Part shown: piece by piece, positions 1 through 64,000 of the stretch | How positions within the stretch are numbered: position 1 is the first letter of the stretch | Layout of the letters: the number at the start of each line of letters is the position of its first letter | Assembly (NCBI RefSeq): GCF_014204935.1 | Contig: NZ_JACHMJ010000001.1 | Coordinates: forward strand, 744,001 to 808,000 | DNA: 64,000 nt | Source: Conyzicola lurida | GTDB taxonomy: Bacteria; Actinomycetota; Actinomycetes; Actinomycetales; Microbacteriaceae | Direction of reading: 5' to 3' | The notes under the pieces: generated by a model | Seen by the model: the letters and a program-made list of their open reading frames with translations, nothing else | What the model was told of the DNA's origin: nothing | Database searches by the model: none | Position numbers and translations under genes: made by a program

Positions 1-329
1 ACGACGTGGTGCGCGACTTCGTGCTCACCCAGAACCCGACGAAACTCAGCCAGGCCGCGCTCGAGACCCTCGCCGTGATCGCCTACAAGCAGCCGATCAG
101 CCGCGGCGCGGTGGCCTCCATCCGCGCCGTGAACGTCGACTCCGTCGTGCGCACGCTGCTCGGCCGCGGGCTCATCACCGAAAGCTTCACCGACAGTGAG
201 ACCGGTGCAATTCACTACGCCACAACCGACCTGATGCTCAGCCAGCTCGGAATCAACAGCATCGACGAACTGCCGCACCTCTCGCCGCTGCTCGCCGATG
301 GATCGGACGGATTCGATGAACGACCATAG
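1..329 (+). CDS. scpB: Segregation and condensation protein ScpB, C-terminal part
   Basis: The reading frame is open from the left edge, so the N-terminus lies outside the window; in-frame codons begin at base 3. The visible part is the second winged-helix domain of ScpB, with the family hallmark LETLAVIAYKQPISR and a following VVRTLLGRGLI segment. ScpB dimers bind the kleisin ScpA and regulate the SMC condensin during chromosome segregation. The acidic, poorly conserved tail ends in DGFDERP. The gene overlaps the next one (rluB) by 14 bases, which fits the common actinobacterial order scpA-scpB-rluB-tyrA-cmk-der. Identification is secure from the helix motif and the context. Confidence 0.93.
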   Translation, partial: DVVRDFVLTQNPTKLSQAALETLAVIAYKQPISRGAVASIRAVNVDSVVRTLLGRGLITESFTDSETGAIHYATTDLMLSQLGINSIDELPHLSPLLADGSDGFDERP

Positions 330-1134
330 CCCCGCCACCGACAGCTACAGCAACCCCGAGGGCGAGCGCCTGCAGAAAGTCATGGCCGCCGCGGGCGTCG
401 CCTCGCGCCGCGTCTGCGAAGACCTCATCGCCGCCGGCCGCGTCGCGGTCAACGGCGTGCGCGTCGAGGAGCCCGGCCGCCGCGTGCTGCCCACCGACCT
501 CGTGTCGGTCGACGGCAAGGCCATCCAGCTCGACACCACGAAGCTGTACATCATGCTCAACAAGCCGGTCGGCATCGTGTCGTCGCTCAACGACGACCGC
601 GGACGCCCCGACCTGCGCCGCTACACGAGCATGTTCGACGAGCGCCTGTTCAACGTCGGCCGCCTCGACGCGCAGACGTCGGGCCTGCTGCTGCTGACCA
701 ACGACGGCGAGCTCGCGCACATCCTCGCGCACCCCTCGTTCGGCGTGCTCAAGACCTACATCGCCAAGGTCGAGGGCGTCGTCAACCAGCACACGATCAA
801 CAAGCTGGTCGGCGGCATCGAGCTCGAAGACGGGCTGATCGAGGCCGACAAGGCCCGCATCATCGGCACCCCCTCGAACGACGAGACCGTCGTCGAGGTG
901 ACGCTGCACTCGGGACGCAACCGCATCGTGCGCCGCATGCTCGAAGAGGTCGGCCACCCGGTGATCGACCTCGTGCGCCGCCAGTTCGGACCCCTGCACC
1001 TCGGCAGCCTCGCCCCCGACGCCATGCGCGACCTCACCAAGGAAGAAGTGGGCGAGCTGCTCACCATCTCCCGCGGCGGCAAGGTTTCCGCAGCGTCCGA
1101 CGGTGAGACGGAGAAAGACGACAGCGATGACTGA
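316..1134 (+). CDS. rluB: Pseudouridine synthase, RsuA/RluB family
   Basis: A 272-residue protein with an N-terminal S4 RNA-binding domain (about residues 10-60, starting GERLQKVMAAAGVASRR) and a C-terminal RsuA/RluB/RluE catalytic domain. The catalytic aspartate is in GRLDAQTSGLLLL at about residue 118. The family isomerises uridine to pseudouridine in rRNA; the RluB subgroup modifies 23S rRNA near the peptidyl transferase centre. The C-terminal tail is acidic and serine-rich. An ATG at 298 is also in frame, but 316 gives less overlap with scpB and has a GGA a few bases upstream. The stop overlaps the tyrA start. RluB rather than another family member is inferred from context. Confidence 0.9.
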   Translation: MNDHSPATDSYSNPEGERLQKVMAAAGVASRRVCEDLIAAGRVAVNGVRVEEPGRRVLPTDLVSVDGKAIQLDTTKLYIMLNKPVGIVSSLNDDRGRPDLRRYTSMFDERLFNVGRLDAQTSGLLLLTNDGELAHILAHPSFGVLKTYIAKVEGVVNQHTINKLVGGIELEDGLIEADKARIIGTPSNDETVVEVTLHSGRNRIVRRMLEEVGHPVIDLVRRQFGPLHLGSLAPDAMRDLTKEEVGELLTISRGGKVSAASDGETEKDDSDD

Positions 1135-2218
1135 CCGGCGTCTCGCCGGCCCCGTGCGCATCGTCGGTACCGGCCTGCTCGGCACCAGCATCGCCCTCGC
1201 GCTCCGTGCGCGCGGCGTCGACGTGGCGCTCGCCGACATCTCGCCGTCGAGCCTCGCGCTCGCCATCGACTACGGCGCCGGCCGGGCTGCCCAGCCCGAC
1301 GACACCCCCGAGCTGATCGTCGTCTGCGTGCCGCCGGACGTCGTCGCCCGCATCGCCGCGCAAGAACTCCGCGAGTTCCCGAACGCGCTCGTCACCGACG
1401 TGGCGAGCGTCAAGGTCGCGCCCCTGCGCGAGCTGATCGAGCTCGGCGCCGACGTCTCCCGGTACATCGGCTCGCACCCCATGGCCGGCCGCGAACGCAG
1501 CGGCGCCATCGCGGCGCGCGCCGACCTGTTCATCGGACGCCCCTGGGTGATCGCGGGCCACGACGGCATCAGCTACGGCCGCGCCGCCCAGGTGGAACAG
1601 CTCGCCCTCGACCTCGGCGCCATCCCGATCGAGATGACCGCGGAGGATCACGACCGCAACGTCGCCCTCGTCTCGCACACCCCACAGGTGATCTCCTCTC
1701 TGCTCGCCGCCAGACTGACCGATGCCACCGACGCGGCCACGTCGCTTGCCGGACAGGGACTGCGCGACACCACGCGCATCGCCGCCAGCGACCCCGAACT
1801 CTGGGTACAGATCCTGCGCGCCAACGCCCCCGAGATCACCGGCATCCTGCGCGCGTACCGTGACGACCTCGACCGGGCTATCAGTACACTCGAGGCCCCG
1901 GATGTCGCTGGTGCACGCCGCGCCCTCGCCGAACTCATCGCGGGTGGCAACACCGGCGTCGCCCGCCTGCCCGGCAAGCACGGCCAGGCCAAACACTTCA
2001 GCCGGCTCGTCGTCCTCGTGGACGACAAGCCGGGAGAACTCGCCCGACTGCTCACCGAAATCGGCGAGCTCGGCGTCAACATGGAAGACCTCCGGCTCGA
2101 ACACTCGCCAGGCGCCCAGATCGGCCTCGCGGAAATCTCCGTGCTGCCGGCCGTGGAGACGCGACTGGTGAGCGAACTCGAGTCGCGGGGCTGGAAAATC
2201 TCGGAGGCACTCGCGTGA
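1127..2218 (+). CDS. tyrA: Prephenate dehydrogenase with C-terminal ACT domain
   Basis: A 363-residue TyrA-type enzyme that oxidatively decarboxylates prephenate to 4-hydroxyphenylpyruvate with NAD(P)+ in tyrosine synthesis. The Rossmann motif GTGLLGTS sits at residues 14-21. The conserved [11 protein letters not shown] segment carries the catalytic histidine at about residue 117. A second helical domain ([15 protein letters not shown]) builds the dimer interface. From about residue 285 an ACT domain ([16 protein letters not shown]) is present, a typical amino-acid-sensing regulatory module, so feedback by tyrosine is likely. The start ATG at 1127 overlaps the rluB stop; an upstream in-frame start at 1103 would lie deep inside rluB and is disfavoured. 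The stop overlaps cmk by 4 bases. Confidence 0.93.
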
Positions 2219-2880
2219 ACGCGACGACAGTTGTAGCAATCGACGGACCCGCCGGCAGCGGCAAGTCCAGTGTGAGCCGGGCCGCCGCGCGCGCCCTCGG
2301 ATTCTCGTACCAGGACACCGGGGCCGCCTACCGCGCCCTCGCCTGGACCGCGCTCGACCGCGAGGTCGACACCGAGAACCCCGCCGAGCTGGTCGCCCTG
2401 CTCGCCGACTTTCCCTACTCGATCGGCATCCACCCCGACGACTACTTCGTGCGGGTCGGGGCGGTCGACGTCACCGAGGCGATCCGCGAGCCGCGCGTCA
2501 CCGCCGTGGTCAGTGCCGTGGCCCGGGTGCCCGAGGTGCGCAGCTTCCTCGTGGAACTCTTCCGCAGCGTCATCCGCTCGACCGACCGCCCGGGAATCAT
2601 CGTCGAGGGCCGGGACATCACCACCGTCGTCGCGCCGGATGCTAACGCAAGAATTCTGCTCACGGCGACCGAAGAGGCTAGAATGGCTAGGCGTTCAGCC
2701 GAACTCTCCACAGAGTCGGCCGCGAAGACCGCGCAGCAGCTCAGCTCGCGCGATGCCCAGGACTCCAAGGTCGTCGACTTCATGAACGCCGCCGATGGCG
2801 TTGTGACCATCGATTCAACCGAACTCGACTTCGACCAGACCGTTCAAGCGGTCGTAGATCTCGTGCGCACCAGTGACTGA
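2215..2880 (+). CDS. cmk: Cytidylate kinase
   Basis: A 221-residue nucleoside monophosphate kinase that phosphorylates CMP and dCMP with ATP. The P-loop [11 protein letters not shown] lies at about residues 9-19, followed by [14 protein letters not shown], the CMP-kinase signature. [12 protein letters not shown] and a C-terminal LID region with the conserved arginine and DSKV segment (RDAQDSKVV) complete the family pattern. Length matches bacterial Cmk. The GTG start at 2215 shares GTGA with the tyrA stop. The next gene, der, starts 15 bases after the stop, which is the usual cmk-der pairing. Confidence 0.95.
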
Positions 2881-2895
2881 TTAAGGACGACCGAC

Positions 2896-4407
2896 ATGGC
2901 CGAACAAGACGACTATCCCGCGATCGACGGCGATCTCGCCGACCGCATCATCTCCCTCGACGACGCCGAAGCGGCCCAGCGTGCCGCGAGCCTCCGTGCC
3001 GGCCTCGTCGACTACGACCTCGACGAGGAAGACCTCGGTTTCCTCGACTCGCTGAGCGACGACCCCGACGCGATCACGTTCCTGCCCGCCCTGCCCGTTC
3101 TCGCGATCGTCGGTCGCCCGAACGTCGGCAAGTCGGCGCTCGTCAACCGCATCATCGGCCGCCGCGAGGCCGTCGTACAGGACACCCCCGGTGTCACGCG
3201 CGACCGCGTCAACTACAAGGCCGAGTGGGCCGGTCGGAACTTCACCATCGTCGACACCGGCGGCTGGGAGCCCGACGCCAAGGGCATCAACGCCTCCGTC
3301 GCCGCGCAGGCCGAAATCGCCGTCGACCTCGCCGACGCCGTGCTGTTCGTCGTGGACGCCACCGTCGGTGCGACCTCGACCGACGAGCACGTCGTGCGGA
3401 TGCTCCGCGGAACCAAGAAGCCCGTCATCCTCGTCGCCAACAAGGTCGACGACGTCCGCCAGGAGGCAGACGCCGCCGTGCTGTGGTCGCTCGGACTCGG
3501 CGAGCCGTGGGCCGTCTCGGCCGTGCACGGCCGCGGTGTCGCCGACCTGCTCGACAAGGTGCTCACCGTGCTGCCCGAGGTCTCGGCCGTCGCGAAGGAA
3601 GAGGTCGGCGGACCCCGCCGCGTCGCCATCATCGGCCGTCCGAACGTGGGCAAGTCCAGTCTCCTGAACAAGACCGCGGGCGAAGAGCGCGTCGTCGTCA
3701 ACGACCTCGCAGGCACGACCCGCGACCCGGTCGACGAGCAGGTAGAGATCGCAGGCAAGTTCTGGCGCTTCGTCGACACCGCCGGTATCCGCCGTCGCGT
3801 GCACCTCGCCCAGGGCGCCGACTTCTACGCCACCCTCCGCACCAGCGCGGCGCTGGAAAAGGCCGAGGTCGCCATCGTCGTGATGGACGTCTCCGAGCCG
3901 ATCAGCGTGCAGGACCTCAAGATCGTCGACCTGGTCCTCGAGTCGGGCCGCGCGCTCGTGCTCGCGTTCAACAAGTGGGACATCCTGGACGACGAGCGTC
4001 GCGAGATGCTCGAGCGCGAGATCGAGCAGGACCTCAGCCACGTCGCCTGGGCTCCCCGCGTCAACATCTCGGCCAAGACGGGCCGTCACATGGAGAAGCT
4101 GGTTCCCGCTCTGGAGACCGCTCTCGAGTCGTGGGACACCCGTATCCAGACCGGAAAGTTCAACGCCCTGCTCGCCGAGCTCACGGCGGAGCACCCGCAC
4201 CCCGTGCGCGGGGGCAAGCAGCCGCGCATCCTGTTCGGCACCCAGGCCGCGTCGCGACCGCCGACGTTCGTGCTGTTCACGACCGGCTTCCTCGACCCGC
4301 AGTACCGTCGATTCATCACGCGCCGTCTGCGCGAGATCTTCGGCTTCGAGGGCAGCCCGATCAACGTGAACATGCGCGTGCGCGAGAAGCGTCAGCGCCG
4401 CTCGTAG
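2896..4407 (+). CDS. der: Ribosome biogenesis GTPase Der (EngA)
   Basis: A 503-residue double GTPase. An acidic N-terminal extension of about 65 residues precedes G domain 1 (VGRPNVGKS, lysine at about residue 79; DTGGWEPD as G3; NKVD as G4). G domain 2 follows ([10 protein letters not shown], lysine at about 253; [12 protein letters not shown]). The last 120 residues form the KH-like domain, ending in a basic KRQRRS tail. Der acts in 50S subunit assembly. The N-terminal extension is typical of actinobacterial Der. The stop is followed within 10 bases by the long palindrome at 4417-4477 and by a convergent exonuclease gene, so der ends the operon. Confidence 0.96.
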
Positions 4408-4416
4408 CGTCCAGGT

Positions 4417-4477
4417 GGATTGAGCCTGTCGAAATCCCTCGTCCTCCGACGGCAGGGGATTTCGACAGGCTCAGTCC
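4417..4477. repeat. REP-like palindrome, copy 1, between convergent genes
   Basis: The left arm (4417-4438) and right arm (4456-4477) pair over 22 bases with one G-U pair, around a 17-base loop. The arms contain the core GAGCCTGTCGAAA and its complement. The same core recurs at 39452-39497 and 51313-51372. It lies between the stops of der (+) and the exonuclease (-), just touching the latter's 3' flank. It probably acts as a bidirectional transcription terminator or belongs to a REP/RAYT-type family; no transposase is visible here. Confidence 0.85.
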
Positions 4478-4480
4478 GCG

Positions 4481-5065
4481 TTAACCGGCCAGCGCCACCG
4501 CGCCGATGCGCCCGAGCTTCGTTCCGGTGAGCGCTACGAGGTGCTCGAGGTCGAGGGCTTCGTGCCGCTTCGCCGCGTGCACGATGATCGCCGCGCACGC
4601 CTCGGCGTCGGCGAGGGCGTCGTGGTGCGCGAAGTCCTCGAAGCCCGCCGCCATGGCCGCGACCGGCAGCTTGTACGAGTCGAGCGTGTAGGTCTTGCGG
4701 GCGATCTGCAGGCTGCACGCGTACCCGAAGCTCGGCGTCTCGACGAAGCTCGCGACGCAGCCCCCGGTGATCACTCCCATGTCGAAACCAGCGTTGTGCG
4801 CCACCAGGTGGTCGCCGTCGACGAACGCCACGAGATCGGGCAGCTGCTCGCGCCACAGCGGGGCGTCGGCGATGTCCGCCTCGACGATGCCGTGGATGCG
4901 GGTGTTCCACTCGTTGAAGTAGTCGTGCCCCAGAGGCGGCCGGATGAACCAGCCCGCCCGGTCGACGACGCGGCCGTCGACCACCTTCACCATGCCCACC
5001 GAGCAGGCGCTCGCACTGGAGGAGTTCGCGGTCTCGAAGTCGATGGCGGTGAAGTTGACGGGCAT
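4481..5065 (-). CDS. DEDDh-type 3'-5' exonuclease (DnaQ-like)
   Basis: A 194-residue stand-alone exonuclease of the DNA polymerase III epsilon superfamily. Exo I is TAIDFETAN with D9 and E11; Exo II is AHNAGFDMGV with D95; Exo III is HHDALADAEA with H148 and D153, so all four metal ligands and the general-base histidine are visible. It is too short to carry a polymerase-binding tail and is not linked to a dnaE gene, so it is probably a repair or nucleotide-clearing exonuclease rather than the replicative proofreader. It converges on der across the palindrome. The upstream gap to the CPBP gene is 131 bases. Confidence 0.88.
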   Translation of the reverse strand: MPVNFTAIDFETANSSSASACSVGMVKVVDGRVVDRAGWFIRPPLGHDYFNEWNTRIHGIVEADIADAPLWREQLPDLVAFVDGDHLVAHNAGFDMGVITGGCVASFVETPSFGYACSLQIARKTYTLDSYKLPVAAMAAGFEDFAHHDALADAEACAAIIVHAAKRHEALDLEHLVALTGTKLGRIGAVALAG

Positions 5066-5196
5066 GACCCGATGGTCTCACGCGCCTCCGACGCTCGGCC
5101 TGAGCCGTGCGGCGGTTCGCGCGCTCCCTCCGGCGGCGGAACGCTCTCGCCCGCGCGGGGGAGTGCGCCCGGGTCGCGAGTGTCTAGCGTGGAGTC

Positions 5197-6156
5197 ATGA
5201 CTTCCGCCGACGCGACCCCCGTGCACTACGACCACGCCCTCTACGGCCGTGGCGGGTGGTGGCGCGGCGCTGTCGCGATCGTGCTCTTCGTGATCGGGTA
5301 CTTCGCCCTGTCGCTGGTGCTCACCGGGGTGGCCCTCGCCGTCGATATCGCCTCGGGTGCGGCATCCGTCGACAACCTGGCCGCGGGCACCATCGCTCTC
5401 ACGCCGGTCGTGATGCTCGCCAACAACCTCAGTCTCGCCGCGCTCATCCCGCTCTCGTTGCTGTTGCAGCGGGTGTTTTTCGGCGTGAGCCCGCGCTGGA
5501 TCTTCTCGGTCGTCGGCCGATTCCGCTGGCGGTGGATGGCGCGGCTGGCGCTCATCCTGGTGCCGGTGTGGGTGGTCTACATCGGTGCCTCGTTCCTGCT
5601 CGAACCGGCCGGCGACATCAGCGTCGACGGCATGGTGCTCGCACTGCTCGCCGTGGTCGTGTTGACGACCCCGCTGCAGTCGGCGGGCGAGGAGTTCGGC
5701 GCGCGCGGTCTGATCCAACGGTCCGCGGGCTCCTGGTTCCGCCATCCGGGTGTCGCATTCGCCGTCTCGACGGTCGTCGCGAGCGCGCTGTTCACGCTCG
5801 CGCACTTCGCCGCCGACCCGTGGCTCATCGCCTACTACTTCGTGTTCGGCGTCTCCGCCTCGCTCGCCGCCCGGGGGACCGGCGGCCTCGAGGCGCCCGT
5901 GCTCGTGCACGTGCTCAACAACGTGCTGATCCTCGTGCCGGCCGTGCTGCTCGGGCAGCTCGACCAGGGCTTCGACCGCAGCGTCGGCACCGGCGGCCCG
6001 TTCATGCTGGTGCCGATGGCGGTCTGCCTGGCCGCCGCCGCGATTAGCACGTGGTGGGCGCGCCGCAACGGCGTGGCCGCGACCGGACGGCCCGCACCGC
6101 GGGTGGCGCCACGTCGTCCCACCGCGACCGTGCCGGAGGATTCGTCGGCGGCGTGA
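5197..6156 (+). CDS. CPBP-family intramembrane metalloprotease
   Basis: A 319-residue polytopic membrane protein with roughly eight hydrophobic segments. The three CPBP/Abi motifs are present: EE at residues 165-166 in SAGEEFGARGLIQ, FTLAHFAAD, and HVLNN. The family includes Rce1-type CAAX proteases and bacterial bacteriocin-immunity or processing proteins; the substrate here is unknown. The C-terminus is a proline-, arginine- and threonine-rich cytoplasmic tail. A TAGCGT hexamer ends 6 bases before the ATG, so the transcript may be leaderless. A second CPBP gene lies at 41596-42378. Confidence 0.87.
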   Translation: MTSADATPVHYDHALYGRGGWWRGAVAIVLFVIGYFALSLVLTGVALAVDIASGAASVDNLAAGTIALTPVVMLANNLSLAALIPLSLLLQRVFFGVSPRWIFSVVGRFRWRWMARLALILVPVWVVYIGASFLLEPAGDISVDGMVLALLAVVVLTTPLQSAGEEFGARGLIQRSAGSWFRHPGVAFAVSTVVASALFTLAHFAADPWLIAYYFVFGVSASLAARGTGGLEAPVLVHVLNNVLILVPAVLLGQLDQGFDRSVGTGGPFMLVPMAVCLAAAAISTWWARRNGVAATGRPAPRVAPRRPTATVPEDSSAA

Positions 6157-6202
6157 CGTCGCGCCGAGCGGCATCCGCCCTCTGACTCGGCAGTGGGAAC
6201 AG

Positions 6203-7405
6203 CTACGACGGCTCGGCGCGCGGCACCATCACGCGTGCCCGCCGGGTGGCAGCGTCGCCCTTTTTGCCCGCGCGTCGGGCGATCGCGCGGGCGTCGATGC
6301 CCAGCTGGCGGATGTTCCCCGTGAGCGGGTTCGAGTAACCGAGAAAGTAGAGACCGTCGAGACCCGGCGCCTGCTCGGCGGCGTTGACCGCCGGCCGGCC
6401 GTTCGGCGCCACGACACCGAGGTGCCCGACGAGCGAGTCCAGCCCACGCGTATACCCGGTGGCGACCACCACCGCGTCGGGGCGCAGCACCTCCCCGTCG
6501 GCGAGCCTCACGTCGTGGCCGTCGAACGAGGCGACGGCCGCGACCACGGTGACACGTCCCGCTCGCACCGCGGCGACGAGACCGACGTCGAGCAGCGGCG
6601 GCACGTCGTCGACCTTCAACCGCGTCACGACGCCGAGCGGTGCGGCAGGCAGCCCGAACCGGGAGAGGTCGCCCACCGAGATGCGACGCACGACGCGTCC
6701 GACCCCGTCGCCGACCCACGCCGGGAACGGCGACATCAGGATTGCGAGCAATTGCGACGGGATGCCGGCGACCTGGCGTCGCACGATGTTCGGCGGCGTG
6801 CGCACGGCCAGCCACACCCGTTTTCCCGCTTCCGCGAGGTCGGCCGCGATCTCCGCGCCGCTGTTGCCGGGGCCGACGACCAGCACGGAATCGGCGGCGA
6901 GATCGGCCGGGTTGCGGTAGTCGCTCGAGTGCATGATCCGGCCCTCGAATCTCTCGCGGCCGGGCCAGTCGGGCAGCACCGGCGTGTGGTTGTAGCCGGT
7001 CGCGATGACGACGATCGGGGTGACGATCGTCTGCCCGCGGCATCCGATTCTCCACAGCCCGTCGGCGAGACGGTCGACGGATGTCACGGGGGAGGAGAGG
7101 TGCACGTCGAGGCCGTGGCGCTCGGCGTACGCGCGCAGGTAGGAGCGGAAATCGTCCCTGGCCACCCAGCGCCCGCTCGACCGCGGGATCGGCATACCCG
7201 GCAGCGCGCTCAGGGCGCGTGCCGTGTGCAGGTGCAGCCGGTCGTAGTGGTGCGCCCAGCTCGAGCCGATCTCGCCGGCCGAGTCGATCACCAGGGCGTG
7301 AATACCCACCCGGCCCAGTTCGGCGGCCGCCGCGAGACCGGCGGGACCGGCCCCCACGACGACGGCGGGGGCGGTGTCGGGAAGTGCTCGAGCGTCGTTG
7401 CTCAC
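6203..7405 (-). CDS. Flavin-containing monooxygenase-like NAD(P)/FAD oxidoreductase
   Basis: A 400-residue flavoprotein of the FMO/YUCCA-like group. The FAD-binding motif VVVGAGPAGLAAA is at about residues 15-27, and a second Rossmann motif for NADPH, VLVVGPGNSGAEIA, lies near residue 165. The linker VVIATGYNHTPVLPDW and the C-terminal VVVATGYTRGLDSL are the ATG motifs of this fold. It probably oxygenates a small N- or S-containing or ketone substrate; which one cannot be told. The start is the GTG at 7405, preceded by a good GAGGAGA ribosome site; a GTG at 7441 lacks one. It is divergent from ychF with about 100 bases between starts. Confidence 0.85.
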   Translation of the reverse strand: MSNDARALPDTAPAVVVGAGPAGLAAAAELGRVGIHALVIDSAGEIGSSWAHHYDRLHLHTARALSALPGMPIPRSSGRWVARDDFRSYLRAYAERHGLDVHLSSPVTSVDRLADGLWRIGCRGQTIVTPIVVIATGYNHTPVLPDWPGRERFEGRIMHSSDYRNPADLAADSVLVVGPGNSGAEIAADLAEAGKRVWLAVRTPPNIVRRQVAGIPSQLLAILMSPFPAWVGDGVGRVVRRISVGDLSRFGLPAAPLGVVTRLKVDDVPPLLDVGLVAAVRAGRVTVVAAVASFDGHDVRLADGEVLRPDAVVVATGYTRGLDSLVGHLGVVAPNGRPAVNAAEQAPGLDGLYFLGYSNPLTGNIRQLGIDARAIARRAGKKGDAATRRARVMVPRAEPS

Positions 7406-7507
7406 AACTGTCTCCTCGGTGCTGACGTGTCGTTCGAGCACGACTTTAGCCCTCGGAATTCGCCCGCGGCAGGTCGGATGCCCCCGCGCCCGGTACCCTT
7501 GACTCTC

Positions 7508-8584
7508 GTGGCTCTCACTATTGCAATCGTCGGACTCCCCAATGTGGGTAAGTCAACCCTGTTCAACGCTCTGACCAAGAGCTCGGTGCTCGCCGCGAAC
7601 TACCCGTTCGCGACCATCGAACCCAACACGGGTATCGTGAGCCTGCCCGACGCGCGCCTCGCCGTGCTCGCCGGGATCTTCGGCAGCGAGAAGATCCTGC
7701 CGGCCGCCGTGTCGTTCGTCGACATCGCCGGCATCGTCAAGGGCGCCTCCGTCGGTGAGGGTCTGGGCAACAAGTTCCTCGCCAACATCCGCGAGGCCGA
7801 CGCCATCGCGCAGGTCGTCCGCGGCTTCGAAGACCCCGACGTCGTGCACGTCGACGGCAAGGTCGACGCCGCCAGCGACATGGAGACCATCAACACCGAG
7901 CTGATCCTCGCCGACATGCAGACCCTCGAGAAGGCCGAAAGCCGCTACGAGAAGGAACTGCGCGCGAAGAAGATCACCCAGGCCACCGTCGACACCGCCG
8001 CGGCCGCCCTCGCCTGGCTCAACGAGGGCAAGCCGCTCTCGTCGAACACCAAGCTCGACCTGTCGCTGCTCGCCGAGTTGGGCCTGCTGACGGTCAAGCC
8101 GTTCATTTACGTCTTCAACGTGGATGAAGCGGTCCTCACCAGCGACGACAGAAAAGCCGCTCTCGCCGCACTCGTCGCCCCCGCGCACGCCGTCTTCCTC
8201 GACGCGAAGCTCGAGAGCGAGCTCATCGACCTCGACCCCGAAGACGCCGCCGAGCTGCTCGAGTCGACCGGCCAGGAGGAGAGCGGGCTCGACCAGCTCG
8301 CCCGCATCGGCTTCGACACCCTCGGCCTGCAGACCTACCTCACCGCCGGTCCGAAAGAGACCCGCGCCTGGACGATCCCGAAGGGTGCCAAGGCGCCCCA
8401 GGCCGCCGGCGTCATCCACACCGACTTCGAAAAGGGCTTCATCAAGGCCGAGATCATCGGCTTCGACGACCTCGTCGAGACCGGCTCGATCGCCGAGGCG
8501 CGCTCCAAGGGCAAGGCCCGCATCGAGGGCAAAGAGTATGTGATGCAGGATGGCGACGTCGTGGAGTTCCGCTTCAACAACTAG
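7508..8584 (+). CDS. ychF: Redox-regulated ATPase YchF (OLA1 family)
   Basis: A 358-residue TRAFAC-class P-loop protein, near the family's usual length of about 360. G1 is [11 protein letters not shown] (lysine 15); the ATP-specifying region reads NVDEAVLT rather than NKxD, as expected for Ych[21 protein letters not shown] is the switch region. A helical coiled-coil insert (about residues 135-190) and a C-terminal TGS domain ([18 protein letters not shown]) follow. YchF binds ribosomes and affects translation and stress responses. The GTG start is preceded by TACCCT 8 bases upstream and no ribosome site, suggesting a leaderless message. Confidence 0.95.
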
Positions 8585-8686
8585 CGCCGCCGCGGCGGGC
8601 GCAGGCGGCCGTTTCCTGCTCGTGGGCGCTGTCAGGTGTGGTCGATAAACTTTCCACGACCCGCTTTACCGACCGAAGGAATCCCC

Positions 8687-9361
8687 ATGCCCGTCATCGC
8701 CATCATCGGAGCCGGACCCGGACTCGGGGCAGCAGTCGCGCGCAAATTCGGCAGCGAGGGCTTCTCCGTGGCGCTGATCTCCCGGGATCAGTCGAAGCTC
8801 GACGGCCTGGCCGCGGAACTCGAGGCGGGCGGCCTGACCGCGCGCGGCTACGCCGCCGACGTGCGCGAGCCGGCCGCGCTCGAGGACGCGCTCGCCCGAG
8901 CCGCGGCGGAACTGGGACCGATCACCGCTCTGCAGTACAGCCCGCTGCCGTCGCGCGACTACCTGAAGCCGGTGCTCGACCTGACTCCCGAGCTGGCGCT
9001 CGAGGCGCTGCGGTTCTCGGCGCTCGGTCTCATCCACGCGGTGCGCGCGGTACTGCCGGCCATGCGCGAGGCGGGCGACGGAAGCGTCATCCTCATCAAT
9101 GGAGGCACCTCGGTGAAGGCACGTGCCGGCTTCGCGGGAACCTCGGTCGCATTCCCCGCCGAGAGCGCCTATGGCGAGATGCTGCACGACGCGCTCGAAG
9201 ACGAGGGCGTCCGCGTGCGCCAGCTCGTCATCCCGGGCGGCATCCCGCAGCTCGACCTACCCAACGGCATCGACGACGTCGCCGCCCGCATCTGGGAGCT
9301 GCACGCGGAGCCGGGTGAGTTTCGCACGATGCTCATCCCGCTCGAGGACGGCAGGGAGTGA
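8687..9361 (+). CDS. Atypical short-chain dehydrogenase lacking the catalytic lysine
   Basis: A 224-residue Rossmann protein. The N-terminus VIAIIGAGPGLGAAVARKFG matches the cofactor-binding loop of SDRs. The expected YxxxK active site is altered: the only candidate reads AYGEML, with no lysine four residues on, so normal SDR chemistry is doubtful. It may bind NAD(P) as a sensor or use another mechanism. The start has GAAGGA 6 bases upstream. The stop shares GTGA with the GNAT gene that follows, so the two are translationally coupled. Confidence 0.75.
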   Translation: MPVIAIIGAGPGLGAAVARKFGSEGFSVALISRDQSKLDGLAAELEAGGLTARGYAADVREPAALEDALARAAAELGPITALQYSPLPSRDYLKPVLDLTPELALEALRFSALGLIHAVRAVLPAMREAGDGSVILINGGTSVKARAGFAGTSVAFPAESAYGEMLHDALEDEGVRVRQLVIPGGIPQLDLPNGIDDVAARIWELHAEPGEFRTMLIPLEDGRE

Positions 9362-9900
9362 CGGTCACCTTCGTGCCCGCCGACGTCGTCGGCGCCGACC
9401 GCGGCGAGTTCACGCGGTTCATGTCGCGTGACCGGTTCCCGTTCCACATGGTGGCGAGCCCGACCGAGGAGCAGGTGGCGCTCACCCTCGACGCCGGGCG
9501 CTACAAGTCGCGGGCGCCGTTCTGGGTCGAGGAGACCGAACACGGGCGCATCGGCGTCGCCGTGCTCGACGGGCTCCGCAGCGCGACCCTGTCGTTCGAC
9601 CTGCGCCTCACGACCCGCTACCGGGCGCGCGGTCTCGGTGTGCCGATCGTGCGGGCGCTGACCACCCTCGCGTTCGAGGCGTACCCGCGGGCGACCCGGC
9701 TCGAGGGCGAGACGCGGGAAGACCACACGGCCATGCGGAAGACCTTCGTGCGTTCCGGCTTCGTCAAGGAAGCCCACCGCCGTGACGCGTGGCCGGTCGA
9801 CGGTGGACCGGCGCTCGCCTCCGTCACCTACGCGATCCTCCGCCGCGACTGGGAGACCGGCACCACGACCGAAATCGTTTGGGACGATCTGGCCGTCTAA
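9358..9900 (+). CDS. GNAT-family N-acetyltransferase
   Basis: A 180-residue protein with the GNAT pattern in the middle: RLTTRYRARGLGVPIVRAL resembles the R/Q-x-x-G-x-G/A acetyl-CoA loop, and MRKTFVRSGFVKEAHRRDAW resembles motif B. It most likely transfers an acetyl group to an amine; the substrate is unknown. It begins with GTG inside the stop of the SDR-like gene and its stop overlaps the convergent universal stress gene by 4 bases. Motif match is moderate, so the family call is reasonable but not certain. Confidence 0.7.
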   Translation: MTVTFVPADVVGADRGEFTRFMSRDRFPFHMVASPTEEQVALTLDAGRYKSRAPFWVEETEHGRIGVAVLDGLRSATLSFDLRLTTRYRARGLGVPIVRALTTLAFEAYPRATRLEGETREDHTAMRKTFVRSGFVKEAHRRDAWPVDGGPALASVTYAILRRDWETGTTTEIVWDDLAV

Positions 9901-10364
9901 CTGCCGAGCGCCCGCTCGCTGCGCGACGTCGGCCGGCAGACCAGTACCGGGCACGGCGCCGAGTGCTGCACCCGCGAGGCGGTACTGCCGAGCAGGATGG
10001 TGCGGCTGAGGCCGCGGCTGCCCGACGCCATCGAGATGAGGTCGGCGTCGAGGTCTTCGGCCGCCCGGATGATCTCTTGGGCGGGGGAGCCGCTGCGAAC
10101 CTGCGTGTGGATCGTCGGGCCCCAGCCCTCGAATTCTGCGGCGACGATGTCGACGGCCGACTTGGCGTCTTCGCGATAGCTCAGCTCGGTCATCCCACCC
10201 GTGTGCTGCGGGCCCAGCTCGTTCGCGAACGGCGCCGCCGCGTACGGGCTCACCACCGCCACGATCGTCACGTCGGTGATCTCGCGGGAGTCGGCGATCC
10301 ACTTGAACTGGCGGGCGCCGACGAGTGACGCTTGCGATCCGTCGGTGGCGACGATGACGTGCAT
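9897..10364 (-). CDS. Universal stress protein, UspA family
   Basis: A 155-residue single-domain Usp. The first strand MHVIVATDGS and the C-terminal CPVLVCRP strand are typical. The ATP loop near residues 113-127 (ASGSRGLSRTILLGS) is imperfect: the first two glycines of the G-2x-G-9x-G pattern do not line up, so ATP binding may be weak or absent. It lies 3 bases after an amino acid permease gene in the same direction. Usp partners next to transporters are common and often modulate them, so joint regulation is likely. Confidence 0.87.
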   Translation of the reverse strand: MHVIVATDGSQASLVGARQFKWIADSREITDVTIVAVVSPYAAAPFANELGPQHTGGMTELSYREDAKSAVDIVAAEFEGWGPTIHTQVRSGSPAQEIIRAAEDLDADLISMASGSRGLSRTILLGSTASRVQHSAPCPVLVCRPTSRSERALGS

Positions 10365-10367
10365 GGC

Positions 10368-11822
10368 TCAGAGCTCCTTGTTCCCGGAGGGAGGTTCGAC
10401 TGCCGCTAGGTTGGGCTTCTTCTTGCCGAAGAAGTTCTGGAAGAGGTAGAGGACGAGCCCGACGGCGAGCAGTCCCGCGACCCAGAAGAGAGCGTCGGGG
10501 TCGTCGATCAGTGTGTAGACCAGAACGGCGAGGTTGCCGATGATGCCGAGCATGAGCAGGACCGTGTTCGCCCGGTACACGCCCTCGCCCTCGTTGGTTC
10601 CCCGCAGTTTCAGGCAGGCGACGATCACGAGCGCGTAGATGAACAGCAAGAAGACCACGGTGATGGTGGCGAGCCGGTCGACGATGTCGAGCTGCTCGTC
10701 GGCCGGGATGCCGGCTTGGCTCGTGCGGATCGCCGCGCCGATGACCAAGAGCGAGCCCACGATGGCGGCGCCGAAGATGAGCGCGACGTACGGGCTGCGC
10801 CGAGTCGGGTGCACCTTGGCGAATACCGCGGGCACGACGTTCTCGCGCGCCATCCCGAACAGAATTCGTGACTGCGCGACAACGGTCACCAGCGCGGTGT
10901 TGCTGATCGCGATCATGGCGATCACGCCGAAGACGACGAGCATGATCGAGGCGGGCACGAAGAACAGGTCGGCGCGGATCACCTCGAGCAGGGTGTTGCC
11001 GGCGAGGGTCTCGATCGGCACGGCGAGGGCCGCCGCGATCGAGACGAGCACGTACACGACACCCGCGGTCACCATGCCGCCGATGAGTGCACGGGGGAAC
11101 GCTTTCGACGGGTTGATGGTCTCCTCCGCCACGTTCGCGGCGTTCTCGAAGCCGGTCATCGCGAAGAACGCGAGCGACACCCCCGCGAGCACCGCGAGGA
11201 TCGGCCCGCCGCTGTTTCCGTCGACATTGAACTGCAGCAGTACCGAGGGGTCGCCCACACCCTCGACCAGGGCGATGACACCGATGATGACGACGATGAT
11301 GAGTCCGCTGATCTCGATGAAGGTCATCACGACGTTCGCCACGACCGACTCGGTGATGCCGATCAGGTTGACCACCGTGATCAGCGCGACGAAGACGAGT
11401 GCGATGATCGCGGCTCCCCAGACGGCGTCCTCCGGCAGGCCGATGAGACCCCCGAAGTACCGCACGAAGCCGGACGCGAGCGAACCGACGGCGGCCATGT
11501 TGGCCGACAGCATGCAGATGGTGATGAAGAACGTCAGCACCGGGCTGCGGAAGGCTTTGTTGATGTACAGGGAGGCGCCGGCGGCCTGCGGGTACTTCGT
11601 GACCAGCTCGGCGTAGGCGAGTCCTGTGACGGTGGCAATCGCCACGCCGACGAGGAACGCCATCCAGAAAGCGCCGCCGACGGCCGCCGCGACCAGCCCG
11701 ACGAGGACGTAGATGCCGGAGCCGAGAACGTCTCCGACCACGTAGAAATACAGCTGTCTGGCCGTGATCGACCGCTTCAGCTCACCGTGCTGGACGACGT
11801 TTGGTTCTGCTGGCATCACCAT
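10368..11822 (-). CDS. APC-superfamily amino acid permease
   Basis: A 484-residue integral membrane protein with about 12 hydrophobic helices. The first unwound helix reads VVGDVLGSGIYVLVG, the signature of APC transporters, and the mid-protein AFFAMTGFENAANVAEE segment is the conserved helix 6 region with the substrate-binding phenylalanine and glutamate-rich loop. It should import or exchange an amino acid or polyamine across the cell membrane by a cation- or exchange-driven mechanism. Two close ATG codons (11822 and 11816) are possible. It forms a two-gene unit with the Usp gene. Confidence 0.87.
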   Translation of the reverse strand: MVMPAEPNVVQHGELKRSITARQLYFYVVGDVLGSGIYVLVGLVAAAVGGAFWMAFLVGVAIATVTGLAYAELVTKYPQAAGASLYINKAFRSPVLTFFITICMLSANMAAVGSLASGFVRYFGGLIGLPEDAVWGAAIIALVFVALITVVNLIGITESVVANVVMTFIEISGLIIVVIIGVIALVEGVGDPSVLLQFNVDGNSGGPILAVLAGVSLAFFAMTGFENAANVAEETINPSKAFPRALIGGMVTAGVVYVLVSIAAALAVPIETLAGNTLLEVIRADLFFVPASIMLVVFGVIAMIAISNTALVTVVAQSRILFGMARENVVPAVFAKVHPTRRSPYVALIFGAAIVGSLLVIGAAIRTSQAGIPADEQLDIVDRLATITVVFLLFIYALVIVACLKLRGTNEGEGVYRANTVLLMLGIIGNLAVLVYTLIDDPDALFWVAGLLAVGLVLYLFQNFFGKKKPNLAAVEPPSGNKEL

Positions 11823-11987
11823 TTCGCAACCCTAGGGCCATTCGTCGCCGCGGTCGAGAAGTTTTTCACAGACGGCGGCGCGCGTCGCCCGCTATTAGCG
11901 GAAATCGCGCGCGGCGCAAGCCTCCATCTCCGGCGGGGAACTGGCACCATGTGACTGACCGTCAACGACGCAGAGGAGCACCGACGA

Positions 11988-12413
11988 ATGGCCGAGAAAT
12001 CGACGAAGAGCGGATTCACCGCCGAGGAGCGCGCCGCGATGAAGGAGCGCGCCAAGGAGCTGAAAACAGCCCAGACCAACGCCGAGGCACTCGCCGCGCA
12101 GCTCGAGAAGATCGCCGAACTGCCGCCCGCCGACCGCGCCCTCGCGGAGGGGATCCACGAGATCGTCACCGAGAACGCACCGACGCTCACCGCCAAGCTC
12201 TGGTACGGCATGCCCGGGTACGCGCTCGACGGCAAGATCCTCTGCTTCTTCCAGTCCGCCGAGAAGTTCGGCTCCCGGTACTCGACCCTCGGCTTCAACG
12301 ACGTCGCGACACTCGACGACGGCGAGCTGTGGCCGACCGCGTTCGCCGTCACCGAGCTGACTCCTGCGGTGAAGAAGACGATCGCCGAGCTGGTGAAGAA
12401 GGCGGTCAGCTGA
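11988..12413 (+). CDS. DUF1801 domain protein (YdhG-like)
   Basis: A 141-residue soluble protein. The first 45 residues are a charged helical extension; the DUF1801 core follows, with the characteristic [19 protein letters not shown] segment and [17 protein letters not shown]. The fold is shared with YdhG and frataxin-like iron-binding proteins, but the function of this group is not established. A GAGGAG ribosome site lies before the ATG. A second DUF1801 protein is at 34325-34705. The gene is followed 76 bases on by the reductase gene in the same direction. Confidence 0.75.
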
Positions 12414-12489
12414 TCGGAATGCCGGGCGCCTCGAAGGCGTTACTCCAGTCGAGACGCGGCAGCGGCCGCTCAGCCCGAAGGAGACCGGC

Positions 12490-13182
12490 ATGACCTCGCC
12501 CACCACCATTGGCATCCTCGGCGCGGGCAAAGTCGGCACCGTGCTCGCCCGCCTCGCCCTGCACGCCGGCTACGAGGTACTGATCGCCGGGTCGGGCAAG
12601 CCGCAGCGCATCAGTCTCATCATCGACGTGCTCGCACCGGGTGCGAAGGTCGAGACCTCGGAGAACGTCGCACTGCACTCCGACGTGGTGATCCTGGCGC
12701 TGCCGCTGGGCAAGCTGGCATCCGTTCCCGCGCAGGCGCTCGAGGGCAAGGTCGTCATCGACGCCATGAACTACTGGTGGGAGACCGACGGCGTGCGCGA
12801 CGACCTCCTCGACCCGCGCACCTCGACGAGCGAGATCGTGCAGGAGTTCTTGCCCGGTTCGACGGTGGTGAAGGCCTTCAACCACATGGGGTACCACGAC
12901 CTCGACGAGGGCTACCGGCCGCGGGGGAGCGAAGGCCGCCGAGCCATCGCCATCGCCGCTGACGACTCGGACGCCGTGCACACCGTCGCCACGATCGTCG
13001 ATGCCCTCGGCTTCGATCCTCTCCCTCTCGACACACTCGCAGACGGCGTCATCCTGCAACCGGGGAATCCCGCCTTCGGTGCCAATCTCGAAGCACCCGA
13101 CCTGCGGCGTCTCGTCGACGCGTTCCCGGATTCCGAACAGGGCCGCGCGCTCGCCGAGGCACGCGCCGACGAAGCCGCCTAG
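12490..13182 (+). CDS. NADPH-dependent F420 reductase-like protein
   Basis: A 230-residue Rossmann protein beginning [20 protein letters not shown], the dinucleotide-binding fingerprint of the F420H2:NADP oxidoreductase/NPD family. Further matches are [22 protein letters not shown] and the late [15 protein letters not shown] segment, which are typical of family members that bind NADP and in some cases F420. True F420 reduction is an inference; some relatives are NADP-linked enzymes of unknown substrate. An AAGGAG site precedes the ATG. Its stop overlaps the convergent GNAT gene by 4 bases. Confidence 0.8.
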
Positions 13183-13751
13183 TCGAGCGCGAGCCGCATG
13201 ACGATGCGAGGGATGCCGCCGGAGACCGAATCCGTCTTCGCGACGGTGGCGAATCCCGACCGCTCGAACATGCTGCGAGTACCGACGAACGCCATCGTCT
13301 GATCGACCCGCTTCGTTCCGTTGTCGACCGGGTAGCTCTCGACGGCCGGCGCGCCCGAGGTGCGCGCGTAGTCGACGGCCCCATCGATGAGCGCCGTCGT
13401 GATGCCCTGCTTGCGGTAGCCGGGTCGCACGCGGATGCACCAGATGGACCAGACGGGGAGGGCGTCGACGTGCGGGATCTTGCGCGAGTGCTCGATCGGG
13501 TGCAGGTCAGATCGGGGAGCGACGCCGGCCCAGCCGACGACTTCGCCGTCGAGGTAGGCGAGCACGCCCGGGGCCGTCTTTCGCCGGGTCAGCTGACGGA
13601 CCTTGTCCGCCCGCTCGGTGCCGACGAGCGCTTTGTTTTCCGCGGAGCTCAGCCGCCATGACAGGCACCAGCAGACCGACGACTCCGGCTTCTTCGGCCC
13701 GAGCATCGTCGCTACACCGTCGAAGTCGTGCGCCGGCTTCACCTCGATCAC
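13179..13751 (-). CDS. GNAT-family N-acetyltransferase
   Basis: A 190-residue acetyltransferase. The acetyl-CoA site is clear: [20 protein letters not shown] includes the RxxGxxGxA-like loop. The C-terminal part [14 protein letters not shown] is motif B. The N-terminal region carries a cysteine/tryptophan-rich strand ([11 protein letters not shown]). Substrate unknown. The GTG start at 13751 is preceded by a strong GAGGAGG ribosome site that is buried in a predicted hairpin (13752-13792). It lies downstream of the RelE/Phd pair in the same direction. Confidence 0.82.
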
Positions 13752-13792
13752 GCGCCACCTCCTCGCATCATCGTGGCACGGAGGGGTGGCGC
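13752..13792 (-). promoter_or_regulatory. Hairpin masking the ribosome site of the GNAT gene
   Basis: On the minus-strand RNA the 5' arm (13792 to 13780) and the 3' arm (13764 to 13752) pair as 8 base pairs (GCGCCACC with GGTGGCGC), a single A bulge and 4 more pairs. The 3' arm contains the GAGGAGG Shine-Dalgarno sequence, and its last base touches the GTG start codon. Folding would block translation. It could also help terminate the upstream toxin transcript. No run of U follows, so translational control is the better guess. Confidence 0.5.
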
Positions 13793-13810
13793 GGATAAAG
13801 GGCCGCTTCG

Positions 13811-14080
13811 TCAGCCTGTCCGGTAGACGTCGCGTCGGTGCGCGATGGCGACGATCTCGATAACCAGTACGTCGTCGACGATCCGATAGATCACCCGGTA
13901 CTCACCCCGGCGTGCCGAATAGAGCGGAAACAGGGGCGCCGCGAGCTGTTTGCCGACGCGGCGCGGGTTCTCCGCCAGTGCTCCGGTGATGAACTGCCAG
14001 GCGGCCGTCGCCACCTTCTCGGGAAGGATTTCGGAAAGTGCTCTTGAGGCCGCCCGGCTGAGCCGTACCTCGTAGGTCAC
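13811..14080 (-). CDS. RelE/ParE-family toxin
   Basis: An 89-residue basic protein with the RelE fold pattern: MTYEVRLSRAASRALSEILP at the start and YRVIYRIVDDVLVIEIVAI with a final HRRDVYR that carries the usual C-terminal histidine, arginine and tyrosine. Members are mRNA interferases that cut at the ribosomal A site, or gyrase poisons in the ParE branch. It overlaps the antitoxin gene by 4 bases (ATGA), the standard order antitoxin then toxin. The adjacent Phd-like gene supports a complete type II system. Confidence 0.9.
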   Translation of the reverse strand: MTYEVRLSRAASRALSEILPEKVATAAWQFITGALAENPRRVGKQLAAPLFPLYSARRGEYRVIYRIVDDVLVIEIVAIAHRRDVYRTG

Positions 14081-14361
14081 TCGCGAAGCCGTCCGGCCCG
14101 GCGCATTGCATTTTCCACCTCGACGATGCCGACCGTCTCGCCGGCATCGAGCTCGGCCAGACCCGCGCCGATGGTCGCGACGAGCGCGCTGTCACCGAGA
14201 ATCGCAAGGGTTTCCATCAGTGCGTCGTAGTCGTCTGCGCCCAGCAGCACCGCGGCTCGACGTCCGTTCCGCGTCACGTCAAATCGCTCGTGAGTCGTTT
14301 CCGCCGCATCGACGATCTTGGAGAACGTCGCTCGAGCCTCGGCGATAGACAGCGTCATCAT
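14077..14361 (-). CDS. Phd/YefM-family antitoxin
   Basis: A 94-residue protein starting TLSIAEARATFSKIVDAAE, the Phd/YefM DNA-binding domain, with the NGRRAAVLLGADDYDAL segment that ends that domain at about residue 55. The C-terminal half should wrap the RelE toxin. Such antitoxins repress their own promoter, and toxin binding modulates this. ATG codons lie at 14367, 14361 and 14358; a TAGAAT -10 hexamer at 14374-14369 puts the likely transcript start at 14361, so I choose that as a leaderless start. Confidence 0.88.
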   Translation of the reverse strand: MMTLSIAEARATFSKIVDAAETTHERFDVTRNGRRAAVLLGADDYDALMETLAILGDSALVATIGAGLAELDAGETVGIVEVENAMRRAGRLRE

Positions 14362-14368
14362 GTACATA

Positions 14369-14374
14369 ATTCTA
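14369..14374 (-). promoter_or_regulatory. -10 hexamer of the toxin-antitoxin operon
   Basis: TAGAAT on the minus strand, 7 bases before the ATG at 14361. It is close to the consensus TATAAT and overlaps the alternative upstream start codon at 14367, which argues against that start. No clear -35 is visible. Confidence 0.5.
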
Positions 14375-14441
14375 GCGTTCCAGTCTCCCAATCGTCCTGT
14401 GACTGTGCCTTCCCCGGGGCGGATTGCGAGGTCGCCGCTCG

Positions 14442-15386
14442 CTATCTGTGGATAGGCGACGGGACCGCGCGGCTGGGCAGGACTGCGGCTTGTGCCCGGC
14501 GCGGCCGCTCGGCGGCCAGCACGACCGCCACCGCCACCGCGCTCACGCCGAAGCCGACCGCGGTGATCCAGGTGAACGGCTCCCCGAACGCGATGGCCCC
14601 GGCGACCGCGGTGGTCGGAGCGACGGCGAACAGCAGCGCGTTCAGCGAGGTCACGCCGATGCGGCGGATCAGCCACCAGTACAGCCCGTACGCGAGCAGC
14701 GACGGTACGGCTGCCGCGAACGCGGTGGTAGCCCAGAACGTCGAGGATGCCGGCGGCGTCGCGTCCCCCGTCACAACGGCGATCGCTGTGAGCGCTAGGG
14801 CAACCACCATGACGTGGATCGTCAGTGTGGCGAGAATCGGGAGATCGTTGGGGTGGCGGCGGTCGATGAACGTCGCGGCGATGAGGCACGCCATGGCGAG
14901 CGCGGGCAGCGCATAGGCGACGGGCGGTGCCGACGAGATCTGGGAGCCGACGACGAGCACCACGCCGACGGCGCCGAGCGCGAGTCCCGCCCACGACGCG
15001 CCTCGCACCCTGGTGCCGAGAAGCGGTCCGACGAGGGTGGCGACGACGAGCGGCTGCACCGCGTCGATGAGGGCTGTGGTGCCGGTGCTGATGCCGACCG
15101 CGACCGAGGCGTAGACGAAGACCACGTAGCCGAGCTGCGAGAACGCGCCGACGGCGATCTGGCGCCGGACCGCCGTGCGCCCGAGCCCGCGCAGTGCGCC
15201 GGTCGACAGGCTGACCGCGACTAGCACGCCTGCCAAGAGCAGATAGCGCCAGAGCAGGAGGGTCCACATCGAGCCGTCGACGGTGGCGACTTTCGCGGCG
15301 ACGAATCCCGAACTCCACGCGAGCACGAAGGCGGCCGATGCGGCGATGGTGACACCGCTCCGGAGTAAACAGGTCTGTGTAGTCAT
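14442..15386 (-). CDS. EamA-family (DMT) transporter
   Basis: A 314-residue membrane protein with ten hydrophobic helices in two EamA repeats (the first begins AAFVLAWSSGFVAAKVA, the second after about residue 150). EamA proteins are usually metabolite or drug exporters. The start at 15386 is an ATG with TATAGT 7 bases upstream; longer in-frame reading into the TetR gene is not expected. It is divergent from a TetR repressor with only 33 bases between starts, a strong sign that TetR controls it and that a small molecule effector is exported. Confidence 0.87.
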   Translation of the reverse strand: MTTQTCLLRSGVTIAASAAFVLAWSSGFVAAKVATVDGSMWTLLLWRYLLLAGVLVAVSLSTGALRGLGRTAVRRQIAVGAFSQLGYVVFVYASVAVGISTGTTALIDAVQPLVVATLVGPLLGTRVRGASWAGLALGAVGVVLVVGSQISSAPPVAYALPALAMACLIAATFIDRRHPNDLPILATLTIHVMVVALALTAIAVVTGDATPPASSTFWATTAFAAAVPSLLAYGLYWWLIRRIGVTSLNALLFAVAPTTAVAGAIAFGEPFTWITAVGFGVSAVAVAVVLAAERPRRAQAAVLPSRAVPSPIHR

Positions 15387-15413
15387 CGATGAAACTATAC
15401 AGGTCGGTATACT
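15369..15413. promoter_or_regulatory. Shared promoter and probable TetR operators
   Basis: Two copies of ACAGGTCKGT (15369-15378 and 15399-15408) start exactly 30 bases apart, close to three helical turns. The second lies in an imperfect palindrome TATACAGGTCGGTATA (15396-15411) that overlaps both -10 hexamers: TATAGT for eamA (minus, 15399-15394) and TATACT for tetR (plus, 15408-15413). The first lies within codons 3-6 of eamA. Binding of the TetR product would block both promoters. Confidence 0.65.
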
Positions 15414-15419
15414 CGAACC

Positions 15420-16007
15420 ATGACCACAGCCGTGCCGGAACTCGCCCCCCTCACGCCCGGCGCACGCCGAGTGCTGGATGCCGCGTCCGAACTGTTCTAC
15501 GAACGCGGCATCCACGCCGTCGGGGTCGACACCATCTCTGAAGCCGCCGGCGTCTCGAAGAAGACGCTCTATGACCGGTTCGGCTCGAAAGACGCCCTCG
15601 TCGTCTCCTACCTGCAGCACCGCGACGAACGGTGGCGTGCCCATCTCGCCGCGGCGCTCGCCGAGGTTCCCGAGCCGGGCATCGACCGTGTGCTCGTGGT
15701 TTTCGACGCCTCCATCTCGTGGAGCGATGCCAACACCCCCAAGGGATGCAGTGCGATCAACGCGCGTGCCGAGGTCAGCGACGACGACGGTGCGAACTCG
15801 GTGTTCCCCGAGGTCAGCCGGCAGAAGATCTGGCTGCTGGAGCTGTTCGCCGGACTGTGCCGCGAGGCGAACATCGCCGACCCGGACGCGACGGCGAAAA
15901 CCCTGATGCTGCTCTACGAGGGCGCGATCGTCACGGTAGGGATGCAGACGTTCGCCGGCCCGTTCGAGGTCGCCCGCGATGTCGCGCGGCGGCTGCTCTC
16001 CGCCTGA
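15420..16007 (+). CDS. TetR-family transcriptional regulator
   Basis: A 195-residue regulator. The N-terminal HTH (about residues 15-60) reads ASELFYERGIHAVGVDTI then EAAGVSKKTLYDRFGSKDAL, a textbook TetR helix-turn-helix. The C-terminal ligand domain has the GCSAINARAEV segment found in TetR_C subfamilies that sense small hydrophobic compounds. It is expected to repress itself and the divergent EamA exporter through the operator at 15369-15413. The ATG lies 6 bases after the TATACT hexamer, so the message is probably leaderless. Confidence 0.9.
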   Translation: MTTAVPELAPLTPGARRVLDAASELFYERGIHAVGVDTISEAAGVSKKTLYDRFGSKDALVVSYLQHRDERWRAHLAAALAEVPEPGIDRVLVVFDASISWSDANTPKGCSAINARAEVSDDDGANSVFPEVSRQKIWLLELFAGLCREANIADPDATAKTLMLLYEGAIVTVGMQTFAGPFEVARDVARRLLSA

Positions 16008-16066
16008 CCCGGGTATCCTGAGAGCCGCTGAGCCCGTCGAAGCGCACCACCTCGAGAGGACCCGGC

Positions 16067-17653
16067 ATGAGCCTGATCAGACTGAACGACGTCGAACTGA
16101 GCTTCGAGAACGCCCCGGTGCTGCGCGAAGCCTTCTTCCGACTCGAGGCGAAGGACCGCGTCGGCCTCATCGGAAAGAACGGCTCGGGCAAGTCGACCCT
16201 CCTCAAGCTCGCCCTCGAGCAGGTACACCCCGATTCGGGAACCGTCACGGTCGAGGCCGGCGTCAAGCTGGGCTACTTCTCCCAGTTCTCGGAACTCAAC
16301 GGCGCGTCATCCATCACCGAGGTTCTGGAGGGGCTCTTCTCGCACATCCACGAGATCGAAGCCGAACTCGCCTCGATCGACGCGCTCATCGCCGCCGACC
16401 CGATGGGTTCGCAGGTCGACGACCTGATCCAGCGCCAGGCCACGCTGTTCGAAGACATGGACCGCCTCGACGGCTGGGACTATAAGCGCCACATCGACAC
16501 CGCGCTCACCACCCTCGGCTTCACCGAGGCGCACCGCGTCTGCCCGATCGACGACCTCTCGGGCGGATGGCGCAACCGGGCGGCTCTCGCCAAGATCCTG
16601 CTCGAGGCCCCCGACGTGCTGCTGCTCGACGAACCCACCAATTATCTGGATGTCGCTGGCGTCGAGTGGCTCGAAGCGTGGTTCCGCGACTTCCGTGGCG
16701 CGGCCATCATCGTGTCGCACGACCGGCGCTTCCTCGACTCCGTCGTCACGCGGATCATCGAGGTGGAGAACTTCCACCTGCACGAGTACCCCGGCAACTT
16801 CGACGAGTACATCGTGCAGAAGCAGTTCCGCCTCAAGACGCTCGAGGCGCAGTTCGTACACGAGAACGAGTTGCTCGCGTTCGAGGCCGAGGGAATCTCC
16901 GACCGCCGCGAAGCCGCGAAAGCCGCGAGCCGCGGGCTCGACAAGAAGCTGTCGACGATCAAGAAGTCGCGTGCCCCACGCCCCGTCGACCAGATCATCA
17001 CCGAGATCTACGGAGGCCTGCACGTGAAAGACGTGCTCTGCCGCATCGAGGGACTGAGCAAGTCCTACGGCGACAAGGTGCTGTTCGAGGACCTCACGCT
17101 CGAGGTGCGCCGCGGCAACCGCATCGTCGTGCTCGGCTCGAACGGCAGCGGTAAGAGCACGCTGTTGCGCGTGCTGATGGGGGAGGAGAAGGCCGACCAC
17201 GGCTCGGCCAACTGGGCGAGCGGTGCGGGAGTCGTCTCGTACAACCAGATGCTCGCCGAACTCGACGACGACGACACGGTCACCCACGCCGTCAACGCGA
17301 TGCCCGGGAGCCTCGCGTTCAGCGCGACGCGAAAGTCGGTCGGGCGCTTCCTGTCGATGTTCCAGTTCTCCGAGGTCGATCTCAAGAACCGCATCGGCAA
17401 CCTGTCGGGCGGCCAGCGCGCCCGCGTCGCCATGGCGCAGTGCCTGCTCTCCGGCGCATCCGTGCTGGTGCTCGACGAGCCGACCAACCACCTCGATATG
17501 TCGAGCACCCAGGTGATGGAACGCGCACTGCTGCACTTCCCCGGTGCCGTCATCGTCGTCAGCCACGACCGCTTCTTCACCGACAAGATCGCCAACAGGC
17601 GGCTCGTCTTCGACGCGTCGAAGCCCGGCGAAATCGCCGTCGGCGCGGCGTAA
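16067..17653 (+). CDS. ABC-F family ATP-binding protein (EttA/Uup type)
   Basis: A 528-residue soluble protein with two ABC domains and no membrane segments. Walker A motifs are GKNGSGKST (lysine 42) and GSNGSGKST (lysine 363). Signatures are DLSGGWRNRAALAKI and NLSGGQRARVAMAQ; Walker B motifs are LLLDEPTNYLD and LVLDEPTNHLD. A charged linker around residues 250-320 (RREAAKAASRGLDKKL) is the P-site tRNA-interaction motif. ABC-F proteins act on the ribosome; some protect against antibiotics, others control translation. Which applies here is not clear. A -10-like TATCCT at 16014 and a GAGAGGA ribosome site precede the ATG. Confidence 0.92.
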   Translation: MSLIRLNDVELSFENAPVLREAFFRLEAKDRVGLIGKNGSGKSTLLKLALEQVHPDSGTVTVEAGVKLGYFSQFSELNGASSITEVLEGLFSHIHEIEAELASIDALIAADPMGSQVDDLIQRQATLFEDMDRLDGWDYKRHIDTALTTLGFTEAHRVCPIDDLSGGWRNRAALAKILLEAPDVLLLDEPTNYLDVAGVEWLEAWFRDFRGAAIIVSHDRRFLDSVVTRIIEVENFHLHEYPGNFDEYIVQKQFRLKTLEAQFVHENELLAFEAEGISDRREAAKAASRGLDKKLSTIKKSRAPRPVDQIITEIYGGLHVKDVLCRIEGLSKSYGDKVLFEDLTLEVRRGNRIVVLGSNGSGKSTLLRVLMGEEKADHGSANWASGAGVVSYNQMLAELDDDDTVTHAVNAMPGSLAFSATRKSVGRFLSMFQFSEVDLKNRIGNLSGGQRARVAMAQCLLSGASVLVLDEPTNHLDMSSTQVMERALLHFPGAVIVVSHDRFFTDKIANRRLVFDASKPGEIAVGAA

Positions 17654-17693
17654 GGGAGCACCGCTCTAGTCGAGGATCTGTTAGCTTTCAGCC

Positions 17694-18470
17694 ATGACCT
17701 TCCGATCCGTTTCTGTGATGGCGCTGGTCGCCGTTTCCATCGTGCTGGCGGGATGCAGCGTGCAGGAGCCGCCGGCCGAGGTGACACCCTCGGTGACCGC
17801 GGTCGATACGAGCGGGTGGGAGACGATCAGCCTCAGCGGCAGCAGTTCGCTCAGCAATCAGACATTCGAGATTCCATCGGAGGCTCGGTCGATCGACCTG
17901 ACCGTCGCGTGTGCTCAGGGGAGCGTGGTGTTCGTCAGCAGCGGTGACCCGGCGGACCCGATGGCGACTCCGGGCGCGGAAGCATGGTGCGGTTCGGTGA
18001 CGACGCAGCGGCTCCCGCTGGTGGAAACACCGCGCATACTGAGGCTCTCCGTGGGAGTGCCCGACGGTGCGACGTTCGCCATCACGGGGGAGTTCAGTAC
18101 GGAACAGGCGACTTCTCCGGACCCCGCTGTCGAGGCAGACTGCAAGCGGTACTTCGACCTCTACTCAGCCGTGTACAACGCTGACGATGGATTCCGGCTG
18201 GGCCTCACCTCGCCTGAGGACTGGGCGAACCAGATTGCGATCGCGGGACGCGATGCGTCGGCACTGGATGCGGACAGTAGCGAGATTATGGCCCTGCAGT
18301 TGCCAGCCATCGTAGCTACGTTGAATCGGACTGACCTCGTGCCGGGCAGCCTCACTGGAGTGCTGGGTATTGAGCGGATTCCGGAATTCTCGGCAGCCAC
18401 CAACATTTTTCAGCAGGTGTGCAACCGTAACGGCAACGCGTTGACGATCATGGCCCAATACGGCGGTTAA
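17694..18470 (+). CDS. Putative lipoprotein of unknown function
   Basis: A 258-residue secreted protein. The N-terminal signal peptide ends in a lipobox (IVLAGC, cysteine at about residue 20), so it should be lipid-anchored on the outer face of the membrane. The mature part begins with a beta-rich region (about residues 35-130) and then a helical region with two further cysteines. I recognise no known domain. GC content falls toward the 3' end compared with neighbours. A TTAGCT hexamer ends 7 bases before the ATG. Confidence 0.75.
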   Translation: MTFRSVSVMALVAVSIVLAGCSVQEPPAEVTPSVTAVDTSGWETISLSGSSSLSNQTFEIPSEARSIDLTVACAQGSVVFVSSGDPADPMATPGAEAWCGSVTTQRLPLVETPRILRLSVGVPDGATFAITGEFSTEQATSPDPAVEADCKRYFDLYSAVYNADDGFRLGLTSPEDWANQIAIAGRDASALDADSSEIMALQLPAIVATLNRTDLVPGSLTGVLGIERIPEFSAATNIFQQVCNRNGNALTIMAQYGG

Positions 18471-18477
18471 CGCGCAG

Positions 18478-18507
18478 GGCGGCACGCGACCGAAGTCGCG
18501 TACCGCC
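18478..18507. terminator. Bidirectional hairpin between convergent genes
   Basis: GGCGG, one mismatch, ACGCGAC, a CGAA tetraloop, GTCGCGT, the mismatch partner, then CCGCC. The 12-pair stem lies between the stops of the lipoprotein (+) and the HesB-like gene (-). No long U run follows on either side. Confidence 0.6.
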
Positions 18508-18522
18508 GTCGAGTGCGCGGAA

Positions 18523-18807
18523 CTAGACGCGCGGCGAGATCGAGAAGCGCACTGCTCCGTCGTCGTCGCGGTTGGCGTCGAGCTGCTTGTCGGCGAGGGA
18601 ATCCGCCGCGTTCTTCTCGAGGAAGACGTGGGCGCCGTTGTTCTCGACGACCTGGTCGTAGAGCTCGGCGGTGGGGGCCATGGTGACCTCGAAGTTGCTG
18701 GTGTCGTTCTCGAGGGTGGCGATGCGAAGGCCGCCCTCCGTGCTTCCGGTGCTGCGACCGGCGAGGTCCTTGACGATGGTGGCGGCGTTGTCGGTGAGTG
18801 TGAGCAT
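18523..18807 (-). CDS. HesB/IscA-like protein without cysteines
   Basis: A 94-residue protein resembling the HesB/IscA core: TLTDNAATIVKDL at the start, GGLRIATL, and a C-terminal VRFSISPRV strand. Real A-type Fe-S carriers use three conserved cysteines; this protein has none at all, so it cannot carry a cluster in the usual way. Related cysteine-free proteins are found in actinobacteria and their role is unknown. The start at 18807 is chosen because GGAAGGAG lies 6 bases upstream; an in-frame ATG at 18834 lacks such a site. Confidence 0.7.
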   Translation of the reverse strand: MLTLTDNAATIVKDLAGRSTGSTEGGLRIATLENDTSNFEVTMAPTAELYDQVVENNGAHVFLEKNAADSLADKQLDANRDDDGAVRFSISPRV

Positions 18808-18999
18808 GGTTGCTCCTTCCGGTTTGGCTTTCACGAGTCAGCTACGTTCGTCGCCTCGGCGGCCCGATGCAAACTCTGGGGCCGACTCGGAGGTACTTCA
18901 CAAGTTCGTGACGGCCGGTTTTCTCCACAGAAACCTGACTCCCGTCCGAAACCTGGTGGCGACTCCGTAGGGTTCGATCGTGGTAGCCACGAGGTGGAG

Positions 19000-19308
19000 A
19001 TGAGCGGGATACCTGTCGACGGCGCGCTGATCGCCGCGAGTTTCTCCGCCATTGTCGGGCTCACGTCGTGGTTCTTCACACACCGGCAACTTCGTCAGGT
19101 GAGCGCGAGGCAGGAATGGAGTCTGCGCTACCAGAGTGCTCTTGAATCATTGACCTCGCGGGACAATACTCGGAGGCAAGCTGGGCTCGACCTCATGAAA
19201 AGCCTCGTCGAGGCGCGCTGGTCGAGCAAAAGCGACAAGACTCTGGCTTTGGACGCGGTGTCGCTGTTTGAGAACGGGTTGAAGGGGCGTTCCACGTGGA
19301 AGAAATAA
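19000..19308 (+). CDS. Small membrane-anchored protein of unknown function
   Basis: A 102-residue protein. Residues 6-25 (VDGALIAASFSAIVGLTSWF) form one hydrophobic segment, followed by a basic region (HRQLRQVSARQEW) and an alpha-helical cytoplasmic part with a charged KSLVEARWSSKSDK stretch. The topology suggests an N-out, C-in anchor with a cytoplasmic helical domain. A GAGGTGGAG purine run directly precedes the ATG. The stop lies inside a second short reading frame (19296-19433), so the two may be coupled. No family recognised. Confidence 0.6.
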   Translation: MSGIPVDGALIAASFSAIVGLTSWFFTHRQLRQVSARQEWSLRYQSALESLTSRDNTRRQAGLDLMKSLVEARWSSKSDKTLALDAVSLFENGLKGRSTWKK

Positions 19309-19433
19309 CCGATCTAGATCTCCTCCGACAGGCTCGCGCGCTTCGCATCAAGCTCCTCAGAGACCTCGGTCGCGAAGATGAAATCGCCGACCTCGAACCC
19401 ATCGAGCCGGCGGACAAAGCGAAAGGCGCGTGA
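19296..19433 (+). CDS. Small 45-residue protein overlapping the upstream gene
   Basis: A GTG-initiated frame of 45 residues overlapping the preceding gene by 13 bases. GAAGGGG lies about 8 bases before the GTG. The product begins with EEITDLDLLRQARALRIKLL and has an acidic, helical character with a proline-containing tail (EPIEPADKAKGA). The helix could pair with the cytoplasmic helix of the partner at 19000-19308. It is short and unsupported by homology I can recall, so it remains tentative. Confidence 0.4.
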   Translation: MEEITDLDLLRQARALRIKLLRDLGREDEIADLEPIEPADKAKGA

Positions 19434-19475
19434 CCCGTCGACACTCGTACCGGCCGGATCCGGGGCGCCCGTCAC

Positions 19476-19895
19476 CTAGCGGCGCGTGAGCAGCAGCACG
19501 GGAATCGTGCGGTCGCCCGCGCGCTGCTCGTAGGCGGCGAATCCGGGGGAGCGGCTGGTGAACTTCGCCCAGGCCGCGTCCCGCTCGTCTCCTTCGAGAA
19601 CGGATGCCGCGACCGGCACGGTCTCGACCGCACCGGCGCCGGGCGACTCGACAACGGTCGACGGCCCGGCGACGAGGTTGTGGAACCATGCCGGGTGCTT
19701 CGGGGCCCCGGCCGCCGACGCGGCGACGAGCCAGCCGTCACCATCGGGGATCGCCATGAGCGGCGCGACCCGCTCGGCACCGGACTTCGCACCGCGGTGG
19801 TGCACGAGGATCAGGGCGTCGCCGAAGCCGTTCGCCGTGACGACGCCGTTGTTCTGGCGGAACTCGGCGATGATCTGGTCGTTGAATGACGTCAT
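19476..19895 (-). CDS. F420-type nitroreductase (deazaflavin-dependent, Ddn family)
   Basis: A 139-residue protein of the split-beta-barrel Ddn family. Typical segments are LILVHHRGAKSGAERVAPLM near residues 30-50, GWLVAASAAGAPKHPAWFHNL and VPVAASVLEGDERDAAWAKF. Members use reduced cofactor F420 to reduce quinones or nitro compounds; some bind FMN or haem instead. Ending with PVLLLTRR, it matches family length. A TACAGT hexamer ends 6 bases before the ATG, so it probably has its own leaderless transcript. Confidence 0.87.
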   Translation of the reverse strand: MTSFNDQIIAEFRQNNGVVTANGFGDALILVHHRGAKSGAERVAPLMAIPDGDGWLVAASAAGAPKHPAWFHNLVAGPSTVVESPGAGAVETVPVAASVLEGDERDAAWAKFTSRSPGFAAYEQRAGDRTIPVLLLTRR

Positions 19896-19937
19896 TTCAC
19901 TACTGTACGGGCGCTACCCGCGCTGCGAGCCGTGCCG

Positions 19938-20372
19938 TCAGCGCTTACGCGCACGCCACGCGGCGAAGGCACCGGTCGACCACAGCGCCCAGAGCACGAG
20001 CACCGGCTGGAAGATCAGGCGGATACCGCGGGCGGCGTCGGTCGAAAGGCCGAACGCGTCGGTGCGGGTGACCAGCTGCGAGATATTGCCGGGGAAGATC
20101 GCGACGAAGAACGCGGCGACGATGAAACCGACGGCGACCTTCTGGCGGGGCAGACCCACGAGGGAGGCGCCGAGACCGATCTCGACGATGCCCGAGGCGA
20201 GCACCACGAAGTCCTTGTCGAGCGGCAGCCACTCCGGAACCTGCGCCTGGAACGAGTCGCGGGCGAACGTGAGGTGGCTGATGCCGGCGAGCATCAGCAC
20301 CGCCCCCAGACCGATGCGTCCGATGGTGCGCGGTACGGAGGAGGGCGCGAGTTTCGCCAGTTCGGTCGTCAT
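19938..20372 (-). CDS. DoxX-like membrane protein
   Basis: A 144-residue protein with four hydrophobic segments: the first is RIGLGAVLMLAGISHL, then FVVLASGIVEIGLGASLVGL, VAVGFIVAAFFVAIFPGNI and LIFQPVLVLWALWSTGAF. The pattern matches DoxX/DUF4267-like small membrane proteins, often linked to redox or quinone metabolism. A TAGGCT hexamer (20385-20380) overlaps the stop codon of the upstream fusion gene and ends 7 bases before the ATG, so an internal promoter is likely. Confidence 0.75.
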   Translation of the reverse strand: MTTELAKLAPSSVPRTIGRIGLGAVLMLAGISHLTFARDSFQAQVPEWLPLDKDFVVLASGIVEIGLGASLVGLPRQKVAVGFIVAAFFVAIFPGNISQLVTRTDAFGLSTDAARGIRLIFQPVLVLWALWSTGAFAAWRARKR

Positions 20373-20382
20373 GTCGCCCAGC

Positions 20383-22335
20383 CTACGTCTGTGTCACGCC
20401 CTCCGCGGCGAGAGCGCGCGACACGGCAGCGACGGTGGTCGCCACGTCCGCGTCGTCCGTCGACCAGTTGCTCACCGAGATGCGCAGCACGTCCCGGTCG
20501 TGCCACCGCGAGCCCGACATCCACACGGTGCCCTCGTCCATCACCCGCTGGGTGACACGGCGCGTGCGCTCGTCGGTGCCGAAGGCCAGACTCACCTGGG
20601 TGAACGCGACCTCGTTCAGCACCTCGACCCCGGGCAGGGCGCCGAGCCCGTCGGCCAGCGCCCGCGCGTTCGCGGCGAGTCCCTCGACGAGGGCGACGGT
20701 GCCCGACCGGCCGAGCGACCGCAGTGCCGCCCAGACCGGCAGCTCGCGTGCCCGACGCGACATCTCCGGAACCTTCTCCCACGGGTCGGCGGGGGCGCTG
20801 CCCTCCTGGATGAGGTAGCTCGCGTGTGCCCCGAACGCCGACTGGACCGCCTCGGGGCGGGCGACGACAGCGACCCCGCAGTCGTACGGCACGTTGAGGG
20901 TCTTGTGCGCGTCGGTCGCCCACGAGTCGGCCCCGTCGACGCCGTCGAGCGCCTCGCGGTAGCGCGGGCTGGCCGCCGCCCAGAGTCCGAACGCGCCGTC
21001 GACGTGCACCCACGCACCGTGGTCGTGCGCGAGCCGGATGCACTCGCGCATCGGGTCGAAGGCCCCCGAGTGGATGTTGCCGGCCTGCAGCCCGACGATG
21101 ACCGGCCCGTCGACGGCGTCGAGGGCTTCGCCGAGCGCCGCGGGCAGGATGCGCCCCTGGTCGTCCGTCGCGACGGTGCGGGGTTCGCCGAGGCCGAGAT
21201 ACCGCAGGGCGAGGTCGACCGAGACGTGGCTCTCGTCGCCGACGAGGACGGTGATGCGCGGCGACCCCGTGAGCCCGTCGCGGTGCAGGTTCCAGCCAGC
21301 GGCATCCAACACCGCCTTTCGTCCCGCCGCCAGCCCGACGAAGTTGGCCATCGTTCCGCCGGTGGTGAAGCCGAGCGCCGCCGTCGACGGCAGGCCGAGC
21401 AGGTCGATCAGCCACCGGCCGGCGATTCCTTCGACGGCGGCCGTCGCCGGGGTCGCGAAGCGCATCGCCGCGTTCTGGTCCCACGCGCTCGCGAGCCAGT
21501 CGGCGGCCAGGGCGGCGGGCAGCGTGCCGCCCATGACCCAGCCGAAGAAGCGGCCGGACGGGATCGCCATGAGGCCGGGCTCGCACATCGCCGCGAGCTC
21601 GTCGACGACCGTCGCCGCGTCAGTCGGCCCGTCGGGCAGCGGGCCGGAGAACCGCGCTTCCAGCTCGTCGGCCGTCGTCGCGGGGGCGACCCGCCGGGTG
21701 GGGACCGAGTCGAGCCAGTCGAGAGCCCTCTCGTGGGCGCGTTCGAGCGCGGGCCGGTATCGGTCGGGCGGGCCGTCGCCGACGAGGGCAACGGCGAGTT
21801 CGTCGTCGAGCTCGGTCGGGTCGAGTTCGATGGCCAGAGATTGGATGGCGCGGCTGTAGAAATTGCGGGCCGCGGCGGCCAACGCGATATCGACGATCTC
21901 GCGGTCGGTGTAGCCGGCATCGCGCAGGCTCTGGCTGTCGGCCTCCACCATCGAGACGGACGACGTGCTGACCTTCTCGGCGAACTCCATCAGGGTCACC
22001 TCGGCCGGGGTCAGGCCGGCGTGGTGGTAGTCCCGGGCGATGGCGAGCAGCTGCTCGCGCCCGAAGATGCCGAGTGACTTGCGGCCGTGCGCGAGCAGGC
22101 AGTGCGACGACCGGAGCCCGCGCGCCGCGGCCAAGGTCGCGAGCTCGTACCGGCGCAGGCCGAGGGACGCGGCGATCGACCCGGTGAGCGACTCCCAGGC
22201 GGCGTACGCCTCGGAGTTCGCGGAGAGGATGCGGGTGTGGGCCGCGACGAAGCCGACGTCGGCGATGTCGGCATCGAAGAGTTCGGCCTGGTAGTCGTCG
22301 ACGGGTTGGCGGGCGGTGTTCTTGAAGATGGACAT
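20383..22335 (-). CDS. AhpD/carboxymuconolactone-decarboxylase-like domain fused to PLP decarboxylase-like enzyme
   Basis: A 650-residue fusion. Residues 1-190 match the AhpD/peroxidase-related (CMD) fold: the helix ELATLAAARGLRSSHCLLAH carries C79 and H83 of a C-x3-H variant of the CxxC/H peroxidatic site, followed by AGLTPAEVTLMEFAEKV. Residues 210-640 are a fold-type I PLP enzyme of the group II decarboxylase kind, with GFTTGGTMANFVGL, AWVHVDGAFGLWA and the Schiff-base lysine K478 in ATDAHKTLNVPYDCG. The first enzyme usually removes peroxide; the second usually decarboxylates an aromatic or acidic amino acid. GGAG lies 7 bases before the ATG. It follows HxlR by 55 bases and is probably controlled by it. 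Confidence 0.82.
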   Translation of the reverse strand: MSIFKNTARQPVDDYQAELFDADIADVGFVAAHTRILSANSEAYAAWESLTGSIAASLGLRRYELATLAAARGLRSSHCLLAHGRKSLGIFGREQLLAIARDYHHAGLTPAEVTLMEFAEKVSTSSVSMVEADSQSLRDAGYTDREIVDIALAAAARNFYSRAIQSLAIELDPTELDDELAVALVGDGPPDRYRPALERAHERALDWLDSVPTRRVAPATTADELEARFSGPLPDGPTDAATVVDELAAMCEPGLMAIPSGRFFGWVMGGTLPAALAADWLASAWDQNAAMRFATPATAAVEGIAGRWLIDLLGLPSTAALGFTTGGTMANFVGLAAGRKAVLDAAGWNLHRDGLTGSPRITVLVGDESHVSVDLALRYLGLGEPRTVATDDQGRILPAALGEALDAVDGPVIVGLQAGNIHSGAFDPMRECIRLAHDHGAWVHVDGAFGLWAAASPRYREALDGVDGADSWATDAHKTLNVPYDCGVAVVARPEAVQSAFGAHASYLIQEGSAPADPWEKVPEMSRRARELPVWAALRSLGRSGTVALVEGLAANARALADGLGALPGVEVLNEVAFTQVSLAFGTDERTRRVTQRVMDEGTVWMSGSRWHDRDVLRISVSNWSTDDADVATTVAAVSRALAAEGVTQT

Positions 22336-22390
22336 TGAATCACTCCGGTGTGAATCGTGGACCTCTCCATCGTGGCACCGCCGCCCGGCG

Positions 22391-22732
22391 TTATGAACCC
22401 CAGCGCTGCTCCCAGATGACGAGCGGCTGCAGCGATTCCAGCAGGTCGGCGCCGCGTGGCGTGAGCCGGTAACGCACCTGCACCGGGGTGCTCGCGACGA
22501 CCTCGCGTTCGAGCATTCGGGCGGCCTCCAACTCCTTCAGCCGCTGGGAGAGCAGGCGGTCGGACAGCCCGGGCACGGCTGCCACGATGTCGCTGAACCG
22601 GGTCGCACCGCGGGCGATCGCGAGCAGGATGCCGGAGCTCCAGCGCTTGCCGACGAGCTCGACCGAGCTCTGGAAGCGGCGGCACGCCTCGTCGTCGATG
22701 TGCTGGATGTCGGTGGGAATCGTCTGAGTCAC
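22391..22732 (-). CDS. HxlR-family transcriptional regulator
   Basis: A 113-residue winged-helix regulator. The entry C-R-R-F-Q at residues 17-21 holds the near-N-terminal cysteine often used for redox or aldehyde sensing, then GKRWSSGILLAIARGATRFSDI and the recognition helix GLSDRLLSQRLKELE. The C-terminal wing ends LTPRGADLLESLQPLV. The GTG start lies 6 bases after TATCAT, so the message is probably leaderless. It is divergent from the luciferase-like fusion with about 65 bases between starts and precedes the AhpD-PLP fusion, so it probably regulates both. Confidence 0.9.
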   Translation of the reverse strand: MTQTIPTDIQHIDDEACRRFQSSVELVGKRWSSGILLAIARGATRFSDIVAAVPGLSDRLLSQRLKELEAARMLEREVVASTPVQVRYRLTPRGADLLESLQPLVIWEQRWGS

Positions 22733-22797
22733 TTACACATGATAAGCAGCTAATCGGGTGTTTGCACGGACCGTGCGCGGTGGGAGAGAGTGAGACC

Positions 22798-25044
22798 ATG
22801 CCCGACTACGGTTCCCCCCTCCAGTTCGGAACGTTCATCACGCCCTCCAACGCCGACCCGCAGCAGACGGTCGCACTCGCCGTGCTGAGCGAGACGCTCG
22901 GCTACGACCTCGTGACGTTCCAAGACCACCCGTACCAGGCGTCGTTCCTCGACACCTGGACGCTGATGACCTGGGTCGCCGCGCAGACCTCGACCATCCA
23001 CATCGCGCCCAACGTGCTCAACGTGCCGCTGCGGCCCGCCGCCGTCACCGCGCGGTCGGCCGCGAGCCTCGACCTGCTGTCCGGCGGACGGTTCGACCTC
23101 GCGCTCGGGTCCGGCGCGTTCTGGGACGCGATCGAGGCCATGGGCGGCACGAAGCTGACGCCCGGGCAGGCGGTCGACGCTCTGAGCGAAGCGATCGACG
23201 TGGTCCGCGGCATCTGGGCGGCGGGCGAGCGAGCGCCGTTGCGGCTCGAGGGGGAGCACTACCATCTGCGCGGTGCCAAGCGCGGGCCACTGCCAGCCCA
23301 CGACATCCCGATCTGGCTGGGTGCCTACAAACCGCGGATGCTGCGCCTCACCGGGCGCAAAGCCGACGGCTGGCTGCCCTCGCTCGGGTACCTGAAGCCG
23401 GGCGAGTTCGCCGCGGGCAACGCCGCCATCGACGAAGCGGCGCTCGCCGCGGGGCGCGACCCGCGCGAGATCCGGCGGCTCGCCAATATCGGCGGGCGGT
23501 TCGCCGCGGTCAACGGCGGATTCCTGAACGGGCCGAGCGCCCAGTGGGCCGACGAGCTGCTGCCGTACGTCGTCGACGACGGCGTCGGCACGTTCATCCT
23601 CGCCTCCGACGACCCGGCGACGCTGCAGCGATTCGCCGAGGAGGTCGCCCCCGCACTGCGCGAGGCCGTCGCCCGCGAACGCGCCACCGCCGGCACGACG
23701 ACCGGTACGGTCAAGCGCGCATCGGTGCTCGCCGCCCGGCGCGACGGCATCGACTACGACGCCGTACCAGCTGGCCTCGCCGCGGTCGAGCCGGGCGACA
23801 TCGGCTACGCCGGCGTGCGCAATACCTACATGCGCGGCGGCGCCCCGGGCCTCGTGCTGCAGCCCCGCGACACCGCCGAGGTCGTGTCGGCGCTCGCCTT
23901 CGCCCGCGCTCAGGGCGTACCGCTCGCCGTGCGCAGCGGCGGACACGGCATCAGCGGCCGCTCCACCAACGACGGCGGGGTCGTCATCGACCTCGGCGCG
24001 CTCGACACGATCGAGATCGTCGACGAGGCGACCCGTCGCGTCCGGGTCGGGCCGGGCGCCCGCTGGATGGACGTCGCCGCGGCCCTCGAGCCGCACGGCT
24101 GGGCGCTGAGCTCGGGCGACTACGGCGGGGTCGGCGTCGGCGGGCTCGCCACGGCCGGCGGCATCGGGTGGCTCGTGCGCGAGCACGGCCTGACGATCGA
24201 CCACCTGCGCCGCGTCGAGATCGTGCTCGCCGACGGCAGCGTGGTGACGGCGAGCGACGACGAGAACGCCGACCTGTTCTGGGCCGTGCGCGGTGCCGGC
24301 GCCAACTTCGGCATCGTCACCTCGTTCGAATTCGAGGTCGACGAGGTCGGGCCGCTCGGCTTCGCGCAGCTGGCCTTCGACGCGAGCGATACCGCGGCGT
24401 TCCTCGAGGGCTGGGGAGCGACCGTCGAGGCGTCACCCCGCGACCTCACCAGCTTCCTCATCATGGGTGCGCCGCGGCAGGGGCAGATGGTCGCGCAGAC
24501 CATGAACGTCGTCGACTCCGACGATCCCGAGACCATCGTGGCCCGCCTCCAGCCGATCGCCGACCTCGCGCCCATGCTGCAGCAGTCGGTGCAGCTCACC
24601 TCGTACGCGGCCATCATGGCGAACGCGTCGGGCGAGCCGCACAACGGGCAGGGCGAGCCGATCGCGCGCTCGGGCCTGCTCGAGTCGATCACCCCGGCGT
24701 TCGCGGCGGCCGCCCAGCGGATGCTCGCCACCGGCGACATCCACTTCTTTCAAATCAGGTCGGTCGGCGGTGCCGTCTCGGACGTGCCGGCGGATGCGAC
24801 GGCATACGCCCACCGGTCGGCGAACTTCTCCGTCGCGGCGATAGGCAGAAACGTCGAGCGGATGACGCAGCTGTGGGACGAACTCTTCGAGCACTTCAGC
24901 GGCCTCTACCTGAGTTTCGAGACCGACCTGGGCGCGGCGAGCCTCGAGGCCGCGTTCCCGCCGGCGACGATCGAGAGGCTGCGCGTGTTGAAGCGGCGGT
25001 ACGACCCGCAGAACACGTTCCGCGACAACTTCAATATCGTCTGA
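22798..25044 (+). CDS. Luciferase-like monooxygenase fused to FAD-linked berberine-bridge-type oxidase
   Basis: A 748-residue two-enzyme fusion. Residues 1-290 are a luciferase-like TIM barrel (FGTFITPSNADPQQTVAL; SLDLLSGGRFDLALGSGAFW), the class that uses FMN or F420. Residues 330-748 are a PCMH-type FAD domain: AVRSGGHGISGR carries H383, the expected covalent FAD histidine, and GVGVGGLATAGGIGWLVREH is the second FAD loop. It lacks the second cysteine of bicovalent members. The berberine-bridge tail YDPQNTFRDNFNI ends the protein. GGGAGAGAG precedes the ATG. Both halves oxidise organic substrates, so it may act on one substrate in two steps. Confidence 0.85.
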   Translation: MPDYGSPLQFGTFITPSNADPQQTVALAVLSETLGYDLVTFQDHPYQASFLDTWTLMTWVAAQTSTIHIAPNVLNVPLRPAAVTARSAASLDLLSGGRFDLALGSGAFWDAIEAMGGTKLTPGQAVDALSEAIDVVRGIWAAGERAPLRLEGEHYHLRGAKRGPLPAHDIPIWLGAYKPRMLRLTGRKADGWLPSLGYLKPGEFAAGNAAIDEAALAAGRDPREIRRLANIGGRFAAVNGGFLNGPSAQWADELLPYVVDDGVGTFILASDDPATLQRFAEEVAPALREAVARERATAGTTTGTVKRASVLAARRDGIDYDAVPAGLAAVEPGDIGYAGVRNTYMRGGAPGLVLQPRDTAEVVSALAFARAQGVPLAVRSGGHGISGRSTNDGGVVIDLGALDTIEIVDEATRRVRVGPGARWMDVAAALEPHGWALSSGDYGGVGVGGLATAGGIGWLVREHGLTIDHLRRVEIVLADGSVVTASDDENADLFWAVRGAGANFGIVTSFEFEVDEVGPLGFAQLAFDASDTAAFLEGWGATVEASPRDLTSFLIMGAPRQGQMVAQTMNVVDSDDPETIVARLQPIADLAPMLQQSVQLTSYAAIMANASGEPHNGQGEPIARSGLLESITPAFAAAAQRMLATGDIHFFQIRSVGGAVSDVPADATAYAHRSANFSVAAIGRNVERMTQLWDELFEHFSGLYLSFETDLGAASLEAAFPPATIERLRVLKRRYDPQNTFRDNFNIV

Positions 25045-25065
25045 GGCTCAATCCGCGAGAGATTG

Positions 25066-25413
25066 TCAGCGCGACTGCCGCCGCTTGCCCGGCTTGCGCT
25101 CGCCCTTGACGGCGGGGGCGCGCCCCTTGCCCTTGGAGGCCTTGGCCTTGCCGCCCGGTGCGGCGACGTTGGCACGCGCCGAGGCGGCCATCGCCTTCAG
25201 CTGGCGGTGCGTCTCGACCAGGAACTCCTCACCCTGTGGCGTGAGAACCGTCGTCGGGGCGGTGCGGTCGAACAGGTGGTAGCCCAGCTCGTCTTCGAGC
25301 GCGCGGATCGACAGCAGCAGCGACGAGCGCGGAACGCCGACCCGCTTCGCGGCGTGCGCGAAGTGCAGCTCCTCGGCGGCGGCTTCGAAGTGCCGCAGGA
25401 GAGTGGTGTCCAC
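25066..25413 (-). CDS. LysR-type HTH protein lacking the effector domain
   Basis: A 115-residue protein. Residues 1-65 are a clear LysR HTH (LRHFEAAAEELHFAHAAKRV, then SSLLLSIRALEDELGYHLFDR). The C-terminal effector domain of about 200 residues is absent; instead there is a short helix (EEFLVETHRQLKAMAAS) and a lysine/arginine-rich tail (KAKASKGKGRAP and KGERKPGKRRQSR). The tail should bind DNA non-specifically. It is convergent with the luciferase-like fusion, with 21 bases between stops. The GTG start has AAAGG upstream. It may be a genuine small protein rather than a broken gene, since the tail is well formed. Confidence 0.7.
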   Translation of the reverse strand: MDTTLLRHFEAAAEELHFAHAAKRVGVPRSSLLLSIRALEDELGYHLFDRTAPTTVLTPQGEEFLVETHRQLKAMAASARANVAAPGGKAKASKGKGRAPAVKGERKPGKRRQSR

Positions 25414-25543
25414 GGGGAATGCCTTTCGTTTCGCTCGCGAGGAAAACGCGGCTGCTCACAGGCTACGCGCATGCGGCACTAGCCGAATCTCCGAGTCCGC
25501 GCGCACGCTAGCGCGACACCGGTTCGCGTGCTTCGCTGGGCAC

Positions 25544-26161
25544 ATGACCGAACTGCCCATGTTCCCCCTCGGATCCGTGCTCTTCCCGCACATGCCGCTG
25601 CAGTTGCGCGTCTTCGAGGACCGCTACGTCGTCATGCTGTCGCAGATCCTCGAGCGGGAGCCGTCGGAGTTCGGCGTCGTGCTGATCGAGCGCGGGCAGG
25701 AGGTCGGCGGCGGCGAGCACCGGTTCACCGTCGGCACCGTGGCCCAGATCCTGCAGCTCGAGGCGGCCGAGGGCTTCATCGCCGTCGTCGCGCAGGGCGA
25801 CCGCCGGGTCGAGGTCGAGGAGTGGCTCGACGACCAGCCGTTCCCGCGCGCGGTCGTGCGAGAGCTGCCCGAGCTGCAGTGGAACGACAGCCTGCAGCCG
25901 CTCCGCGAGCGGGCCGAGCACGAGGTCCGCCGGGCTCTCGCGCTGGCGAGCGAGTTCGCCGACATGCCGTGGGCGGCGTCCGTCGAGATCTCCGACGACC
26001 CGGTCGAGGCGGCCTGGCAGCTCGCCGCGATTTCGCCGCTCGGCCCGCTCGACCAGATCGACCTGGTGCGCTGCGAGACCATGGAGCAGCTGCTGATCTC
26101 GCTCATCGAACTCACCGACGCGGCCGCCGCCGGCCTGGGCGAGGCCTGGCCCGAAGAATAG
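25544..26161 (+). CDS. LON peptidase N-terminal (substrate-binding) domain protein
   Basis: A 205-residue protein with only the LON N-terminal domain: LPMFPLGSVLFPHMPLQLRVFEDRY at the start, then EFGVVLIERGQEVGGG and the IAVVAQGDRRVEV beta region. There is no ATPase or protease part, so it is one of the stand-alone LON-domain proteins common in actinobacteria, of unknown function and possibly a protein-binding adaptor. It is followed 41 bases downstream by an ABC-F gene. Confidence 0.85.
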   Translation: MTELPMFPLGSVLFPHMPLQLRVFEDRYVVMLSQILEREPSEFGVVLIERGQEVGGGEHRFTVGTVAQILQLEAAEGFIAVVAQGDRRVEVEEWLDDQPFPRAVVRELPELQWNDSLQPLRERAEHEVRRALALASEFADMPWAASVEISDDPVEAAWQLAAISPLGPLDQIDLVRCETMEQLLISLIELTDAAAAGLGEAWPEE

Positions 26162-26202
26162 GCCCAGCGGAATGCCGCCCCGGGGAATGACAAACTAGTC
26201 GG

Positions 26203-27855
26203 ATGACCGCCACACTCGTCGCCAAAGGCCTGGCCGGCGGGTACGCCCACCGCACGCTGTTCGATTCCCTCGACCTCACCGTCGCGCCGGTCGACGTGGT
26301 GGGCGTCGTCGGCGTCAACGGCGCCGGAAAATCGACCCTGCTGCGCATCCTCGCCGGCGAGACCGAACCGCAGGCGGGCACCGTGAGCCTCGCCCCGGCC
26401 GACGCGTTCGTCGGCTGGCTGCCCCAGGAGCACGAGAGGCTCGAGGGCGAGACCATCGCCGCGTACGTCGGCCGTCGGACCGGCTGCGCCGAGGCGACAA
26501 GAGACATGGATGACGCGGCTCTCGGCCTCGCCGACCCGACTCCCCGCGCCGACGGCGCCGATCCCGCCGACGTCTATTCGGCGGCGCTCGACCGTTGGCT
26601 CGCCAGCGGCGCCGCCGACCTCGACGAGAGGCTGCCGGTCACGCTCGCCGACCTCGGCCTCAGCCTCGACGCCGACGCTCTGATGACCTCCCTCAGTGGC
26701 GGTCAGGCGGCCCGCGTCGCGCTCGCCGCCCTGTTGCTCAGCCGGTTCGACATCGTTCTGCTCGACGAACCCACCAACGACCTCGACCTCGACGGGCTCG
26801 AGCGGCTCGAGTCGTTCGTCACCGGCCTGCGCGGCGGCGTCGTGCTGGTGAGCCACGACCGCGAGTTCCTCGCCCGCTGCGTCACCCGCGTGCTCGAACT
26901 CGACCTCGCGCAGGGCGCGAACCGCGTCTTCGGCGGCGGCTACGACTCCTACCTCGAGGAACGCGAGACGGCCCGCCGCCACAAGCGCGAGGAGTACGAC
27001 GAGTTCGCCGACAAGAAGGCCGACCTCGTCGGCCGCATGCGCGTGCAGCGCGAGTGGTCGAGCCAGGGCGTGCGCAACGCGATGAAGAAGGCGCCCGACA
27101 ACGACAAGATCCGCCGCAAGGCGTCGATGGAGTCGAGCGAGAAGCAGGGCCAGAAGGTGCGCCAGATGGAGAGCCGCATCGCGCGGCTCGAGGAGGTCGA
27201 CGAGCCGCGCAAAGAATGGCAGCTCGAGTTCACGATCGGTGCGGCACCGAGATCGAGCACCGTGGTCTCCACGCTGAGCGAGGCGGAGTTCCGGCAGGGC
27301 GACTTCACCCTCGGCCCGGTCTCGCTGCAGGTCAACGCGGGGGAGCGCATCGGTATCACCGGCCCGAACGGGGCCGGAAAGTCGACGCTGCTGCGCGCGC
27401 TGCTCGGGCGGCAAGCGGCCGACGAGGGCACCGCGAGTCTCGGCGCGAGCGTCAAGGTCGGCGAGATCGACCAGGCGCGCTCCCTGCTCGCCGGACCCAC
27501 CCCGCTCGCGACCGCCTTCGAGGCGCTGGTGCCCGAGTGGCCGATCGCCGAGGTGCGTACCCTGCTCGCCAAGTTCGGGCTCAAGGCCGACCACGTGAAC
27601 CGTCCGGTCGACGAGCTCTCGCCCGGCGAACGCACCCGGGCCGGCCTAGCGCTGCTGCAGGCCCGCGGCATCAACCTGCTCGTGCTCGACGAACCGACCA
27701 ACCACCTCGACCTCGCCGCCATCGAACAGCTGGAGCAGGCGATCGAGGGCTACGAGGGCACGCTGCTGCTCGTCACCCACGACCGCCGCATGCTCGACAA
27801 CGTCCGCACCGACCGCCACTGGCGGGTCGAGTCGGGTGTCGTGACCGAACAATGA
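26203..27855 (+). CDS. ABC-F family ATP-binding protein, second copy
   Basis: A 550-residue protein with two ABC domains: Walker A GVNGAGKST (lysine 43) and GPNGAGKST (lysine 393); signatures LSGGQAARVALAALLLS and LSPGERTRAGLALL; Walker B LLDEPTNDLD and VLDEPTNHLD. The second signature has a proline in place of the usual second glycine (LSPGE). The linker between domains (about residues 250-340) is highly charged and helical. It differs from the copy at 16067 and looks like an antibiotic-resistance-type or generic ABC-F; no drug can be assigned. Confidence 0.88.
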   Translation: MTATLVAKGLAGGYAHRTLFDSLDLTVAPVDVVGVVGVNGAGKSTLLRILAGETEPQAGTVSLAPADAFVGWLPQEHERLEGETIAAYVGRRTGCAEATRDMDDAALGLADPTPRADGADPADVYSAALDRWLASGAADLDERLPVTLADLGLSLDADALMTSLSGGQAARVALAALLLSRFDIVLLDEPTNDLDLDGLERLESFVTGLRGGVVLVSHDREFLARCVTRVLELDLAQGANRVFGGGYDSYLEERETARRHKREEYDEFADKKADLVGRMRVQREWSSQGVRNAMKKAPDNDKIRRKASMESSEKQGQKVRQMESRIARLEEVDEPRKEWQLEFTIGAAPRSSTVVSTLSEAEFRQGDFTLGPVSLQVNAGERIGITGPNGAGKSTLLRALLGRQAADEGTASLGASVKVGEIDQARSLLAGPTPLATAFEALVPEWPIAEVRTLLAKFGLKADHVNRPVDELSPGERTRAGLALLQARGINLLVLDEPTNHLDLAAIEQLEQAIEGYEGTLLLVTHDRRMLDNVRTDRHWRVESGVVTEQ

Positions 27856-27919
27856 CCGGTCGAACCCGACGAGTCTCCGAACACGTGCCCACCGAACTCC
27901 GCCTGACAGACTGGGAAGC

Positions 27920-29818
27920 ATGACCGAACCACTCTGGCGTCCGCACGAGAGCGCCTTCACCGAGTCCAACCTGGCGCGGTTCGCCCTGGCCAACGGGTTC
28001 GATCCCCACGACTACGCGGCCCTGCACGAGTGGTCGATCACCGAGCGCGGCGACTTCTGGAGCGCGCTCTGGGACTTCGCCGGCGTGATCGGCGAGCGGG
28101 GAACCGTCGCCGAGGTGCTGCCTCCCGCCCCCGCCCATATGTTCGGTACCCGCTACTTTCCCGAGGCGCGGCTCAATTTCACCGAGAACCTGCTGCGCGG
28201 CGACGACGACCGGCGGGCCGTGGTGGTCGCCGACGAGTCCGGCGTCGCCCTCACCCTGACCCTCGGCGAACTGAAGCAGCGCGTCGCCGGCGCGCAGCAG
28301 GGCCTGCGCCGTCTCGGCATCGGCCTCGGCGACATCGTCGCCGGCATCCTGCCCAACGGCATCGACAACCTCGTCGCCTACCTCGCGACCGTCTCGCTCG
28401 GCGCGGCGTGGGCCGGCTGCTCTCCCGACTTCGGGGCGGCGGGTCTCCGCGACCGCATCGGCCAGGTCTCGCCGAGCGTGCTCATCGTGGCCGACGGCTA
28501 CGACTACAACGGCACGACCTTCGACATCACCGGGCGCGTGGCCGACGTCGTCGCCGCATTGCCGAAGACCCCGACCGTGATCGTCGCGGGCGCAGCCTCA
28601 TGGGACGAGCACTTCGTCGACGAGTCCGCGGTGCTCGAGTACGAGCGTTTCCCCTTCGCCACCCCGCTGCTGGTCATGTTCACCTCCGGCACGACCGGAC
28701 TGCCCAAGTGCATCGTGCACACGGCGGGCGGCGTGCTCCTGCAGCACCTCAAAGAGCACGTGCTGCACGGCGACGTGCGTCCGGGCGACGTGCACTCCTG
28801 GTACACCTCCACCGCGTGGATGATGTACGGCTGGGTGGTCTCGGTCCTCGCCGCCGAGGCGACCGTGCTGCTCATCGACGGATCCCCGTCTCCGGGCGGC
28901 GACAGCGAACACCTGTGGCGGATGGCGGAAGAGGCCGGGGTCACGCACTTCGGCACGAGCCCCCGCTACCTCGCGAGCATCGCCGACGCGGGCTACCGGC
29001 CGCGCGATCACTTCGCCCTCGAGAGCCTGCGGTCCGTGCTGTCGGCGGGCGCACCGGTCAGCGTCGAGCAGTACCACTGGGTGTACGACGCCATCAAGCC
29101 CGACATGGTCTTCGCGTCGATCAGCGGCGGCACCGACATCCATGGCTGCTTTATGCTCGGTTCGCCCGTGCACCCGGTGTACGCCGGCGAGATCACCTGC
29201 ATCGCGCTCGGCCACGCCGTCACGGCGATGACGGAGGCGAACGTGCCCGTGATCGGCGAGAAGGCCGACCTCGTCATCACCGAACCGTTCCCGAGCATGC
29301 CGCTGACGTTCCTCGGCGACGACGGCGAGGCGCGCTACCGCACGGCGTACTTCGCGGTGCGCGACGACCTCTGGACCCACGGCGACCTCGTCGAGGTGAC
29401 CGAGCGCGGCACCGTGATCGTCTACGGCCGCAGCGACGCCACCCTCAACCCGAGCGGCGTGCGCATCGGCACCGCCGAGCTGTACCGGGTGCTCGACCAG
29501 CGGCCCGAGATCGCCGACTCGATCGCCTTCGGCTACGTCGACGACGGAAACGAGGAGGTGGCGGTCTGCGTGGTGCTCGCCGACGGCGTCGACCTCACCG
29601 ACGAGCTCGCGCGCGACCTGCGGCGCGACCTGCGCGACACGGCGTCGCCGCGGCACGTGCCCAAGTACCTCAAGGCCGTCAGCCAGATCCCGTACACGAC
29701 CAACGGCAAGAAGGTGGAGACGGCCGCCAAGGCCGCCGCCGCCGGTACCGCCGTGCCCAACGTCGGCTCGCTGTCCAACCCGGAGGCGCTCGACGAGATC
29801 GCGGCGCTCTTCGCATGA
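27920..29818 (+). CDS. Acetoacetate--CoA ligase (acetoacetyl-CoA synthetase)
   Basis: A 632-residue acyl-adenylate enzyme. FTSGTTGLPKCIVH carries the P-loop-like motif with K263; YTSTAWMMYGWVV, ISGGTDIHGCF and GRSDATLNPSGVRIG are family signatures, and TNGKKVE near residue 607 contains the catalytic lysine. The N-terminal WxP-like segment and FTENLL match the acetoacetyl-CoA synthetase subfamily. It activates acetoacetate, or a related beta-keto acid, to its CoA ester for carbon storage or breakdown. Its stop shares ATGA with the thiolase-like gene, so all three following genes form one operon. Confidence 0.88.
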   Translation: MTEPLWRPHESAFTESNLARFALANGFDPHDYAALHEWSITERGDFWSALWDFAGVIGERGTVAEVLPPAPAHMFGTRYFPEARLNFTENLLRGDDDRRAVVVADESGVALTLTLGELKQRVAGAQQGLRRLGIGLGDIVAGILPNGIDNLVAYLATVSLGAAWAGCSPDFGAAGLRDRIGQVSPSVLIVADGYDYNGTTFDITGRVADVVAALPKTPTVIVAGAASWDEHFVDESAVLEYERFPFATPLLVMFTSGTTGLPKCIVHTAGGVLLQHLKEHVLHGDVRPGDVHSWYTSTAWMMYGWVVSVLAAEATVLLIDGSPSPGGDSEHLWRMAEEAGVTHFGTSPRYLASIADAGYRPRDHFALESLRSVLSAGAPVSVEQYHWVYDAIKPDMVFASISGGTDIHGCFMLGSPVHPVYAGEITCIALGHAVTAMTEANVPVIGEKADLVITEPFPSMPLTFLGDDGEARYRTAYFAVRDDLWTHGDLVEVTERGTVIVYGRSDATLNPSGVRIGTAELYRVLDQRPEIADSIAFGYVDDGNEEVAVCVVLADGVDLTDELARDLRRDLRDTASPRHVPKYLKAVSQIPYTTNGKKVETAAKAAAAGTAVPNVGSLSNPEALDEIAALFA

Positions 29819-30981
29819 GCGGCACCCGGCCCACCGGTGCCATCGTCGGCGTCGGCGAACTGACGCCCACGCGCACCACCTCGGGCAAGACCACACTCGG
29901 CATGCTCGCCGAAGCGAGCAGGCTCGCCCTCGAGGACTCCGGACTCGACCGCGACCGGATCGACGGACTGCTTGTCGGACCGCAGGTGGGGGAGACCCCG
30001 CAGCACGTGCCGGCGACGGTCGCCGAGTATCTGGGAATCACGCCGCGCATGAGCAACGTCGTCGACCTCGGCGGTGCCTCGGGGCCCGGCATGATCTGGC
30101 GCGCCGCCGCGGCGATCAACGCCGGCATGGCGACCGCCGTGCTGTGCGTGCTCGGCAACCACCGCGAACCCGTGCCGTCGCGGTCGCCCAACCGCAACCC
30201 GATCCGCGAGTTCGACGTGCCGTTCGGAGCGAGCGGCGCGAACACCGCCTATGCGCTGCTCAAGACGCGCCACATGCACGACTTCGGCACCACCGACGAG
30301 CAGTTCGCGTCCCTGGCGGCCGTCTCGCGGGCGAACGCGCAGTCGAACCCCGACGCCATCTTCTACGGCAAGCCCATCGACACCGCGGGCATCCTCGCGT
30401 CGCCGATGATCGCCGAGCCGCTGCACCTGCTTGAGATCGTGATGCCCGTGGCGGGCGGCGACGCCGTGATCGTGATGGGCGCTGAGGCTGCAGAGGCCGC
30501 GACGCTCAGGCACGCACCCGTGTATCTGCGCGGCGCGGGAGAGATGGTGACCCACCGGGCGATGAGCCAGGCGCCGAGCTACACGACCGGTCCGCTCAAG
30601 CCGTCGATGGCGCAGGCGCTCGCGCAGGCCGGTATCGGCATCGACCGGATCGACCTGCTCTCGCTCTACGACTGCTACACCGTGATGCTCGCCATCACGA
30701 TCGAAGACGCCGGCCTGTGCGCGCCCGGCCAGTTCGGCGCGTGGGCTGCCGGCCGCGACCTGTCGCACACCGGCGACGTCGCGCTCAACACCCACGGCGG
30801 CCAGCTCGGTTTCGGCCAGGCCGACCTCGCCGGCGGGATGAGCCACGTCGTGGAGGCCGTGCGGCAGCTCCGGGGCACCGCCGACGGCCGACAGATGGCC
30901 GACGCGGCCCTTGCCCTCGTCACCGGCAACGGCGCGACGATGAGCGAGGCCGTCGCGCTGGTGCTAGGGAGGGACCGATGA
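29815..30981 (+). CDS. Thiolase-fold protein of the SCP-x/Ltp type, catalytic cysteine missing
   Basis: A 388-residue thiolase fold of the SCP-x/lipid-transfer type (start ASRLALEDSGLDRDRIDGLL). The nucleophile loop, normally with a cysteine, reads LGGASGPGM with G87 in its place, and the GHP-histidine motif of true thiolases is NTHGGQLGFGQ (residues 325-335), so the usual mechanism is impossible. The YDCYT motif at 285-289 replaces the HDCF of SCP-x. These changes match the Ltp2 acyl-CoA retro-aldolases, which use tyrosines. It overlaps the DUF35 partner by 4 bases. Confidence 0.8.
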   Translation: MSGTRPTGAIVGVGELTPTRTTSGKTTLGMLAEASRLALEDSGLDRDRIDGLLVGPQVGETPQHVPATVAEYLGITPRMSNVVDLGGASGPGMIWRAAAAINAGMATAVLCVLGNHREPVPSRSPNRNPIREFDVPFGASGANTAYALLKTRHMHDFGTTDEQFASLAAVSRANAQSNPDAIFYGKPIDTAGILASPMIAEPLHLLEIVMPVAGGDAVIVMGAEAAEAATLRHAPVYLRGAGEMVTHRAMSQAPSYTTGPLKPSMAQALAQAGIGIDRIDLLSLYDCYTVMLAITIEDAGLCAPGQFGAWAAGRDLSHTGDVALNTHGGQLGFGQADLAGGMSHVVEAVRQLRGTADGRQMADAALALVTGNGATMSEAVALVLGRDR

Positions 30982-31406
30982 CCATCCATCCGAGCGAATT
31001 GATCGTGCCGGGTCCGACTCCGACCGGGGAGTCGGAAAAATTCTGGGCGGGATGCCGCGACGGCGAGCTGCTCCTCCAATTCTGTGAGCGCTGCGAGCAC
31101 TGGGTCTTCTACCCCCGGACCGTCTGCCCGCACTGCTGGAGCGACCGGCTCGACTGGCGGCGGGCCGCCGGAACGGGCAGCGTGCGCAGCTTCACCGTGG
31201 TGCACAAGCCGGGGCATCCGGGATGGGCCGTCGCCGCGCCCTACGTCGTCGCCGTCATCGACCTCGCGGAGGGACCGACCATGCTCACCGCGCTCGTCGG
31301 CGTCGAACCCGCCGGCGTGCGGGTCGGCCTGCCGGTCGCCGTGCGCTTCGAGACGGTGGGCGAGTTCGTGTTGCCGTTCTTTGCGCCGGTACCGCCCACG
31401 GCGTAA
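30978..31406 (+). CDS. DUF35 (zinc ribbon/OB-fold) partner protein
   Basis: A 142-residue protein with an N-terminal helix, then a zinc ribbon C36-x2-C39 ... C50-x2-C53 (FCERCEHWVFYPRTVCPHCW), then an OB fold (SVRSFTVVHKPGHPGW; VGLPVAVRF). DUF35 proteins pair with thiolase-like subunits and channel CoA substrates; in Ltp2/ChsH2 the pair forms a retro-aldolase. The ATG overlaps the thiolase stop. It ends the acyl-CoA unit before an MHS transporter 91 bases downstream. Confidence 0.9.
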   Translation: MTIHPSELIVPGPTPTGESEKFWAGCRDGELLLQFCERCEHWVFYPRTVCPHCWSDRLDWRRAAGTGSVRSFTVVHKPGHPGWAVAAPYVVAVIDLAEGPTMLTALVGVEPAGVRVGLPVAVRFETVGEFVLPFFAPVPPTA

Positions 31407-31497
31407 CGCGGGGAAACAAACGGGGCAGCGGATTAGCCAACGCGTGTAGTCGGGCAGCAGGCTGGGGCGAGTTCACCGATCCGAGGAGACCCGCACC

Positions 31498-32838
31498 GTG
31501 GCCGATTCCGCAACACTCGACACGCCCGACACCGTTCCGGTGCGGACGCCGGAGCAGCGCCGCGAGGCCCGCAAGGTCGCGGTATCGAGCCTGATCGGCA
31601 CCTCGATCGAGTGGTACGACTACTACCTCTACGGCACCGCCGCCGCGCTCATCTTCCCCGCGATCTTCTTCTCCGAAGACGACCCGGGCGTCGGCGTGAT
31701 CAAGGCCTTCGTCACCTATGCCGTCGGCTTCGCCGCGCGTCCGTTGGGCGGCTTCATCTTCGGCCACTACGGCGACCGCGTCGGCCGTAAGGCGATGCTG
31801 ATGATCTCGCTCGTCCTCATGGGCGCCGCGACCTTCCTGATCGGGCTCCTGCCCGGCTACGCCGAGATCGGTATCTGGGCGCCGATCCTGCTCTGCGTCC
31901 TGCGCCTCCTGCAGGGCTTCGCCGTCGGCGGCGAGTGGGGCAGCGCCGTCGTCATGTCGGTGGAGCACGCGCCGAAGAACAAGCGCGGACTGTTCGGCAG
32001 CTTCCCGCAGATCGGGGTGCCGGTCGGCCTGCTCCTGTCGTCGGCCGTCTTCGGCATCGTCAACGGGGTCACGACCGACGAGCAGTTCCTCGCCTGGGGC
32101 TGGCGCATCCCGTTCCTGCTGAGCGCCGTGCTCGTGATCGTCGGCATCGTCATCCGCCTCGTGATCACCGAGTCGCCGCTGTTCCAAGAGCTGCAGAAGA
32201 ACGACGAACTCGCCGAACAGCCCACCCGCGAGGTGATCGTCAAGCACTGGCGCACGCTGCTGCTCACCATCGGCATGAAGCTGTTCCAGAACGCGATCTT
32301 CTACCTGTACAGCGTCTTCCTGCTCAGCTACATCGCCAACACGATGCAGCTGGACAATCAGATCGGCCTCAACGCCATCATCATCTCGTCGCTCATCGGC
32401 TTCGTCTCGGTGCCGGGCTGGTCGTACCTCACCGACAAGATCGGCCGCAAGCCGGTTTACCTCGCGGGCACAGTCCTCGGCGTGATCTTCTATCCGATCT
32501 CGTTCGTCATGGTCGGCACCGGCAACGTGGTCTTCATCACGATCGCCATGATCATCGGGCTCAACCTCCTGCACGACATGATCTACGGCCCGCAGGCCGT
32601 GTACTTCTCCGAGCTGTTCGGCACGCGGGTGCGCCTCTCCGGCGCCTCGATCGCGTACCAGATCGGCGCCATGCTGTCGGGCGGCCTCGCGCCGCTGATC
32701 GCAGCCGCACTGCTCGTCGCCCAGAACGGCGAGACGTGGGGCATCGTGATCTACGCCGTGGGGCTCGGCGTCATCAGCATCGTCTGCACGATCCTGTCGC
32801 CCGAGACCTTCCGGGGGACCCTCCGGGACAGGGTCTAG
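31498..32838 (+). CDS. MHS-family (metabolite:H+ symporter) MFS transporter
   Basis: A 446-residue MFS protein with about 12 helices. The SLIGTSIEWYDYYLYGTAAAL motif at residues 37-57 and GDRVGRKAMLM between helices 2 and 3 are typical of the MHS (shikimate, citrate, proline-betaine) subfamily. The second half contains DKIGRKPVYLAG, the equivalent loop. Substrate unknown; its place after the acyl-CoA genes suggests a carboxylic acid. GTG start with a GAGGAG site upstream. Confidence 0.87.
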   Translation: MADSATLDTPDTVPVRTPEQRREARKVAVSSLIGTSIEWYDYYLYGTAAALIFPAIFFSEDDPGVGVIKAFVTYAVGFAARPLGGFIFGHYGDRVGRKAMLMISLVLMGAATFLIGLLPGYAEIGIWAPILLCVLRLLQGFAVGGEWGSAVVMSVEHAPKNKRGLFGSFPQIGVPVGLLLSSAVFGIVNGVTTDEQFLAWGWRIPFLLSAVLVIVGIVIRLVITESPLFQELQKNDELAEQPTREVIVKHWRTLLLTIGMKLFQNAIFYLYSVFLLSYIANTMQLDNQIGLNAIIISSLIGFVSVPGWSYLTDKIGRKPVYLAGTVLGVIFYPISFVMVGTGNVVFITIAMIIGLNLLHDMIYGPQAVYFSELFGTRVRLSGASIAYQIGAMLSGGLAPLIAAALLVAQNGETWGIVIYAVGLGVISIVCTILSPETFRGTLRDRV

Positions 32839-32939
32839 CGAGCGTCATCCGCCCGGTTTTGTCACATTCTTTGGAGCGTGGCCGCCGGACGGGGAGAATG
32901 AGGGGCACGGGAACGCCGACAGGCGTCCCGGCCCGTCGG

Positions 32940-34328
32940 ATGGAGTCCACACTGTCTCGTATCACACGCTCGTCGCTCGCCGACCAGACGACCGAGCTGC
33001 TCCAGGCGCTCATCCAGAACCGGTGCGTCAACGACGGAACCCCCGACTCCGGCCACGAGATCCGCACGGTGCGCACGCTGCAGGAGTTCTTCGAGGGCTC
33101 GGGGCTCGACGGCGTCGTCGTCGAACCGCATCCCGGCCGCGCCTCGCTCATCATCCGGATCCCGGGCACCGACCCCGCCGCGCCGTCGCTGGCGCTGGTC
33201 GGGCACACCGACGTCGTGCCGGTCGAGGCCTCCGGGTGGGAGCGCGACCCGTTCGCCGGCGAGATCGTCGACGGCGTGCTCTGGGGCCGCGGCGCCATCG
33301 ACATGCTCAACCTGACCGCCGCCTACGCCGTCGTCACGCGCGCGATCGCCCGCGGCGCCGAGGGCGTCGCCCCGTTCCGCCCGCGCGGCGACCTGATCTT
33401 CGCCGCCGTCGCCGACGAGGAGAGCGGCAGCACCTTCGGCGTCGAGTGGCTCACCGACAACCGTCTCGACCTGATCGACGCCGACTACGTGCTCACCGAG
33501 TCGGGCGGCGCCCCCGCCGGCAACCAACCCGGCATCGGCGTGATGATCGGCGAAAAGGGTGTCGCCGGGCGCACGCTCCGGGTCAAGGGCACCCCGGGCC
33601 ACGGATCCGCCCCGTGGGGGTCACGCAACGCCGGTGTCATCGCGGCCGAGGCCGTGCGCCGCCTGTCGCGCTTCCAGACCCCGACGGTCATCTCCCCGCA
33701 GTGGCGCCGCTACGTCGCGGGGCTCGACCTCGACGAGGTGGTCAGCGGCCAGCTCGTCGACCCGCACCAGATTTTCGAGGCGCTGCCGAAGATCGGCAAA
33801 CTCGGCAACTTCGCGCACGCCTCGACGCACACCACCATCTCGCCGAACGTCATCCGCGCCGGCGAGAAGCTCAATGTGATCCCGGGGGAGGCGACCGTCG
33901 ACCTCGACATCCGAGTGCTGCCCGGCGTCACCTCCGACGACGTCGACGGCTACCTCCGGGAGGCGCTCGGCGACCTGATGTCCGACATCACGTTCGAGGG
34001 CGACATTTTCGGTCCGTCATCGATCTCGTCGACCGAGACCCCGCTGTTCGACGTGCTCGGCCGCGCCGTGCGCCGTGCCTACCCCGGTGCCGACCTGCTT
34101 CCCATGCTGGCGGCGGGCGGCACCGACGGGCGGTTCTACCGCCGACGCGGAGTCCCCGCCTACGGCTTCGGCGTGCTCAGCGAGCGCTGGGACTACGGCA
34201 CCTTCCGCCAGCTATTCCACGGCCACAACGAGCGTGTCGACCTGGAGTCGATCGGCCTCACCGTGAACGCGCTCGACTACGTGGTGCGCGAGTTCCTCGG
34301 CGAGGGCCTCGGTCTGCGTCGTGACTAA
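32940..34328 (+). CDS. M20-family metallopeptidase/deacylase
   Basis: A 462-residue dizinc hydrolase. Ligands are visible in order: LVGHTDVVPV, GRGAIDMLN, AAVADEESGSTF (catalytic glutamate pair), and a late FHGHNERVDLESI. The middle insertion (about residues 215-320) is the dimerisation domain, with KGTPGHGSAPWGSRNAG. The family includes dipeptidases, aminoacylases and carboxypeptidases; the substrate is uncertain. It is 101 bases after the MHS transporter and overlaps the convergent DUF1801 gene by 4 bases. Confidence 0.87.
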   Translation: MESTLSRITRSSLADQTTELLQALIQNRCVNDGTPDSGHEIRTVRTLQEFFEGSGLDGVVVEPHPGRASLIIRIPGTDPAAPSLALVGHTDVVPVEASGWERDPFAGEIVDGVLWGRGAIDMLNLTAAYAVVTRAIARGAEGVAPFRPRGDLIFAAVADEESGSTFGVEWLTDNRLDLIDADYVLTESGGAPAGNQPGIGVMIGEKGVAGRTLRVKGTPGHGSAPWGSRNAGVIAAEAVRRLSRFQTPTVISPQWRRYVAGLDLDEVVSGQLVDPHQIFEALPKIGKLGNFAHASTHTTISPNVIRAGEKLNVIPGEATVDLDIRVLPGVTSDDVDGYLREALGDLMSDITFEGDIFGPSSISSTETPLFDVLGRAVRRAYPGADLLPMLAAGGTDGRFYRRRGVPAYGFGVLSERWDYGTFRQLFHGHNERVDLESIGLTVNALDYVVREFLGEGLGLRRD

Positions 34329-34705
34329 CCGTGCGCCATCAGCGGCGCGTCGATCTCGGCGATGCGCCGCTGCACGATGAGCCGCACGGTCGTCGCGCTC
34401 AGAGGCTCGTCGGGCGTGAAGTGCAGGGTCGCACCCTCGAGCTCGCCCTCGGCGAGCAGCCCTTTGAGTTCGCGGGCCAACGGCGGGCTCATCAGATGCA
34501 GGCTGCAGTGCTCCTGGGCCACCGACAGACCGACGAGGCCGCGACGGCGGTAGTCGAAGATCGGGATGCCGTAGCCGATGTGCTCGCCCGCCCCCGGTAT
34601 CGCTTCCAGAATCACCCGACGGATCGGCGCGAGTGCCGCCCGCTGCGCGTCGGGGATGGCCGCGAGGTACTCGTCGACCGTGTGTGCCGGATATCCACGC
34701 TCCAT
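34325..34705 (-). CDS. DUF1801 domain protein (YdhG-like), second copy
   Basis: A 126-residue protein with the DUF1801 pattern DEYLAAIPDAQRAALAPIRRVI, then AGEHIGYGIPIFDYRRRGLVGL and LHFTPDEPLSATTVRLIV. It lacks the charged extension of the copy at 11988-12413 but shares the same fold. Function unknown; YdhG-like proteins may bind iron or a small ligand. AAGGAAG lies before the ATG. It is convergent with the M20 gene. Confidence 0.8.
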   Translation of the reverse strand: MERGYPAHTVDEYLAAIPDAQRAALAPIRRVILEAIPGAGEHIGYGIPIFDYRRRGLVGLSVAQEHCSLHLMSPPLARELKGLLAEGELEGATLHFTPDEPLSATTVRLIVQRRIAEIDAPLMAHG

Positions 34706-34847
34706 TGCGCTTCCTTACTCTCCCGGCAACCGTAACCCCGTCGCGCGCAAAAGGGCAGGGGGATTCGTCACTCGCCCGAAACACGGGGCTTGATAGGCTG
34801 GGCCCACAATCGAATATCGGGCCGCCGCCGCGCTCAGACGCGGTAGC

Positions 34848-35035
34848 AGGCGATGCGGGAGAGTCCATTCCGGTGGACACCGAAGGAGCAAGCCTCCCTG
34901 CCAATCTCTCAGGTTCAGTACCGCATCACCGAGGCCACTCTGAAAAGAGGGTGTGGCGTCTGACGCGCACACCCCACCCACGGTGAAAACTGACCACAGT
35001 CGGTGAAGCTCTCAGGTATATGACAGAGGGGGAGT
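34848..35035 (+). promoter_or_regulatory. Tandem glycine riboswitch upstream of gcvT
   Basis: Two glycine aptamers in series. Aptamer 1 (about 34851-34927) opens with GATGCGGGAGAG, has CCGAAGGAGCAA and CTCTCAGG, and closes with CCGCATC. Aptamer 2 (about 34938-35029) has GAAAAGAGGG near its start, GGTGAAG, CTCTCAGGT and closing CAGAG. A short linker of about 10 bases joins them. This is the known architecture that activates the glycine cleavage operon when glycine is high; in Gram-positive bacteria it usually works by transcription antitermination. No clear expression-platform hairpin is visible, so translational control through the AGGAG site is also possible. The remaining bases from 34706 hold the promoter. 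Confidence 0.93.
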
Positions 35036-35060
35036 TCCGCCCGCGCGCCGAGGAGAACTC

Positions 35061-36179
35061 TTGACCGATCCAGCAGAACGCTACTCACCGCTCCACCAGA
35101 TACACGTCGACGGTGGAGCCAGCTTCACCAATTTCGCCGGCTGGCAGATGCCCGTGAGCTACGGCTCCGATCTCGCCGAGCACCACGCCGTGCGCACCAC
35201 GGCCGGAATCTTCGACATCTCGCACATGGCCGAGATCCTCGTCGACGGCGTGCAGGCGGGCGAATTCCTCGACTACGCCCTCGCCGGAAAGCTCTCCGCC
35301 ATCGCCACGAGCCAGGCGAAGTACAGCCTGCTGCTCACCACCGACGGCGGCATCATCGACGACCTGGTCGTCTACCGTCTCACCGCCGCATCGTTCCTCG
35401 TGGTCGCCAACGCGGGAAACCGCCACGCTGCGGCATCCGCCCTCAAAGAACGGTCCGCGGGATTCGACGTCCGCGTCACCGACCTCAGCGACAACTTCTC
35501 GCTCATCGCCGTGCAGGGCCCGAACGCCCGGGAGATCGCCAAGGCGACGGCCGGCATCACCGATCTCGGCGTCTCGCTCGACGACCTCAAGTACTACTGG
35601 AGCACCGACGGCCGCTTCGAGGGCTCGCCGCTGCTGATCGGACGCACCGGCTACACCGGCGAAGACGGCTTCGAATTCTACGTACAGACTGATGCCGCGG
35701 CAGCACTCTGGGCGGCCCTCGTCGCCGCGGGAGCCGACCACGGTCTCGTCCCCGCGGGACTCGCCAGCCGCGACACCCTTCGCCTCGAAGCGGGCATGCC
35801 GCTCTACGGACACGAGCTCGGTCTCGACAGCTTCCCGGTGCAGGCCGGTCTCGGCCGCGTCGTGAACCTGAAGAAGGAGGGCGACTTCGTCGGTCGCGCG
35901 GCCGTCGAAGCCGGACCCCCGCACGGCGCCCACGTGCTCGTCGGCCTCACCACGGAGGGCAAGCGCGCCGGCCGCGCGGGCTACTCCGTCGTCACCGACG
36001 AGGGTCACGTCGGCCAGATCACCTCCGGCGCCCTGTCGCCCACCCTCGGACACCCCATCGCCATGGCCTACGTCGACCCCTCGGCGCTCGAGTCAGGAAC
36101 CCCGCTCTACATCGACGTGCGTGGAACGCGCATCGCGGCATCCGTCGTCGACCTCCCCTTCTACAAGAGAGACAAATAA
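35061..36179 (+). CDS. gcvT: Glycine cleavage system T protein (aminomethyltransferase)
   Basis: A 372-residue folate-dependent enzyme that takes the methylene group from the aminomethyl-lipoyl H protein to tetrahydrofolate. The N-terminal segment [15 protein letters not shown] and [17 protein letters not shown] are the conserved folate-binding region; [12 protein letters not shown] and [14 protein letters not shown] are further signatures. The start is TTG at 35061 with AGGAG 5 bases upstream, after the glycine riboswitch. The stop overlaps gcvH, so translation is coupled. Confidence 0.95.
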
Positions 36180-36550
36180 TGACCGACCAGACTTCGCTCC
36201 AGTACACCGCCGAGCACGAGTGGATCCTCGTCGACGGCGACACCGCCACCGTGGGCATCACCGCGTATGCCGCCGACAAGCTCGGCGACGTCGTCTACGT
36301 CGACCTCCCCGCCGCGGGGTCCGTCGTCGCGTCGGGCAAGGTCGTCGGCGAGATCGAGTCCACCAAGTCGGTCGGCGAGCTCTTCGCTCCCGTCGACGGC
36401 ACGATCGTCGAGTCCAACGCCGACGTCGACGCCGACCCGAGCCTCGTCAACAGCGACCCCTTCGGCGCCGGCTGGCTCATCAAGGTGAAATTCACCGCAC
36501 TCCCGACGCTGCTCAGCTTCGACGAGTACTCCGCCCTCATCGCCGAGTAG
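36179..36550 (+). CDS. gcvH: Glycine cleavage system H protein (lipoyl carrier)
   Basis: A 123-residue carrier. The lipoylation site is K63 in [16 protein letters not shown], with EHEWI near residue 14 and [13 protein letters not shown] near the end. It shuttles the aminomethyl intermediate between P and T proteins. The ATG uses the last base of the gcvT stop. gcvP follows 14 bases on. Length and motif match the family exactly. Confidence 0.96.
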
Positions 36551-36564
36551 AACCCCCAAGGACT

Positions 36565-39444
<2,880 letters not shown>

Positions 39445-39451
39445 GCGCACA

Positions 39452-39497
39452 GCGGGCCGAGCCTGTCGAAACCCGGGTTTCGACAGGCTCAGCCCGC
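39452..39497. repeat. REP-like palindrome, copy 2
   Basis: Left arm 39452-39474 and right arm 39475-39497 are complementary at 22 of 23 positions with no loop, so the whole 46 bases form one palindrome with core GAGCCTGTCGAAA. It lies between the stops of gcvP (+) and the symporter (-), 7 bases from each. It would fold as a hairpin with a tight turn or a cruciform. Confidence 0.9.
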
Positions 39498-39504
39498 TAC
39501 TCCC

Positions 39505-41112
39505 TCAGTGCTTCGTCGCCTCCTCGGCGCCGTGGCCCGTGAGCGACCGCACCTCCATCTCCGCCGCGATGGCGGGGTTTTCGAGCGTGCGGCTCGTCAC
39601 CGTGCCCAGCCAGCCGAGGAAGAACCCGAGCGGGATCGACACGATGCCCGGGTTGTTCAGCGGATACCACTGGAAGTCGACGTCCTTGAAGATCGACGTC
39701 TCCGCGCCCGACACCACCGGCGAGAAGACGATCAGCAGGACCGCCGATCCGAGCCCGCCGTACATACTCCACAGCGCGCCGCGGGTCGAGAACCGCTTCC
39801 AGTACAGCGAGTAAAGGATCGTCGGCAGGTTGGCCGACGCCGCCACGGCGAACGCCAGCGCCACCAGGAACGCCACGTTCTGGCCCTGAACCCCGATGCC
39901 GCCGATGATCGCGATGATGCCGATCACCACCACGGTGATGCGTGCGACCCGCACCTCCGTGCCCGGCGCCGCCTTGCCCTTCTTCACCACGCTCGCGTAC
40001 ACGTCGTGCGCGAACGAGGTCGCCGCCGTGATCGTGAGCCCCGCGACCACCGCGAGGATCGTGGCGAACGCCACCGCCGAGATCAGCCCGAGCAGGATCG
40101 GCCCGCCCAGCTCGAACGCGAGCAGCGGTGCCGCCGAGTTCACCCCGCCCGGAGCCGCGAGGATCGTGTCCTTGCCGATGAGCGCGCCCGCGCCGTAGCC
40201 GAGCACGAGCGTGAACAGGTAGAAGATTCCGATCAGCCAGATCGCCCAGACCACCGACCGCCGGGCCTCGCGTGCGGTCGGCACCGTGTAGAACCGCATC
40301 AGCACGTGCGGCAGGCCCGCGGTTCCGAGCACCAGCGCGAGCGCGAGCGACACGAAGTCGAGCCGTGTGATATCGGTCAGCCCGTACTGCAGGCCCGGAG
40401 CGAGCACCGCCTCGCCGCCCTGCTCCGCAGCGGCGCCGAGCAGCTCGGAGAGGTTGAATCCGTAGAGCGCGAGCACCCAGACCGTCATGATGAAGGCGCC
40501 GGCGATGAGCAGGGCCGCCTTGATGATCTGCACCCAGGTGGTGCCCTTCATGCCGCCCACCAGCACGTAGAGGATCATCAGCGCGCCCACCACGGCGACC
40601 ACGATCGACTGCCCGACCGCCTGGTCGATGCCGAGCAGCAGCGAGACCAGACCGCCGGCGCCCGCCATCTGCGCCAGCAGGTAGAAGAAGCACACGGCGA
40701 GGGTGGTCGTCGCGGCCGCGAGACGCACGGGGCGCTCCTTGAGCCGGAACGACAGCACGTCGGCCATCGTGAACTTGCCCGTGTTGCGCATCAGCTCGGC
40801 GACGAAGAGCAGGGCGACGAGCCAGGCCACGAGGAACCCGATCGAGTAGAGGAACCCGTCGTACCCGTTCACGGCGATCGCGCCGCAGATTCCCAAGAAG
40901 GATGCCGCCGACAGATAGTCGCCGGCGATGGCGGTACCGTTCTGCGGCCCGGTGAACGAGCGACCGGCGGCGTAGTAGTCGGCCGCCGTTTTGTTGTTGC
41001 GGCTGGCGCGCAGCACGACGATGAGGGTGATCGCGACGAAGCCGCCGAAGATCGCGATGTTGAGCAGCGGTTCGCCGACGCTCGTGGTCTCGGCCACGGC
41101 CGCGCGGATCAC
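39505..41112 (-). CDS. Sodium:solute symporter, cation/acetate type (ActP-like)
   Basis: A 535-residue transporter of the SSS family with about 13 helices. Signatures are DYYAAGRSFTGPQNG, AIAGDYLSAASFLG and GLLSG-like helices; GTAGLPHVLMRFYTVPTA is typical of the ActP/YjcG group. It should import acetate or another short monocarboxylate with Na+. It overlaps the upstream DUF485 gene by 4 bases, the standard partner of this transporter group. It converges on gcvP across the palindrome. Confidence 0.9.
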   Translation of the reverse strand: MIRAAVAETTSVGEPLLNIAIFGGFVAITLIVVLRASRNNKTAADYYAAGRSFTGPQNGTAIAGDYLSAASFLGICGAIAVNGYDGFLYSIGFLVAWLVALLFVAELMRNTGKFTMADVLSFRLKERPVRLAAATTTLAVCFFYLLAQMAGAGGLVSLLLGIDQAVGQSIVVAVVGALMILYVLVGGMKGTTWVQIIKAALLIAGAFIMTVWVLALYGFNLSELLGAAAEQGGEAVLAPGLQYGLTDITRLDFVSLALALVLGTAGLPHVLMRFYTVPTAREARRSVVWAIWLIGIFYLFTLVLGYGAGALIGKDTILAAPGGVNSAAPLLAFELGGPILLGLISAVAFATILAVVAGLTITAATSFAHDVYASVVKKGKAAPGTEVRVARITVVVIGIIAIIGGIGVQGQNVAFLVALAFAVAASANLPTILYSLYWKRFSTRGALWSMYGGLGSAVLLIVFSPVVSGAETSIFKDVDFQWYPLNNPGIVSIPLGFFLGWLGTVTSRTLENPAIAAEMEVRSLTGHGAEEATKH

Positions 41113-41480
41113 CGGTCCACCCCGCTCGCGCGCTTGCCGTGGCTGACCTCGAGCGATGCCCGCAGCTCGTCCGCGAGCGGGTCGAGGCGGCGGTTCGCGT
41201 AGGAGACGTACCAGGTCGTGATCGCGAAGGTCGTGACGAACTGGCCGAGACCGAAGAGCAGTCCGACCGTGATGTTGCCGAGCACCCGGGTGGCCATGAA
41301 GTCGTGGGCGTAGTCGGCGAGCAGGACGTAAGCGAAGTACCAGACGAGGAAGGCGACGCCGACCGGGAAGACGAAACTGCGATGGCGGCGTTTGAGCCGC
41401 TGGAAAGGTTCAGACGCCTGCGCGCCCTCGAAATTGGATACCGGGTCGCTCGTGGCGGCCCCGGGAGCATCGTTGCTCAT
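41109..41480 (-). CDS. DUF485 membrane protein
   Basis: A 123-residue protein with two hydrophobic helices (FPVGVAFLVWYFAYVLLADY and ITVGLLFGLGQFVTTFAITTW) and a basic linker RLKRRHRSFVFP. DUF485 proteins accompany ActP-type symporters and are thought to be accessory subunits. The ATG at 41480 has AAGGGGAA upstream and is preferred over earlier in-frame codons. The N-terminal 35 residues are disordered and acidic. Confidence 0.88.
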   Translation of the reverse strand: MSNDAPGAATSDPVSNFEGAQASEPFQRLKRRHRSFVFPVGVAFLVWYFAYVLLADYAHDFMATRVLGNITVGLLFGLGQFVTTFAITTWYVSYANRRLDPLADELRASLEVSHGKRASGVDR

Positions 41481-41595
41481 GGGTTCCCCTTTGTCCCTCG
41501 CCCCGCGGTGCAGCACACCGCGGCACTTCACACCTCGGTGTGTGATGTGACAAGAATGGAGTACCCCTCAAAAGGGTGTCAACCCCGCGAACCGC

Positions 41596-42378
41596 TCAGC
41601 CGAACAGCGTGGGGAAGGTGTCGGCGGCCCACGGGTAGCCGACGAAGATCGCCGCGTCGAGCACGAAGTGCGCCACGACGAGCGGTACGAGCCGGCCGAA
41701 GCGCGTGTACAGCCAGCCGAAGAGCAGACCCATCGCGAAGTTACCGACGAAGGCGCCGAAGCCCTGGTACAGGTGGTACGTGCCGCGCAGCAGGGCCGCG
41801 CCCACGATGATCTTCCAGCGTCCCCAGCCGAGGTCGAGCAGCCGGGCGTAGAGGTAGCCGACGACGATGACCTCCTCGGTGAGCGCCGCCCGCAGCGCGG
41901 AGAGGATCAGCACCGGCACCGTCCACCAGTAGGCGTCCAGGGCGGCGGGGTTCACGTCGACCGAGATGCCGAGCGCACGGCCGCCGAGGTACACGGCCAG
42001 TCCGGGGATGCCGATCGCTGCGGCGAGGGCGACCCCGCCGAGCCCGTCGCGCAAAGGGCGGGTGCCGTCGATGCCGAGCCGGCCGAGGTGCGGGCGGCCC
42101 GCCTGCCAGAGCAGGAACACGACGAGCGCCACCGGCATCAGGTCGAAGAACACACCGAGCACCTGATAGACGAGATCGAACGTGGGGCGCGAGCTGAGCG
42201 AGGTGTTGAGGCTCGCCGACTGGTCGCCGAGAGCCTGCTCGAGCGTCAGCCGGTTGACGATCGAGACGACCGAGTACACCGCCGATGCCCCGAGCGAGAG
42301 CCCGAGCACGATCGCGATCTCCCAGCGGATCCGTCGGGGCGACGCATCGAGCGTCGGCCTGGTGAACGTCTCGTTCAC
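41596..42378 (-). CDS. CPBP-family intramembrane metalloprotease, second copy
   Basis: A 260-residue membrane protein with about seven hydrophobic segments. CPBP motifs: EE in RAALTEEVIVVGYLYARLLD, RGTYHLYQGFGAF and a final AHFVLDAAIFVGY. The first motif reads TEEVIVVGYL, in which R is replaced, so proteolysis is uncertain. It starts with GTG at 42378 overlapping the DCC-protein stop by 4 bases, so the two are co-translated. Substrate unknown. Confidence 0.85.
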   Translation of the reverse strand: MNETFTRPTLDASPRRIRWEIAIVLGLSLGASAVYSVVSIVNRLTLEQALGDQSASLNTSLSSRPTFDLVYQVLGVFFDLMPVALVVFLLWQAGRPHLGRLGIDGTRPLRDGLGGVALAAAIGIPGLAVYLGGRALGISVDVNPAALDAYWWTVPVLILSALRAALTEEVIVVGYLYARLLDLGWGRWKIIVGAALLRGTYHLYQGFGAFVGNFAMGLLFGWLYTRFGRLVPLVVAHFVLDAAIFVGYPWAADTFPTLFG

Positions 42379-42782
42379 GCGGCGTCGGGTCGCGGCATCC
42401 TGCACGCGGGGGTGCCGCCGGGCAGGCGGTGACGGTTCAAGGCGATCAGCCGGTAGCCGACGGTCGCGGCCCAGGAGAACGGGGGAGTGGCGAGCAGGTT
42501 GCCGGCGAGCCGGAGCGCGAAGGACGGTTGCATGCGCAGGATGGCGGAGAACGCGAGATGCCCGGCGTACTGGTGTGTGGGCGTGACGAACCACGCGTAC
42601 CGGGCGACGTCGTCGCGGGTGAGCCCGAGCGCGTCGAGGTCGGCCCACTGCGACGGGATGGTGCGCGGGAACCGCGGGAGGCCCGATTCGAGCCGCTCGA
42701 CCCAGGTGCTGCAGAACGCACAGTCACCGTCGAAGACGAGGAGGAAATCGCGGTCGGCGTCGTTCTGCGGGGCTTCGATCAC
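42375..42782 (-). CDS. DCC-family thiol-disulfide oxidoreductase-like protein (DUF393)
   Basis: A 135-residue protein of the DUF393 family. The signature FDGDCAFCSTWVERL contains the D-C-x-x-C thiol motif (cysteines near residues 21 and 24), a thioredoxin-like site at the protein's start. It ends with LNRHRLPGGTPACRMP. Family members are linked to disulfide or copper chemistry; the exact role is unknown. It lies just upstream of the CPBP protease gene in one unit. Confidence 0.85.
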   Translation of the reverse strand: MIEAPQNDADRDFLLVFDGDCAFCSTWVERLESGLPRFPRTIPSQWADLDALGLTRDDVARYAWFVTPTHQYAGHLAFSAILRMQPSFALRLAGNLLATPPFSWAATVGYRLIALNRHRLPGGTPACRMPRPDAA

Positions 42783-42941
42783 GCGCTTATGCTACGCCCC
42801 CTAACGGAGCGGGGTACATCGTGACCGCGGCTCACCTACGCAACGACGGTGTGAAACCACCGGCATCCACGCACGAAACCTGTGCGCAACGCAAAAATGT
42901 GGATAAAGAGTTACCGGCGTGTAACGTTTATGCCCTCTGGT

Positions 42942-42970
42942 TTGCCCACTGGCAACCACCGATTTAGGGT
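42942..42970 (+). promoter_or_regulatory. Promoter candidate of the oligopeptide importer operon
   Basis: TTGCCC at 42942-42947, a 17-base spacer and TAGGGT at 42965-42970. This fits a housekeeping sigma promoter and lies about 68 bases before the TTG start of the binding protein. The rest of the 256-base gap (42783-43038) is more AT-rich than the genes and holds no other recognisable element. Confidence 0.5.
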
Positions 42971-43038
42971 ACATCTATCCAATACGGCAGGTCGCAGCAG
43001 TTTGCCATGCCGTTTGCACATCTCGCACAGGAGGAAAA

Positions 43039-44652
43039 TTGAAAATCAGGTCTATCGGCGTTACCGCAGTAGCGGTGGCCATGGCGAGTGCTCTTGCACT
43101 CTCCGGCTGCGCCACTGACTCCGCACCGGAGGAATCCACCGGCGGCGACAGCAGCGCGATCATCACCGCGAACGGTTCAGAACCTCAGAACCCTCTGATC
43201 CCCACCAACACCAACGAGGTTGGCGGTGGAAAGATCCTCGACGAGATCTTCGCCGGACTTGTCTACTACGACGCCACCGGAGCTCCGGTCAACGACGTCG
43301 CAGAGTCCATCGAGACCGACGACGCGACCACCTTCACGATCAAGATCAAGCCCGACCTGACATTCACCAACGGTGACCCGGTCGACTCGCAGAGCTTCAT
43401 CAAGGCGTGGAACTACGGCGCACTGCTGTCGAACGCTCAGCTCTCCAGCTACTTCTTCGAGGACATCGAGGGCTTCAGCTACGACGAGGACAGCGAACTG
43501 ACCGGTCTCGTCGAGGTCGACGCCACCACGTTCACCGTGACCCTGAAGGAAGCCCGTTCGGACTTCCCGCTGCGCCTCGGCTACTCGGCCTTCTACCCGC
43601 TGCCCGCAGCGGCGTGGGACGACCTCGAAGCGTTCGGTGAGAACCCGATCGGCAACGGACCCTACATGCTCGACGGTGAAGGCGCCTGGAAGCACGAGGA
43701 GAGCATCGACCTCGTCGTCAACCCCGACTACGACGGTGGACGCGTCGCCCAGAACGGTGGCCTGACCATCAAGTTCTACCTCGACCAGGCTGCGGCATAC
43801 GCCGACCTGCTCGACGGCAACCTCGACGTCCTCGACGCAATCCCGGACAGCGCCTACTCGACCTTCGAGTCGGACCTCGGCGACCGCGCCATCAACCAGG
43901 CAGCCGCCGTCTTCCAGTCCTTCACCATCCCGGAGCGCCTCGAGCACTTCAGCGGTGAAGAGGGACAGCTGCGTCGCCAGGCGCTCTCGATGGCGATCAA
44001 CCGCGAAGAAATCACCGACGTGATCTTCGAGGGCACCCGCACCCCCGCGACCGACTTCACCTCGCCGGTGATCTCGGGCTACTCCGACGAGCTCGAGGGT
44101 GCAGAAGTCCTCGAGTACAACGAGGACAAGGCCAAGGAGCTGTGGGCCGAGGCCGACGCTATCTCCCCGTGGACCGGTACCTTCAGCATCGCGTACAACG
44201 CCGATGGTGGACACCAGGGCTGGGTCGACGCCGTGAGCAACAGCATCAAGAACACGCTCGGCATCGACGCTGCGGGTGCACCGTACCCGACGTTCAAGGA
44301 AGCCCGTACGCTCATCACCGACCGTACGATCCAGACCGCGTTCCGCACCGGATGGCAGGCCGACTACCCCGGTCTGTACAACTTCCTCGGCCCGTTGTAC
44401 GCCACGAACGCCGGCTCCAACGACGGTGACTACTCGAGCGAAGAGTTCGACACCCTGCTGAACGACGGAGCGTCGGAGACCGACGTCGAGGCCGCGAACG
44501 CCGACTTCCAGGCCGCACAGGAGATCCTGCTCCAGGACCTCCCCGCGATCCCGCTCTGGTACTCGAACGTGACCGGTGGCTTCGGCGAAGGCGTCTCGAA
44601 CGTCGAGTTCGGATGGAACTCCGTGCCGCTGTTCTACGCGATCACCAAGTAA
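43039..44652 (+). CDS. Oligopeptide ABC transporter, substrate-binding lipoprotein
   Basis: A 537-residue SBP_bac_5-family protein. The signal peptide ends in a lipobox (LALSGC, cysteine about residue 24). The body has ANGSEPQNPLIP, then DGGRVAQNGGLTIKFYLDQ and the late LQDLPAIPLWYSNVTGG. It captures peptides or peptide-like ligands outside the cell for the permease. Start TTG at 43039, with GGAGGAAAA before it. A 15-bp hairpin follows its stop. The oppB-C-DF genes that follow complete the system. The exact ligand cannot be told. Confidence 0.93.
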   Translation: MKIRSIGVTAVAVAMASALALSGCATDSAPEESTGGDSSAIITANGSEPQNPLIPTNTNEVGGGKILDEIFAGLVYYDATGAPVNDVAESIETDDATTFTIKIKPDLTFTNGDPVDSQSFIKAWNYGALLSNAQLSSYFFEDIEGFSYDEDSELTGLVEVDATTFTVTLKEARSDFPLRLGYSAFYPLPAAAWDDLEAFGENPIGNGPYMLDGEGAWKHEESIDLVVNPDYDGGRVAQNGGLTIKFYLDQAAAYADLLDGNLDVLDAIPDSAYSTFESDLGDRAINQAAAVFQSFTIPERLEHFSGEEGQLRRQALSMAINREEITDVIFEGTRTPATDFTSPVISGYSDELEGAEVLEYNEDKAKELWAEADAISPWTGTFSIAYNADGGHQGWVDAVSNSIKNTLGIDAAGAPYPTFKEARTLITDRTIQTAFRTGWQADYPGLYNFLGPLYATNAGSNDGDYSSEEFDTLLNDGASETDVEAANADFQAAQEILLQDLPAIPLWYSNVTGGFGEGVSNVEFGWNSVPLFYAITK

Positions 44653-44668
44653 CTAGTTCATCACCCAA

Positions 44669-44703
44669 GTCGGGGGTGGCGGCCACAAGCCGCCACCCCC
44701 GAC
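44669..44703 (+). terminator. 15-bp hairpin after the binding-protein gene
   Basis: Arms 44669-44683 and 44689-44703 are perfectly complementary, 15 pairs, loop CACAA. It begins 16 bases after the stop. There is no U run, so it may stabilise the 3' end of the binding-protein mRNA or partly terminate, giving more binding protein than permease. Confidence 0.75.
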
Positions 44704-44815
44704 CCATGGCTGGCACAGCCCCGAGTACTCTGGTGAAAAAGCTCGTGGCCCGCTCGCAGTTAGGTTTCACCATCACGATGTTCAGACTTACCTTCCCGGC
44801 AGGCACCGTCGCCTC

Positions 44816-45745
44816 ATGACCGGATACATTCTCAGACGCGTCCTCCAGGCGATTCCGGTCTTCTTCGGAACGACCTTCCTCATCTATTTCATGGTCTTCG
44901 CCATGCCGGGTGACCCGATTCTCGCCCTCTTCGGCGACAAGTCCCCGAACCCCGCGGTCCTCGCACAGCTCCGCGCCCAGTACCACCTCGACCAGCCGTT
45001 CATCGTGCAGTACTTCCTGTACATCGGCGGGATCTTCCAAGGCGACCTCGGTACCGCGTTCAACGGCGAGCCGGTGGCCGACATCCTCGCCCGCACCTTC
45101 CCGGTCACGACGCGGCTCGCGATCCTGGCGCTCATCTTCCAGTCGGTCGCCGGCATCCTGGTCGGACTCGTCTCGGGTCTGCGCAAGGGCAAGCTGTTCG
45201 ACTCGAGCAGCCTCGTCATCAGCCTCATCCTGATCTCGCTGCCGATCTTCGTCATCGCGTTCGTCGCGCAGTACGTCTTCGGCGTGCAGCTCGGCTGGGC
45301 GAGAGCGACCGTGGGGCCAGGCGCGCCGATTCAGGACCTGATCCTGCCGGCGCTCGTGCTCGCGAGCGTGAGCTTCGCGCAGATCGTGCGGCTCACCCGC
45401 TCCTCGGTGATCGAGACCTCCGGCCTCGACTTCGTGCGCACCGCGTACAGCAAGGGCCTCTCGAAGCGCCGCATCATCCCCGTGCACATCCTGCGCAATT
45501 CGCTGATCCCGGTCGTGACCTACCTCGCCACCGACTTCGGCGTGCTGCTCGTCGGCGCGACCATCACCGAGGGAATCTTCAACGTCCCCGGTGTCGGCAA
45601 CACGCTCTATCGCGCGATCATCGGCGGACAGAGCCCCACCGTGGTGTCGTTCGTCACCGTGATGGTGCTCCTCTACCTCGTCGTCAACCTCGTGGTCGAC
45701 CTCCTGTACGGCCTGCTCGACCCAAGGATCCGCTATGTCAAATAA
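44816..45745 (+). CDS. oppB: Oligopeptide ABC transporter, permease OppB-like
   Basis: A 309-residue permease with six hydrophobic segments, starting TGYILRRVLQAIPVFFGTTF. The cytoplasmic EAA loop is RTAYSKGLSKRRIIPVHILR, where the permease meets the ATPase. It forms the channel with OppC. The first gene after the 163-base gap with the hairpin. It overlaps the next gene by 11 bases. Confidence 0.92.
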   Translation: MTGYILRRVLQAIPVFFGTTFLIYFMVFAMPGDPILALFGDKSPNPAVLAQLRAQYHLDQPFIVQYFLYIGGIFQGDLGTAFNGEPVADILARTFPVTTRLAILALIFQSVAGILVGLVSGLRKGKLFDSSSLVISLILISLPIFVIAFVAQYVFGVQLGWARATVGPGAPIQDLILPALVLASVSFAQIVRLTRSSVIETSGLDFVRTAYSKGLSKRRIIPVHILRNSLIPVVTYLATDFGVLLVGATITEGIFNVPGVGNTLYRAIIGGQSPTVVSFVTVMVLLYLVVNLVVDLLYGLLDPRIRYVK

Positions 45746-46712
45746 CACACCCGAGGACGCCGCGGCCAAGCCCGCGCGTTCCGCGGACCACTACGTGGCC
45801 CCGCTCGAAGAAACACCCCTCGTCGCGGTCGACAGCGTCAAGGTCAGCGAGGAGACGAGCAACCTCTGGATCGACGCCTGGCGCGACCTCCGTCGTCGCC
45901 CGCTGTTCTGGATCTCGTCGGCGCTCATCGTGCTGGTCGCGTTCGTCGCCCTGTTCCCGTTCCTGTTCACGCAGACCCCGCCAGACAACAACTGCCTCCT
46001 CGCGAACAGCAACGCCGGCCCCACGGCCGGTCACCCGCTCGGTTTCACCAAGCAGGGCTGCGACATCTACTCGCGCATCATCAACGGCACCTCGACCTCG
46101 GTCTCGGTCGGATTCATCGTGATCGTGCTGACCACGGTCCTCGGCCTGCTGTTCGGTGCCTTCGCCGGTTTCTACGGCGGCTGGGTCGACTCGGTGCTCT
46201 CCCGTGTCGGCGACATCTTCTTCTCGATTCCCTACATCCTCGCGGCCGTCGTCATCATGTCGGTGTTCTCGCAGTACCGGAACATCTGGACGATCTCGCT
46301 CGCGATCGGATTGTTCGCGTGGCCGTCTACGGCCCGCGTGCTGCGGTCGGAGATCCTGCGGGTGAAGACCGCCGACTACGTGATGGCCTCCACTGCCCTC
46401 GGGGTCTCGCGGTTCAGGATCCTGCTGCGTCACGTTCTCCCGAACTCCATCGCCCCGGTCATCGTGATCACCGCGATCTCGCTCGCTGGAGCCATCGTCG
46501 CCGAGGCGTCGCTGTCCTTCCTCGGTGTCGGTCTCGGCGGACAGGTCATGTCGTGGGGTAACGACATCGGCCAGGCCCAGAAGGATCTCCGAGTCGCTCC
46601 GCAGACGCTGATCTACCCCTCCATCGCCCTCTCCATCACCGTGTTCGCTTTCATCATGCTGAGCGAACTCGTGCGAGACGCACTCGACCCGAAGGCGAGG
46701 GCCCTCCGTTGA
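45735..46712 (+). CDS. oppC: Oligopeptide ABC transporter, permease OppC-like
   Basis: A 325-residue permease. The N-terminal cytoplasmic region is long and acidic (about 60 residues), followed by a helix WISSALIVLVAFVALFPFLF, a loop with two cysteines (NNCLL; KQGCDIYSR) and five more helices. The EAA loop is MASTALGVSRFRILLRHVLP. It pairs with OppB. The next ATPase gene begins with TTG inside its stop. Confidence 0.92.
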   Translation: MSNNTPEDAAAKPARSADHYVAPLEETPLVAVDSVKVSEETSNLWIDAWRDLRRRPLFWISSALIVLVAFVALFPFLFTQTPPDNNCLLANSNAGPTAGHPLGFTKQGCDIYSRIINGTSTSVSVGFIVIVLTTVLGLLFGAFAGFYGGWVDSVLSRVGDIFFSIPYILAAVVIMSVFSQYRNIWTISLAIGLFAWPSTARVLRSEILRVKTADYVMASTALGVSRFRILLRHVLPNSIAPVIVITAISLAGAIVAEASLSFLGVGLGGQVMSWGNDIGQAQKDLRVAPQTLIYPSIALSITVFAFIMLSELVRDALDPKARALR

Positions 46713-48430
46713 GCGCCACACCCCTGCTCCAAGTCAACAACCTGCAGGTCGGGTTCCGTAACCAGCGCGGCATCGTGCCTGCCCTCAACGGCGTCGATTT
46801 CACGATCAACGCCGGCGAGACCGTCGCGATCGTCGGCGAGTCCGGTTCCGGCAAGTCGACGACCGCGCACGCGATCATCAACCTCCTGCCCGGCTCGGGC
46901 GTCATCACCGGCGGCGAGGTCCTTTTCGAGGGCCGCGACCTCACGAAACTGACCCCCAAGCAGGTCGAAGACGTGCGCGGCAAGCAGATCGGTTTCGTTC
47001 CGCAGGACCCGATGGCGAACCTCAACCCCGTGTGGAGCATCGGCTTCCAGGTCGAAGAGGCGATCCGTGCGAACGGTGTCGCCACCGGCCGCGCCGCCGT
47101 CAAGCGCCGCGCGATCGAGGTGCTGAAAGAGGCGGGTCTGGCCGACGCCGACCGCCGTCTGCGTCAGTTCCCGCACCAGTTCTCGGGCGGAATGCGCCAG
47201 CGCGTGCTCATCGGAATGGGCCTCGCCGCCCACCCGAAGCTGCTCATCGCCGACGAACCGACGAGCGCCCTCGATGTGACCGTGCAGCGCGTCATCCTCG
47301 ACCACCTCGCAACGCTGACCCGTGATCTGGGCACCGCCGTGCTGTTCATCACCCACGACCTCGGCCTCGCCGCCGAGCGTGCCGAGAAGCTCATCGTGAT
47401 GTACAAGGGCAAGATCGTCGAGTCCGGCCCGTCGCGCGAACTGCTCGAGAACCCGCAGCACCCGTACACGCAGCGTCTGGTCGCCGCGGCCCCGAGCCTT
47501 GCCTCGCGCCGCATCCAGTCGGCGCACCAGCCGCTCGTCGAGATCGAGCACGAGACCCCGCGTTCCGCCGAGGGCTTCGACCTCATCGAGGCCGCGGAAG
47601 CCCGCGCCGAGGTGCAGGCCGCGGCTCCCGTCACGGCTCCCGCGATCGTGATCGAGAACCTGACCAAGGTGTTCAAGATCCGCGGAGACAAGCTCACCGC
47701 GCGCGAGTTCAAGGCCGTCGACGACGTCTCGTTCTCGATCCCGCGCGGCAGCACCATGGCTCTGGTGGGGGAGTCGGGTTCCGGCAAGTCCACCGTCGCC
47801 AAGCTGCTGCTCAAGCTCGAAGACGCCACCAGCGGAAAGATCAGCGTCGACGGCACCGACATCACGACGCTCAAGGGCAAGGACGTGCTGGCCTTCCGTC
47901 GCAAGACGCAGCCGGTCTTCCAGGACCCCTACGGCTCGCTCGACCCGCTGCGCAACATCGGCAACACCATCGCCGAGCCGCTCCACGTGCACAAGGTGGG
48001 CACCAAGGCCGAGCGCCGCGCGCGTGTGCTCGAACTGCTCGACCAGGTGGCGCTGCCGCAGTCGCTCGCGACCCGTTACCCGAACGAGCTCTCGGGCGGA
48101 CAGCGTCAGCGCGTCGCCATCGCCCGCGCCCTCGCGCTGAAGCCCGAGATCGTCGTGCTCGACGAGGCGGTCTCCGCCCTCGACGTGCTCGTGCAGGCGC
48201 AGGTGCTCAAGCTCCTCGCCGACCTGCAGGCCGAGCTTGGACTGACGTACCTCTTCATCACCCACGACCTCGCGGTCGTGCGCGTGATCGCCGACAACGT
48301 CTGCGTCATGCAGGCCGGCCGCATCGTCGAGGCATCGACGGTCGACGAGGTGTTCGACAACCCGCGCGAGCAGTACACCCGCGATCTGCTCAACGCGATC
48401 CCGGGCGCCGACCTCCAGCTCGGCGTCTGA
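46709..48430 (+). CDS. Oligopeptide ABC transporter, fused OppD/OppF ATPases
   Basis: A 573-residue double ATPase that powers the importer. Domain 1: Walker A GESGSGKST (43-51), FSGGMRQRVLIGMGL, LIADEPTSALD. Domain 2 starts at about residue 315: Walker A GESGSGKST, LSGGQRQRVAIARAL, VVLDEAVSALDV. The second Walker B has DEAVSALD, with valine after the usual EP/T region, as in many OppF. Start TTG overlaps the oppC stop. OppD and OppF are usually separate genes; the fusion is common in actinobacteria. Confidence 0.93.
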   Translation: MSATPLLQVNNLQVGFRNQRGIVPALNGVDFTINAGETVAIVGESGSGKSTTAHAIINLLPGSGVITGGEVLFEGRDLTKLTPKQVEDVRGKQIGFVPQDPMANLNPVWSIGFQVEEAIRANGVATGRAAVKRRAIEVLKEAGLADADRRLRQFPHQFSGGMRQRVLIGMGLAAHPKLLIADEPTSALDVTVQRVILDHLATLTRDLGTAVLFITHDLGLAAERAEKLIVMYKGKIVESGPSRELLENPQHPYTQRLVAAAPSLASRRIQSAHQPLVEIEHETPRSAEGFDLIEAAEARAEVQAAAPVTAPAIVIENLTKVFKIRGDKLTAREFKAVDDVSFSIPRGSTMALVGESGSGKSTVAKLLLKLEDATSGKISVDGTDITTLKGKDVLAFRRKTQPVFQDPYGSLDPLRNIGNTIAEPLHVHKVGTKAERRARVLELLDQVALPQSLATRYPNELSGGQRQRVAIARALALKPEIVVLDEAVSALDVLVQAQVLKLLADLQAELGLTYLFITHDLAVVRVIADNVCVMQAGRIVEASTVDEVFDNPREQYTRDLLNAIPGADLQLGV

Positions 48431-48630
48431 TGTTCCGGCAGCCGGGGCAGGGGGGCGAGCGAGAGCCCGCCAGCCTGCCCCTGCCGCCCGACATCACGCT
48501 GAAAGTACCCGTGGCTCCGATATCCGGGGCGGATGCCGCGGCGAGACGTCTCCCCGCACGGACACGGGACGAGCGCCGCCTGGCCCGGATCGACCGCAAA
48601 GTCGCCGCGCGCGACAGCCCCGCGGAGTAG
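48430..48630 (+). CDS. Small proline/arginine-rich protein of unknown function
   Basis: A 66-residue frame whose ATG uses the last base of the upstream stop. The N-terminus is glutamate- and proline-rich (EREPASLPLPPDITLKVPV) and the rest is basic and arginine-rich (RLPARTRDERRLARIDRKVA). No ribosome site is obvious. It may be a real cotranslated small protein or a chance frame, so confidence is limited. Confidence 0.4.
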   Translation: MFRQPGQGGEREPASLPLPPDITLKVPVAPISGADAAARRLPARTRDERRLARIDRKVAARDSPAE

Positions 48631-48704
48631 CGCCGCCCGTCTCGGGGGAGCGGCCGCGGCCGCGGCATCCGTGTGCCTACAGCGAACACGGAGTAATTAG
48701 CCAG

Positions 48705-48845
48705 TACACTCGTATGTGCAGGGCACCATCGACGTGATCCTGAGATCCCCACAAACCACCTCCCGCGTTTGTGCGTGGTCGTGCCCATGCCGCGAAAGCG
48801 CAACGCGCGCGCCCGTCACCGCTGAAGCAGTCAAGGAAAACACCT
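48705..48845 (+). promoter_or_regulatory. Leader region of typA with a -10 candidate
   Basis: TACACT at 48705-48710 could be the -10 of the typA promoter, giving a leader of about 130 bases. The -35 is unclear. The leader contains a GTTTGTGCGTGG region that could pair with ATCCCCACAAACCACC, but no recognised riboswitch is seen. Confidence 0.35.
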
Positions 48846-50765
48846 ATGGCAATCGCCACCCGTACCGACCTGCGCAACGTCGCAATCGTCGCCCACGTTG
48901 ACCACGGCAAGACCACCCTGGTCGACGCCATGCTCCGCCAGACCAACTCGTTCGAGGCGCACGCGCACCTCGAAGACCGCGCCATGGACTCCAACGAGCT
49001 CGAGCGCGAAAAGGGCATCACGATCCTCGCCAAGAACACCGCGGTGCTCTACAACGGCAAGCACGCCGAAGAGAACCACGCCGGCGGCAACATCACGATC
49101 AACGTGATCGACACCCCGGGTCACGCCGACTTCGGTGGAGAGGTCGAGCGCGGCCTGTCCATGGTCGACGGTGTCGTCCTCCTCGTCGACGCCTCCGAGG
49201 GCCCGCTGCCCCAGACGCGCTTCGTGCTGCGCAAGGCCCTCGAGGCCAAGCTCCCCGTCATCCTGCTCGTCAACAAGACCGACCGTCCCGATGCCCGCAT
49301 CGACGAGGTCGTCGCCGAGAGCCAGGACCTCCTCCTCGGCCTCGCGTCCGACATGGCCGACGAGCACCCCGACCTCGACCTCGACGCGATCCTCGACGTT
49401 CCCGTCGTCTACGCCTCGGGCCGCGCCGGTGCCGCCAGCTGGAACAAGCCCGAGAACGGCACGCTGCCCGACAACGAGGACCTCGAGCCGCTGTTCGACG
49501 CGATCCTCAAGCACGTCCCCGCCCCGTCGTACGACGACGAGCACCCCCTTCAGGCCTGGGTCACCAACCTCGACTCCTCGCCGTTCCTCGGTCGCCTCGC
49601 ACTGCTGCGCATCTTCCAGGGCAACATCAAGAAGGGCCAGACGGTCGCCTGGGTCAAGCACGACGGCTCCGTCGCCAACGTGAAGGTCACCGAGCTCCTG
49701 ATCACCAAGGCGCTCGACCGCTATCCGACCGAGACCGCGGGCCCCGGCGACATCGTCGCCGTCGCCGGCTTCGAGGACATCTTCATCGGCGAGACCCTCG
49801 CCGACCCGAACGACGTGCGCCCCCTGCCGACCATCACGGTCGACGACCCGGCCATCTCGATGACCATCGGAACCAACACCTCGCCGATCATCGGCAAGGT
49901 CAAGGGCCACAAGCTCACCGCGCGTATGGTCAAGGACCGTCTCGACCGCGAGCTCGTCGGTAACGTCTCGCTCAAGCTGGTCGACATCGGACGCCCCGAC
50001 GCCTGGGAGGTCCAGGGCCGTGGAGAGCTCGCGCTCGCCATCCTGGTCGAGCAGATGCGTCGCGAGGGCTTCGAGCTCACCGTCGGCAAGCCGCAGGTGG
50101 TCACGAAGCGCGTCGACGGCAAGTTGCACGAGCCCTTCGAGCACCTCACGATCGACGCTCCCGAGGAGTACCTCGGCGCCATCACGCAGCTCCTCGCCGC
50201 CCGCAAGGGCCGCATGGAGGGCATGAGCAACCACGGCACCGGCTGGGTCCGCATGGAGTTCATCGTCCCGTCGCGTGGCCTCATCGGCTTCCGCACCGAG
50301 TTCCTCACCGTCACCCGCGGTGCCGGTATCGCCAACGCCGTCTCGCACGGCTACGAGGCCTGGGCCGGATCGATCGAGACCCGAACCAACGGCTCGATCG
50401 TCGCCGACCGCGCCGGTGTCGCCACCCCGTTCGCCATGGTCGCCCTGCAGGAGCGCATGTCGTTCTTCGTGGAGCCGACGCAGGAGGTCTACGAGGGCAT
50501 GGTTGTCGGCGAGAACTCGCGCGCCGACGACATGGACGTCAACATCACCAAGGAAAAGCAGCTCACCAACATGCGCCAGTCCACCTCGGACTCCTTCGAG
50601 CGCATGACGCCGTCGCGTCGCCTGACTCTCGAGGAATGCCTCGAGTTCGCGCGCGAAGACGAGTGCGTCGAGGTCACGCCCGAGTTCGTGCGTATCCGCA
50701 AGGTGGAGCTCGACTCGAGCGCCCGCCAGCGCAGCACCGCTCGCCTGAAGAAGCAGAACGCGTAA
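48846..50765 (+). CDS. typA: Translational GTPase TypA/BipA
   Basis: A 639-residue ribosome-binding GTPase. G1 is [12 protein letters not shown] (K22), G3 reads [11 protein letters not shown]4 NKTDRPDA. Domains II and III resemble EF-G; the C-terminal TypA-specific domain is about residues 400-600 with [16 protein letters not shown] and [15 protein letters not shown]. TypA helps ribosome assembly under cold and stress. A GGAAAACACC site precedes the ATG. It is followed by a strong terminator at 50781-50812. Confidence 0.95.
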
Positions 50766-50780
50766 AGCACCGACGCTGAG

Positions 50781-50812
50781 AAGCCCCTCCCGGACACGTC
50801 CGGGAGGGGCTT
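50781..50812 (+). terminator. Rho-independent terminator after typA
   Basis: AAGCCCCTCCCGGAC pairs with GTCCGGGAGGGGCTT over 15 bases, loop AC (effectively four bases), followed by CCTCGTTT. It ends typA transcription 16 bases after the stop and lies just before the promoter of the next lipoprotein gene. Confidence 0.9.
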
Positions 50813-50832
50813 CCTCGTTTAAGCTGGTGCGC

Positions 50833-51303
50833 ATGAGACTCCGCAGCACCCTCGTCATCGCCCTGACCGTCGTCGTCGCTCCCGCCCTCGTGGGCTGCAG
50901 TGTGGCCGAGAACATCGTCGGCGGCGTGGTCAGCGAGGCGCAGAACCAGGCGGGCGACGCGATCAGCGAGGCGCTCGGCGGTGCGGGCGTCACCACCGAC
51001 GGCGAACTTCCCAGCGGCTTCCCGGCCGACGCGATCCCGGTCGTCGGCACCGTGCAGGGCGGGGGAGCGGCTCCCGACGGCGCCGGCTGGGTCGTGATCA
51101 GCACTCTCGGCGCCGACGAGGACTTCGCCGCCGCGCAGGCCGCGCTCGAGGGTGCCGGCTTCGTCAGCAGCGCCGTGAACTCCGACGCCGACAGCGGGTT
51201 CGGCAATTTCGCGCTCGCGCCGTACGGCGTGGTGTTGACGGTCGCGACCGACACCGACGACGTGACGACGGCGACCTACGTGGTGTCGGCGACGACGGAG
51301 TAG
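50833..51303 (+). CDS. Putative lipoprotein of unknown function
   Basis: A 156-residue secreted protein. The signal peptide has a lipobox (PALVGC, cysteine about residue 22), so the mature protein is membrane-anchored. The mature part is small, acidic, glycine- and alanine-rich and beta-rich at the end (YGVVLTVATDTDDVTTATYVV). I recognise no domain. A TAAGCT hexamer ends 7 bases before the ATG, so the transcript is probably leaderless. A GTG at 50827 is also in frame. Confidence 0.75.
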   Translation: MRLRSTLVIALTVVVAPALVGCSVAENIVGGVVSEAQNQAGDAISEALGGAGVTTDGELPSGFPADAIPVVGTVQGGGAAPDGAGWVVISTLGADEDFAAAQAALEGAGFVSSAVNSDADSGFGNFALAPYGVVLTVATDTDDVTTATYVVSATTE

Positions 51304-51312
51304 TCAGCAGCG

Positions 51313-51372
51313 GGTTGAGCCTGTCGAAATCCTTTGCGGCTCGGGTTGCAGGGATTTCGACAGGCTCAATCC
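51313..51372. repeat. REP-like palindrome, copy 3
   Basis: GGTTGAGCCTGTCGAAATCC (left) and GGATTTCGACAGGCTCAATCC (right, 51352-51372) share the core GAGCCTGTCGAAA; 18 bases pair around a 19-base loop. It lies between the convergent lipoprotein (+) and efeB (-). Confidence 0.88.
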
Positions 51373-51376
51373 ACAT

Positions 51377-52639
51377 CTAGTCGAACAGCCCCGCCCCGAT
51401 CGGCCGGTCGGCGGTCGCCCCCGGCGGTACCGCGAAGATGCCCGAGCCCACGTGGCGCAGGTACTCGTTCATGGCGTCGTTCTTCGCCAGTTGCAGCTGG
51501 ATCGGCACGAACTGCGCGCGCGGATCCCGCTGGAAGCAGATGAAGAACAGCCCGGCGTTGAGGCGCCCCAGGTCGTCGTTGCCGTCGACGAAGTTGTAGC
51601 CGCGGCGCAGCAGCGCGGCCCCGTCGTTCATGGACGGGTGGGCGAGCCGCACATGCGAGGCCGTGTCGATGAGCGGTGCGTCGGCGCGCCCGGTGGCGTC
51701 GAAGTCGGGTTCGCTGAACTCGGTGCCTCCGCTGAGCGGCGCACCCTCGCCCTTCGTGCGGCCGACCACGCGTTCCTGCTCCCGGAGCGACGTTCGGTCC
51801 CAGGTCTCGATCGTCATGCGGATCTTGCGGGAGACGAGGTACGACCCGCCCGTCATCCACGACGCCCCGTCGCCGGGCTGTACCCAGACGTCTTTCGCCG
51901 TCTCGGCGTCCTCGGCACGCAGGTTGGCGGTGCCGTCTTTGAAGCCGAAGAGGTTGCGGGGCGTGGCCTGAGCGCGCGTCGTCGACGACGTGCGGCCGAA
52001 GCCGAGCTGCGACCAGCGCAGGCTCGCGCGCCCGAAGGCGATGCGCGACAGGTTGCGAATCGCGTGCACGGCAACCTGCGGGTCGTCGCTGCAGGCCTGG
52101 ATGCAGAGGTCGCCGCCGACGAGGGTGTCGACGAGCGCGTCTCCCGGGAAGTGCGGAAGGTCGACGAGGGCGTCCGGGCGTTTGCCGGCCAACCCGAAGC
52201 GGTCGTCGAACAGGGACGGCCCGAAACCGAACGTGATGGTGAGACCGGATGGCGGAAGGTCGAGTGCCTCGCCCGTGTCGTCGGGCGGTGAGTCGTACGG
52301 GCCGCTCGCGGGTCCGTATTTGCCGGCGCCGAGGCCGGTGGTCATGCGGTTGGCGGCGTAGGTCCAGTCGGCGAGCAATTCCTCGAGCTCGGACGCCGTG
52401 ATGTCGCTGACGTCGAACGCGGCGAAGTGCAGCCGGTCCTGCGCGGCCGTCACGATGCCGGACTGGTGCTCGCCGTAGAACGGGTAGGACGCGGCAGCGC
52501 CGGAGACGGCGCCCGCCTCGGGCGTGACGACGCGGTCGATGCCGAACCCGATCCCGGCACCGACGACGCCGGCACCGGCCAGTCCGAGGAGCCCCCTCCG
52601 GGAGAGTCCTGGACGTGCCGGTGCCGAGTCGTCTGTCAT
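51377..52639 (-). CDS. efeB: Dyp-type haem peroxidase EfeB
   Basis: A 420-residue Tat-exported haem peroxidase. The signal SRRGLLGLAGAGVV carries the twin-arginine motif. The GxxDG motif is FGFKDGTAN, with D as the distal acid; the proximal haem histidine is likely in SHVRLAHP. In Efe systems EfeB oxidises ferrous iron or extracts iron from haem for import. A TACTAT hexamer ends 6 bases before the ATG, suggesting a separate leaderless start as well as read-through from efeO. Confidence 0.93.
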   Translation of the reverse strand: MTDDSAPARPGLSRRGLLGLAGAGVVGAGIGFGIDRVVTPEAGAVSGAAASYPFYGEHQSGIVTAAQDRLHFAAFDVSDITASELEELLADWTYAANRMTTGLGAGKYGPASGPYDSPPDDTGEALDLPPSGLTITFGFGPSLFDDRFGLAGKRPDALVDLPHFPGDALVDTLVGGDLCIQACSDDPQVAVHAIRNLSRIAFGRASLRWSQLGFGRTSSTTRAQATPRNLFGFKDGTANLRAEDAETAKDVWVQPGDGASWMTGGSYLVSRKIRMTIETWDRTSLREQERVVGRTKGEGAPLSGGTEFSEPDFDATGRADAPLIDTASHVRLAHPSMNDGAALLRRGYNFVDGNDDLGRLNAGLFFICFQRDPRAQFVPIQLQLAKNDAMNEYLRHVGSGIFAVPPGATADRPIGAGLFD

Positions 52640-52657
52640 ATGCCGATAGTAGGTTGC

Positions 52658-53878
52658 TTAGCCGACGAGAACGGCCGTGAGCTTGCTGAGCGGTTCGGCG
52701 AGGGCGTTGACGCCGTCGGCGAGGGCCTTCACCTGCTCGGTGGTGAGCTCGTCGTAGTAGACGAAGCCGTCCTCGAGGGTGCCGTAGGCGGCGAGCTCGT
52801 CCTCGAGCGACGTGAACTCGTCGTCGATCTGCGCGACCAGGTCGGCGTCCTTGGGCTCGACGATGTCGCGCACGCCCTCGTAGGCCACGCGGGCGCCCTC
52901 GAGGTTGGCCTGGAAGTCCCAGAGGTCGGTGTGCGACCAGATCTCTTCCTCGCCGGTGATCTTGCCGCTGGCGACCTCGTCGAGCAGGCCGATGGCGCCG
53001 TTGCTGATCGCGTCGATCGAGACGGTGTAGTCGGCCGCGTGCACGGCGTCGTTGAGGGCGGCGGTGTCGGTCTCGAGCAGGTCGGCGAAGCGCGTGCGCT
53101 CCTCGGCGGTCAGCGGCACGTACGTCTCGCCGCCGTTGTCCTCGGGCGCCGGCTGCCAGAGGTCCTTCTCGATGCGGTGCCAGCCGGTCCACTCGGTGCC
53201 CTCTTCGACGTCCGCCTCGCGGAAGTCGATCTTGGGGTCGAGGTCGCCGAACGACTCGGCGACGGGCTCGATGCGCTCGTAGGCCGCGCGGGTGGGTGCG
53301 TAGAGGGCGCGGGCCGTCTCGTCGTCGCCGGCGCGGTAGGCGTCGAGGAACGTGGTCGTGGAGACGACGAGGCCCTCGAGCTGGTTCTTCACATAGGCCA
53401 CGTAGTTCACGGCGGCGGCGTCGACCAGTTCCGCGTCGTCGCCGTCAGCCGCGAGGTCGGCGCCCGAGTCGGTGACGGTGAAGGCGGCCTTGCCGATGCC
53501 CTCGCCGATCATGCCGGGCTTGCACACCGTGTAGTAGTCGCCGGGCTTGGCCTGCACGACGAGGTCGCGGGTGATGCCGGGGCCGACGTTCTCGACCTCG
53601 CCGACGATGCGCAGCTCGTCGTCGGCCAGCAGGTAGAACTCGGTGACCTGGTCGCCCGAGTTCGTGATGCTGAAGCTCACGGTGCCGCTCGGCGCCTCGG
53701 AGGCGGAGACGGCGCAGTCGCTCGCGCTCGAGTCGACCGTGAGCGCCGTGGCCGCCGCGTCCTCGGTCGCGGCGGGGTTGTTCGCCACACAGGCGGAGAG
53801 CGCGAGCAGTGCTGCCGCGCTCAGGGAGACGGCGACGAGCGCGCGCGCTCGGATCGGGGTCGCTGCGGACCGGTTCAT
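52658..53878 (-). CDS. efeO: Iron uptake protein EfeO (cupredoxin + M75 domain)
   Basis: A 406-residue lipoprotein. The signal ends in LLALSAC. The first 120 residues after it form a cupredoxin-like domain with two cysteines (SDCAV; YTVCKPG). From about residue 165 the M75 imelysin-like domain has the metal motif GWHRIEKDLW (HxxE). EfeO binds iron and hands it to EfeU. It overlaps efeU by 4 bases and is followed by efeB. Confidence 0.93.
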   Translation of the reverse strand: MNRSAATPIRARALVAVSLSAAALLALSACVANNPAATEDAAATALTVDSSASDCAVSASEAPSGTVSFSITNSGDQVTEFYLLADDELRIVGEVENVGPGITRDLVVQAKPGDYYTVCKPGMIGEGIGKAAFTVTDSGADLAADGDDAELVDAAAVNYVAYVKNQLEGLVVSTTTFLDAYRAGDDETARALYAPTRAAYERIEPVAESFGDLDPKIDFREADVEEGTEWTGWHRIEKDLWQPAPEDNGGETYVPLTAEERTRFADLLETDTAALNDAVHAADYTVSIDAISNGAIGLLDEVASGKITGEEEIWSHTDLWDFQANLEGARVAYEGVRDIVEPKDADLVAQIDDEFTSLEDELAAYGTLEDGFVYYDELTTEQVKALADGVNALAEPLSKLTAVLVG

Positions 53879-54738
53879 AGGGCTCCTTCAGGGGTGATTG
53901 CGGACGGTGCGGGGGTACTCGGTCGCGCCGGCGTGCTGTGTCGGCGGGCGGAGCGGAGGAAGAAGAACATGACGGGCACCACGTAGGCGACCCAGGCCGC
54001 CGCCTCGAAGACGGTGGTGGCGGGGGAGAAGTTGAAGACACCCTTGAGCAACGTGCCGTACCAGCTGTCCGGCGGAACCGCCGCGGAGACGTCGAAAGCC
54101 AGGGTGTTGAGGCCAGGGAGGAACCCGGCCTCCTGCAGGTCGTGCACGCCGTAGGCGAGCACGCCGCCGGCGACCACGATCAGGAAGACGCCCGTGTAGG
54201 TGAAGAACCGGGAGAGGTTGATCGACAGCACGCCGCGGTAGATCAGGTAGGCGAGCACCACCGAGACCACGATGCCGAGCGAGGCGCCGATGAGCGGCAG
54301 CGTGGTCGACCCGCTCGCCTGTACGGCGGCCCAGATGAACAGGGCGGTCTCGATGCCCTCGCGGCCGACGGCGAGGAACGCGACCAGGACCAGCCCCCAG
54401 CCGGCACCTGAGAGGTGGCTGTCGATCTCGCTGCGAAGCTCGCGGGACAGCCCGCGGGCCGTGCGCAGCATCCAGAAGATCATCCAGGTGACGAACCCGG
54501 CCGCGACGATCGACAGCAGGCCGCCGATGAGCTCCTGCGCCTGGAACGAGAGCCCGTACGTGCCGAACGTCAGGATGCAGCCCAGAGCGAGCGACAGGAA
54601 CACGGCGAGGCCGACGCCGAGCCAGATACGGGGGAGCACGTCGCGCCGGCCGATCTTGACGACGTACGCGATGAGGATGCCCACGACGAGCCCCGCTTCG
54701 AGGCCCTCGCGCAGGCCGATCAGAAAGTTTGCGAGCAC
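53875..54738 (-). CDS. efeU: Iron permease EfeU (FTR1 family)
   Basis: A 287-residue permease with seven hydrophobic segments. The two REGLE iron motifs are REGLEAG at residues 10-16 and REGIETALF near residue 125. The family imports iron in a ferrous-oxidation-linked way. GTG start at 54738 with GGAAAAG upstream; the iron box at 54768-54786 lies just before it. The gene order efeU-efeO-efeB is the classic operon. Confidence 0.94.
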   Translation of the reverse strand: MLANFLIGLREGLEAGLVVGILIAYVVKIGRRDVLPRIWLGVGLAVFLSLALGCILTFGTYGLSFQAQELIGGLLSIVAAGFVTWMIFWMLRTARGLSRELRSEIDSHLSGAGWGLVLVAFLAVGREGIETALFIWAAVQASGSTTLPLIGASLGIVVSVVLAYLIYRGVLSINLSRFFTYTGVFLIVVAGGVLAYGVHDLQEAGFLPGLNTLAFDVSAAVPPDSWYGTLLKGVFNFSPATTVFEAAAWVAYVVPVMFFFLRSARRHSTPARPSTPAPSAITPEGAL

Positions 54739-54767
54739 GGGTCTTTTCCGGGAGAAATGAGGGGGAA

Positions 54768-54786
54768 TTTGGTAAGGCTTACCTAA
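54768..54786. promoter_or_regulatory. DtxR/IdeR-type iron box
   Basis: TTTGGTAAGGCTTACCTAA matches the consensus TTAGGTTAGGCTAACCTAA at 16 of 19 bases and is a near-palindrome. It lies 30 bases before the efeU start and 27 bases before the mshB -10 hexamer, so an iron-bound IdeR/DtxR repressor would repress efeUOB and might touch mshB. Confidence 0.8.
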
Positions 54787-54826
54787 GAGATCTCACACTA
54801 ATGAGCTTTGTCTAAGCTGTCCAGTG

Positions 54827-56005
54827 ATGTCTGAGCGAACTGAACCGACCGAGGCACCGGAGCGCGTGCTCTTCGTGCACGCCCACCCCGACGACGAGAG
54901 CATCACCACCGGCGGCACCATCGCGACCCTCGTCGATGCGGGCGCGGTCGTCACCGTCCTCACCTGCACCCGCGGAGAGCAGGGCGAGGTCATCCCCGGC
55001 GAGCTGCAGTATCTCCTCGAGTCGCCCGACGCTCTCGGCGTCTACCGCGAGACAGAGCTCGCCACGGCCATGCACGCGCTCGGCGTCGCCGACCACCGGT
55101 TTCTCGGGGAGGCGAAAGCCCGTTGGGTCGACCTGCCCCCTCGCCGGTACGCCGACTCGGGCATGCGCTGGGGCGCCTCCGGAGCGGAAGCCCGCGACAT
55201 CCTCGACCCCCGCTCGCTCTCGGCCGCCGCCCTCGCCGACGTGGCCGCCGATATCGCGGCCGTCATCGCCGACACGGGCGCGACCGCGGTGGTCAGCTAC
55301 GACGGCAACGGCGGGTACGGACACCCCGACCACATCCGAGCCAGGGAGGCCGCCCAGCGCGCAGCCGAGGTGATGGGCGTCGATTTCTTCGAGATAGTGC
55401 CGGATGACGCGGGCCCCATCGTCGTCGACGTGGCACCGGTGGCCTCCCGCAAGAGGGCCGCGCTCGCCGCCCACGCGACACAGCTGACGATCGACGGCGA
55501 CGAATTCGCCCTGTCGAACGGCGTCTCGCAGCCGATCGGCTCGACCGAGTCGTTCCGCCGGGTCGTTCCGGAGACCGACCCGCCGACGCTGCCCTTCCGC
55601 GAGCAGTCGGTTGCCACCAAGATCTTCGCCGGGGCCCTGGCCGTCGTCTTCGGCGCGCTCGTCGGCGCCCTGATGACGGCGGTGCACCAGTCGTCGGTCG
55701 TCGTGGGCGACATCGCCGTGCCGTGGGGCCTCGTGCTCGCGCTCGTCGCCACCACGGGGCTCATCGTGGGACTGCGCATCGTCACGCGCGGTCGCGTGCT
55801 GCCGATCCTCGCGGCCCTCGCGGTGATCGGCACCACGGCGATCCTCGCGTCGCCGACCATCGGCGGCTCGGTCATCGTGCCCGCCAACACCGCGGGCTAC
55901 GTCTGGACTTTCGGCCCGTCGCTGCTCGTGCTGCTCACGATCGCCTGGCCGAACCTGCCGCAGCCGCAGGCGACGACGCGCGGGCACCGGACGTCCAGCA
56001 AGTGA
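54827..56005 (+). CDS. mshB: PIG-L deacetylase (MshB-like) fused to a C-terminal membrane domain
   Basis: A 392-residue protein. Residues 1-260 are a PIG-L deacetylase: AHPDDESITTGG (zinc motif, residues 19-30), LTCTRGEQGE, GYGHPDHIRAR and the ATQLTIDGDEF loop. This is the mycothiol step that removes acetyl from GlcNAc-inositol. Residues 270-385 add about four hydrophobic helices, an extension resembling the separate membrane protein beside mshB in other actinobacteria (Rv1171-like). TAAGCT lies 8 bases before the ATG (GTG at 54824 also possible), suggesting leaderless transcription. Confidence 0.88.
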   Translation: MSERTEPTEAPERVLFVHAHPDDESITTGGTIATLVDAGAVVTVLTCTRGEQGEVIPGELQYLLESPDALGVYRETELATAMHALGVADHRFLGEAKARWVDLPPRRYADSGMRWGASGAEARDILDPRSLSAAALADVAADIAAVIADTGATAVVSYDGNGGYGHPDHIRAREAAQRAAEVMGVDFFEIVPDDAGPIVVDVAPVASRKRAALAAHATQLTIDGDEFALSNGVSQPIGSTESFRRVVPETDPPTLPFREQSVATKIFAGALAVVFGALVGALMTAVHQSSVVVGDIAVPWGLVLALVATTGLIVGLRIVTRGRVLPILAALAVIGTTAILASPTIGGSVIVPANTAGYVWTFGPSLLVLLTIAWPNLPQPQATTRGHRTSSK

Positions 56006-56053
56006 CGGCTAGAATTATCTAGTTATCGTGCAGTGAAAGGACAATCGACTCAA

Positions 56054-56380
56054 GTGACCTACGTCATCGCCCAACCCTGTGTCGACGTCAAAGACCGCGC
56101 CTGCATCGACGAGTGCCCCGTCGACTGCATCTACGAGGGCGACCGGATGCTCTACATCCACCCCGACGAGTGCGTCGACTGCGGTGCCTGCGAGCCGGTG
56201 TGCCCCGTCGAAGCCATATACTACGAAGACGACGTGCCCGACCAGTGGGCCGACTACTACAAGGCGAACGTCGAGTTCTTCAGCGAGGTCGGCTCGCCCG
56301 GCGGCGCTGCGAAGGTCGGAGTCATCCACAGCGACCACCCGCTCGTGATGGCCGAGCCCTTCAACGGCCACGCCGAATAG
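56054..56380 (+). CDS. fdxA: 7Fe ferredoxin FdxA
   Basis: A 108-residue ferredoxin. The first cluster uses [17 protein letters not shown] and the second [16 protein letters not shown]; a long C-terminal tail follows, as in actinobacterial 7Fe ferredoxins. It carries electrons in small steps. The GTG start at 56054 gives the standard beginning TYVIAQPC; an earlier in-frame GTG at 56033 would add seven residues. dapC follows one base later, as in many actinobacteria. Confidence 0.95.
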
Positions 56381-56381
56381 C

Positions 56382-57488
56382 ATGGCGCGCACCCCGCTCG
56401 CGCTGCCCGACTTTCCCTGGGACGCGCTGGTTCCCTACGCCACGATCGCCAAAAAGCATCCCGGCGGCATCATCGACCTCTCCGTCGGCTCGCCCGTCGA
56501 CCCGACGCCCGCGGTCATCCGCGACGCACTGAACGCCGCGACCGACGCGCACGCTTACCCGCAGGTCGCCGGCACGCCCGCCCTGCGCGAGTCGATCGTC
56601 GACTGGTACTCGCGCCGCCGCGGCGTGCACGATCTCACCGTCGCCAACGTCCTGCCGTCGATCGGCTCCAAGGAGCTCATCGCCTGGCTGCCTCTCATGC
56701 TCGGCCTCGGTGCCGACGACGTCGTGGTGCACCCCGCCGTCGCCTACCCCACCTACGCTATCGGCGCCGCGCTCGCCGGCGCCTCCGTCGTCGCGAGCGA
56801 CGACCCCGCCGAGTGGCCCGAGAACACCAAGCTCGTCTGGGTGAACTCGCCCGGCAACCCCGACGGCCGCGTGCTCGACGTCGACGGCCTCAAGCGCGCC
56901 GTCGCGCGTGCCCGCGAGCTGGGCGCCGTGATCGCGAGCGACGAGTGCTACGCCGAGCTCAACTGGGAGGGCGACGAGCCCACCCCATCGATCCTCGACC
57001 CGCGCGTCATCGACGGCGACCGCAGCTCGGTGCTCTCGGTGTACTCGCTCAGCAAGCAGTCGAACCTCGCGGGCTACCGCGCCGGATTCGTCGCCGGCTG
57101 CAGCGATCTCATCGCCGAGCTGCTGGGCATCCGCAAGCACGCGGGCCTCATCCCGCCCGCTCCCGTGCAGGCCGCGATGATCGCCGCGCTCGGCGACGAG
57201 GCGCACGTGGCCGCGCAGCGCGAGCTGTACCGCGCGCGCCGCGACCGCGTGAAGACCGCCGTCGAGGCCGCGGGCTTCCGCGTCGACCACAGCGAAGCGG
57301 GACTCTACCTCTGGGCGACCCGCGGCGAGCCCTCGTGGCAGACCGTCGCCGCGTTCGCCGAGGTCGGCGTCCTCGTCGTGCCCGGTTCGTTCTACGGCGA
57401 CAACGCGCCCGAGCACGTGCGCATCGCCCTGACGGTGACCGACGCCCAGGCCGAGGCCGCGGCGGAACGTATCGCGCAGTTGGCATAA
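56382..57488 (+). CDS. dapC: Succinyldiaminopimelate transaminase
   Basis: A 368-residue fold-type I aminotransferase. The PLP lysine K225 is in SLSKQSNLAGYR; NSPGNPDGRVL and SDECYAEL are also typical. It converts N-succinyl-2-amino-6-ketopimelate to N-succinyldiaminopimelate in lysine and peptidoglycan precursor synthesis. It is one base after fdxA. dapD and dapE are also in this window. A hairpin lies after its stop. Confidence 0.93.
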   Translation: MARTPLALPDFPWDALVPYATIAKKHPGGIIDLSVGSPVDPTPAVIRDALNAATDAHAYPQVAGTPALRESIVDWYSRRRGVHDLTVANVLPSIGSKELIAWLPLMLGLGADDVVVHPAVAYPTYAIGAALAGASVVASDDPAEWPENTKLVWVNSPGNPDGRVLDVDGLKRAVARARELGAVIASDECYAELNWEGDEPTPSILDPRVIDGDRSSVLSVYSLSKQSNLAGYRAGFVAGCSDLIAELLGIRKHAGLIPPAPVQAAMIAALGDEAHVAAQRELYRARRDRVKTAVEAAGFRVDHSEAGLYLWATRGEPSWQTVAAFAEVGVLVVPGSFYGDNAPEHVRIALTVTDAQAEAAAERIAQLA

Positions 57489-57497
57489 CCCCTCCCG

Positions 57498-57520
57498 AGG
57501 TTGGAGAAATCCTCCAACCT
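57498..57520 (+). terminator. Hairpin after dapC
   Basis: AGGTTGGAG pairs with CTCCAACCT (9 pairs, 5-base loop), followed by GTTTGG. It separates dapC from the gltA promoter. Confidence 0.65.
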
Positions 57521-57578
57521 GTTTGGCGGGCATTTGGGCGATGCGGCGGTAGTGGCTCCTGCCTAATAGGCTGTAGGC

Positions 57579-58874
57579 GTGAATGACATGGCGCCAGGTA
57601 CAGAAAAGGCCACGCTGCACTTTCCGGGGGGAACAGCGGAGTTCCCGGTCATTCGCGGCGTAGACGGCCGCGACAGCATCGACATCTCCACTTTTATGAA
57701 GCAGACGGGCTTTACGACGCTCGACCAGGGCTTCGTGAACACCGCCTCGACGAAGAGCGCGATCACGTACATCGACGGCGACGCGGGGATCCTGCGCTAC
57801 CGCGGGTACCCGATCGAAGCGGTGGCGAAGAACTCCACCTACCTCGAGACCGCGTGGTTGCTCATCTACGGCGAGCTGCCGTCGGCGAGCGAGCTCTCGG
57901 AGTTCGACGAGCGGATCCGCCGGCACACGCTGCTGCACGAGGACCTCCGTCGTTTCTTCGACGCCCTGCCGCACAACGCGCACCCGATGTCGGTACTCTC
58001 GAGCGCCGTCTCCGCGCTCTCGACCTACTACGAGGGATCGCTGAGCGTCAAAGACCCCGAGCAGATCGAGATGTCGATCGTGCGCCTACTCGCCAAGCTC
58101 CCCGTGATCGCGGCCTACGCGCACAAGAAGAGCCTCGGCCAGGCGTTCCTCTACCCCGACAACTCGCTGAGCTTCGTCGACAACTTCCTCAAGCTCAACT
58201 TCGGCACGATGGCCGAGCCGTACGAGGTGAACCCGGTGCTCTCCAAGGCGCTGGACCGGTTGCTGATCCTGCACGAAGACCACGAGCAGAACGCGTCGAC
58301 CTCGACCGTGCGGCTCGTCGGTTCGACCGAGGCCAACATCTTCGCGTCGGTCTCCGCCGGCATCAACGCGCTCTACGGCCCGCTGCACGGCGGTGCCAAC
58401 GAGGCGGTGCTCAAGATGCTGCAGGAGATCAAAGACTCGGGCGACGACGTCACCAAGTTCGTCGAGCGCGTGAAGAACAAGGAAGAGGGCGTGCGCCTGA
58501 TGGGCTTCGGCCACCGGGTGTACAAGAACTTCGACCCGCGGGCGACCCTCGTGAAGGAGAGCGCCGACGAGGTGCTCGAGGCGCTCGGCGTGCAGGACGA
58601 CCTGCTCGACATCGCCAAGGAGCTCGAAGCCGTGGCCCTCGCCGACGACTATTTCGTCGAACGCAAGCTCTACCCGAACGTCGACTTCTACACGGGCGTC
58701 ATCTACAAGGCGATGGGTTTCCCGCCGCGCATGTTCACCCCGCTGTTCGCGATCGGACGCCTGCCCGGCTGGATCGCGCACTGGCGCGAGATGAACCTCG
58801 ACCCCGCCACCAAGATCGGACGCCCGCAGCAGCTGTACGTGGGCGAGCCCGAGCGGTCCTGGCCGGAGCGCTAG
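57579..58874 (+). CDS. gltA: Citrate synthase
   Basis: A 431-residue type II citrate synthase. Catalytic pieces are GPLHGGANEAVLKML, LMGFGHRVYKNFDPRA and NVDFYTGVIY, holding the two histidines and the aspartate. It condenses acetyl-CoA with oxaloacetate in the TCA cycle. TAGGCT at 57567-57572 ends 6 bases before the GTG, so a leaderless transcript is likely; ATG at 57588 is the alternative start. Its neighbours are lysine genes, not TCA genes. Confidence 0.95.
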   Translation: MNDMAPGTEKATLHFPGGTAEFPVIRGVDGRDSIDISTFMKQTGFTTLDQGFVNTASTKSAITYIDGDAGILRYRGYPIEAVAKNSTYLETAWLLIYGELPSASELSEFDERIRRHTLLHEDLRRFFDALPHNAHPMSVLSSAVSALSTYYEGSLSVKDPEQIEMSIVRLLAKLPVIAAYAHKKSLGQAFLYPDNSLSFVDNFLKLNFGTMAEPYEVNPVLSKALDRLLILHEDHEQNASTSTVRLVGSTEANIFASVSAGINALYGPLHGGANEAVLKMLQEIKDSGDDVTKFVERVKNKEEGVRLMGFGHRVYKNFDPRATLVKESADEVLEALGVQDDLLDIAKELEAVALADDYFVERKLYPNVDFYTGVIYKAMGFPPRMFTPLFAIGRLPGWIAHWREMNLDPATKIGRPQQLYVGEPERSWPER

Positions 58875-58891
58875 GGACGGGAAACGACCAT

Positions 58892-58939
58892 CGGATGCCG
58901 CGGCCGGCGCCCTGCAAGGGGTGTCTGCCGCGGCATCCG
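58892..58939. repeat. Inverted repeat with CGGATGCCGCGG arms after gltA
   Basis: CGGATGCCGCGG (58892-58903) pairs with CCGCGGCATCCG (58928-58939) over 12 bases around a 24-base loop. The arms contain the over-represented 9-mer GGATGCCGC/GCGGCATCC. It lies between convergent gltA (+) and the small secreted protein (-), so it may terminate both. Confidence 0.6.
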
Positions 58940-58961
58940 GCGTTGACGATCGCTGCCGACG

Positions 58962-59408
58962 TCAGTCGAACTGCCGGGCGATGATCTCGGCGTTCCGGAA
59001 GCCGATGCCGATCTCGCCCTCGCCGTTCGGGATGCAGCGGATGCCGAGCGTCACCTCGGGGATGTCGTAGACGGCCGACGACCCGATGCGCGTCCAGCGA
59101 CCGGTGGGCTCGACGGCAGAGACGATCTGGTCGATGTACCCGATGCGGCCGGTCGTGTCGACGAGACCGCACTCGAGCATCGCGGTCGGAGAGGTCGAGA
59201 AGAACTGCACGAGAGCGCCATAGCCGAGCAGGTAGCTGCCGGGCTCGACCGTCCGGGTCGCGAGCGTGATCCGCGACGGGGGACCGTAGTAGCCGACGAT
59301 GAGCGCGGCGCCGGGGAGCGTCGGCTGCGAGTACGCCCACGACGCGCCCGCGACAGCGAGCGCCACGACCGAGGCCGCGGCGACGACCGCGGTCATGCGC
59401 CCCTGCAT
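58962..59408 (-). CDS. Small secreted protein of unknown function
   Basis: A 148-residue protein. The N-terminus MTAVVAAASVVALAVAGASW is a membrane or signal segment, then about 115 residues of extracytoplasmic beta-rich domain with two cysteines (LECGL; IRCIP) that could form a disulfide. No family recognised. TACGAT ends 6 bases before the ATG at 59408, suggesting leaderless transcription. It lies between gltA and dapD. Confidence 0.6.
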   Translation of the reverse strand: MQGRMTAVVAAASVVALAVAGASWAYSQPTLPGAALIVGYYGPPSRITLATRTVEPGSYLLGYGALVQFFSTSPTAMLECGLVDTTGRIGYIDQIVSAVEPTGRWTRIGSSAVYDIPEVTLGIRCIPNGEGEIGIGFRNAEIIARQFD

Positions 59409-59440
59409 GCCCCGATCGTAGCGCCGCGACCCCGCACACT

Positions 59441-59517
59441 CGACAGGCCTGGATGTGCCTGTCGCCCGCTCGACAGGACGGATCGGCCGGCGGCCGGCGC
59501 GCGATCCTGTCGAGCGG
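59441..59517. repeat. Two hairpins with CGACAGG cores after dapD
   Basis: Hairpin 1: CGACAGGC (59441-59448) with GCCTGTCG (59457-59464), 8-base loop. Hairpin 2: CCGCTCGACAGGA (59466-59478) with TCCTGTCGAGCGG (59505-59517), 13 pairs, 26-base GC-rich loop. The core resembles that of the palindromes at 4417, 39452 and 51313. It follows the dapD stop. Confidence 0.7.
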
Positions 59518-59524
59518 CCGTGGT

Positions 59525-60487
59525 CTACGCGTGCAGGGCGGAGTTCAGCTCGATGCCTGTGCCGGAGCGGCCGAGAACCTCGACCGCGCCGGTGAGCGAG
59601 TTGCGGCGGAAGAGCAGGTTCGGCACACCGCTGAGCTCGGCGGCCTTGACGGTGCGCGGCCCGTTGACGGGGTCGGCGATCTCCGACTTGGGCGGCACGA
59701 TGACGACCTTGGTTCCGGCCGTGACGTAGAGGCCGGCCTCGACGACCGAGTCGTCGCCGATCGAGATGCCGATGCCCGAGTTCGCGCCGAGCAGCGCCCG
59801 CTCGCCGATCTCGACGCGCTGCTTGCCGCCGCCCGAGAGGGTGCCCATGATCGAGGCGCCACCGCCGATGTCGGAACCGTCGCCGACGACGACGCCCTGC
59901 GAGATGCGGCCCTCCACCATCGAGGTGCCGAGGGTGCCGGCGTTGAAGTTGACGAAGCCCTCGTGCATCACGGTGGTACCGGGAGCGAGGTGGGCGCCGA
60001 GGCGCACGCGCGAGGCGTCGGCGATGCGCACGCGCGGCGGCACCACGTAGTCGAGCAGGCGCGGGAACTTGTCGATGCAGTGCGCGGAGATGCCGGCGCG
60101 CTGCAGCACGGGGCGCAGGCGGGTGAAGTCGTCGGGGTGCATCGGGCCGGCGGTCGTCCACGCGACGATCGGCAGGAAGCCGAAGATGCCGTCGAGGTTG
60201 ATCGTGTTCGGGGCGACCAGCAGGTGGCTGAGCAGGTGCAGACGAAGGTAGGCGTCGGGGGTGGACGCGGGGGCCGCGTCGAGGTCGATCTCGACCGTGA
60301 GGAAGTCGACGCGCACGTTGCGGCGGTCGTCGGCACCGAGCAGACCCTCCAGCTCGGTGGGTGCGATGTACGGGTCCGTGCTCTCGGGGCGCGCGCCCAG
60401 CTGGGGAGTCGGGAACCAGGTGTCGAGGATCGTGGAGTCGGAAGCTGTCGTGGCGAGGCCGTAGCCCCAGGCGGCGCGAGAATTCAT
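59525..60487 (-). CDS. dapD: Tetrahydrodipicolinate N-succinyltransferase
   Basis: A 320-residue enzyme that succinylates tetrahydrodipicolinate with succinyl-CoA, the first step of the branch. The C-terminal half is a left-handed beta helix with [20 protein letters not shown] and [16 protein letters not shown] hexapeptide repeats. Length and motif fit the actinobacterial DapD. The ATG is 6 bases after TACGCT and is divergent from dapE, with only 32 bases between the starts. Confidence 0.94.
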
Positions 60488-60519
60488 GCCTCCAGCGTAC
60501 CGACCCTAAACTTGTCAGC

Positions 60520-61617
60520 ATGCCCGAGACCCCCCTGACCCTGCCCGTTCTCGACCTCGGGCAGACGTCCATCGACATCACGCGCCAGCTGTGCGACATC
60601 GAGTCGGTCTCGGGCAATGAGAAGACCATCGCCGACGCCGTCGAGGCCGCTCTCGCCGGGGCCGCGCACCTCGAGGTCGTGCGCGACGGCAACACGATCG
60701 TCGCGCGCACGAACCTCGGACGCGAGCGCCGGGTCGTGATCGCCGGGCACATCGACACCGTGCCGCTCAACGACAACCTGCCCACCCGCTACGAGGAGAT
60801 CGACGGCGTCGAGTACCTCTGGGGCCGCGGCACCGTGGACATGAAGGCCGGCGTCGCCGTGCAGCTCAAGCTCGCCGTCGAGCTCGCGGAGCCCGCGGTC
60901 GACGTGACCTGGATGTGGTACGACAACGAAGAGGTCGCCTCCGAGCTCAACGGCCTCGGACTGCTCGCGGCCACCCGCCCCGACCTGTTCGCCGGCGACT
61001 TCGCGATCCTCGGCGAGCCGACCAACTCCGACATCGAGGGCGGCTGCAACGGCACCGCCCGCATCGAGGTGCGCACGTTCGGTCTCCGTGCCCACTCCGC
61101 ACGCGCGTGGGTCGGGCACAACGCGATCCACGACGCGGCGGCGGTGTTGAACATCCTCGCCGCCTACGAGCCGCAGCAGATCGAGGTCGAGGGGCTCGTG
61201 TTCCGCGAGGGGCTCAACGCGGTCGGCATCACCGGCGGGATCGCCGGCAACGTCATCCCGGACGAAGCGGTGGTGACCGTCAACTTCCGCTTCGCGCCGA
61301 GCCGCAGCGGCGACGAGGCCGTCGCGCACCTGCGCGAGCTGTTCGCCGGCTTCGACGTCACCGTGACCGACCTGGCCGAAGGGGCCCGCCCCGGGCTCGA
61401 CGCCCCGCTCGCGCAGAACTTCATCGCCGCCGTCGGGGGAGAGGCCAAGCCCAAGTACGGCTGGACCGATGTCGCGCGCTTCTCCGCCCTCGGGGTGCCC
61501 GCCGTCAACTACGGTCCAGGCGACCCGCTCAAGGCGCACGCGGACGACGAGCGGGTGGCGCTGCACCAGATCACCGCCTGTGAGGACGGTCTGCGCGCGT
61601 GGCTGCAGACGGGCTGA
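60520..61617 (+). CDS. dapE: Succinyl-diaminopimelate desuccinylase
   Basis: A 365-residue M20 metallohydrolase. Metal and catalytic segments are VIAGHIDTVPL, WGRGTVDMKAG, YDNEEV and ILGEPTN. It releases succinate from N-succinyl-LL-diaminopimelate. TAAACT ends 7 bases before the ATG, so the message is likely leaderless. The next gene overlaps its stop by 19 bases. Compared with the M20 at 32940 this one is shorter and clearly of the DapE type. Confidence 0.93.
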   Translation: MPETPLTLPVLDLGQTSIDITRQLCDIESVSGNEKTIADAVEAALAGAAHLEVVRDGNTIVARTNLGRERRVVIAGHIDTVPLNDNLPTRYEEIDGVEYLWGRGTVDMKAGVAVQLKLAVELAEPAVDVTWMWYDNEEVASELNGLGLLAATRPDLFAGDFAILGEPTNSDIEGGCNGTARIEVRTFGLRAHSARAWVGHNAIHDAAAVLNILAAYEPQQIEVEGLVFREGLNAVGITGGIAGNVIPDEAVVTVNFRFAPSRSGDEAVAHLRELFAGFDVTVTDLAEGARPGLDAPLAQNFIAAVGGEAKPKYGWTDVARFSALGVPAVNYGPGDPLKAHADDERVALHQITACEDGLRAWLQTG

Positions 61618-62858
61618 GGTTCGACGCCCTCGTCGGGCCGCCCTCGACCGAGCGGCGCCGCCGAAGCGGCCTCGCCGTCTGGGCGGCGGTCCGCTACCGC
61701 CTGACCCCGTGGTGGGCGCGGGTGCTGGTGGTATTCGTGGCCTCGCGTGTCGTGACGACCGCGATCATGCTCTGGTTCGCCAGCCGCCAGCAGTACAACG
61801 CGTGGAGCGGCGCGCATCCGTCGTACCTCGAGTTCGCCAAGTTCTGGGACGGCAACTGGTACTACATCATCGCCGTGTCCGGGTACCCGGACGAGCTGCC
61901 CGTCACGGCGGAGGGCCACGTCTCCGAAAACGCGTGGGCGTTTATGCCGGGCTACCCGGCGGTCGTCCGCGGCCTGATGTTCGCGACGGGGCTCGACTAC
62001 CGCACCATCGCCGTGGTCGTCTCGGTAGCCTTCGCCCTCGGCACCGCGTTGCTGTTCTACAGGCTGATGAACCTCGTGCTGCCGTCCGGCACCGCGCTGT
62101 TCGCCGTCGTGCTCTACTGCTTCGCCCCGCTCTCTCCGATGCTGCAGGTCGCCTACGCCGAGTCGATGCACGCGTTCTTCCTCACCCTCGCGCTCTACCT
62201 GCTGTTGAAACGCGACTATTGGCGGCTCCTCCCGGTGGTGGTCGTGATGTCGCTGACCCGGCCGAGCGGGCTCGCCTTCGCCCTCGCGATGGGACTGCAC
62301 GTGGTGCACCGGTGGGTCACGCGCGAGCGTGATCCATTCGGTCGGCGCGAGGTCGCGGCATCCGTCACCGTCGTTCTGGTGAGCGTGATCAGTGGTTTCG
62401 CCTGGTTGCTGATCGCCGCGGCGGTCACCGGATCGTGGACGGCGTACACCGACACGGAACTGGCCTGGCGCGCCGCGTACATCGGCTATCAGGAGCTGAT
62501 CCCGCTCACGCCGTGGATCCTCGGTGCGAACTGGTGGCTGCCGGGCGGGCTCGGCATCGTGCTCTTGGTGCTGCTCGTCGTCGCGTTCACGGCGTTCATG
62601 TTCTCGCCGTGGGTGAAGCGGCTCGGCCCCGACATCCGGTACTGGGTCGCCAGCTATGCGCTCTACCTGCTGGCCGTGTTCTTCCCGCAGTCGAGCACGT
62701 TCCGGCTGCTGATGCCGGTGTTCCCGCTGTGGGGAGCAATCGCCCAACCCCGGTCGTGGATCTACCGGCTCGCCGTCGTGCTGCTCTGTATCGCCGGTCA
62801 GATCGGCTGGATTCACATCGCGTGGTGGTCCGACGGGTATGACTGGACACCCCCGTAA
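61599..62858 (+). CDS. PIG-V/GT-C-type mannosyltransferase-like membrane protein
   Basis: A 419-residue integral membrane protein with 9-10 hydrophobic segments. The luminal loop AKFWDGNWYYIIAVSGYP has an aspartate after FW, as in mannosyltransferases of the PIG-V/GT-C class, and AYAESMHAFFLTLALYLL and SLTRPSGLAFA are family-like. It probably transfers mannose from a lipid donor to a cell-surface acceptor. GTG start overlaps dapE by 19 bases; the operon link may be only positional. Confidence 0.82.
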   Translation: MAADGLRFDALVGPPSTERRRRSGLAVWAAVRYRLTPWWARVLVVFVASRVVTTAIMLWFASRQQYNAWSGAHPSYLEFAKFWDGNWYYIIAVSGYPDELPVTAEGHVSENAWAFMPGYPAVVRGLMFATGLDYRTIAVVVSVAFALGTALLFYRLMNLVLPSGTALFAVVLYCFAPLSPMLQVAYAESMHAFFLTLALYLLLKRDYWRLLPVVVVMSLTRPSGLAFALAMGLHVVHRWVTRERDPFGRREVAASVTVVLVSVISGFAWLLIAAAVTGSWTAYTDTELAWRAAYIGYQELIPLTPWILGANWWLPGGLGIVLLVLLVVAFTAFMFSPWVKRLGPDIRYWVASYALYLLAVFFPQSSTFRLLMPVFPLWGAIAQPRSWIYRLAVVLLCIAGQIGWIHIAWWSDGYDWTPP

Positions 62859-62938
62859 ACGTTACTCAAGGAGACCTCGGTTTTGAGAGACCGATTAATG
62901 GTCGATAATAGATACGTACCTACGAAAGGGGACTTCTC

Positions 62939-63112
62939 ATGGCAGCCATGAAACCGAGGACCGGAGACGGCCCAATGGAGGCTGTGAAAGAAGGACGCCT
63001 CATCATCGTTCGTGTTCCACTCGAGGGTGGCGGCCGACTCGTAGTGTCGGTCAACGACGCTGAGGCAAAAGAACTTCACGATGCTCTCGCGGGCGTAGTC
63101 GCAACCGCGTAG
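62939..63112 (+). CDS. DUF3117 family small protein
   Basis: A 57-residue protein, too short for most gene finders but well conserved in actinobacteria. It starts MAAMKPRTGDGPMEAVKEGR and continues with RVPLEGGGRLVVSV and a helical end (DAEAKELHDALAGVV). The core matches DUF3117 closely. Function unknown. AAAGGGGA lies 6 bases before the ATG, an excellent ribosome site. A strong bidirectional terminator follows. Confidence 0.93.
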   Translation: MAAMKPRTGDGPMEAVKEGRLIIVRVPLEGGGRLVVSVNDAEAKELHDALAGVVATA

Positions 63113-63122
63113 CACCTCCACC

Positions 63123-63160
63123 AAAACCCGCGTGCAGCTATCCGGCGGCACGCGGGTTTT
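63123..63160. terminator. Bidirectional terminator between DUF3117 and the methyltransferase
   Basis: AAAACCCGCGTGC pairs with GCACGCGGGTTTT over 13 bases, loop 12. A T run ends the plus strand and a matching T run ends the minus strand, so both convergent genes can stop here. Confidence 0.88.
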
Positions 63161-63208
63161 GTGTGCCCGGAAACGGGCGGGCCGACGCCCGCCCGCTCGC
63201 CGGAGAGC

Positions 63209-63841
63209 TCAGTCCGCGATCTTGGTGAGCTGCAGCAGCCCGTCGCCCACGGGCGAGAGCGAGCTGATGACGGCGGCCGAGTCGGCCACCTCGCGCAGAA
63301 TCGTGCGGAAGTTCGTGACGGTGTCGTCGCGCTGCGCCGGGTCGGCCACACGGCCGCGCCAGAGGGCGTGGGCCACGACGACGGTGCCGCCGGTGCGGAC
63401 CATGCGCAGGCCGTGTTCGACGTACTCGATGACCGAGTGCGGATCGGCGTCGACGAGCACGAGGTCGTAGCTCGACTCGTTCATGCGCGGCAGCACGTCG
63501 AGGGCTCGGCCGGCGATGAGCCGGATGCGGTTGGCCGGGATGTCGGCTGCCGTGAAGTTGACCTTCGCGAGCTGCTGGTGGTCGATCTCGGAGTCGATCG
63601 ACGTGAGCACGGCGTTCGGGGCGCCCTGGAGCATCCAGAGCCCGCTGACGCCGAGACCGGTGCCGATCTCCATGATGTTCGTCGCCTTCGACGCTGCCGC
63701 GAGCACAGCCAACTGCGCACCGGTGGCGGGCGACACGGGTTCGACACCCACCTCGACGGAGTGTTGGCGCGCGAGCGCGATCTCCGGCCGCTCGACGACG
63801 AACTCTTCTGCGAACTTCCAGCTCGACTCTTTACCTGCCAC
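63209..63841 (-). CDS. O-methyltransferase, SAM-dependent (class I)
   Basis: A 210-residue methyltransferase of the O-methyltransferase 3 family. The SAM motif NIMEIGTGLGVSGLWML begins near residue 55; LVLVDADPHSVIEYVEHGL is motif II/III. The N-terminal part WKFAEEFVVERPEIA is typical of the family. The substrate is unknown; conserved neighbours in actinobacteria suggest a housekeeping role. The start at 63841 (GTG) has AAGGAG 6 bases upstream; a longer GTG at 63865 is disfavoured. Confidence 0.88.
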   Translation of the reverse strand: MAGKESSWKFAEEFVVERPEIALARQHSVEVGVEPVSPATGAQLAVLAAASKATNIMEIGTGLGVSGLWMLQGAPNAVLTSIDSEIDHQQLAKVNFTAADIPANRIRLIAGRALDVLPRMNESSYDLVLVDADPHSVIEYVEHGLRMVRTGGTVVVAHALWRGRVADPAQRDDTVTNFRTILREVADSAAVISSLSPVGDGLLQLTKIAD

Positions 63842-63893
63842 CAAATACTCCTTGTTCCTCCCCACTGTAAGTCAGCCCACGGCAACGAGGGAC

Positions 63894-63899
63894 TATTCT
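63894..63899 (+). promoter_or_regulatory. -10 hexamer of tatB
   Basis: TATTCT 6 bases before the GTG at 63906. It predicts a leaderless tatB message. Confidence 0.45.
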
Positions 63900-63905
63900 G
63901 AACGG

Positions 63906-64000
63906 GTGTCCTTTGGGTTGACGTTCGAGAAGCTGCTGATCATCGGGATCGTGGCTGTCTTTCTGCTCGGCCCCGAACGCCTCCCCTACTACGCCTCCCA
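63906..64000 (+). CDS. tatB: Sec-independent translocase TatB, N-terminal part
   Basis: The gene is cut by the right edge; the visible part starts SFGLTFEKLLIIGIVAVFLL and continues GPERLPYYAS. This is the membrane helix and amphipathic-start region of TatA/TatB, with the GPERLP hinge of TatB. It exports folded proteins such as the Tat-signal EfeB in this window. It is divergent from the methyltransferase gene. TatB rather than TatA is a fair but not certain choice. Confidence 0.85.
   Translation, partial: MSFGLTFEKLLIIGIVAVFLLGPERLPYYAS

Follow-up and report, generated by a model that had tools for sequence, protein, structure and literature searches.

A probable lineage-restricted fusion of an AhpD-like domain with a group II PLP decarboxylase in Conyzicola lurida

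The window, by which we mean the whole stretch of 64,000 nucleotides that was analysed, carries a minus-strand reading frame that is uninterrupted over 650 codons. It was confirmed that this frame consists of a complete AhpD/CMD-like domain (residue 1 to about 188) followed by a group II PLP decarboxylase that is nearly complete (about 190-650). Judged from the sequence, it is probably a genuine fusion of two common enzymes, met once, and young. The reading that we find reasonably likely is that the fusion is real and restricted to its lineage, that the decarboxylase half works, and that the two halves are linked for co-expression or assembly and not for shared chemistry. The single open reading frame and both domain identities given in an earlier note on this DNA agree with the matches to Pfam, NCBIfam and solved chains, and the residues named there (C79, H83 and K478) are all present. 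The features are collected in Table 1.

Table 1. Fused gene, its parts and its neighbours, in window positions
Feature	Position	Strand	Evidence
Fused gene, AhpD/CMD-like domain and group II PLP decarboxylase (650 aa)	20383..22335	minus	reading frame; profile and structure matches
AhpD/CMD-like part, residues 1-188 (E64, S76, H78, C79, H83)	21772..22335	minus	family model; stand-alone relatives
Group II PLP decarboxylase part, residues 190-650 (H370, D446, H477, K478, Y507)	20383..21768	minus	Pfam; structures; relatives
Junction, residues 186-192, between AL-V of the AhpD-like end and Tyr193	21760..21780	minus	alignments; start-codon scan
HxlR/DUF24 regulator with N-terminal Cys (Cys17), directly upstream of the fused gene	22391..22732	minus	profile matches
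MauE/DoxX-like membrane protein, 10 bases downstream of the fused gene	19938..20372	minus	two matches just under Pfam cut-offs
F420H2-dependent quinone reductase-like protein	19476..19895	minus	Pfam; NCBIfam

The identity of the C-terminal part is supported by both profile and residues. Pfam Pyridoxal_deC (PF00282) matches residues 233-582 with an E value of 3.6e-41 and 141.6 bits against a cut-off of 27, and AADC/GAD-type solved chains match the remainder of the protein with E values down to 5e-29. In an alignment of 38 rows chosen from 75 loci, H370, D446, H477 and K478 are found in all 38 relatives and Y507 in 37; the H477-K478 pair in 38 of 38, together with the PF00282 score, places the protein among the group II PLP decarboxylases. 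A structure model was made with an alignment of decarboxylase relatives only, and its fold search bears on the decarboxylase half only. This half is mostly confident and its top fold matches are CSAD, TDC, DDC and GAD structures; the structural matches listed, which also include histidine decarboxylase, have 19-26% identity and do not point to one substrate. Two of the listed structures (6eeq and 6eei) are aldehyde synthases, so the fold by itself does not settle the reaction. The genomic context does not reveal the substrate either, since no family besides the decarboxylase occurred in more than 6 loci when the genes around the 75 decarboxylase loci were called with a crude ORF caller and clustered.

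More can be said about the reaction from two residues. In the alignment with 3k40, H370 stands opposite a His and Y507 opposite the Tyr of a YLKH segment, which we take to be positions 192 and 332 of mammalian DDC. In PMC7497351, the loop Tyr is tied to amine formation and Phe to aldehyde synthases that also release H2O2, and the markers of aldehyde synthases are Phe for the loop Tyr in plants or Asn for His192 in insects. These markers of the H2O2-forming aromatic acetaldehyde synthases are absent from the fused protein, where H370 and Y507 are kept and both are conserved. Therefore, peroxide production by the PLP half is not favoured.

The N-terminal part scores below the curated cut-offs of both models that match it. 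Pfam CMD (PF02627) matches residues 42-119 (E 3.2e-4; 21.1 bits, cut-off 23), and NCBIfam TIGR01926 (peroxidase-related) matches residues 14-169 (E 7.4e-17; 61.7 bits, cut-off 81.8). Nevertheless, sequence comparison points to a clear CMD homology: five solved AhpD-like chains (3c1l, 2oyo, 6k40, 2pfx and 2prr) match within residues 19-174 with E values from 7e-11 to 5e-8, and the part is 53-64% identical to 19 stand-alone homologues of the same bacterial family. The latter were picked from the matches listed; 18 of them come from other genera of the family and one from a congener (G003). S76, C79 and H83 are each present in all 19, E64 in 18 and H78 in 16; of the 49 columns that are invariant among the stand-alone proteins, 46 are retained in the fused one, S76, C79 and H83 included. 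The structure model has a pLDDT mostly below 50 in this half, for which the alignment had no related rows.

The earlier note had remarked that the site is C-x3-H rather than CxxC and that its chemistry may differ. The C-x3-H site is as described. Of the two Cys residues that AhpD pairs, the first is replaced by Ser (S76-x-x-C79), which speaks against classical AhpD activity. The same Ser is shared by all 19 stand-alone relatives, and so the difference is a trait of the subfamily and is not specific to the fusion. PMC3141380 assigns roles to Glu118, Cys130, His132, Cys133 and His137 of M. tuberculosis AhpD, and describes TTHA0727 of Thermus thermophilus, with Ser for Cys130, as lacking peroxidase activity and of unassigned function.

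The same comparison bears on the possibility that the fusion is neutral and heading for decay, with the decarboxylase half alone mattering and the AhpD-like half a passenger. Three of the 49 otherwise invariant columns are altered in the fused part, compared with 0 to 2 for each stand-alone protein in a leave-one-out count, and in a midpoint-rooted tree of 20 tips, 12 of whose 17 inner forks are unresolved, its end branch is the longest (0.93; the next is 0.65 and the median 0.27). Both could reflect relaxed constraint on the AhpD-like half. However, the frame and the active-site residues are intact across its 188 codons, and we consider decay quite unlikely.

The position of the joint was compared with the ends of the separate proteins. 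It falls at, or just before, the C-terminus of all 19 stand-alone AhpD-like relatives, which are 188-196 residues long when counted from the aligned start and all of which have an AL motif a few residues from the end. In the fused protein, AL is at 183-184 and only a few residues follow before Tyr193, where the decarboxylase homology begins; in congeners G002 and G001 the decarboxylases appear to start 6 and 23 residues, respectively, ahead of the Tyr that corresponds to it. With the joint near the end of one protein and near the start of the other, nearly all of both parents is retained. The third-position G+C of the two parts is 93.5% and 93.8%.

The finding of the fusion in a single genome would also be expected if a sequencing or assembly error had merged two adjacent genes, and the earlier note named such an error near residue 195 as what would refute it. 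We regard this as highly improbable, first from the layout of the codons. A stop and a start are both missing at the joint: the in-frame starts around it are a TTG at codon 152 and then an ATG at codon 250, with none between, and the sole other start codon nearby is an out-of-frame TTG at codon 182. If a frameshift made this TTG the start of a second gene, the AhpD-like frame would read through to a stop at codon 238, which is unlike any of the 19 stand-alone proteins. A single base error at this place therefore gives no two normal genes, and the sequence around the joint makes a merger of that kind appear unlikely. In addition, the genome is one contig and 99.99% complete, both flanks of the fused gene are syntenic with G002, and the genome gave no second copy of the AhpD-like part; its three further PF02627 genes are located elsewhere.

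The distribution of the architecture was evaluated with whole-protein searches of 60 relatives and of 398 genomes from the family, 396 from the order and 396 from the phylum, sets that overlap and include the own genome. In the family, order and phylum searches at most 3 first-look candidates were scored per genome, and the matches listed reach about E 2e-54, E 1e-100 and about E 1e-33, respectively; a weak or distant fusion beyond these limits could be missed. Among the matches listed in every search, both parts are found in one protein in the own genome alone, and so the recurring two-domain architecture that the earlier note would take as support for a real system did not emerge. The note had also said that a joint confined to this genome would refute its reading, and among the matches listed this is the outcome. 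It calls the two proteins normally separate; in related bacteria they stand apart as two genes. In the family set, 165 of the 398 genomes, the own one among these 165, match at least one of the parts at E up to 1e-40. Among the matches listed, genomes with separate genes for both parts include G003, G033, G130, G158, G203, G326 and G356, and the two genes are on different contigs or hundreds of kilobases apart. Within the genus, the AhpD-like part is found only in the own genome and G003 among 6 genomes, own included; its absence from G001, G004 and G005 is weaker, these being less than 97% complete or more than 5% contaminated.

A scan of named GTDB contigs with six peptide patterns, directed at close relatives, gave 75 loci, all matching the decarboxylase part, with Microbacteriaceae contigs as the closest named relatives. 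The AhpD-like part was found near the decarboxylase in none of the 109 fetched loci (L003-L111), 37 of which are under 5 kb and some of which are the same place duplicated across two collections. Likewise, none of the 19 loci of stand-alone AhpD-like genes has a decarboxylase nearby. Four long listed matches, G689 (47-644), G470 (134-643), G278 (126-644) and G454, were taken as candidate fusions and rejected after their stretches were fetched: the local BLAST alignments start at residues 191, 134, 207 and 192, respectively, and the AhpD-like part alone, searched against all four at E up to 1, gave one 13-residue piece in G278. There are further long listed matches outside the fetched four, for example G011 from residue 157, G095 from 160 and G296 from 155.

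Two decarboxylase relatives are recorded here separately. Contig 42 of G001 (L133) holds a second relative, in pieces 62-70% identical and cut by the contig end; we rejected the idea that it is frameshifted, as its two pieces are in one frame. A contig whose label, Sporosarcina beigongshangi, would make it a firmicute (L022) carries a Microbacteriaceae-like decarboxylase, 68% identical to that of the window, owing either to transfer or to a contaminating contig.

The loci of the congeners were compared with the window. In G002 (L135) the order is TetR, ABC-F, MauE, a homologue of window gene 18523-18834, decarboxylase and HxlR, followed by a luciferase-like (LLM)/FAD enzyme, a LysR-like gene, a Lon-like gene and a second ABC-F. 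This is the order of the window, except that MauE is on the opposite side of the homologue of gene 18523-18834; there is also no match to the F420 quinone reductase at this locus at E up to 1e-3. The decarboxylase of G002 starts about 70 bases past the HxlR stop and is without the AhpD-like part. In G003 (L136), a stand-alone AhpD-like gene lies between the Lon-like gene and the homologue of gene 18523-18834, the decarboxylase is about 240 kb from it and the HxlR-LLM/FAD pair is elsewhere, while in G001 the decarboxylase is behind an unrelated gene. As the syntenic locus of G002 consists of HxlR and then a stand-alone decarboxylase, we suggest that the lineage of the window acquired or retained the AhpD-like gene there and fused it; the differing layouts of the congeners suggest that this happened at a variable locus.

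Beside the fused gene is a second two-domain fusion (22762-25044, plus strand), the LLM/FAD enzyme, which combines a luciferase-like part with an FAD-linked oxidase with a BBE end. It recurs in G002 over residues 9-760 (78%) and in G003 over at least residues 13-481, where the fetched stretch ends, and its gene is divergent from HxlR in the window, G002 and G003. Next to it (25066-25413, minus strand) is a 115-aa protein with only a LysR-type HTH and a Lys/Arg-rich tail. It has conserved counterparts in G002 (83%) as well as in L116-L119 and L122 (55-69%), and so it is probably not a broken LysR gene.

Another reading is a functional redox pairing, in which the AhpD-like half shields the PLP half or clears peroxide or a reactive carbonyl arising from decarboxylation, as part of an HxlR-controlled cassette that includes the DoxX-like and F420H2-quinone reductase genes. 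The regulator has an N-terminal Cys and a weak match to the model of redox-sensing RrpB (E 2e-11; 44.1 bits, cut-off 175), and DUF24 regulators are described in PMC6943732 as sensing HOCl, quinones and diamide via such a Cys. Close behind the fused gene, on its strand, are the genes for the MauE/DoxX-like and F420H2 quinone reductase-like proteins, and in G107 a MauE homologue adjoins a stand-alone AhpD-like gene. PLP decarboxylases are also able to react with O2, according to PMC7497351. However, HxlR is beside the decarboxylase in only 1 of the 109 fetched loci (L004, G002; 37 are shorter than 5 kb) and near none of the 19 stand-alone AhpD-like genes, and MauE is found in 0 of 109 and 1 of 19. 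Weak matches to the F420 quinone reductase (E up to 1e-6) occur in 3 of the 109 decarboxylase loci. Neither part of the fusion is accompanied by these three genes in a conserved way, and a conserved system with HxlR nearby is not upheld by these counts. Furthermore, the architecture is not repeated among the matches listed, the AhpD-like site is without its first Cys, and His370 and Tyr507 favour amine formation over oxidative deamination. With the first Cys missing and these two residues kept, the proposal of an AhpD half clearing a by-product or peroxide of the PLP half gained no positive support, and we consider the pairing unlikely.

It is very doubtful, in our judgement, that a new bifunctional enzyme has arisen in which, under a redox-sensing HxlR, the one-Cys AhpD-like domain joined to the decarboxylase captures a reactive product or redox-switches the PLP site, with the DoxX-like and F420H2-quinone reductase-like proteins encoded nearby as partners. 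No literature linking AhpD-like and decarboxylase sites in one pathway was found in the titles and abstract openings surveyed. The fusion would matter more only if both sites acted in one pathway.

We account for the fusion, in the lineage-restricted reading that we prefer, as follows. A complete stand-alone AhpD-like gene would have come in after HxlR and ahead of a group II decarboxylase gene that also stood alone. Its stop codon and the start codon of the decarboxylase gene would then have been lost, giving one polypeptide, which may be tethered or bifunctional. Expression would probably come from the promoter that formerly served the decarboxylase and is shared with HxlR. From its conserved residues, the C-terminal half is most likely an ordinary PLP amino-acid decarboxylase with an amine and CO2 as products, Lys478 presumably forming the Schiff base and His370 and Tyr507 taking part in protonation. 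The N-terminal half is predicted to have an AhpD-like helical fold with a reactive Cys79 beside His83; lacking the first Cys of the pair, it is not expected to act as a classical lipoamide-linked alkyl hydroperoxidase. The two were probably joined for co-expression or assembly and not for shared chemistry. It looks like a clean case of a young domain fusion, with the parents separate in close relatives and the locus of a congener unfused. Seen in one genome, it may also be an accident confined to this isolate or to its assembly.

When compared with known systems, the locus differs from a conserved HxlR-controlled AhpD-decarboxylase system, as the joint is found in the own genome only among the matches listed and HxlR in one decarboxylase locus. 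M. tuberculosis AhpD (PMC3141380) has the CxxC pair Cys130/Cys133 where the window protein has S76-x-x-C79, and its proton relay Glu118/His132/His137 corresponds to E64/H78/H83 by spacing only. TTHA0727, a Ser-variant CMD, also has Ser at the AhpD Cys130 position and is likened here by description in the same source. The N-terminal half is close to the TIGR01926/CMD superfamily (PF02627), with which it agrees in length and in the E-x11-S-x-H-C-x3-H site, although it scores under both cut-offs. Relatives of the TIGR01926 type are stand-alone proteins of about 189 aa (n=19), whereas the window protein is fused at the C-terminus of that domain. The relatives of the decarboxylase half are also stand-alone in the 109 fetched loci. 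At 19-26% identity to the listed structures, this half shares with the AADC/CSAD/GAD-type group II decarboxylases (PF00282) the same PLP Lys, Asp, stacking His and loop Tyr.
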